Of a stretch of 30,470 bases of DNA, positions 1-30,470 are shown piece after piece. The position numbers were made by a program, and so were the translations under genes. The stretch is from a virus. Numbering within the stretch: position 1 is the first letter of the stretch; every line of letters begins with the position of its first letter. Location of the stretch: IMG/VR virus record IMGVR_UViG_3300028612_001125, positions 1-30,470 of that record. One strand, 5' to 3'. Under the pieces are notes generated by a model. It did not search any database. It saw only the letters and a list, made by a program, of their open reading frames with translations, and was not told the DNA's origin.

Positions 1-292
1 CACCAGCCGGAATTGAAAATGCTAAAAATCTACGAAAAGCTAAACCGGATTGTAAACCAAAGTCCCTTAATTCAGAACTAGCAGTTTTAATATTCCTAGA
101 TAAATCCTTAATATTTTGAGATGCACGCTGACTAGATTTGGTAACATCATCTAATCCTTTAGATGAACTCTTGGGGAAAGTTAGAGTAACCTGCCCCATA
201 GTTTGAATTCGATTACCAACCTCCCTAGACGTAGAAGGATCAAGCTTAAGCATAATCCCTAATTCAATAGCTTCTCTAAAACTTGCGCCCAT
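1..292 (-). CDS. Tail tape measure protein, N-terminal part (runs off window)
   Basis: The reading frame opens at an ATG (290-292) and stays open to the window edge, giving about 97 N-terminal residues. The end of this segment, reading FGLQSGLAFRRFLAFSIPAG, resembles the N-terminal region of phage tape measure proteins, where a charged helical stretch is followed by a hydrophobic Phe/Leu-rich segment. Residues 40-80 are rich in Ser, Lys and Asp and look helical. Tape measure proteins set tail length and are ejected ahead of the DNA. The position, just downstream of tail tube and tail-chaperone-like genes, is the expected one. A Shine-Dalgarno-like AGAGAG lies about 5 bases before the ATG. A strong terminator hairpin sits immediately upstream, so translation depends on read-through. 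The call rests on N-terminal similarity and position only, because the long C-terminal part is outside the window. Confidence 0.72.
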   Translation of the reverse strand, partial: MGASFREAIELGIMLKLDPSTSREVGNRIQTMGQVTLTFPKSSSKGLDDVTKSSQRASQNIKDLSRNIKTASSELRDFGLQSGLAFRRFLAFSIPAG

Positions 293-310
293 TATATCTC
301 TCTAAAAGTG

Positions 311-347
311 TAAAAAAAGCCACACAGGGAAATTCTCCAGCGTGGCT
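311..347 (-). terminator. Intrinsic terminator just upstream of the tape measure gene
   Basis: Read on the minus strand, AGCCACGC pairs with GTGTGGCT (8 bp with one G-T pair). An inner GGA/TCC pairing is possible, and a run of seven T follows. It lies between the stop of the 254-aa gene (369) and the tape measure ATG (292), with only about 18 bases left for any new promoter. It probably lowers, rather than ends, transcription into the tape measure gene. Confidence 0.8.
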
Positions 348-368
348 ATCCACCTAATTATACACCAT

Positions 369-1133
369 TTATTCTGTAAAATGAACAGATTCTAAATTAT
401 AATTTCCATTCTCATCAAGAAGATTTCCATCCAAATCTGTATACTGACCTTCTTCATTAATATAACGGCCCTTATCATTTACTAACCTATCATCTTCATC
501 AACTAGTTTTCCGTCACTGTTAATAAGATGCAAATCATCATTCACAAACTTGTATTTACGTAAAAACTGATTTTCCGGCAATTGTTTTTCAAAATCATCA
601 TCAAAATCATATAACAAACTAACAAACTTACCAACGGCTTCCGTCACACCCTTCTCACTAATACGATTTATAAAATCATCATAATCCTTAAAATATGACT
701 GCTCACTATCTTTATCATATATACAAGTAGAACATAAATAATTCAAACGGGCTTGGTCAGACTGTCCTTCAGCAGTAGAGACATCAGAATCTAATCGTGC
801 CGAATTTAGTGTCCGTGATTTAAGTCGCAACTCTTTAATTTCCAACGCAATCTTTTTGCCATTATCAACAGACATATCACCCTTAAGTAATAGAGTAATA
901 GCATTTCTAATTTCAACATTCAACCTATTAAACTCATCTTCCTTAGAATCATCCCATACACTCTGTTGTCGCAGGTGCCTATCTAATGCAGCACGAAGAA
1001 CGGCTCCAGACTTTAAGGCTTCACCGAAAGTTTTATTGTAGTGTTTTTGAGCTTCATTAGTTTGTAAAGCGGTTGGCTTCTTAACTAAAAATCCTACACC
1101 ATCAGTAACAAAATTAAGTTTCTCGTTAGACAT
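369..1133 (-). CDS. Hypothetical protein in tail-chaperone position, with C-terminal heptad repeats
   Basis: 254 aa, not recognised by family. Residues 1-130 are charged and probably helical. A short Cys pair (CSTC) lies near residue 135. Residues 207-248 form six consecutive seven-residue repeats of the type D/N-G-x-L/Y-x-D/N-E (for example DGKLVDE, KGRYINE, DGNLLDE). They are strongly acidic and could form stacked turns or a calcium-binding style repeat; that is inference. The gene starts 6 bases after the 108-aa gene and has a good ribosome site (AAGGATAGGA) before its ATG. In long-tailed phages the slots between tail tube and tape measure usually hold tail assembly chaperones, which is the best positional guess. 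No slippery heptamer linking it to the preceding gene was found. Confidence 0.72.
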   Translation of the reverse strand: MSNEKLNFVTDGVGFLVKKPTALQTNEAQKHYNKTFGEALKSGAVLRAALDRHLRQQSVWDDSKEDEFNRLNVEIRNAITLLLKGDMSVDNGKKIALEIKELRLKSRTLNSARLDSDVSTAEGQSDQARLNYLCSTCIYDKDSEQSYFKDYDDFINRISEKGVTEAVGKFVSLLYDFDDDFEKQLPENQFLRKYKFVNDDLHLINSDGKLVDEDDRLVNDKGRYINEEGQYTDLDGNLLDENGNYNLESVHFTE

Positions 1134-1138
1134 AGTTC

Positions 1139-1465
1139 CTATCCTTTCACGGGTAGATCATAGTGATATCGATTCCATTCCATTGTATAATATTCCATCT
1201 CTGTTTCAAGATTTCTTATTTGATTATTACCATTATTCAAAATATTATTTCTAACTTTTTCCCATACTTTCCTCATTTCCTGTTGTTCCATTGTTGGCTG
1301 TTCTTCTCCATGTCCCCATACATATCCAAATTCCCGTTCAAATTGATCAAGAGCACCAATAAAAGATGTCTTTATCTTCTTTTCCGCAATCTTAAAAAAT
1401 CGCTCCTTAGACTGTTTTTTATATTTTTCACTGTGCTGCTTGTTTATATATTGTTTATGATTCAT
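1139..1465 (-). CDS. Small hypothetical protein (108 aa), tail region
   Basis: A basic N-terminal third (many Lys within residues 1-35) is followed by a predicted helical, Glu/Gln-rich region and an aromatic C-terminus (YYTMEWNRYHYDL). No domain is recognised. The ribosome site GAGGAAATAATA precedes the ATG, and the gene begins 2 bases after the stop of the 351-aa gene, so the two are probably translationally coupled. Its place between tail tube and tape measure genes suggests a tail assembly factor. This is inference from position only. Confidence 0.68.
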   Translation of the reverse strand: MNHKQYINKQHSEKYKKQSKERFFKIAEKKIKTSFIGALDQFEREFGYVWGHGEEQPTMEQQEMRKVWEKVRNNILNNGNNQIRNLETEMEYYTMEWNRYHYDLPVKG

Positions 1466-1467
1466 TA

Positions 1468-2523
1468 TTATTTCCTCTTCGAATTTTCAATAAACTTCCT
1501 ATTCTTTGCTATCTGCTGCTGAGTCATTACATCAGCCAAATTTCGATGCATAACTTTACCCTGTTCACGAACCTGTTTCTCTCGTGACCGCTTCATAGCT
1601 TGACTAACTGGATCATTTAAAGCGTGAATATCATCAACTTCCTCCTTAGATTTAGCAACAATATATACTTCGTCAGCACCAGATATTTTAGGATTGTTAC
1701 TTATCATAGATTCTGTATTCTCCTTTTTCGAATCACGATGCTGAATAAGCATCCAACCATCTAACATGTCATCATCTTCAATAACTTCTTTGTCAGGACA
1801 TTCTGGATGTTCGTGAATATTATCATACATTTTAGACCAAGATACTAACCTATGTTGTTCATCTGTCCAATTAGCACTATTGACTGGTAACAAATTTAGT
1901 TTACTAGTGTTCCACAAAAATGTCCATTCATTAGATCTTACTAAACTTCTATATTCCGTATCAGATAATTTATTCTTATATGAACAATCTTGAGCATGAT
2001 TAATCAAAGTATAACTTTCTTGAAGAAAAGAGTCATCCTTCCATAAAAGCTGAAACTGCTCATCATATAAAGAATATGCTATCTCATAATTATTTTTCAC
2101 AATCGCCGCAAATCCCGTACTCGTTGTATAATGTAAAGAAAATTTTTGATCAAATAGTTTATCAAGACGATTAACTTTAAACTTTATAATATTTCGTATC
2201 TCTTTTATTTTATTGTTTTGTTTACGATTTTTATAAAGGTTGACTTTTAGATTTTCAATCTCCTTACCTAAACTCTTTATTTCCTCATCTTTGGTATTTG
2301 ACCACAATTCCACACTCTTCATATAATTAATTATATCATCAAATGTCATCATTCCGAGGTCTTCAGCATCTTCAATAGTTTTAACATAAATCTTATTTAT
2401 AAAATACTTCTGCTTTATATCTATCGGTCCAATCAAATACATGCATTCATCAAGAAAAAATCCCGTAAATCCTGCTAATATATTGGTAATTTTAAGTTCA
2501 GTTTGTGGATTGTTGAGACTCAC
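1468..2523 (-). CDS. Hypothetical protein (351 aa), tail region, GTG start
   Basis: The frame opens with GTG at 2523, preceded by AGGAA about ten bases upstream. This start lies inside the end of the 49-aa gene in another frame. Residues 80-125 are Lys/Asn/Glu-rich and look like a coiled coil; the middle third is rich in Trp and Tyr (for example RSNEWTFLWNTSKLN); the last 50 residues are basic and Gln-rich (KRSREKQVREQGKVMHR). No known family is recognised. The location between the tail tube and the tape measure suggests a tail assembly or completion role. The protein is larger than a usual tail chaperone, so its function is left open. Confidence 0.7.
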   Translation of the reverse strand: MSLNNPQTELKITNILAGFTGFFLDECMYLIGPIDIKQKYFINKIYVKTIEDAEDLGMMTFDDIINYMKSVELWSNTKDEEIKSLGKEIENLKVNLYKNRKQNNKIKEIRNIIKFKVNRLDKLFDQKFSLHYTTSTGFAAIVKNNYEIAYSLYDEQFQLLWKDDSFLQESYTLINHAQDCSYKNKLSDTEYRSLVRSNEWTFLWNTSKLNLLPVNSANWTDEQHRLVSWSKMYDNIHEHPECPDKEVIEDDDMLDGWMLIQHRDSKKENTESMISNNPKISGADEVYIVAKSKEEVDDIHALNDPVSQAMKRSREKQVREQGKVMHRNLADVMTQQQIAKNRKFIENSKRK

Positions 2524-2647
2524 GTATAGTTAGTTCCTGTAACTTATCATTTAAATCGTAAATATTTTGTTCTAGAGATGTTTTTTCCAGATACAATTTT
2601 CCTACAATTGTACACAATTCCTGATAGCTAAAGGTTGGATTTTCCAT
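2498..2647 (-). CDS. Small hypothetical protein (49 aa)
   Basis: ATG at 2645-2647 with an excellent ribosome site (AGGAG, spacing about 7), ending in TGA at 2498-2500. The protein begins MENPTFSYQELCTIVGKLYL and continues as a probable amphipathic helix (EKTSLEQNIYDLNDKLQEL), like a short coiled coil. Its end overlaps the GTG start of the 351-aa gene by 26 bases, as expected for translationally coupled phage genes. It sits directly behind the terminator that follows the tail tube gene. Function unknown; a coiled-coil partner or tail chaperone fragment is possible. Confidence 0.62.
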   Translation of the reverse strand: MENPTFSYQELCTIVGKLYLEKTSLEQNIYDLNDKLQELTIRESQQSTN

Positions 2648-2661
2648 AAAAGTCTCCTAAG

Positions 2662-2690
2662 AAAAATAGGGGGACTATTACTAATCCCCC
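2662..2690 (-). terminator. Intrinsic terminator after the tail tube gene
   Basis: On the minus strand GGGGGA and TCCCCC form a perfect 6-bp GC-rich stem with a 10-base loop. The sequence TATTTTTC follows. It begins 8 bases after the tail tube stop codon. The next ATG (2647) is only about 15 bases past the T tract, leaving no room for a promoter, so downstream genes need read-through. Confidence 0.75.
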
Positions 2691-2697
2691 AAAAAAC

Positions 2698-3837
2698 TTA
2701 TCCAGTAGAGCTAAATAAATATTGAGCCATACCAGCCGCATTAGGACGAAGATCAACATCAGGATCAAATTCATGCATAACCGTCATAACATTAAAGTTA
2801 GAATAGCTATAGGTAATAGTAGCATTTCCACCACCAGTGTCTCCACCACCATAAGTGATAGATGAAAGCTTATTTTTAGTGCCAAGATAAATACGTGTTC
2901 CTTCACAGGCAACAATTCGAACAGTTTGATTAGTTAGGTTGTTCCCAGCACCACAAGCACCAGCAGAAGTACAACCTTCAACAGTAGCTGAAACCATATC
3001 ACCACTAACCGCAATAACTTCAAAATCTGATGTTACTTCTACGGGAAAATTAACGAAACGGTGATATGGACCTTTTGCCCCTAATTCAAAGATTTCTTCA
3101 CGACCAAGATCAGTACTTATCGTAATATTCTGGAAGTGAGCGTTTTTAAGACCATTAGTTCCATTTGAAGAAACGCCAAAAATATCTTTAGGAAATACAG
3201 AGTTATCAATTTCTGCACTAGCACCATTAACATCAACATGAGTACCACCAGCAGCGGTCATAATAAGGTCTTCACGACGATTTATACCACCGGAACTAGC
3301 AATAGCAAGTGGTTCATCTGTATCATCGAAAGCACCAACTGTCGAAAAAACGGTGGGAGCACCTAAACATGCTGTATCATTTACCCATAACTTCTCATTT
3401 CCAACAAGTGTAACATCTTCGGAAAAACTTCCTTCAATAGGGTACGTATAACTTAAAGATTGTGTGAACATACCTGACATATGAACTTCAGATAAAGGTT
3501 GTCCTTGTGCTGAATCATTAGTATCATCAAAGATAGACAACGCACCAATAGTCTTAATAGATGAACGACCCGATAATGTTGGAGTTGAAGCATTTCGTGT
3601 CGCTAAGTGATAGATTAATGGATAACCATCTAGGAATTTTTGTATAGTTAGTTCAACATCAGGAATATCTTCAACATTCTCATAGACAGCATTCTGTCCA
3701 ATTTCCTGAATAGCATCTAAATTGTATGTGGTTGTTACGCCGACAGACTGTGCACCGTGGACTTCAGTAAAAGTTAAAGTACCATCAGTTGCAAAACTTA
3801 TCTGCTGTACTGCGTAAAATATGCGTTTATTAGCGAT
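2698..3837 (-). CDS. Major tail tube protein, apparent non-canonical (ATC) start
   Basis: The open frame runs from 2698 up to an in-frame TAA at 3859-3861 and contains no ATG or GTG near its beginning. The first TTG is at 3540, which would delete 99 residues. The upstream part reads (M)ANKRIFYAVQQISF, typical of tail tube N-termini, directly after a GGAGG ribosome site 6 bases before ATC at 3835-3837 (ATT at 3841-3843 and ATC at 3838-3840 are nearer alternatives). The resulting protein is about 379 aa. Later motifs include SLSYTYPIEGSFSEDVTLVG and TDLGREEIFELGAKGPYHRF, the latter like conserved tail tube segments. Tail tube monomers stack as hexameric rings around the tape measure. A terminator follows. 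The odd start could be genuine ATC/ATT initiation or a single base error (ATC for ATG); the sequence alone cannot decide. Confidence 0.82.
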   Translation of the reverse strand: MANKRIFYAVQQISFATDGTLTFTEVHGAQSVGVTTTYNLDAIQEIGQNAVYENVEDIPDVELTIQKFLDGYPLIYHLATRNASTPTLSGRSSIKTIGALSIFDDTNDSAQGQPLSEVHMSGMFTQSLSYTYPIEGSFSEDVTLVGNEKLWVNDTACLGAPTVFSTVGAFDDTDEPLAIASSGGINRREDLIMTAAGGTHVDVNGASAEIDNSVFPKDIFGVSSNGTNGLKNAHFQNITISTDLGREEIFELGAKGPYHRFVNFPVEVTSDFEVIAVSGDMVSATVEGCTSAGACGAGNNLTNQTVRIVACEGTRIYLGTKNKLSSITYGGGDTGGGNATITYSYSNFNVMTVMHEFDPDVDLRPNAAGMAQYLFSSTG

Positions 3838-3873
3838 GATAATCCTCCATCTCTTTTGTTAGTAAGAGTTTAT

Positions 3874-3889
3874 GTCAAATAAATTTGAC
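3874..3889. promoter_or_regulatory. Perfect inverted repeat between divergent genes (possible operator)
   Basis: GTCAAAT-AA-ATTTGAC is a perfect 7-bp dyad with a 2-base centre. It lies between the tail tube start and the divergent HNH gene, close to both candidate promoters. The form fits a dimeric repressor site, but no regulator gene is seen nearby. Confidence 0.4.
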
Positions 3890-3902
3890 GTAACTTTATT
3901 AG

Positions 3903-3930
3903 TTGACAAATCTCGAATTTTAGTTATAAT
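3903..3930 (+). promoter_or_regulatory. Consensus sigma-70 promoter for the HNH endonuclease gene
   Basis: TTGACA at 3903-3908 and TATAAT at 3925-3930 are perfect matches separated by 16 bases. The predicted start of transcription is near 3937, about 70 bases before the ATG at 4005. This is the only promoter needed to explain a gene that runs against the surrounding operon. Confidence 0.85.
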
Positions 3931-3952
3931 GTAACAAGTAGGTAATTTTCAA
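3923..3952 (-). promoter_or_regulatory. Possible minus-strand promoter for the tail tube region
   Basis: On the minus strand TTGAAA (3947-3952) and TATAAC (3923-3928) are separated by 18 bases, and the expected start is near 3916, upstream of the tail tube gene. It overlaps the -10 box of the rightward HNH promoter, so the two polymerases could compete. The match is good but the spacer is one base longer than ideal. Confidence 0.4.
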
Positions 3953-4004
3953 TTAAACTAAAACTCATTATAATATACACCAATACCGTTTAGGAATAAG
4001 ATTT

Positions 4005-4637
4005 ATGAATCATAATGGTAAAAAATGTGGTTATTTGATATTAGTAAAAAAATATCATAAAGAAGAGAAATATAGATATGGCATAATTAAAAGAATATAC
4101 TGGGAGTGTAGATGTATATGTGGAAAAGTAATAAATCGTAGACAAGATTATTTATTTAGTGATAGAGGAAAAAATGCTTCATGTGGATGTAAACATTCTA
4201 TGAAATCTGATACAGGATCAAATAGTAAAACCTGGAAAGGATATGGTAAAATATCAGGACAATATTTTTCATTAATAAAAAACAGAGCTAATAAGAAAAA
4301 TTTAACATTCAATATTACAAAAAAATATATATGGAATCTATATCTTGAACAGGGGGAAAAATGCGCATTAACAAGTATAATTATAGATATTAAAGAATCA
4401 CGAAGATCTCAAGAAGTAAATGAAATGACCGCATCTCTAGACAGAATTGATTCTACTAAAGGATATATAAAAGGTAACGTCCAATGGGTACACAAAGATA
4501 TCAATCGTATGAAGAACAACTACGATCAAGATTATTTTATAGAAATGTGTCACAAAGTTTCAAAATCTAACAAACAAACTACCAATGAAGCAGTAATTAA
4601 TGCACATACACCGTTAAGATTCGCAGGATCTAAATAG
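4005..4637 (+). CDS. Free-standing HNH-type homing endonuclease with zinc-binding N-terminus
   Basis: 210 aa. An N-terminal Cys cluster (WECRCICG near residues 33-40 and SCGC at 59-62) looks like a zinc-binding DNA-recognition module. The C-terminal half has the family signature ASLDRIDS...GYIKGNVQWVH...NRMKN (about residues 143-171), typical of HNH-like nucleases spread among phages. Such enzymes nick or cleave intron- or gene-free alleles to drive their own copying; that is family knowledge. The gene is alone on the plus strand inside a minus-strand structural operon and has its own perfect promoter. This fits a mobile nuclease insertion rather than a virion gene. Its last 20 residues (after HKVSKSNK) look like an unrelated tail. 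Very AT-rich codon use. Confidence 0.82.
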   Translation: MNHNGKKCGYLILVKKYHKEEKYRYGIIKRIYWECRCICGKVINRRQDYLFSDRGKNASCGCKHSMKSDTGSNSKTWKGYGKISGQYFSLIKNRANKKNLTFNITKKYIWNLYLEQGEKCALTSIIIDIKESRRSQEVNEMTASLDRIDSTKGYIKGNVQWVHKDINRMKNNYDQDYFIEMCHKVSKSNKQTTNEAVINAHTPLRFAGSK

Positions 4638-4710
4638 ATTCATCATAACCAAAGTATCTACTATCCAACTACACACTGAGACCCAGTATTACTATTTGTA
4701 TAAACAAACA

Positions 4711-5685
4711 CTAGATAGATCCGTCAATAACTTCAATAGTTGTTTTAACTACTCCACCGAATAAATGGGTATTAATTTGGCCCGCAGATTGAACACTAGT
4801 ATCATTAAACCTAGCCCGCCCCCATCTAAACCCGCCGTCATTTGGATGACCAACAAAATCTGGATACATATTAGCATTAGTTTCTAGTGAGCCATTAACG
4901 TCAAGCGGCCAACCCGTAGCATTTTCCACAGCATTAACGTCAAAGAAGAATATAGTTTTATCACTTTGAAGTGAAAGAGTATCTACAATTTGATTACGTT
5001 CCCACTTATGTTCAGCGAACACATGGAAAAAGATATCAGTACGAACCCATTGTCCCCCACCTAACTGATACCCCTGGAAGGTTCTACGTCCCCCAGCTTC
5101 AATGACCACAGCGGGCAACTGCAATCTATTATTTGCAAGCTGGTCCCATGCGCCTGATCCCTTTTGATTAAAATGGGTATCGTCTGGACGAAGACTCCCA
5201 AATTGAAGTTCTTTAAACCACGGATTATCCGAATCTATTACATTAACCCACTTATAACTATATCTTACTTTTACATTACTAGAAGTATCAATAGCAGTGT
5301 CAAAAACAATACGTCCGAGTGGATGGTTAACATAATGATTAAATTGACCAGTTTCACTAATAGTACGAAAAACATTGTTTACATATGCTCCTGATACTTC
5401 GATAGGTTGAGTAGAATGATGAACACCTGTCTCCCAAACCCAATTACTTCTTGGACTTTCCCATACTTGCCCATCAGTATAATTAGGATCATTTACCAAT
5501 CTTAAATCATTAAAAGTTCCTCCATAAACTCCAGATTCTGGGAAGTCATCTACGTTGAAAAAGCTGCCAATTCCGAGAAATCCCCAATTTAAAAAAAAAT
5601 TTAAATTTTGCTCGATTTGAGTTTCTAACGAAGAGCGACCGACAAATTTTATCCCTTTGAATTTCGTATAATCTTGAATAGGCAT
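4711..5685 (-). CDS. Phage structural protein of unknown role, just upstream of the tail tube gene
   Basis: 324 aa, ATG start with AAAGGAA about 9 bases upstream. The N-terminus is Phe-rich (TQIEQNLNFFLNWGFLGIG), and the rest is rich in Gly, Trp, Asn and beta-prone residues, including HPLGRIVFDTAIDTSSNVKV and GGRRTFQGYQLGGGQWVRTD. No catalytic motif is seen. Its position between neck/adhesin genes and the tail tube gene suggests a virion component such as a tail terminator or tail completion protein. It does not look like a contractile sheath: it is too short and lacks a recognisable sheath motif. Originally it probably lay directly upstream of the tail tube gene, and the HNH gene now separates them. 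Confidence 0.7.
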   Translation of the reverse strand: MPIQDYTKFKGIKFVGRSSLETQIEQNLNFFLNWGFLGIGSFFNVDDFPESGVYGGTFNDLRLVNDPNYTDGQVWESPRSNWVWETGVHHSTQPIEVSGAYVNNVFRTISETGQFNHYVNHPLGRIVFDTAIDTSSNVKVRYSYKWVNVIDSDNPWFKELQFGSLRPDDTHFNQKGSGAWDQLANNRLQLPAVVIEAGGRRTFQGYQLGGGQWVRTDIFFHVFAEHKWERNQIVDTLSLQSDKTIFFFDVNAVENATGWPLDVNGSLETNANMYPDFVGHPNDGGFRWGRARFNDTSVQSAGQINTHLFGGVVKTTIEVIDGSI

Positions 5686-5711
5686 TAATTACTAATTCCT
5701 TTGTGTAACAG

Positions 5712-5771
5712 CTATTTTTTGAACTCTTCTCTATTACTTAACACTTCTTTTAATGTATATTTCCTACCCAT
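5712..5771 (-). CDS. Possible 19-aa leader peptide or mini-ORF
   Basis: In the 88-base gap between the Kelch protein and the 324-aa gene, ATG at 5769-5771 opens a 19-codon frame (MGRKYTLKEVLSNREEFKK) ending in TAG. It starts two bases after the preceding TAA and has GGGGAA upstream. The composition is protein-like (amphipathic, charged), but the length gives little statistical support. It may couple translation to the next gene or be chance. Confidence 0.25.
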   Translation of the reverse strand: MGRKYTLKEVLSNREEFKK

Positions 5772-5773
5772 TT

Positions 5774-7852
5774 TTAATTCCCCGTCTCATCGCCCATACT
5801 TATCGTCGGATCAGGATTACGTGTACTTTTTCGAATTCCAAACCAATTAACAACTTCAAATGGTTTTTCAGCAGTAGATCCATTAATTTGAAGCATATCA
5901 GGATCACCATTATTTCGAAATGGAAATCTTCCTGTAATATTAGATCTATCTACTAATCCAAAAACTCCTCTATTAGGAACATCTAATTTTAAACCAATGA
6001 CTTGATCTCCAGTTACAACAACAGCAAAAGCCGATTGATCAGAACCATTATATATATTCCAGCTTGTGCCATCAAGAGGATTATTAGTTCTTAATGTTAT
6101 TAAATGTGACGACCCTCCATATATATTGTGTTGATGATTATCGCTAGTATGTCCAATAGAAACTCCCCATTCAATCATAACTTCACCAGTTTGTACTGGT
6201 ATAGATTTAGAAGCTCTAACAAATTTACCAGCGTCAAATTCATAAATTCTCAGCTTGCCTCCTACGGAGGCTGCACTCAGTTTAGTAGAATTCCCAGCAT
6301 TACTCCACCCACTAGGGGCATTACCTAACAAAGTAGGTTCAGTAGTTAAAGTACTAGTAATAGGATCGAACTCATGTATAATCATTTTACGTTCATCTTC
6401 ATTTTGCGCACTTCCAGTAGCTAATACAGGTCCAAAATAAATTCGCTGATTCACATGATCCCACCAAGAATTCATATCATCATCAGCCAAATTCATAGTT
6501 GCTACAGTAGGACTAGTGGCAGATCCTATTAAAGATCCACCATTAACTTTAATTCTTCTAATATTATCACTATAATTATTAGGTAAATTTCTAAATCCAC
6601 CAATAACAAATAAATAATCCTCTGCTCCGCTAGGCCACACAACTATTCCAGGCGTAGTAATTCGATCCGATAAAACGGTATCAGTTATAACTGGATTAGT
6701 ACTAGGATTACTAGCATCATAAGAATATATTCTATTAGAAGGATGATGACTTGAACCACCATTTTCCCCACCAACCCAATAAATTCTATCAGATTCAGCT
6801 GAATAAGCCCCGCCTATATCTCCTAAACCTGTAGGAAATACAGATCCGGTATCTGTAAAAGTACCATTATTAACATCATGAACAAATATATGATCACTAA
6901 TAGCACCACTACCTTCACCAACTAATCCACCACCAACATAAATTTTATCATCCCCCGGATAATAAACAGCAGATTGTCCAGAAAAGGATCTAACACTAGG
7001 CAAAGTTTCTGATAAAAGTGTCCATGTATATTTTTCAGGATTAGGATCAAATTCCCAAATCTCATTATTTTTACCACTATTGCCCGTATCAGTTCTACCA
7101 CCATACACATAAGCTCTTTTCTTTATTGGATGATAAGCAACCGCTGACATATCAGACTTAGTAGATTTATACGGAGCATATCCAATATCACCATTATCAA
7201 TATTTGCCCACTGCATAACTCTTAATGCTTCACCAGCGTCTTCAAATCCAAGTCTATAAAATCGTCTAGACTTAGGATCAAAAAATGAAGACCATCCAGA
7301 ATCACCACCCGCAGGCATAATTAAACGCTGACCACCACCAAAGTCATCAAAAAGTATAAAGACTCCTGTAGTTGAAACGTCTTCAGTTACAGCCGAATTT
7401 CCATAGGTCATTGTAAGAATAGTATTACCTGACGTGGTTATATCAGAAACTTCAACAAGAAATCTTGCAGATCTATTAATATATGAATAATATTCTTTGT
7501 AAAGTCTTAAATTAATACCATTAGAATCTAAAAATCTAATATCATTACCATCTTGTCTAGCATGATCAAAATTAAAAGAGTTATCAAGTTCAAAAAAGAC
7601 AGGATAATTAGTAAGATTATCTCCAGATGGATTCTTCAATGTAAGAGTACGTTTATATCCTGCTGATCCGTAATATGAAGGATTATCATATTTTACATCA
7701 AGTATAGCTTGTAATCCAGAAGGGAAAATTATATTAGTTACTGCACCTCCAGCACCATAAGATTGAAAAGCAAATGGAGATGTACCAACATGAATAATGC
7801 CCTCATTTATAGTGCCACTAGATATAATAACATGAATAGAATCAGTAATCAT
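5774..7852 (-). CDS. DUF2341-Kelch adhesin-like virion protein
   Basis: 692 aa. Residues about 66-170 match the DUF2341 type (YKRTLTLKNPSGDNLTNYPV, DGNDIRFLDSNG, then DDFGGG), a carbohydrate-binding-like jelly-roll found in surface proteins. Residues about 235-520 contain a series of Kelch-like blades: hydrophobic strand, GG doublet, then Trp and Phe/Tyr-DP (for example RAYVYGGRTDTG...IWEFDP and KIYVGGGLVGEGSG), which suggests a beta-propeller. The C-terminal 150 residues look like a lectin- or concanavalin-type sandwich that repeats the ending of DUF2341 proteins. The likely role is receptor or glycan binding on the virion. The ATG overlaps the TAA of the upstream gene by one base. It sits among connector genes rather than with the main fibre block. 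The domain assignment is by eye. Confidence 0.75.
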   Translation of the reverse strand: MITDSIHVIISSGTINEGIIHVGTSPFAFQSYGAGGAVTNIIFPSGLQAILDVKYDNPSYYGSAGYKRTLTLKNPSGDNLTNYPVFFELDNSFNFDHARQDGNDIRFLDSNGINLRLYKEYYSYINRSARFLVEVSDITTSGNTILTMTYGNSAVTEDVSTTGVFILFDDFGGGQRLIMPAGGDSGWSSFFDPKSRRFYRLGFEDAGEALRVMQWANIDNGDIGYAPYKSTKSDMSAVAYHPIKKRAYVYGGRTDTGNSGKNNEIWEFDPNPEKYTWTLLSETLPSVRSFSGQSAVYYPGDDKIYVGGGLVGEGSGAISDHIFVHDVNNGTFTDTGSVFPTGLGDIGGAYSAESDRIYWVGGENGGSSHHPSNRIYSYDASNPSTNPVITDTVLSDRITTPGIVVWPSGAEDYLFVIGGFRNLPNNYSDNIRRIKVNGGSLIGSATSPTVATMNLADDDMNSWWDHVNQRIYFGPVLATGSAQNEDERKMIIHEFDPITSTLTTEPTLLGNAPSGWSNAGNSTKLSAASVGGKLRIYEFDAGKFVRASKSIPVQTGEVMIEWGVSIGHTSDNHQHNIYGGSSHLITLRTNNPLDGTSWNIYNGSDQSAFAVVVTGDQVIGLKLDVPNRGVFGLVDRSNITGRFPFRNNGDPDMLQINGSTAEKPFEVVNWFGIRKSTRNPDPTISMGDETGN

Positions 7853-8499
7853 TATAGTATCCTTGATATTTCGGATCTGACAATTGCATGAATATCTTTA
7901 CCTTGAATTGCTTTAACAGCATTTATCATAAAATTATCATCAACTGTTCCAGAAAAACTATGTCGAATATGAAATTTACCTTTTATTTTATCAGACATAA
8001 GCCCCTGACCAGTACGACTATATCTAAGTATTTTATCTAAAGATACTCTATCCTTTGATATAAAACCATAATCATCTATTAGAATAGAAACGCCCTTAGT
8101 CAACAACCAATCTAACCAGGGTAAAATATGTCCATTTTCTGGTGTTATAAATTTAGCTTCATTCATATTTAAAATATCACTAAAATCAGTAGTTATACCA
8201 ACAACTCTTACACCACCACCCGAGTCTTTATTAGTGCCTCGAATAAATTCAACACGAAGTGTAGAAACCCATTGTTCTATAATTATATCTAGGCGATTAC
8301 GACCATCTTCAAATCCCAATTCACCAATAAAAGTTTCATCTTCTGATATAGCTTGATAGACATTACTATTTTTTATGTTTTGAATAATTAATTGTCTAAT
8401 ACGTATTTTAACAGACGCACTAATCATCTTAAGACCTGGAACTAAGGTCTTAGCTTTCCGCCTAACTATATTTTGTAAAGCTTTATTAAAAGTAACCAT
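7852..8499 (-). CDS. Probable neck / tail-completion protein (215 aa)
   Basis: No named domain can be assigned with certainty. The N-terminus is a basic amphipathic helix (FNKALQNIVRRKAKTLVPGL), followed by mixed alpha/beta sequence and a segment rich in Trp and Leu (GHILPWLDWLLTKGVSILID). Size, basic N-terminal helix and position (after the connector genes and before tail genes) fit the HK97-gp10-like or neck protein class that joins head to tail. It is packed tightly: it begins one base after the zinc-motif gene ends, and its stop overlaps the start of the adhesin gene. Confidence 0.55.
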   Translation of the reverse strand: MVTFNKALQNIVRRKAKTLVPGLKMISASVKIRIRQLIIQNIKNSNVYQAISEDETFIGELGFEDGRNRLDIIIEQWVSTLRVEFIRGTNKDSGGGVRVVGITTDFSDILNMNEAKFITPENGHILPWLDWLLTKGVSILIDDYGFISKDRVSLDKILRYSRTGQGLMSDKIKGKFHIRHSFSGTVDDNFMINAVKAIQGKDIHAIVRSEISRIL

Positions 8500-9021
8500 T
8501 TACACCCTTTGCCAAAATTGTATGAAATAACGTTTTTGACGAAAACCGTGTGGAACGGCTTCACCAAGTTTTTTACACTTCCATTCAACATAAGGCCTCA
8601 TATTTTTAACCAGTATAATTTCATTAGCTTGTTTGACTTTTGGAAGATCTACCATATAACCCATTGTTTGTACCGAAGTTGCAGGACTTTCAATTTTTAC
8701 ACCCAAACTTAAAAATTCTTTAGGACTCCAATAAACTTTTAAAGTTATATCTTCCGTAACTTGCACTTGTTTAACTCCTTTACCATTACAAGTAGGACAC
8801 GTTCCACCACCGGCAGCAAAATTAGGAACGGCACCGCCATGTAAAGCGAAGCTTGAAGACTTCTTTCCTATTGGATCTCCATTACAAGTAGAGCATGTAA
8901 CCGTTTTTGGTGGATATATTAGTTCACACACATGACCAAATCTATTGATAGTAGCATCAATACCATTTTGGTATATGTCTAATAAATCTTCAGATATTAA
9001 ACCATCGAAATCTAATGTCAT
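8500..9021 (-). CDS. Putative head-tail connector with DnaJ-like zinc ribbon
   Basis: 173 aa from ATG 9021; an upstream ATG at 9057 would add 12 residues but overlaps the preceding gene, so the inner start, 7 bases after that gene's stop, is preferred. Two CxxCxG motifs, CSTCNG (Cys 43 and 46) and CPTCNG (Cys 75 and 78), are spaced like a DnaJ-type zinc finger and enclose a Gly/Ala/Ser-rich loop. The C-terminal half (VYWSPKEFLSLGVKIESPAT onward) is beta-rich and resembles short virion connector proteins. The zinc probably stabilises a small fold. Position among connector genes supports a neck role; no chaperone activity is implied. Confidence 0.62.
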   Translation of the reverse strand: MTLDFDGLISEDLLDIYQNGIDATINRFGHVCELIYPPKTVTCSTCNGDPIGKKSSSFALHGGAVPNFAAGGGTCPTCNGKGVKQVQVTEDITLKVYWSPKEFLSLGVKIESPATSVQTMGYMVDLPKVKQANEIILVKNMRPYVEWKCKKLGEAVPHGFRQKRYFIQFWQRV

Positions 9022-9028
9022 ATATAAA

Positions 9029-9256
9029 TTACGCCGTATAGAAAGTAGGATCATCAAATCTATTTTTTAATAGATCTTGAATATCGTTATTACTAAACTC
9101 CGTAGCATCACCAGTAGGAGAAGCAACAATGGCAAGCTCCTTAGTACCTCCCGCTTTATAAACTGTTTTAGTTCCTACAACCGGGGTAATTATTACAACG
9201 CTCCCCTGTGTCGTACTTTCTACAGTACTATCTATAGGTCTAATTACATCAGACAT
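9029..9256 (-). CDS. Small hypothetical virion-region protein (75 aa)
   Basis: Starts at ATG 9256 with a GGGAG ribosome site, two bases after the upstream gene. The sequence is Thr/Val-rich and beta-prone (TTQGSVVIITPVVGTKTVYK), with an acidic C-terminal segment (NNDIQDLLKNRFDDPTF). No domain recognised. It may be a small connector or decoration component, judged only by its place between two connector-type genes. Confidence 0.6.
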   Translation of the reverse strand: MSDVIRPIDSTVESTTQGSVVIITPVVGTKTVYKAGGTKELAIVASPTGDATEFSNNDIQDLLKNRFDDPTFYTA

Positions 9257-9258
9257 TT

Positions 9259-9774
9259 TTATCTCCCAATGATATGATCACGATTACTATTATTTTGAGT
9301 AGCAGGACTATCTTCCCCAGTAAAGGGGCTGAGAACAGATTTTACATCTTTAAAATTAGACAATTGATACTTCCATTTAGTATCTTCATAAAATTGACAG
9401 GAATTTACTGCAAGTTCAAATAACTGACTCTTACCCGTCCCCTTAGTATCTATTTCACTAAGTCCATCTTTAATTTTTACACCACCAATTAATGCACGAC
9501 TTCTGGCTTCTCCAGAATCAAGTATACATACAGCCTTTAATAAAGTTAAATCAATAAATGCTACATCCCGTGTTGATTGTGTCGGATCTGGCGAGATCGT
9601 CAATTCGTCTATGTCGATAGTATAATTAAAATTACTTATCTCTTGTGAAACGTAGTGGCCGGCAATAAGTATAAGCTCCTCTAACCTACAATCTAAGTAC
9701 TTAGGTGTGGTAGTTAAATCATTTATCAAATGTCTAAGCATAAGAACAAGCTCGATATCCCAAGTCGAAGCCAT
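9259..9774 (-). CDS. Putative head-tail connector / adaptor protein (171 aa)
   Basis: The N-terminal part is helical (WDIELVLMLRHLINDL, then DCRLEELILIAGHYVSQEI), followed by a central ISPDPTQSTRDVAFIDLTLL segment and a Gln/Lys-rich C-terminus. The pattern of a helical bundle followed by DP and a hydrophobic helix, then Gly-Ala loops, is like the adaptor proteins that dock on the portal ring (gp6-like). The ribosome site GGGGGT is near the ATG, and the start overlaps the previous gene by one base. Location after the head genes and before neck genes agrees. Similarity was judged by eye. Confidence 0.6.
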   Translation of the reverse strand: MASTWDIELVLMLRHLINDLTTTPKYLDCRLEELILIAGHYVSQEISNFNYTIDIDELTISPDPTQSTRDVAFIDLTLLKAVCILDSGEARSRALIGGVKIKDGLSEIDTKGTGKSQLFELAVNSCQFYEDTKWKYQLSNFKDVKSVLSPFTGEDSPATQNNSNRDHIIGR

Positions 9775-10097
9775 TATAAGTTACCCCCAACATTAAACTT
9801 ATAAACATTAGTTCGAAATTCTTTATCACCACTAGTCTTAATAAATCCTTGAACATTCCATCTACCTCTAGCATCCAAAAATCCCGACTCAGAAAGATAG
9901 TGTAATTGTCCTAAAATACCAATATCAATAACACTAGGGGTCTTCTCAACCTTAGTACCGTCAGGCTTTTTAAAAATAAAAGTTTTAGTTTTCACTCCAG
10001 ATACACTAATTACATTACTACTACAATCTTTAAGTGTAGCTAGAAATTTTACACCAATATCATTTACGTGAATTTCACAGCAGTTCGTAGTAGCCAT
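9774..10097 (-). CDS. Small beta-rich virion protein with BppU/Ig-like fold features
   Basis: 107 aa. The central sequence KTKTFIFKKPDGTKVEK followed by a Gly/Leu stretch and a closing strand (REFRTNVYKFNV-like) resembles the N-terminal Ig-like domain of baseplate upper (BppU) and fibre-attachment proteins. A Cys pair (NCCEI) is at residues 5-8. It is the last gene of the fibre block and just precedes the connector genes. It may anchor fibres to the virion; that is inference. Confidence 0.5.
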   Translation of the reverse strand: MATTNCCEIHVNDIGVKFLATLKDCSSNVISVSGVKTKTFIFKKPDGTKVEKTPSVIDIGILGQLHYLSESGFLDARGRWNVQGFIKTSGDKEFRTNVYKFNVGGNL

Positions 10098-10098
10098 A

Positions 10099-10338
10099 TT
10101 AAGAACTCACATTAAAAGTAAATGAATCTTTATCTTTAATATTTAAACCAAATGAATCTTGTTTTTTAATTAATAAATCAAAACTTTGCTGTTGTCTAAT
10201 CAATAAATCAAAAGAAAGAACAGTACTAACACCACCGACTACTGGGGGGACAGAAACCACACCCACAGTAGAAATAGCAATATTATCACTATTATCATAC
10301 CAAATAAATATTGGTGAAAGTCTAAAATTAATACCCAT
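10099..10338 (-). CDS. Small repeat protein (79 aa) of the fibre block
   Basis: The C-terminal half is built of ten-residue repeats beginning at residue 42: SFDLLIRQQQ, SFDLLIKKQD, SFGLNIKDKD and SFTFNVSS. Alternating hydrophobic residues point to successive beta strands. The N-terminal 40 residues have a hydrophobic core (FRLSPIFIWYDN, then VGVVSVPPVVGGVSTV). No known domain. It overlaps the end of the 796-aa fibre gene by a base and is followed after one base by the 107-aa gene. It may be a short spike or fibre-tip accessory protein. Confidence 0.55.
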   Translation of the reverse strand: MGINFRLSPIFIWYDNSDNIAISTVGVVSVPPVVGGVSTVLSFDLLIRQQQSFDLLIKKQDSFGLNIKDKDSFTFNVSS

Positions 10339-12728
10339 TATGATGTGTTATCTCGTCCTAATAGTCGAGTAAATGTTCGGGTTGATCCCTCAATGGTTCC
10401 ACTAACAGATACGATATAACTTTCTCCAGTTTTTTGTCGTTCTCCTCCAGTAGCATCATATTTAAAAACGTGTGTACTACCAATTTCGGTTAAAGGCGTA
10501 GGAGATATCAAGCTTGTACCAGAAGAGCGTTTAACAGAATGTATAATTGGATTCGTAATACCGGTCGTTACACGTGCCGCATTTTTAAACCAAAATATAG
10601 TGTGTTCATCTATACCGCCAGAGCCATCAATTTGCAACCGAATATCAGCATGAAAAACGTTTAATGCATCTAAGTCAGCCTGAAAATCTCCAGTACTCGT
10701 AACAGTAGTACCAGCAACAAATGTAACATTAGCATCTACAACTCCAGTAATACTAGCTGCAACAACGCCGGTTATATTAATAGTTAGACTACTTACATCA
10801 GTTTGGAACTGATTTATATTAGTCTGAACACCAGACAAAGCTACAATATTAGCTTTAACACCACTTCCACTAAATGCTAACTGATTAGTTTTACTTTTAA
10901 CAGATATAACATCGCCACTTGTAGCATTCAACATACCGGCGAATGTCATCTTCTTAAAACCATCAACGCCTAAAGCGTGTCTAATCTGAGCCTTTTCTCC
11001 TTCAGCCCAATCACCACTTGCAACGCTTACATCAGCTTGAAATTGATTAATATTAATATTAATGCCTGATACCGAAATAACATTAGCAGTAACAGTACCT
11101 GTAGCAGCAACAGTTAAATTATTTACATTCGACTGGAACATATTGATATTAACCAAGTTACCAGAAGTAGAGATTATATTAGCTTCAACACCACTTCCAC
11201 TAAATACCAGCTGGCTGGTCTTAGATCTAATATTAGTAACTTCTCCACTAGCAGCCATAGTATTTCGTATAATACCGACTACACTTCTCAGCGATGTTAA
11301 GCTAGCTGCTCCACCATCAAACAAACTAAATTCTGGATTTGAAGGCGAATCATGTGTAATATAAGAGAATATAGTTTTAGCAGCAACTGCCGTTGTCGCT
11401 GGTAATGCGGTTTTTACTAAGTAGTGTAGCTTATTATTTATTAAGGTCGCATCAATAATTTCAGCGAACAATCCTGTACCATTAACATCCTGACCATCTA
11501 GGGCTACCATATCAGATTTAACGCCGCTACTACTAAAAGTAAGTTGATCTGTTTTAGTTTTTACAGATAATACATCACCACTAGTAACTGCTAACATAGT
11601 TTGTCTAGCTAAGAAACTAGTATCAGCCTGAAAATCTCCAGTACTAGTTACAGGAGTACCACCAACAAAAGTAATATTAGCATTTACAGTACCAGTGGCT
11701 GGTAATATTGTAGATATATCAGCACGATATTTATTTATATCCGTTTGAACACCAGACAAAGCCACAATATCAGCTTTAACTCCACTACTACTAAATGATA
11801 ATTGATCAGTTTGAGCCTTGACAGATAAAACATCACCACTAGTTACCGCTAACATAGCTTGTCGAGCCAGAAAACTAGTGTCTGCCTGAAAATCACCCGT
11901 ACTTGTTACAGCGGTTCCACCAACAAATGTAATATTAGCATCAATAGTTCCAGTAGGCGTTAACACCGTAGAAATATCTGTCTGATATTGATTGATATTT
12001 GTTTGAACACCCGACATAGCAACAACATCAACTTTAACGCCACTACTACTAAAAGTAAATTGATCTGTTTTAGTTTTAATAGATACAACATCGCCACTTA
12101 CAGCATTCAACATTCCACTGAAAGTAGCCTGTTTTAATCCGTCAATACCAAGGGCATCTCTAATCTGCGCCTTTTCTCCTTCAGCCCAGTCACCGCTACC
12201 AGTAGCACCACCCTGGAACATATTTATATTAACAGACACACCAGAAACTTCAACAACATTAGCATTAACTTGTTCAGCTGGTTTAATAGCCACACCAGAA
12301 ACAGCAACCACATCAGATTTAACACCACTAGATGAAAATGTTAACTGATCTGTTTTTACTCTAATAGCAGCAACATCACCAGATGTAATAGTAAGTTCAA
12401 CTTGAATATCATCCACATCTTTTTCAGTAACAACAAAATTATCTATAGAAATTTTTGATTGTAAACTTTGAACAGCGCCAGACACCACAACATCGTAAAA
12501 TCTACCAATATCAAATCCTTCAATACCACTAACGGGAATATGTCCACGATATAATCCAGTAAAACCACCACGCTTAGCCATAATACCATTATAAATAGCC
12601 GTATCACCATCTTGTTCAAAAACACCAAATCTTGGAAGATCATCAGTATCAAATGAAAATCCACCTGATGGATGGTGTGTCGTAACACTAAAATATTTTA
12701 CTGAATTAATTTTAACTTGATTTGACAT
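10338..12728 (-). CDS. Large repeat-rich tail or head fibre protein (796 aa)
   Basis: Residues 1-100 form a recurrent phage structural N-terminal domain (FDTDDLPRFGVFEQDGDTAI, then GHIPVSGIEGFDIGRFYDVV). The rest is dominated by repeats: blocks with SGDV-x-S-V/I-K-x-K/Q-TDQL-x-FSSSGVK, followed by a VALSGVQTNINQY type segment. Two full 86-residue units are adjacent, and the GDWAEGEKAQIRDALGIDG element, typical of phage fibres, occurs twice. The last 90 residues look Ig-like. A fibrous, trimeric beta/coiled shaft is likely. The start overlaps the end of the previous gene by 17 bases. No enzymatic motif is seen; attachment or scaffolding is the probable role. Confidence 0.8.
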   Translation of the reverse strand: MSNQVKINSVKYFSVTTHHPSGGFSFDTDDLPRFGVFEQDGDTAIYNGIMAKRGGFTGLYRGHIPVSGIEGFDIGRFYDVVVSGAVQSLQSKISIDNFVVTEKDVDDIQVELTITSGDVAAIRVKTDQLTFSSSGVKSDVVAVSGVAIKPAEQVNANVVEVSGVSVNINMFQGGATGSGDWAEGEKAQIRDALGIDGLKQATFSGMLNAVSGDVVSIKTKTDQFTFSSSGVKVDVVAMSGVQTNINQYQTDISTVLTPTGTIDANITFVGGTAVTSTGDFQADTSFLARQAMLAVTSGDVLSVKAQTDQLSFSSSGVKADIVALSGVQTDINKYRADISTILPATGTVNANITFVGGTPVTSTGDFQADTSFLARQTMLAVTSGDVLSVKTKTDQLTFSSSGVKSDMVALDGQDVNGTGLFAEIIDATLINNKLHYLVKTALPATTAVAAKTIFSYITHDSPSNPEFSLFDGGAASLTSLRSVVGIIRNTMAASGEVTNIRSKTSQLVFSGSGVEANIISTSGNLVNINMFQSNVNNLTVAATGTVTANVISVSGINININQFQADVSVASGDWAEGEKAQIRHALGVDGFKKMTFAGMLNATSGDVISVKSKTNQLAFSGSGVKANIVALSGVQTNINQFQTDVSSLTINITGVVAASITGVVDANVTFVAGTTVTSTGDFQADLDALNVFHADIRLQIDGSGGIDEHTIFWFKNAARVTTGITNPIIHSVKRSSGTSLISPTPLTEIGSTHVFKYDATGGERQKTGESYIVSVSGTIEGSTRTFTRLLGRDNTS
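11573..12088. repeat. Two tandem 258-bp repeats inside the fibre gene
   Basis: The segments 11573-11830 and 11831-12088 are clearly similar along their whole length, in register, with a period of 258 bases (86 codons). More diverged partial copies lie on both sides. This is the DNA image of the 86-residue protein repeats and offers a substrate for unequal recombination. Confidence 0.85.
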
Positions 12729-14016
12729 TACTAAATATTCTTTGATAATTTCTATTAAAGGTTGAAGATTTAAACATTGACACTGGCACTGAACGACTCA
12801 TAGTTATTAATTTATCAGCAAAAAACAATCCAGTACCCCACCTAGCATGTGCATCTGACGTCGGCCAATTGATCGTGAATCCATCTGCATCAAATGAAGT
12901 AAAATCGGCCTCAGATCCAAGAGAGCCAGCCGGAGCACTTCTAAATTGTATAAACTCACCACTAGTATCCTCAGCACGATGTCTACATACAGAACCTGTA
13001 CGATCATGTTCATCACTAGACCACACACCCCTTGCATTAGTTCCATCAGATCCATACCGTGAAACCTGCATATCATCAATAACAGTTTTATTGTTATCTA
13101 CTCCCAAATATGAAAATCCATACCAACCTTTCGGTTGAAACCCAACTCCGGTAATCGACTGACTTCCGCTCGACGTTTTCTTCTGCCAATTCAACAATTT
13201 CATCTGTGGACCCTTTAGGCAAAGAGCGTAACATTTGAACGCACTCCCCGGAGCCGAAGACCAATTCAGAGTGAATCCATCAGCATCGAGACTTACGCCA
13301 TTAGCTTCGGCAGAAATCCCCGTTGTGAAATCAGGAACCAGCAGGCAGTCACTTGCTGAATGAACCCTTCGGCATACAGTTTTCGTCGTAGCCGCATCAT
13401 CCGCCGAAAAACCAATTGCAGCACCGTTCAAGTCGTCCTTTGTAAAACATCCCAAGCTATGTTTGGCATGCCGTTCCCAAGTTTCATCCAAGGAACTTGT
13501 CGCCCACAAAAGAACGGCATCAGGTTGAAAACCCGCACCGACAACCGCTTGTTCCCCAGTAGAAGTCTTCATATCGAATGGAATAACTTGGGCTGAGAGA
13601 TCATCACCACCTAAAGCAATGTAGTAGATAATAAGATTCGAATAGTTAAGAGTTACATAATTCAATGTGAATCCATCAACATCAAACGAAACAAGGTTTG
13701 CTCGGGCTCTCGGAAACACAAAACCCCCAATGGCTAAGCACCTTCCCGCAACGCTAGAGTTGTAACTATTGTCAATCTGCGGTGGCCATACCCAGGAGTT
13801 CGATCCCAACATACTGGCGACACCATCACCAACATCCGTGCCAGTAACGACTCCCCCATTAAAGTGAAAATCACTTTTATTTGCAGCTTCTTCCCAAATA
13901 CTAGCCCCAGCCGGGAAGAACAGCAACGCCTTCGGCTGAAACCCGATGCCGGTATAACTCTGACTACCTACTCCCGCAGGACCAACTAGTCTTCCAACAT
14001 AAAAATTAAATGCCAC
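12712..14016 (-). CDS. Triple-repeat fibre/adhesin protein, GC-richer than its neighbours
   Basis: 434 aa made of three repeats of about 130 residues. Each begins with a Ser/Gly-rich stretch leading to GFQPKALLFF, GFQPDAVLLW or GFQPKGWYGF and ends with a DGFTLNW/DGFTINW strand. The last 25 residues are basic (FKSSTFNRNYQRIF). The repeat is shared with the 422-aa and 447-aa proteins, so these are paralogues. The fold is likely a beta sandwich serving virion display or attachment; no enzyme motif is seen. Codon use is visibly richer in G and C than surrounding genes, so the coding sequence may have been acquired recently. It overlaps the 796-aa gene by 17 bases and abuts the 134-aa gene. Confidence 0.75.
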   Translation of the reverse strand: MAFNFYVGRLVGPAGVGSQSYTGIGFQPKALLFFPAGASIWEEAANKSDFHFNGGVVTGTDVGDGVASMLGSNSWVWPPQIDNSYNSSVAGRCLAIGGFVFPRARANLVSFDVDGFTLNYVTLNYSNLIIYYIALGGDDLSAQVIPFDMKTSTGEQAVVGAGFQPDAVLLWATSSLDETWERHAKHSLGCFTKDDLNGAAIGFSADDAATTKTVCRRVHSASDCLLVPDFTTGISAEANGVSLDADGFTLNWSSAPGSAFKCYALCLKGPQMKLLNWQKKTSSGSQSITGVGFQPKGWYGFSYLGVDNNKTVIDDMQVSRYGSDGTNARGVWSSDEHDRTGSVCRHRAEDTSGEFIQFRSAPAGSLGSEADFTSFDADGFTINWPTSDAHARWGTGLFFADKLITMSRSVPVSMFKSSTFNRNYQRIFSNVKSS

Positions 14017-14421
14017 TTATTTAACCTCATCTTTCCAAAGTTGCTGAAACTGATTTTGATTCATAGTTGTAAAAGAATCCCCATTGGCAATACGATTATT
14101 GAACTTACGTAATAATTCACTTAACGCAATAATAATCTTTCCAAGTGAATCTTTAGTATTTATCATCGCTTTTGCATGAGAAACAATCTCTATAGCTTTA
14201 TCAGCATCTCGAAATAACACGAAATTATTAATTTCATCAATTGTAGCATTTCTTATTTCGATTCCATCCCAAATCCTAGGCAAATCATGATTAAGTGATA
14301 GAGATTCAGAAACATCAAATATTGTCCAATTATGAAAAGAGTCTAGCACATCGCCTTCATCAACCGTAGACATTCCTTCAACTTCACCACCATTAATACG
14401 ATATAAATACCGATTAGCCAT
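14017..14421 (-). CDS. Small fibre-associated protein, paralogue of the 135-aa gene
   Basis: 134 aa. It opens with ANRYLYRINGGEVEGMS and later has IRNATIDEINNF and a C-terminal helical region. The same order of motifs (YRKNRGEVLGASS, VRNADAGEISNF, then a basic helix) occurs in the 135-aa gene at 15722-16129, so the two are paralogues. Both lie directly upstream of a triple-repeat fibre gene. The pairing suggests an attachment adaptor or a chaperone for the following fibre. The ATG has AGGAG about 9 bases upstream. Confidence 0.68.
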   Translation of the reverse strand: MANRYLYRINGGEVEGMSTVDEGDVLDSFHNWTIFDVSESLSLNHDLPRIWDGIEIRNATIDEINNFVLFRDADKAIEIVSHAKAMINTKDSLGKIIIALSELLRKFNNRIANGDSFTTMNQNQFQQLWKDEVK

Positions 14422-14451
14422 TAGATAATTCTCCTATAATAAAATACACCA

Positions 14452-15720
14452 TTACACACCTAATGAAGATAAAGTTAATCGACCCACTTGAAATAGATGA
14501 CTAGTTTTAGACTTCAAATTACCAAAGGCCATAAACATAAACTGTCTATTTGTGCTATCCGCCGTAGTCCAATTATTTAAAAATCCCGTTGAACTAATAG
14601 CAGAAACTTGAGACTCAGCTTGCAAAACTGCCGTACTTTGATGTCTATACATAATAGAATGGGAATTAGAATTTATTCTCCCAGTGTTACTTAATCCAGC
14701 ACCACCTGCCTCATATATCCAAGTAGAAGTATTAGATACATTGCCAGAAGAAGCTCCTAGAGTATATGTTATATGTGGTAAAATACCAGTATTCGCCACA
14801 TTACCTAAGCTAGAATACAACACATTCAATGGTGTAAAAGTAGTAGAATGACCTTTTTCTCCAGCAGAAGTTTTTTGCAGACCACTACCAACTTGAAAGT
14901 TGCCCCCCTTAAAAAGTAATCCCCAACTAGTAAAGGATAAACTACTTTCTTTTTCCCATTGAACTTTGTATCCATCAGAATTAAATTCGGTTAATCTACC
15001 AGATTGAATAATTTCATCATTATCACCGCCTCCTGGAGTACCCATTTCTATAAGAATATTGCCAAATGATTGAATTCCAGCAATTTCACTCTGAAATATA
15101 TTATTTTCACTTTCCCAAGTCGTAGATCCCTGAGTTGTTCCATCGGCGAAACCTAGAGAAAAAGATGTATTATTAGCATTACTTTGTGTGCCAGATTGAA
15201 GGACACTAAAAAATATACCAGCATCAGGTTGAAATCCAACTCCGCTATAACCAGATTCAACAACTCCAGTACTAGATACCATTTCAAAAAGACTAGTATT
15301 AGTTATTTCATCTCCACCCCACAAGATGTATGAAAAAATAACACCAGTGCTATCCAAGGTACTCCAATTTAATGCTATACCACTACTATTAATAGATCTT
15401 AAATCAGCTTCAAAAATAATTGAAGTAGAACCACCAACATCATCAATCATAGATATAATTTTAGAATTATTATGTCTCCTAATAGTATTAGTGCTAAGGA
15501 CTTTGTTGGCCTCAGAAAATGTAGATACCGAAGCTTGTCCACTATCAGAAGCAAACGCACCAAAACTAAAATATAGATGATCTGTGACAGTAGTACCGTT
15601 ACCAGCATTAACACCCCAAATTAAACCGGCACTCGGTCTAAAATCAACAGTATTAAACACAGTATCATGACTAATACTTGGAGGAACAGCGAATGTACCA
15701 ACTACAGATTTTAAAGACAT
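14452..15720 (-). CDS. Triple-repeat fibre/adhesin protein (422 aa)
   Basis: Three repeats of about 130-140 residues, each with an F-x-P strand (VDFRPSAGLIW, VGFQPDAGIFF, TTFTPLNVLYS) and a later SSGIALNW or SDGYKVQW type strand. It is paralogous to the 434-aa and 447-aa proteins. The sequence is Ser/Thr/Asn-rich with no charged core or active-site motif, as expected for a beta-structured surface protein. It begins one base after the 135-aa small gene. AT-rich codon use contrasts with the 434-aa paralogue. Confidence 0.74.
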   Translation of the reverse strand: MSLKSVVGTFAVPPSISHDTVFNTVDFRPSAGLIWGVNAGNGTTVTDHLYFSFGAFASDSGQASVSTFSEANKVLSTNTIRRHNNSKIISMIDDVGGSTSIIFEADLRSINSSGIALNWSTLDSTGVIFSYILWGGDEITNTSLFEMVSSTGVVESGYSGVGFQPDAGIFFSVLQSGTQSNANNTSFSLGFADGTTQGSTTWESENNIFQSEIAGIQSFGNILIEMGTPGGGDNDEIIQSGRLTEFNSDGYKVQWEKESSLSFTSWGLLFKGGNFQVGSGLQKTSAGEKGHSTTFTPLNVLYSSLGNVANTGILPHITYTLGASSGNVSNTSTWIYEAGGAGLSNTGRINSNSHSIMYRHQSTAVLQAESQVSAISSTGFLNNWTTADSTNRQFMFMAFGNLKSKTSHLFQVGRLTLSSLGV

Positions 15721-15721
15721 T

Positions 15722-16129
15722 TTAACTAATTCTCGAAATCATATTTTGATATCTATTTTTTATTTGTCGTCTCGTCCTATCAGATAATCCATGTTCTGCT
15801 CTTAATATATTAATTTCAGATCTAATTACTTCTAATATAGCACGTGCATGTAGTCCAAAATTATTATTTTTATCTAATGATCCCGAAGAATCCACACGTA
15901 TTTGTAACGCATCATCTTCTGTTATTGCGGAGCTAAAATTAGATATTTCTCCAGCATCAGCATTTCTAACAACTCCACTAACGTGAATCTTCGTTATAGC
16001 TAAATCTCCCCCATCTGGCGTAGATGGATTTACAGATACTCCAAAAAATCTATTAGATTCAAAAACCGCATCATTAGAAGATGCTCCTAAAACTTCACCA
16101 CGATTTTTTCTATATATAAATGATGACAT
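15722..16129 (-). CDS. Small fibre-associated protein, paralogue of the 134-aa gene
   Basis: 135 aa. It begins SSFIYRKNRGEVLGASSNDA; a middle segment reads VRNADAGEISNFSSAI, and the C-terminus is a basic helix ending DRTRRQIKNRYQNMIS. It matches the 134-aa gene in motif order. It lies one base after the 447-aa fibre gene and one base before the 422-aa fibre gene. A strong AGGAG site precedes its ATG. The role is unknown; a linker or chaperone for the adjacent fibre is the positional guess. Confidence 0.68.
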   Translation of the reverse strand: MSSFIYRKNRGEVLGASSNDAVFESNRFFGVSVNPSTPDGGDLAITKIHVSGVVRNADAGEISNFSSAITEDDALQIRVDSSGSLDKNNNFGLHARAILEVIRSEINILRAEHGLSDRTRRQIKNRYQNMISRIS

Positions 16130-16130
16130 A

Positions 16131-17474
16131 TTATCTCCTAAATATGGTTGCTCCTTTTTTGGGTAAAGAATTTATATTACTCATAGGATGAGATATAACA
16201 CCCCTATTAGTATTTCCAACATCTTTAATACCAGATCCAATAAACACAGTTAAAATTTCACGATCAGTCCATACGGCGGTACTTATATTAAACTTAAATA
16301 TTCCAGTGCCAAATTCAACACCACTTCCTATAACTTTTTGTATACTTGTAATATCCCTAAAATGAAACATATTATCAATATCACAGTACATCCTAGTATT
16401 AGTAGTACTTATAGAATTTTGATAAACAGAATTATATCCATATTGCTTTTTGCCATCAAAAGCTCCCTGAAGATAGTAACAATGATTTCTTATATCTCCA
16501 GAAGTTCCAATGGGCCTCATATCACTACTAAAAAACATACCTATAGGAGTAAAAGGAATTCCACTAACTGTATAATTACCAACACTAGATCCTGTAGAAA
16601 ATTTAGTTAAATTATACTGTCCTCCTTTAATTCCTGTAACAAAAAATCTTTGAGCAATTGATGGTACTGTTAACCAATTAATAACAAAGCCACTATTATT
16701 TTTTTCTAAAAAGTATCCTTCAGCATTAATAAATTGAGATGTAAGATCATAATTTACATAACAACGATTACTCCATTGCCAACGTTTTGCTACGGTACTT
16801 GGTAATCCGCTTTCTTCAAGAAATCCGTGAACAAATCCACTAGAATCAGGAGTAGCATACCCTATAACTTCATTAGCATGTGTAATATATTGACCGGTTC
16901 CTAAATGTGCGCCACCAACAAATATATATAAATCAGCACCAACATCAAAGTTATATTGCTGAGCACCCGTCGAAGTAGGAACAAAAAATTCTTTTTGAGA
17001 TACGCCTCTAATATCTGAACCACCCAATGTCATTGTTGTCCACATATAATTTGGCGCAGTATCAACTGTATTAAAATTAAGACTATAAGTTCCCGTACTA
17101 TCTATACTAGTAAAATGAGCAGATTTTCTAATACTTACTTCAGCTTCATTTCTATACATAAACAAATTATTACGACTCTCGCCACCACTATTTGGAATAA
17201 TAGTCGTCCAACAAAAAGAGTCTGCAGAACTTCGTTTAGACGCAGCACAATATCCAATAGAAGTAACGTTTGTATTTCCAGCAACGGTTAAAAAATTAGG
17301 AACAGTAGAAGTACCGCTATTCATATATCCAGTAATAGTTCTAGCACCAATATGCCAAACTAATTTAGGACGATACTGTCTATTATTAGGAATGTGAGAG
17401 GCGGCTTTATACTTTAAAGTTTGAACTGAAGTAGGCGCTAAGTGTCCGTGAGAAACATTAAAATATAATGACAT
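16131..17474 (-). CDS. Triple-repeat fibre/adhesin protein (447 aa), first after the capsid gene
   Basis: The protein has three diverged repeats matching those of the 422- and 434-aa paralogues, with elements such as IRKSAHFTSIDSTGTYSLNF, GFVINWLTVPS and GIPFTPIGMFFSS. The repeats are more divergent here, so the paralogy is weaker but the spacing is alike. Rich in Tyr, Ser and Thr; no enzymatic motif. It is the first gene after the double terminator downstream of the major capsid gene, with AGG about 8 bases before its ATG. Its place next to the capsid gene rather than after the tail genes leaves open whether it decorates head or tail. Confidence 0.7.
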   Translation of the reverse strand: MSLYFNVSHGHLAPTSVQTLKYKAASHIPNNRQYRPKLVWHIGARTITGYMNSGTSTVPNFLTVAGNTNVTSIGYCAASKRSSADSFCWTTIIPNSGGESRNNLFMYRNEAEVSIRKSAHFTSIDSTGTYSLNFNTVDTAPNYMWTTMTLGGSDIRGVSQKEFFVPTSTGAQQYNFDVGADLYIFVGGAHLGTGQYITHANEVIGYATPDSSGFVHGFLEESGLPSTVAKRWQWSNRCYVNYDLTSQFINAEGYFLEKNNSGFVINWLTVPSIAQRFFVTGIKGGQYNLTKFSTGSSVGNYTVSGIPFTPIGMFFSSDMRPIGTSGDIRNHCYYLQGAFDGKKQYGYNSVYQNSISTTNTRMYCDIDNMFHFRDITSIQKVIGSGVEFGTGIFKFNISTAVWTDREILTVFIGSGIKDVGNTNRGVISHPMSNINSLPKKGATIFRR

Positions 17475-17494
17475 TTATATACCTAAAAAATAAA

Positions 17495-17520
17495 CCTGTC
17501 AACTTATAAGTGTCGACAGG
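17495..17520 (-). terminator. Second hairpin after the major capsid gene
   Basis: CCTGTC (17495-17500) pairs with GACAGG (17515-17520), and the loop contains a near-palindrome around TTATAA. On the minus strand it is followed by TTTATTTTTT. It lies just downstream of the stronger hairpin and 20 bases before the next gene's start. Confidence 0.65.
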
Positions 17521-17531
17521 CTAAAGTTTTT

Positions 17532-17568
17532 TAAAAATGGGGTTGAGTTTTTAAGACTAACCCCATTT
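17532..17568 (-). terminator. Main intrinsic terminator after the major capsid gene
   Basis: On the minus strand AAATGGGGTT pairs perfectly with AACCCCATTT (10 bp) around a 14-base loop, followed by a T-rich tract. It sits 22 bases after the capsid stop codon. The tandem arrangement with the hairpin at 17495-17520 is expected to reduce transcription into the fibre genes. Confidence 0.8.
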
Positions 17569-17590
17569 GACATAAGTCTTTATATAGTAG

Positions 17591-18589
17591 TTAGATAGAC
17601 CCAATCAAAATTCGCCTGTTATCGAGCGAGGCAAAACCCATTTCACCCCATCCATAAAGTCCCGCTCGTCTCTGACGATGAAGCACAGGATCTTCAAAAA
17701 TTTCAATCTCAGCTCTAATCGGCATAACAAATGCATCCCGACGATTAAGATCAAGACCAACTACAATTTCTGAATCACCAGAAGCCATAGTACCAGCAAG
17801 ATCACTAGAGAAGAATGATTGATATTCTTGACCAACACCAAGTTCATCAATCTCACTAAGATTAACGTTGTAAAGTCTCCGGAATGATTCTCCTTCAAGG
17901 AAGATTTCACGCCGAGTAACATCATCAACAATATCTACGCCCCAGTTACGAATATCTTCTAGAGCTTCAGGAGAAAGATAAAGATCAGTTAGTAATCCAC
18001 GATTTTGTGAAGTTGAATTTCCACCAGCATTACGACGCATTACAACTTTCATAAGTGACACAAGTCGCTTAGTAAATTGACCAGCAGACGCATCCGAATC
18101 AAAGATAAGAATATTACGATCAACGCCAGCAGTTAAAAGAACATGCCAACCATCGTCGTTCATCTTTTTAGTAAATCCGCCTTCTAGTACTTCCATAGCA
18201 CGACCCACAATATCCCATCGGGCATCACGAGCATACTTTAAAAGCCAATCAATAGCATTACCAATATCAAATGTAGGAACCATAACGAAGTCACCTTCGA
18301 CATGACGTTCCGGAATTCGACCCTGATTAGGAATAGTATATGCCGTAAAATCGTTTTCAGAACCAGGATTAAGAAAATCTAAAGGAAATTCAGGAGTTGA
18401 ACCACCCGTAATACGAATAGGCTCATAAATCCCCTGCATATTATCACCAGAAAGAACGCCTTGACGCAAAGGAAGTTCTAAAGCTTTAGCAAGCTGGTGA
18501 AGAGCATTAAGTGACTCTTCTTGGTTATTTGATCCAACAGCCTGAAGCAAAGCGTTATGTTCAGGTGAAGTATTAAGAAATTCAGACAT
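17591..18589 (-). CDS. Major capsid protein (HK97-fold type)
   Basis: 332 aa, ATG preceded by GGGGAG. The C-terminal motif set (VVGLDLNRRDAFVMPIRAEI, then FEDPVLHRQRRAGLYGWGEM and GFASLDNRRILIGSI) is the usual ending of this major capsid protein group, and the N-terminal helical region (residues 1-50) resembles a scaffold-like delta region. A mid-region TRREIFLEGESFRRLYNV is typical of the P-domain area. It assembles the icosahedral shell. Order portal, protease-scaffold, decoration, capsid is canonical. Two terminators follow. The HK97 fold is inferred from family resemblance and synteny. Confidence 0.88.
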   Translation of the reverse strand: MSEFLNTSPEHNALLQAVGSNNQEESLNALHQLAKALELPLRQGVLSGDNMQGIYEPIRITGGSTPEFPLDFLNPGSENDFTAYTIPNQGRIPERHVEGDFVMVPTFDIGNAIDWLLKYARDARWDIVGRAMEVLEGGFTKKMNDDGWHVLLTAGVDRNILIFDSDASAGQFTKRLVSLMKVVMRRNAGGNSTSQNRGLLTDLYLSPEALEDIRNWGVDIVDDVTRREIFLEGESFRRLYNVNLSEIDELGVGQEYQSFFSSDLAGTMASGDSEIVVGLDLNRRDAFVMPIRAEIEIFEDPVLHRQRRAGLYGWGEMGFASLDNRRILIGSI

Positions 18590-18600
18590 TTAAAACTCCC

Positions 18601-19083
18601 CTATGCTAAGTTAACCTCGACCTTGGCAAATCCATTAGCATCTTTCTTGCTACGGAACCGACCAAGACGAACTAGGTTATCTTTTGTAATATCACCAGAA
18701 CCCATTGGTGAAACTGTAACAAGTAGTCCAGAACTACCAACATAACAAGTTGTACCAGCAGTAGGTTGTCCGACAACCTTATCTGTAACAACATAACCTT
18801 TTGTCATAATAGTAACTTTACTACCGACCTGAACTTCATCTTTGTGATGATTAAGATGAGTACGAGTTAGGTCTTTATTAACAACACTACTTATAAGAAC
18901 ACCGACAACTACTCCAGAAGACACACTAAGTGACGGACCAAGACCAACTACATTAGTAGCTTGATCCATAGCCGCACCAGATCCAGCCGAGACATGGAAA
19001 ACACCAACCCCAGGATCAGCAATTACGTTCATGAAGTATGAAACATCAGTACTTAAAAGATCACGATCAGGTTTTAAAGCCAT
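18601..19083 (-). CDS. Head decoration / stabilisation protein
   Basis: 160 aa. Gly/Val/Ser-rich beta-type sequence, with the ending VRLGRFRSKKDANGFAKVEV that is common in head stabilisation proteins found beside phage capsid genes. The ribosome site GAGGAGGT is very strong, consistent with high expression. It lies between the protease-scaffold gene (its ATG overlaps that gene's stop by one base) and the capsid gene. Such proteins bind the surface of expanded capsids. No trimer-specific motif could be confirmed by eye. Confidence 0.72.
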   Translation of the reverse strand: MALKPDRDLLSTDVSYFMNVIADPGVGVFHVSAGSGAAMDQATNVVGLGPSLSVSSGVVVGVLISSVVNKDLTRTHLNHHKDEVQVGSKVTIMTKGYVVTDKVVGQPTAGTTCYVGSSGLLVTVSPMGSGDITKDNLVRLGRFRSKKDANGFAKVEVNLA

Positions 19084-19724
19084 TACACTACCTCCTCTGT
19101 GGGATGATTAAGGCAAGACTTAGCAATAAAACTAGCAAGTGTTTTTAGCGTAGTCTTAGCATCATCTTCAGTATCAACTGAAATATTTAGATTAACATCT
19201 GTATCAGCTTCAGCGTTATCTAATGTTTCATCATTAGCACTAGCTTCAGCAGTATCAGTTTCAGAATCATCAGTTTTAGGAGTTAAACTCTTTAAAGTAT
19301 CTACCATCGCAGCAAAAGTTTCATCATCAAGCTGACCAAACTTAGTATAAAGAGATTTAGATTCCTCATCAGATTTACCAAGTTCTTTAAGTGCACTCAT
19401 ACGAGCTATTTCACGTTGCTTGGCATCTAATTCATCAAGACTGGTTTGTAATTCTTCAGACTTGACAACTGAATCTTCTAACTTTGAAGTAACTTCACTA
19501 TTCTTAACATTCGATGAATCCAAGTCAGACTTCAAACCTTCAATGGTTAAAATATCAGCTTGAATCGTCTCAGTAAGTTTAGTAATCTGATCATTCAAAG
19601 AATCTGTATTACTTTCAGCAAGCTGCTTTGTTTGATCCGCCATCTTTTGAGTAAGGCTATCAACAGTTGCCTGAAGTTTTTCGTTTTGCTCTTTGAGTAG
19701 ATCAAGACTAGTATCTTCTGACAT
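19083..19724 (-). CDS. Predicted internal (nested) scaffold protein
   Basis: The in-frame ATG at 19722-19724 is preceded by AAGGAGAAAGAGGCT, a near-ideal ribosome site with 9 bases between GGAG and the ATG. The product would be 213 aa, entirely the coiled-coil and acidic C-terminal part of the protease-scaffold gene. The arrangement recalls lambda C/Nu3, where the scaffold is made from an internal start in the protease gene. This is inference, as expression is not shown by the sequence alone. Confidence 0.6.
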   Translation of the reverse strand: MSEDTSLDLLKEQNEKLQATVDSLTQKMADQTKQLAESNTDSLNDQITKLTETIQADILTIEGLKSDLDSSNVKNSEVTSKLEDSVVKSEELQTSLDELDAKQREIARMSALKELGKSDEESKSLYTKFGQLDDETFAAMVDTLKSLTPKTDDSETDTAEASANDETLDNAEADTDVNLNISVDTEDDAKTTLKTLASFIAKSCLNHPTEEVV

Positions 19725-20543
19725 AGCCTCTTTCTCCTTTTTAGGAACATTAATTTTCCTAGCCACGCTAGGAATAAAATCTTTTACATTAGCAAAAATA
19801 ATACTAAAAGGATTGGCAGGACTATAAACTAAACCTTTACCAGCAAACGTAATGTTTTTTAGTAGTCTACCAATCTTCTCATCTTTGTATACACCAGAAC
19901 CACCGTAAACCCTTAAATGTTTGGTAAGATATGCAGTTACACTATTACGTGCTACTATTTTTTGATCACCATTCGAGGTTTCTACAGCATAATCAAAGTC
20001 GGTAAATAAACATTCCATAGATACAAACCATTTAGAAAGATTAGCAATAATATCATCCATACGTGCTTGAGCAGTTTCATCAGACCACTTTTTATACAAA
20101 ACCGCATGAGTTAAAATATGGAAGTTATTTGGTAAATCATCAACCACAAGACTATTAGACAAAGATTTATATTTATCATCTACCAACATATTAGCGACAA
20201 TATGGCCAATAATATCATTGCCATCATGCATAAAATTAAAAGGCTTATCTTCTGGAGTATAGCGTGCGGCAAATAATTGCTCAGCAGAAAAAACGTCATC
20301 GTTTAAATTCCACCCGGATGTGACAAGAATCGAGGATAATGGATGTAAATCCACATCACCAATTTTAGCAATAGTTTCATATTCCTTTTGAATATGATCT
20401 GCCATACTACGCTTTAGAAGAGTATCTTTCCAATCTTTATTAGTTACTGGTAAAATCTCACTAGCATAAGTAATACTATTTGAAGATTGAATCTGATCAA
20501 ATAATCCGGATTCAGCCCTATATGTTGGTATAATTCTATTCAT
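19083..20543 (-). CDS. Prohead maturation protease fused to a scaffold domain
   Basis: 486 aa. Residues 1-270 look like a phage prohead serine protease: His106 in FNFMHDGNDIIGH and Ser175 in KWFVSMECLF are the best candidate catalytic residues. Residues 275-410 are a long Lys/Glu/Ser coiled coil of scaffold type, and the C-terminal 60 residues are acidic (Asp/Glu/Thr). Such fusions cut the scaffold and capsid N-terminus during maturation. An internal ATG at residue 274 has a strong ribosome site and probably yields a free scaffold. The start at 20543 lies inside the end of the 94-aa gene. The assignment of catalytic residues is tentative. Confidence 0.75.
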   Translation of the reverse strand: MNRIIPTYRAESGLFDQIQSSNSITYASEILPVTNKDWKDTLLKRSMADHIQKEYETIAKIGDVDLHPLSSILVTSGWNLNDDVFSAEQLFAARYTPEDKPFNFMHDGNDIIGHIVANMLVDDKYKSLSNSLVVDDLPNNFHILTHAVLYKKWSDETAQARMDDIIANLSKWFVSMECLFTDFDYAVETSNGDQKIVARNSVTAYLTKHLRVYGGSGVYKDEKIGRLLKNITFAGKGLVYSPANPFSIIFANVKDFIPSVARKINVPKKEKEAMSEDTSLDLLKEQNEKLQATVDSLTQKMADQTKQLAESNTDSLNDQITKLTETIQADILTIEGLKSDLDSSNVKNSEVTSKLEDSVVKSEELQTSLDELDAKQREIARMSALKELGKSDEESKSLYTKFGQLDDETFAAMVDTLKSLTPKTDDSETDTAEASANDETLDNAEADTDVNLNISVDTEDDAKTTLKTLASFIAKSCLNHPTEEVV

Positions 20544-20820
20544 GTTTGTGTGGACCTATAACAAAGTCTTTAAATTTAGCAGAAATCTGCACTAACCCAC
20601 GTTTGAGTAAGTCACTAGCTTTCGAGGTATTAGCAGCAACAATACGAGTAAGCTTTCGCATATCACCTATATCTTCCCGACTAGTAATCTCTACACCAAA
20701 ACCGAACATACTGTTATCAGCATATAAAACTACATCATGTATATTTTCAACTACCTCACCATCAACTTTAACTGATATTGTCTTTTCGGCTATATCGAGG
20801 TCTATCTTCACTTTTGACAT
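20536..20820 (-). CDS. Small hypothetical protein (94 aa), head operon
   Basis: A beta-rich N-terminus (KVKIDLDIAEKTISVKVDGE) is followed by helical sequence containing Lys/Arg (DMRKLTRIVAANTSKASDLL). It ends with GPHKHE. The start ATG at 20820 has an AAGGA-type ribosome site. The gene overlaps the upstream 89-aa gene by 53 bases and the protease gene by 8 bases. It has no recognised domain. Location between portal and protease genes suggests a small head-assembly protein. Confidence 0.6.
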   Translation of the reverse strand: MSKVKIDLDIAEKTISVKVDGEVVENIHDVVLYADNSMFGFGVEITSREDIGDMRKLTRIVAANTSKASDLLKRGLVQISAKFKDFVIGPHKHE

Positions 20821-21037
20821 CTTTAACTTCCTTTTTGGATTTAGGTGTCATTACTTTTTCTGATTCTTTAATTCGATAATGAGCACGATAACTAGGTTTA
20901 AGTTGTTGTAAGCCATAAACAAAATCATGTTTATGAGCATACTTTTCTTCAAATTTCTTTACAGAAGGATGATCTACCCCCTTATGTTCTTCTACTAGAT
21001 TTCTATACTGTTTAAGTAAATGTAATGCAGTTGGCAT
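20768..21037 (-). CDS. Small basic hypothetical protein (89 aa), head operon
   Basis: A strongly basic, mostly helical protein (LLKQYRNLVEEHKGVDHPSV, then KSKKEVKDVKSEDRPRYSRK). It has a good ribosome site (AACAGGAGTAATT before the ATG) and starts 2 bases from the end of the portal gene. Its C-terminal 17 codons overlap the next gene in another frame by 53 bases, a relatively long overlap for this window. No domain is recognised. It could bind DNA or assist portal or scaffold assembly. Confidence 0.58.
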   Translation of the reverse strand: MPTALHLLKQYRNLVEEHKGVDHPSVKKFEEKYAHKHDFVYGLQQLKPSYRAHYRIKESEKVMTPKSKKEVKDVKSEDRPRYSRKDNIS

Positions 21038-21039
21038 AA

Positions 21040-23148
21040 TTACTCCTGTTCATTTGTAACTTTATATAAGGCAAACGCAGCACTTTGAATTTCACGTAAA
21101 TTATTTACTGTAGGCTTCTTATCAATATTTAAAACAAATTCATTATAAATCTGGTCATAACAAGCTTGGGCGGCTTCGGGTATAAATGAATGAGGCAATA
21201 CTTCCTGAATCTTCTTTTCATCTATATCATCAAACAACTCTAAATTACATAATACGCCAAACTTAACTTGTTCCATCTCTTGGAACTCTTTATCTGTCAA
21301 ACTACGAACATTTTTCTTACCATGCATATCTAACCAAGCTGTCGTAATAATTTCAGAGATAGCTTCTCTAGCATTATTTGCCCAAAATAAAGCATTAATA
21401 TAATCAGCACTAGTTCTAGGTTTAACTGTTCTTTGTTTTCGTTTTTCTTCATCTTTTTTATTTTTAGGTCTACCTTGTTGTGGCTGACCTGTCATTTTTT
21501 TCTTCATTTCCATCAATTGCTCTTGAGGATTCACTTCCCCCTTTTTTCGTGGTAATAATTCTAAGCCTATTTCGCTAGGAGTAACACTACCACGTTGGGC
21601 AAAAATCTTTTTAAGACCAAAATCTTTTTCAGCATCATGCCATGGACCCGCTTTACTAGGTAGAGAATTATTTTTACGAGCCATTTTATCACGCTTCATT
21701 CTTAATTTTTCTAATTCAGCAGATTCCCCAAATCTTTCTAGTATACTTTCAAAGCTAATAAGATCTCTATCAGCTAGTTGAAGATATAAAGTTTTTTCTG
21801 CGGTTTCATCAGATAAGGTCATATGAGTAAATTGAATTTGTGCAGGAAATCTAAAACCCATAGACTCTTGAACAATAGAAATTTCCTTTTCCCAAAAGTC
21901 TTTAAGTGCCATACGACCATATTCTAATCGTTCTACTAATGTTTTGAGAGAGATAAAATTATTAGTAAATCCAGAAGATGTAGCAGAACCAGTTAAAGTA
22001 GGGGGGACACCTAATCCCGCATAAATGCTGTTTAAAGTAGCTGCGTATTTTTCAGAACCTAAAAAGGTTTGAACATTAGTATCTGTTTCTATAAGTTCAA
22101 TATCCGGACCCCAAATAATATCAACAGTTCCACCACCAACATTATTAGCTAAAATAGAACTTAATGTATCAACAGCTACAGAAGAAGGTAATATTTTAGC
22201 ATCTAAATCTCCCAACTTCCATACACGAACTTTTCGTAATGCACCATCTAACGCAGAAACATCAGCAAGCTTCAGTTTTTCCAAAAGCATAAGATCTTTC
22301 AAAATTGAATATATCATAGGCTTAGCCCATGCATCACCATCATCTTTTTTGTAAAAAAACGAAGAAATTTTATCTTCACTCAATGGAATAAGTCTAGCAC
22401 CACTACGTAATTTACCAGCAAGGTCTTTAGGCAAATCTTTAAGCAATTCTGCAATTTCTTTATTACTACTAGCCCTTTTAATTGTTTTTAAAGTATTTAG
22501 ATCAATTTTTAAAGCATATTTCGTTTTACCAGTTAAAAAAATCAACTCTGGAGCAATAATCTCTAAGATAAGAGGATTATATATTGTATATCTCCAGGGA
22601 ATTTCTTTAGAACTAAATTTAATATCTTCAGGAATTTCAATATCAGGTTCAGCTTTAGTTCGTGATAACTTATCAAACTGACGAACTTTAATTTTAGCCG
22701 TATTACGTTTAATAATAACATTACCCAAACGATAAAACATATTTAAAAATCGTTCAGATCTATCTTTACCATTAACCTTCTTAAACCAATTTTTATAAAA
22801 TCTCTCTATCTTAGAATTTGGATGAATTAAACGAATTCCCTGACAAGCAAAATCTCCCATTAAATCTATAATATTATGAACTAAACCAATATTTTCATAT
22901 GCAGATTGACAAACTTTGATTATATCTTTTGGTTCTGTGGGTATCGCCTCTTCAGAGCGAAAATACTCATAATCATGACGACTATAAGGTTCACGAGCGG
23001 AAAGTTTAGAAGTGATATCTTTAAAAGAGCCGTGACTTGCTTTAGATCGATTAAGAACACCGGCAGATTCTATGGCTTCGCCATATTTACTAAATGCTTC
23101 AACTTTTGAATCTTCATCTGACCATGTTGTAAATACTTCATTTTTCAT
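21040..23148 (-). CDS. Portal protein
   Basis: 702 aa. The middle and later parts show typical portal sequence: GLGVPPTLTGSATSSGFTNN followed by SLKTLVERLEYGRMALKDFW, and FRFPAQIQFTHMTLSDETAE, then a Leu-rich helical stretch (LYLQLADRDLISFESILERF). The dodecameric portal ring is the DNA entry channel and binds the terminase. The C-terminal 130 residues (after PRTSADYINALFWANNARE) form an extra helical domain, and the protein is longer than many portals (450-550 aa). It lies downstream of the large terminase, separated by 43 bases that contain a possible promoter. Confidence 0.85.
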   Translation of the reverse strand: MKNEVFTTWSDEDSKVEAFSKYGEAIESAGVLNRSKASHGSFKDITSKLSAREPYSRHDYEYFRSEEAIPTEPKDIIKVCQSAYENIGLVHNIIDLMGDFACQGIRLIHPNSKIERFYKNWFKKVNGKDRSERFLNMFYRLGNVIIKRNTAKIKVRQFDKLSRTKAEPDIEIPEDIKFSSKEIPWRYTIYNPLILEIIAPELIFLTGKTKYALKIDLNTLKTIKRASSNKEIAELLKDLPKDLAGKLRSGARLIPLSEDKISSFFYKKDDGDAWAKPMIYSILKDLMLLEKLKLADVSALDGALRKVRVWKLGDLDAKILPSSVAVDTLSSILANNVGGGTVDIIWGPDIELIETDTNVQTFLGSEKYAATLNSIYAGLGVPPTLTGSATSSGFTNNFISLKTLVERLEYGRMALKDFWEKEISIVQESMGFRFPAQIQFTHMTLSDETAEKTLYLQLADRDLISFESILERFGESAELEKLRMKRDKMARKNNSLPSKAGPWHDAEKDFGLKKIFAQRGSVTPSEIGLELLPRKKGEVNPQEQLMEMKKKMTGQPQQGRPKNKKDEEKRKQRTVKPRTSADYINALFWANNAREAISEIITTAWLDMHGKKNVRSLTDKEFQEMEQVKFGVLCNLELFDDIDEKKIQEVLPHSFIPEAAQACYDQIYNEFVLNIDKKPTVNNLREIQSAAFALYKVTNEQE

Positions 23149-23182
23149 ACAATACTATACACCACAATGGTATTACAATGTG

Positions 23183-23211
23183 ATTATAATTCTATCTTTT
23201 TACAACTCCAA
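23183..23211 (-). promoter_or_regulatory. Possible promoter upstream of the portal gene
   Basis: On the minus strand TTGGAG (23206-23211) and a perfect TATAAT (23183-23188) are separated by 17 bases, between the end of the terminase gene and the portal ATG. The -35 box is weak, so this is only a candidate. Confidence 0.35.
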
Positions 23212-25234
23212 CTATCCCACCTTTTCCCATACCACTAACAAACCATTCAGCTCCTATATATAAGTTTCCTTTCTGTTTACCACTTTCACTAGAAACAGCC
23301 TGTCCTACAACATTGTACTCTAATTCCGAATCAGCACGATGCATAGATCTAGCAGCCATATTAGCCATAATCAAAGCAGAATATCTATCCTTTACTAATC
23401 GCCCCTTTCTACCACCCGGCAACTTAATTTCCGGAGTATCCCATCTATCCCTACCACTAATAGAAGTTTGTGTCATTACGATAGTTGTTAATTCATTTTT
23501 TAATTCTTCTATTTCAAATACACAATCTTCCATAGTATCGTAGACACGTGATTTATCACCGGCCTTAATAGCCTTTTGATCTTGTAGTGATGCAGATTCT
23601 AAACTAATAGAATCAAATTGTGGAAATAGTAAAAACTTGTGCTCCATATCGTTTCTAAGACCATGATTTGCATCATTAGTCCAATCAGCTTTAGCAAAAT
23701 TGATCATCTCTAATATATGTAATCCAGCTTTATCATCTGTATCCTTTTCTTTATCTTCCTCAATAATCTGCCATATCCTTTGTTCGCCCTGACTCATCTT
23801 GTCTTCATCATGCAAAATTTCTTCTACAGACGCTCCACCCCCCTGCGAGTCACAAGAAATGTGTACACAACGAAAACGCTTCATTAACTCTCTAATTTTC
23901 CGACAACAAAATCCATAATATTCTTCTTGGGTAGTTAATCCCTGTTTTAATAATTCTTTATGTCTTGTCTTATTAGTGCTCCAACAATATACCATTCTAG
24001 TATGATCATTATTTATTTCAATCACAACAATCGCAAAATTATCTCTATCAGCAGCAGGGTCAATACCAATAACATAATTATATCCGGGTCTTCCTCTAAG
24101 CATAGCAGTAAAATTAACCGTACCACTAAAAATTTCTACAGGCGAAACGCATGACTCAATTAGAGTACGTTTAAAAAATCCCTGACTATCTTTAGAGAAA
24201 ATGGCACTATATTCCATTTCATAAATACCACTATGAACAGTAGCTTTAGCTCTAGATATATGTTTCTCATCTAAAAATCCCAATGGCAATAATTCTTGTG
24301 GAATTCTGAAAATAACATAATCTTTATAATCTATTTTAACTTCTTCCTCATCACTATCAAAAATACGAGCAAGTTTATGTTTATCACCACGGCTTCTTAA
24401 AATAGCACGATATTTTTTGAAATAGTCAGCAAAATGGTTAAAGTCATAATAAGCAGTTCCAGAAATAACTGATTGATTTCCCAAATTATTAAAAAGGCGT
24501 TCTTCAGTATCAATACCAAGTTCCGCTTTAATTTTAGAAGTAATCTTATCTTTCACATTTGCAACTGGATTAGAAGCAACAGCAGCGAAACCATGAATAA
24601 CAGTTTCATAAATTTCTAGAGTTAGAGCGGCAAATTCATCAGCTATAATATCGTTGGCACGTTCACCACGAATTTTTTCACCCGTTCCAATAGGTAACGC
24701 CGTAATAGTACTAGTACCCATCCGCAACTTCCATCTATCTGGATCTCGACTCATTCCTTTAGCTGAAGGTGGAAAATCATCATATAAACTTGTTAAAACT
24801 GGAGCATTATCCCATATCACTTCACAATATTGCATAACATACTTAGCTTGACGAAATGCAGCACCAACCACAACAACTTTTCTATTTGGCATAAGTAGAC
24901 AACGTAAAATTGAATAGATAGCCATTAAAAAGGTTTTGGAACCACCTCGACTTGCGATTAACATGGGAAACGGTTTATTCCAGATTTCTGAGAGTATCAA
25001 AGCTTGAAATGGTAAAAGTTCAACATTTAAAACATGTTTACAAATAAAATATAAATATTCTGGTAAAGGGCAAAGCGACATACATGATGCCATTAACCTT
25101 TGTGGATTTTCTAAAAGTCGAGAGTCACCAGATATTAATTCCTGGAGTGGATTAGGATAACTTTTAAAAAGATCATCACCTAATTCTAACCATCCATATT
25201 TTAAAAGTAGTTCGTTTTTTCTAGATTGATTCAT
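23192..25234 (-). CDS. terL: Terminase large subunit (packaging ATPase/nuclease)
   Basis: 680 aa. The ATPase domain has a Walker A variant ASRGGSKTF (about residues 94-102) and Walker B IIADEF (186-191). The nuclease domain has acidic residues in GIDPAADRDN (Asp382), ISCDSQGGG (Asp452) and KDRYSALIMA (Asp606), the expected three-metal-ligand layout of the RNaseH-like fold. It drives ATP-dependent DNA packaging and cuts the concatemer. No clear ribosome site lies before the ATG at 25234; a short hairpin is just upstream. The size is slightly larger than the usual 450-600 aa. Unusually, four accessory genes separate it from the probable small terminase. Confidence 0.93.
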   Translation of the reverse strand: MNQSRKNELLLKYGWLELGDDLFKSYPNPLQELISGDSRLLENPQRLMASCMSLCPLPEYLYFICKHVLNVELLPFQALILSEIWNKPFPMLIASRGGSKTFLMAIYSILRCLLMPNRKVVVVGAAFRQAKYVMQYCEVIWDNAPVLTSLYDDFPPSAKGMSRDPDRWKLRMGTSTITALPIGTGEKIRGERANDIIADEFAALTLEIYETVIHGFAAVASNPVANVKDKITSKIKAELGIDTEERLFNNLGNQSVISGTAYYDFNHFADYFKKYRAILRSRGDKHKLARIFDSDEEEVKIDYKDYVIFRIPQELLPLGFLDEKHISRAKATVHSGIYEMEYSAIFSKDSQGFFKRTLIESCVSPVEIFSGTVNFTAMLRGRPGYNYVIGIDPAADRDNFAIVVIEINNDHTRMVYCWSTNKTRHKELLKQGLTTQEEYYGFCCRKIRELMKRFRCVHISCDSQGGGASVEEILHDEDKMSQGEQRIWQIIEEDKEKDTDDKAGLHILEMINFAKADWTNDANHGLRNDMEHKFLLFPQFDSISLESASLQDQKAIKAGDKSRVYDTMEDCVFEIEELKNELTTIVMTQTSISGRDRWDTPEIKLPGGRKGRLVKDRYSALIMANMAARSMHRADSELEYNVVGQAVSSESGKQKGNLYIGAEWFVSGMGKGGIVGVVKR

Positions 25235-25247
25235 TTTAGATGTTGTC

Positions 25248-25264
25248 TATACCTTATAGGTATA
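25248..25264. promoter_or_regulatory. Short inverted repeat upstream of the large terminase
   Basis: TATACC and GGTATA form a perfect 6-bp dyad around TTATA, 14 bases before the large terminase start. It could fold in RNA and influence translation, since no good Shine-Dalgarno motif is seen. No T tract follows, so it does not look like a terminator. Confidence 0.35.
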
Positions 25265-25282
25265 ATAATTGTAAGATCCATA

Positions 25283-25921
25283 TCAAAATGAATATCCATA
25301 ATCTTGAATTATTTTTGATTCTATTCTAAATATATAATCACACATTTCTTTATTATAGTATTTCTTATAAGATTCATTATCAATATTCGTTACATTCACT
25401 CTATTAAATGTACGAATTAATCTAATTTGATCTATAGTTAAGTCAGTAAATTGAGACAAAAAAGATATTAATCCATTTCTTATATTTTCTAATCTTAGTA
25501 CGGTTAATTTAGTAAGAGGTCTATTAATTATATAATTTATCTGATTAGTTAAAGAATCATTATTATATCCATCAATCTTATCTTGTATAAATCGATTAAA
25601 TAGATGTATATCATCTAATGAATTATTAGAATATAACGATGGATATCTCTTAAATTTAATTGGATTATTACGTCTTTCCTTTGTCTTTATATAACGAAAA
25701 TGAGATAGATGCCAATCCCATGGATTACGCACTACGTAAAACCAATGTTTATTTCTAATATCTATGTCTTGTAAAAAATAAGATATAGGTTTATGTTGAT
25801 AATTTTTTTTCTGACAATAATTCAAAAATTTAAATTCTATAGATTGCGCTAAAATCTTAGTAACAAATATTCCTCCAGTTTTTGGAATATGAACAAAAAT
25901 AAAATCTTTACTTATTACCAT
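25283..25921 (-). CDS. Sulfotransferase-like enzyme
   Basis: 212 aa. The 5'-phosphosulfate-binding loop motif FVHIPKTGG is at residues 9-17, and a 3'-phosphate-binding type segment FYVVRNPWDWHLSHF is at 61-75 with Arg65. These are signatures of the PAPS-dependent sulfotransferase family, which transfers sulfate to hydroxyl groups of sugars or peptides. It is shorter than many family members but contains both cofactor motifs. The gene is extremely AT-rich and overlaps the ERCC4-type nuclease gene by 14 bases. It probably modifies a host or virion glycan, or a small molecule. That link to the neighbouring GDP-mannose dehydratase is inference. Confidence 0.82.
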   Translation of the reverse strand: MVISKDFIFVHIPKTGGIFVTKILAQSIEFKFLNYCQKKNYQHKPISYFLQDIDIRNKHWFYVVRNPWDWHLSHFRYIKTKERRNNPIKFKRYPSLYSNNSLDDIHLFNRFIQDKIDGYNNDSLTNQINYIINRPLTKLTVLRLENIRNGLISFLSQFTDLTIDQIRLIRTFNRVNVTNIDNESYKKYYNKEMCDYIFRIESKIIQDYGYSF

Positions 25922-26351
25922 TTAAAACTCGTTTAAAAATACTTTTAGCTACTTCCCGCCCCTGACTACCACACATCAAAATATTTACATTATATCTCAT
26001 TTGATACTCTAGTATACATTTAAGTATATAGTTTGGATGAACTCTAACTGTGTTCCATAATTTTTGCGGAATACCAGAATTTCTCGGAAATGAAAGAACG
26101 TCATCCATAGTAAATTCACATATAATAAATCCGTATCTAATAGAATCTAGTCTATCTAATACATCAAGAAAACGAGACTCATTTATATTTCGAGCAAACT
26201 CCGATGTTGTCGCCTTTCTCTCCACTGCTAATATAGATTCGTATCCTTCAATAGAATAATCACCCACATCCAGCTTTCGTGAAACAGAATTTTCAAATTC
26301 CCAAGGAGTTTTTTCACGTGTGTCTACTATAATTTTATGATTCATAACCAT
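25908..26351 (-). CDS. ERCC4/XPF-type nuclease
   Basis: 147 aa. ERCC4-fold nuclease motifs in order: VDTREKTPWEF (Asp10, Arg12, Glu13), KLDVGDYSIEG (Gly30-Asp31-Tyr32), and LAVERKATTSEFA (Glu44, Arg45, Lys46, the ERK signature). It consists essentially of this single domain, as in the standalone ERCC4 nucleases of some phages. It may act on branched or flap DNA during replication or recombination, or in processing the DNA for packaging. An alternative inner ATG at 26345 exists. It overlaps the HNH gene by 17 bases and the sulfotransferase gene by 14 bases. Confidence 0.85.
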   Translation of the reverse strand: MVMNHKIIVDTREKTPWEFENSVSRKLDVGDYSIEGYESILAVERKATTSEFARNINESRFLDVLDRLDSIRYGFIICEFTMDDVLSFPRNSGIPQKLWNTVRVHPNYILKCILEYQMRYNVNILMCGSQGREVAKSIFKRVLNGNK

Positions 26352-26667
26352 GCTTATTCTTATGCCTCACAATTTCCCGAAATAATGATTCATACAATCT
26401 TTCCTTCCGGGTAATCTTCCTATGACATTTCCGACATAAAGAAATTCCATTATCTAGATTATATCGTAATATAGGATTCTCTGCCCATGTTTTTATATGA
26501 TGAGCCTCCACTTTTCTTCCACGATATTTACAAGCTGGAAATTGACACTTATATTCGTCTCTTTGATAAATAGCCTTTCGCCACTTTTTATATTCGGGAT
26601 CGTCAAAATTACGTCCCGTTTTTTTAAAACTACGTTTTAATTTTGTTCTTTTTCTGTAATTAGCCAT
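26335..26667 (-). CDS. HNH endonuclease next to the terminase
   Basis: 110 aa. A very basic N-terminus (KRTKLKRSFKKTGRN) is followed by a Cys-zinc HNH unit: Cys41 and Cys46, VEAHHIKTWAENP (His56-His57), and NGISLCRKCH (Cys78, Cys81, His82). Single-domain HNH proteins often lie beside terminases, and HK97 gp74 is an example that aids packaging. Here it sits between GDP-mannose dehydratase and ERCC4 nuclease genes; its ATG overlaps the upstream stop. A packaging-related cutting role is plausible but not shown. Confidence 0.88.
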   Translation of the reverse strand: MANYRKRTKLKRSFKKTGRNFDDPEYKKWRKAIYQRDEYKCQFPACKYRGRKVEAHHIKTWAENPILRYNLDNGISLCRKCHRKITRKERLYESLFREIVRHKNKHGYES

Positions 26668-27721
26668 AAATCATATCCGCAACAAGTTGCGTAAAGTTAT
26701 ATTTAGGCTCCCATCCTAATTCTTTCCTAGCTCTACTTGAATCCCCGCATAAATACGGAACATCATTAGGTCGATAAAATTTGGGATTAATTTGAACATA
26801 AGGTTTCCAGTTGGTTATTCCAATACAAGCAAAAGCATCATCTAAAAATTCTCTAACAGTATGTGTTTCTCCAGTTGCAATTACATAATCTCCGGGCTTG
26901 TTTTGCTGTAACATCAGGTACATTGCCTTGACGTAATCTTTTGCGTGCCCCCAATCTCGTGATGCGTCTAGGTTGCCAAGTTCAAGATATTTAAAACCAG
27001 TATTAATTAATTCAATGTCAGCTTCTAGTTCGAGCCTAAATGTTTTAGAAATATTACTGGCATTAAGATATTCATCAAGATATCGTACATAGTTCGTTAT
27101 TTTTTTCGTCACAAAGTTATCACCACGTCTCGGACTTTCGTGATTGAATAAAATTCCGCAACTCGCATGTAGGTTGTAAGAATCCCGATAAACCCGAACA
27201 AGATAGTGGGCGGCGAGTTTTGATACGGCATATGGAGATTTCGGATTAAATATAGTATTTTCGTTCTGATAGTTTATTGTTTCTATATCGTTTATCTGAT
27301 ATCGGTCAAAGTTATCTCCAAACATTTCGGAGCTTGAAGCCTGATAGAACCGTATATCTCTATTTTCATGCATTCGCAAAACTTCCAAAATATTTAAAAG
27401 ACCACCTTTATTAATGTCCATAGTTAGTTGGGGCTGATCAAATGATGTAGCGACATGTGACTGTGCAGCCAGATTATAGACTTCGTCTGGATGAGTTTGA
27501 TTAATAGTTCGACTAACAGAACCTGAATCCGTAATATCTCCCTCGACGAGGGTAAAAGCTTCGCAGTCTAATAAATGGGAAATGCGCTGCGTATTTTCCG
27601 TAGATACTCGACGAGCAACACCGATTACTTCGTAATTCTTACCTATAAGGAGTTCAGATAGATAGCTTCCATCCTGCCCGGTAACCCCATAAATTAAAGC
27701 CCGACACTTAAATCCCATCAT
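26660..27721 (-). CDS. gmd: GDP-mannose 4,6-dehydratase
   Basis: 353 aa extended short-chain dehydrogenase. The NADP(H)-binding motif GVTGQDGSY (Gly12, 15, 18) lies at the N-terminus, the catalytic Ser130-Ser131-Glu132 in ASSSEMFG, and Tyr164/Lys168 in SPYAVSK. HESPRRGDNFVTKKI and DASRDWGHAKDYV are the sugar-nucleotide motifs of the family. It converts GDP-mannose to GDP-4-keto-6-deoxymannose, a precursor of GDP-fucose and related sugars. Compared with the E. coli enzyme, an insertion of about 10 residues precedes the catalytic Tyr. No second enzyme of the pathway is present in the window. The gene looks richer in G and C than its flanks. It overlaps both neighbours; ATG 27718 is an alternative start. 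Confidence 0.93.
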   Translation of the reverse strand: MMGFKCRALIYGVTGQDGSYLSELLIGKNYEVIGVARRVSTENTQRISHLLDCEAFTLVEGDITDSGSVSRTINQTHPDEVYNLAAQSHVATSFDQPQLTMDINKGGLLNILEVLRMHENRDIRFYQASSSEMFGDNFDRYQINDIETINYQNENTIFNPKSPYAVSKLAAHYLVRVYRDSYNLHASCGILFNHESPRRGDNFVTKKITNYVRYLDEYLNASNISKTFRLELEADIELINTGFKYLELGNLDASRDWGHAKDYVKAMYLMLQQNKPGDYVIATGETHTVREFLDDAFACIGITNWKPYVQINPKFYRPNDVPYLCGDSSRARKELGWEPKYNFTQLVADMIYG

Positions 27722-28526
27722 CTTCTCTCACCGTAGAACTATCTAAAAATGGCCGATCAACTTCGCCATCTGCAAACTCGTGATACTCCGCAAGACGTTT
27801 CCGCTCCCGTTTTACTGCCTCGGCAATAATTGCCATCTCAAACCCTTCTTCTTCCCGAAAAACCGGATCAACCAACTTCTGCATTAATCCCATAATTCCC
27901 TTGCCCGATTCTTTTAGCGTCGTAACACGTTGATCACGAGTAGCTTTTAGAGACTTCGATAATACGTCTAAACGTTGCTGAGCATCATTTATTTTCTTGT
28001 GTGTATCACTATCAAGTCCTTCTGCCGCTATACGATCACTAATACATTTATAAATCCTATCTTCATTTCTATCATTTAGATCTTTCTTAGACTCCGCATC
28101 AATTAATTTTTGCAACTGATTAATATTTTTTCTGATATCTGCGTGCTGAACCATTAAACGATTAAGTAAAATTTCGTGAAAAATCATTTGTTCAACCTGC
28201 GATTTCTCCGTAGGCCAAACATCTCCACCCATCTGTTTGTTGTAGTTTACCCATTTTATCTCAAAAAACATTAATTCATCATTGTTCGCAAACCGCTTTT
28301 TAGTTATGGGCCACAATTTATCGGCATGTAACTCATTCAGTATATATATTTCATCCGTCTTATCTGCTCCCACATCATCACCAAGACCAAGTTTTTCAGT
28401 CCGATATTTACGTATTGCCCCCTCAGTCTTTCCAAGAAATTTTGCCATTTCTTTATCACTCTGTCTTCCAGCATGATCCCGTATATGTTTTTGGGCACTT
28501 TTGCTTAATCTCCCAGTATTTGCCAT
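27708..28526 (-). CDS. terS: Probable terminase small subunit
   Basis: 272 aa. The N-terminus is a helix-turn-helix of the type SDKEMAKFLGKTEGAIRKYR (about residues 23-42), as in DNA-recognition domains of small terminases. A Trp/Tyr-rich middle region (FFEIKWVNYNKQMGGDVWPT) and a long charged helical, coiled-coil portion follow. Small terminases bind pac or cos DNA and hand it to the large subunit. Its place upstream of the terminase, behind a GGGAG ribosome site, supports this. It is larger than typical (about 150-200 aa), and the call is by architecture; another helix-turn-helix regulator is possible. Confidence 0.65.
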   Translation of the reverse strand: MANTGRLSKSAQKHIRDHAGRQSDKEMAKFLGKTEGAIRKYRTEKLGLGDDVGADKTDEIYILNELHADKLWPITKKRFANNDELMFFEIKWVNYNKQMGGDVWPTEKSQVEQMIFHEILLNRLMVQHADIRKNINQLQKLIDAESKKDLNDRNEDRIYKCISDRIAAEGLDSDTHKKINDAQQRLDVLSKSLKATRDQRVTTLKESGKGIMGLMQKLVDPVFREEEGFEMAIIAEAVKRERKRLAEYHEFADGEVDRPFLDSSTVREDDGI

Positions 28527-29116
28527 TTTTTCTCCCGTATAATTTGTAGAACTTCTTCCTGCACTTTTTCTCGCCGCTGTTTAGATAGAGTAACGCCGTC
28601 TAACATCCGAAATAAATCAGAACGCAGTTCCAGCGATATGTTATCTTTAATAATATTTAAAAGTTCGTCATCTTCTAGATTGTCAAAGGTAATCGGTTCG
28701 TATTTTATAGTCGATGGCTGCATTATATTTCTCTTGCTCGTATTTCTCAACTCCCACTTTCTCCACTTGTCACAGTCGTTTCTATCAGAAAACTCCGCAC
28801 ATTCATTGGAGCTTCGTTCCTTATGAGGATCGTAAAATGGACAAACAAGACAGGGTTTATCATAACGGGAAAAATTATCCCGCTTGTAATTTATGAGTCG
28901 ATTTCTAACGTGTGTGTAAAGAAAATTATCTAGCGGCCTCTTTTTATCCCAGTTACACAGTGCACTTAAAGCATAAAAGCGGCCCTGCTGTTTGATATCT
29001 TCAATGTCGTGATAACCGAAACGAAACTTGGAAGCTAGGCGATTAACGATTTTATCGATAGTAGCCACGAGGGTACTCTCTTCGAGAGCACCTGAAATAG
29101 GAGTTGGTTCTAGCAT
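28505..29116 (-). CDS. Sigma-70-like (region 2) factor, possible late transcription factor
   Basis: 203 aa from ATG 29116; a TTG at 29131 would add 5 residues, but the ATG has TTGGAG about 9 bases upstream and overlaps the previous gene's stop in the usual way. Residues about 30-85 show sigma region 2: HDIEDIKQQGRFYALSALCN, then PLDNFLYTHVRNRLINYKRD, with the DNA-melting type aromatic pattern. A Cys/His insert (CLVCPFYDPH, then CAEFSDRNDC) may bind zinc. The C-terminal helix-turn-helix-like end (SLELRSDLFRMLDGVTLSKQ) could be region 4. Phage sigma factors redirect host RNA polymerase to late genes. No phage-specific promoter motif was proven. Confidence 0.72.
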   Translation of the reverse strand: MLEPTPISGALEESTLVATIDKIVNRLASKFRFGYHDIEDIKQQGRFYALSALCNWDKKRPLDNFLYTHVRNRLINYKRDNFSRYDKPCLVCPFYDPHKERSSNECAEFSDRNDCDKWRKWELRNTSKRNIMQPSTIKYEPITFDNLEDDELLNIIKDNISLELRSDLFRMLDGVTLSKQRREKVQEEVLQIIREKKWQILGD

Positions 29117-29286
29117 CCGGGATGGCTCCAAAAAATCTTTGATTTTTCTTTGTCATCCTCAGAATCTGGGGATGGGTCGGGGTCGGGGACTTGTAGTTCT
29201 TCGGCAATTGCTTTTTGAAGCTCTTCTGAACTTCTAGTGTATAATAAAGAGGGGATTAAAGACTCCTTTTTGGATTGTTCTGTCAT
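29110..29286 (-). CDS. Small acidic protein (58 aa), first gene of the leftward operon
   Basis: ATG at 29284-29286, TAG at 29110-29112. A Lys/Ser/Leu-containing N-terminus (TEQSKKESLIPSLLYTRSSE) is followed by a Pro/Asp-rich acidic tail (VPDPDPSPDSEDDKEKSK) and an aromatic end (IFWSHPGC). No family is recognised. It overlaps the sigma-like gene by 7 bases, which supports translational coupling. The ribosome site is weak (GTAGGT). It may be an adaptor for RNA polymerase or for the sigma-like protein; this is speculative. Confidence 0.6.
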   Translation of the reverse strand: MTEQSKKESLIPSLLYTRSSEELQKAIAEELQVPDPDPSPDSEDDKEKSKIFWSHPGC

Positions 29287-29309
29287 AATAGTACCTACAA
29301 AGAGTGAAT

Positions 29310-29486
29310 ATGCAAAAAGATATACACCGGATTAACGAAATAATAGCAGAGCTGCTTAAAGTTAACGTCGATTCTAAGATAAAAACACTTCTAGAGGAGT
29401 TATCACTCCTCATCAAAAAAAGGTTGCGCAACAACAAGGAATTTGAAGAGTTCAACCTACGATTAAAGTTATTTATAGATCAATGA
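29310..29486 (+). CDS. Possible small coiled-coil protein on the plus strand
   Basis: 58 aa from ATG 29310 (GTG at 29304 is an alternative). The sequence is an amphipathic helix throughout, with regular Ile/Leu spacing (INEIIAELLKVNVDSKIKTL) and Lys/Glu pairs. It lies divergent from the leftward operon, within the stretch covered by the leftward promoter's leader. A weak plus-strand promoter (TTGAAG with TATAAT at 29240-29245, 19-base spacing) could serve it. The ribosome site is weak (AAAGAG). Composition is convincing but the regulatory signals are not. Confidence 0.45.
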   Translation: MQKDIHRINEIIAELLKVNVDSKIKTLLEELSLLIKKRLRNNKEFEEFNLRLKLFIDQ

Positions 29487-29500
29487 GTGCTCCACACTTT

Positions 29501-29528
29501 ATTATACTTAAATACATAGCTTTGTCAA
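29501..29528 (-). promoter_or_regulatory. Consensus sigma-70 promoter of the leftward operon
   Basis: On the minus strand TTGACA (29523-29528) and TATAAT (29501-29506) are perfect and separated by 16 bases. The predicted RNA starts near 29494, about 200 bases before the first ATG (29286), so it has a long leader that runs antisense to the possible plus-strand coiled-coil gene. Confidence 0.82.
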
Positions 29529-29621
29529 TATTCTGACGAATATAAGTGAAGATATAATATTAACTTAATAGTTTAGGTAATACTTTCTAAAAATAGGCGT
29601 CCAGTTGTGGAATTCCCCCCC

Positions 29622-29661
29622 TACTACTCTATGTAGTATATCTCTACTACAATCTGTAGTA
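29622..29661. repeat. Two identical-type dyads TACTAC-N5-GTAGTA
   Basis: The same 17-base dyad occurs at 29622-29638 and at 29645-29661, 23 bases apart (start to start), with different 5-base centres. Such paired palindromes are typical of dimeric protein-binding sites. They precede the tandem repeat block. Confidence 0.75.
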
Positions 29662-29687
29662 ATAAACCCCTCGCCAGGTCTACTACA

Positions 29688-29827
29688 CTACTACCTATAT
29701 GGACTAGTGTTTGACATAGTAGTGACAACTACGCTACTATCTATATGGACTAGTGTTTGACGTAGTAACAACTACGCTACTATCTATATGGCATAGTGTT
29801 TGACGTAATACTACTGTACAAAACTAC
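29688..29827. repeat. Three tandem repeats (43-51 bp) with internal dyads, iteron-like
   Basis: Units at 29688-29733, 29734-29776 and 29777-29827 share a core CTACTAYCTATATGG, then a TAGTGTTTGAC element. The first two units continue with a dyad GTAGT-N4-ACTAC before the next copy; the third diverges after TTTGACGTAA. A TTGACA/TTGACG box in each copy resembles a -35 element, but a convincing -10 is absent. They may be origin iterons or operators. Confidence 0.75.
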
Positions 29828-29925
29828 TTCGGAATAATTTGAGAATTATCTGGACACGGCCGATATACCTATGGTAGCTTATACGTAGTGATGTTACTTA
29901 TGCTTTTCTCTTGTGAGGTTTGATT

Positions 29926-30147
29926 ATGATTTGTAAGCATACTCAATTTATCTCTCGCAACTCTTTGTCGTGGGCCGCTTGGCATATCTCTGTCGGACAC
30001 CCAATCCCGCAATTTGGGTGTTGTTCTTGGTGCACTAAACGACGTGAAAAGATTACGGTAAAATCAATGTCGGTTGGAGAATGTTGTCGTCCCACCAACA
30101 CTAGCAAAATGTCGATTGGAGAAATCTGCGAAATGTGGAATTTGTAG
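29926..30147 (+). CDS. Small Cys-rich protein (73 aa)
   Basis: ATG at 29926, preceded by GAGG about 7 bases upstream, ending in TAG at 30145-30147. It begins MICKHTQFISRNSLS and contains Cys pairs (FGCCSWCTKRRE, then GECCRP, and EICEMW), so zinc binding is possible. Its N-terminus resembles that of the next gene (MVCEHIQFI), suggesting related or duplicated small genes. A terminator starts 9 bases after its stop. The position at the right side of the control region suggests an early-expressed regulatory or host-takeover protein, which is inference. Confidence 0.6.
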   Translation: MICKHTQFISRNSLSWAAWHISVGHPIPQFGCCSWCTKRREKITVKSMSVGECCRPTNTSKMSIGEICEMWNL

Positions 30148-30155
30148 AAACCTTA

Positions 30156-30185
30156 GGGGGGTCAACGGTGACCCCCCTCTTTCCT
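30156..30185 (+). terminator. Very strong intrinsic terminator after the Cys-rich gene
   Basis: GGGGGGTCA pairs perfectly with TGACCCCCC (9 bp, mostly GC) around ACGG. TCTTTCCTCTT follows. The next ribosome site begins only about 19 bases after the stem, so the next gene is probably expressed by read-through. Confidence 0.85.
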
Positions 30186-30206
30186 CTTAAAAGTTTGGAG
30201 TCAACT

Positions 30207-30377
30207 ATGGTATGTGAACACATCCAATTCATTCCTGTGGAACTGATGGATTGTTTTAAATTTGGATATACCCCTGTCAAATCACAACCGATGGGATTTT
30301 GGGGCATGGGCTCCGAAGCCCTTGACAAAACGTCGTTCACTGACGCTAAAGGGGCCGATGGAAATAACGCCGTCTAG
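30207..30377 (+). CDS. Small hypothetical protein (56 aa)
   Basis: Start ATG 30207 has GGAG with 6 bases spacing; a longer reading of the same frame is possible from 30135 but would run through the terminator. The protein begins MVCEHIQFIPVELMDCFKFG, similar to the N-terminus of the preceding gene, then is Gly/Ser/Asp-rich. It has two Cys. No family recognised. It ends four bases before the second terminator. Confidence 0.6.
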   Translation: MVCEHIQFIPVELMDCFKFGYTPVKSQPMGFWGMGSEALDKTSFTDAKGADGNNAV

Positions 30378-30381
30378 GTCC

Positions 30382-30408
30382 AAAGGGGGGGGATTCCCCC
30401 CTTTTTTT
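30382..30408 (+). terminator. Second strong intrinsic terminator
   Basis: AAAGGGGGG pairs with CCCCCCTTT around GGATT, and seven T follow the C run. The next ribosome site (GGAG at 30415-30418) is only 6 bases past the T tract, again leaving no space for a promoter. Confidence 0.85.
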
Positions 30409-30425
30409 CTCATTGGAGATACAAA

Positions 30426-30470
30426 ATGATTAAAGTATTTCATCTTCAACATTGTGCAGAAATGATCGGT
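30426..30470 (+). CDS. Start of another small rightward gene (truncated by window)
   Basis: ATG at 30426 follows GGAG with 7 bases spacing. Fifteen codons are visible (MIKVFHLQHCAEMIG) before the window ends. The pattern of ribosome site directly after a terminator matches the two previous genes. Nothing more can be said about its product. Confidence 0.5.
   Translation, partial: MIKVFHLQHCAEMIG

Follow-up and report, generated by a model that had tools for sequence, protein, structure and literature searches.

The tail tube gene of the virus record analysed here encodes a complete protein, and at the position homologous to its family's ATG it carries an ATC codon preceded by a strong Shine-Dalgarno sequence. 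By our own estimate, which is not a calculation, the chances are slightly better than even that the phage truly initiates this protein with fMet at that ATC (3837..3835). The stretch of DNA analysed, called the window throughout, is the entire virus record of 30,470 bases and probably a fragment of a phage genome; it is assembled environmental DNA, and the ATC is read from the assembled consensus.

The tail tube reading frame and its product

On the minus strand, an open frame of 386 codons (3858..2698) runs as far as the stop codon 2700..2698. Its first codons after the upstream TAA are CAA AAG AGA TGG AGG ATT ATC ATC GCT AAT AAA CGC ATA TTT, among which the candidate start codons are ATT 3843..3841, ATC 3840..3838 and ATC 3837..3835. 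The elements of this region are as follows.

3861..3859, minus strand: in-frame TAA, which rules out any start farther upstream
3830..3850, minus strand: MEDYHR mini-ORF, from ATG 3850..3848 to TAA 3832..3830, overlapping the Shine-Dalgarno sequence and the start
3848..3844, minus strand: Shine-Dalgarno sequence GGAGG, with a 6 nt spacer to ATC 3837..3835
3837..3835, minus strand: ATC standing where the family has its start codon, its third base (3835) being the sole difference from the family's ATG
2698..3837, minus strand: gene of the tail tube protein, with 379 codons and a stop, counted from the ATC aligned with the family's ATG

A sequence-only reading of this DNA had reported that the full-length frame holds no ATG, GTG or TTG between TAA 3861..3859 and a TTG at 3540, and our own reading of the sequence agreed: the earliest such codon is TTG 3540..3538, a start there would keep 280 codons and lose 99, and no in-frame ATG, GTG or TTG is able to yield the full-length protein.

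Searches of Pfam, PHROGs and solved-structure sequences gave no match for the tube protein; its identity, which had been a guess in the sequence-only reading, was borne out by its fold. An AlphaFold model (pLDDT 81.9, pTM 0.85), for which the input alignment comprised 38 relatives, matched the tail tubes of P74-26 (8ed0_A; Z 18.8, rmsd 3.5, 286 aligned residues) and T5 (9iny_A; Z 18.6, rmsd 4.2, 297 aligned residues). The predicted structure confirms the protein as a two-domain siphophage tail tube of the T5/P74-26 type, with the modelled fold spanning nearly the whole chain; the two-domain fold is the same as in T5 pb6 and the P74-26 tube, whereas identity to them is only about 10% and the window protein lacks a sequence family match. 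One relative matched the 'major tail protein' PHROG 1407 (E 1.3e-4), and weak matches to a virion structural protein family were found in 15 of 39 relatives. Since residue 5-6 of the model pairs with residue 1-3 of the solved tubes, the N-terminus obtained from the ATC is complete. As had been supposed, a start at TTG 3540 would wreck the protein, removing strands 10-17, 29-37, 40-43, 51-54, 60-68 and part of 96-103, with which the tube domain begins.

Tail tube genes are present in more than one copy in some records of the family, with three tandem paralogues in one phage record (L017; record G009, 34309-37857) and a further, distant copy in the L014 record. Other minus-strand genes of the window also caught our attention. 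Small genes that resemble one another (14017-14421 and 15722-16129) alternate with large ones (12712-14016, 14452-15720 and 16131-17474), a pattern suggestive of modules for virion surface or tail proteins that were duplicated repeatedly; the long protein encoded at 10338-12728 carries repeats of the SGDVxSVKxKTDQLxFSSSGVK type and is perhaps a tail fibre or similar; and the product of 26660-27721, near the packaging genes, resembles GDP-mannose 4,6-dehydratase by eye, which would make it a possible sugar-modifying phage gene.

Start codons and ribosome-binding sites in the family

IMG/VR was searched in two ways, neither of which needed a canonical start: by profile, and by a DNA pattern covering the codons after the start (A-N-x-R-I-[FY]-Y-A-[VI]-Q and similar). 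The sequence-only reading had proposed comparison with the first codons of related phages, and in each of the 53 aligned relatives whose start could be read, duplicates removed, this codon was canonical (50 ATG, 3 GTG, 0 non-canonical), although these relatives share kinship and do not represent 53 independent events. The start-independent pattern search agreed, as did the ATG read by eye in L084, a distant relative from a MAG that lies beyond the 53, and a direct search of the family context for ATA, ATC or ATT in place of the start gave 0 matches. L034 seemed to have ATC here and L003 GTA, but these are alignment offsets, with ATG one codon away in both. No close relatives were found among named phages. 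The difference between the ATC of the window and the canonical starts of its relatives is more than chance.

In many relatives TGGAGATTAATT-ATG-GCCAATAATCG aligns gap-free with TGGAGGATTATC-ATC-GCTAATAAACG of the window, which identifies ATC 3837..3835 as the homologue of the family start codon, with the Shine-Dalgarno sequence upstream at proper spacing. The sequence-only reading had offered either a rare ATC or ATT start or one wrong base; this dichotomy holds, and the relatives narrow it to base 3835 in the second ATC, to the exclusion of the ATT. A start at ATT 3843 or ATC 3840 is scarcely credible, the least so of the readings considered here: the three consecutive isoleucine codons invite it, and L003 begins one codon earlier (MVANRR), but GGAGG would then stand 0 or 3 nt from the start, too short a spacer compared with the 6 nt to ATC 3837.

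The GGAGG was correctly described in the sequence-only reading as well spaced. Its predicted duplex energy of -9.3 kcal/mol ranks first among the 54 family members, whose median is -6.4, a single observation with a chance of about 1 in 54 among relatives that are not independent, and among the window genes it ranks 3 of 32. The strongest Shine-Dalgarno sequence of the family is what compensation of a weak start would predict. The three GTG relatives, which seem close to one another, also have Shine-Dalgarno sequences above the family median, and Belinky and others reported that non-AUG starts accompany stronger Shine-Dalgarno sequences (PMC5622118). Predicted RNA structure at the start site is weak and unremarkable, and regulation through structure of this region was rejected.

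The canonical codons of all 53 aligned relatives are what would be expected if base 3835 arose from an error of consensus or assembly, or were a minority variant chosen by the assembler, while the phage population carries ATG and the gene is nothing unusual. One substitution would be enough, the frame is otherwise intact, and the 30,470 bases of the window come from a single assembled virus record; we regard this explanation as a serious possibility, although it falls clearly short of even chances. It leaves the unusually strong Shine-Dalgarno sequence unexplained, and other defects were not seen in the roughly 32 genes of the window: the other genes checked, including a small one with its start at 2647, each began with ATG, GTG or TTG and held a single, terminal stop, which argues that the contig is not poor in general. 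Either event, a real change or an error, is rare, and it is the strong Shine-Dalgarno sequence that tips the balance to a real change.

The upstream interval and the mini-ORF

Two features lie between the tube gene and the gene upstream of it (5685..4711).

4005..4637, plus strand: HNH/endonuclease VII-like free-standing homing endonuclease gene (PHROG 3322, E 1.9e-25)
3982..3974, minus strand: promoter-like motif TGGTGTATA, about 140 nt upstream of the ATC, between the tube gene and the HNH gene

The HNH gene sits antisense in an interval that measures roughly 50-130 bases in most relatives, and none of the relatives examined showed an HNH match at its tail-tube locus; the wider interval of L017 contains another gene and a tail tube paralogue. 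In L100 and L104 (about 2417-4110), relatives of the HNH endonuclease stand directly ahead of distant tail-tube-like genes, and the endonuclease stop overlaps the ATG of the next gene (ATGA).

The window contains four copies of TGGTGTATA (367..359, 3982..3974, 19896..19888 and 23164..23156), mostly just ahead of genes and all on the minus, or gene, strand, against 0.36 expected on both strands. Similar GTGTAT motifs stand 37-111 nt ahead of the tube start in most relatives, and TGGTGTATA has the look of a late promoter used by this group of phages; GGTGTATA is also found at 29328..29321. The fact that a TGGTGTATA motif separates the tube gene from the HNH gene implies that the insertion probably stopped before the start codon, and the HNH insertion was rejected as the cause of the altered codon since the TGGTGTATA in between looks native. 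A group I or II intron, or another known RNA, with the ATG in an upstream exon was likewise discarded, as Rfam gave neither a gathering-level nor a meaningful relaxed match. No tRNA, and so none matching the codon, was found in the window.

A case in Neisseria, where a mobile element changed the ATG of a PAAR gene to ATC and the gene was missed by annotation (PMC10210955), speaks for a further reading: base 3835 could be real and the tube gene off, or nearly so, in a non-viable or defective variant or in a phage whose second tail tube gene lies elsewhere; some relatives do carry extra copies (three in the L017 record, two in that of L014), and a record that is probably a fragment leaves room for one. 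We consider this very unlikely. Most relatives have a single tube copy, and the start region with its TGGTGTATA motif looks native, so that the HNH insertion probably stops short of the start codon. In addition, signs of decay are absent from the tube gene, its first 99 codons being conserved, in frame and similar to the remainder in GC by codon position.

The mini-ORF described in the sequence-only reading is present at 3850..3830, but the suggestion that it couples re-initiation found no support, as its ATG lies within ATGGAGG and overlaps the Shine-Dalgarno sequence, it lacks a ribosome-binding site of its own and it is poorly shared in the family. Translation from ATG 3850, followed by entry into the tube frame through re-initiation after the mini-ORF TAA or a +1 shift, could draw on the overlap with ATC 3837..3835, since the mini-ORF stop begins 2 bases past this codon. 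We nevertheless hold such a route to be highly improbable: there is no ribosome-binding site before 3850, the ATG is kept in just 13 of 47 family members including the window (9 have GTG at this position and 25 neither), and by inspection MEDYHR offers no codon allowing the P-site tRNA to re-pair in the +1 frame, so that a programmed frameshift out of the mini-ORF was rejected for want of a suitable site. Relatives with ATGGAG keep the downstream ATG intact, which indicates that ATGGAG is simply their Shine-Dalgarno sequence, and the mini-ORF of the window is judged from its sequence to be a probable by-product of ATGGAGG.

Proposed initiation at AUC and its significance

We infer from the sequence evidence that base 3835 is probably real, that the AUC is used and that the Shine-Dalgarno sequence compensates for it. 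In the mechanism that we propose, a single-base change in the third position of the tube start codon would have left the gene to be read from the resulting AUC; the strong GGAGG six bases upstream would hold the 30S subunit so that the AUC is placed in the P site, where fMet-tRNA would pair with it despite the third-position mismatch. IF3 would reduce this pairing but not abolish it, and the AUC would be used at a lower yet sufficient rate. The primary product would start fMet-Ala-Asn-Lys. The usual rule for methionine aminopeptidase predicts removal of fMet ahead of Ala, and the mature N-terminus would thus probably be A-N-K-R-I-F, as expected for the relatives.

Against a real AUC start, none of the 53 aligned relatives has one, AUC initiates poorly, and many copies of the tube protein are required. 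The AUC-CAU pair has a third-position mismatch of the kind rejected by IF3 (PMC10158994), and a survey of 61,358 ancestral AUG starts found one switch to AUU and listed none to AUC (PMC5622118). The measurements of AUC start efficiency cited in PMC13068326 were made in E. coli, and the efficiency may differ in the phage's host.

There are bacterial precedents. The gene infC, which encodes translation initiation factor IF3 and begins with ATT in E. coli and with ATC in Streptomyces (PMC5472188), shares an AUU or AUC start and fMet initiation with the tube gene; in contrast, infC employs its rare start for IF3 feedback, whereas the tube gene is structural, is seen in one record and shows no signs of regulation. 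The rnhC gene of Listeria monocytogenes likewise has an ATC start, experimentally confirmed according to PMC13068326, but it encodes a cellular enzyme and is fixed in the Listeria core genome, while the tube is a virion protein. The GTC of sigR in Streptomyces has a third-position C like the tube ATC, and its translation is limited by IF3, although both the codon and the regulatory nature of that gene set it apart. The tube ATC is a rare case of a known kind, with no new mechanism. A stronger proposal, that the AUC start is both real and selected, with an IF3-discriminated codon throttling the tube protein or with a requirement for initiation machinery altered by the phage, seems to us very unlikely; examples of such alterations would be reduced IF3 activity at late stages of infection, or an initiator tRNA encoded in the portion of the genome absent from the record.

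The significance of the tube ATC is modest pending confirmation by reads. If base 3835 is an error, the case shows how the alignment of relatives can tell whether a start codon is rare or has been lost. Gene finders limited to ATG, GTG and TTG would cut 99 residues off the tube protein or overlook the gene. If the start is real, AUC yields an abundant and essential virion protein in this phage, and a strong Shine-Dalgarno sequence can support an AUC start at the levels of a structural protein.
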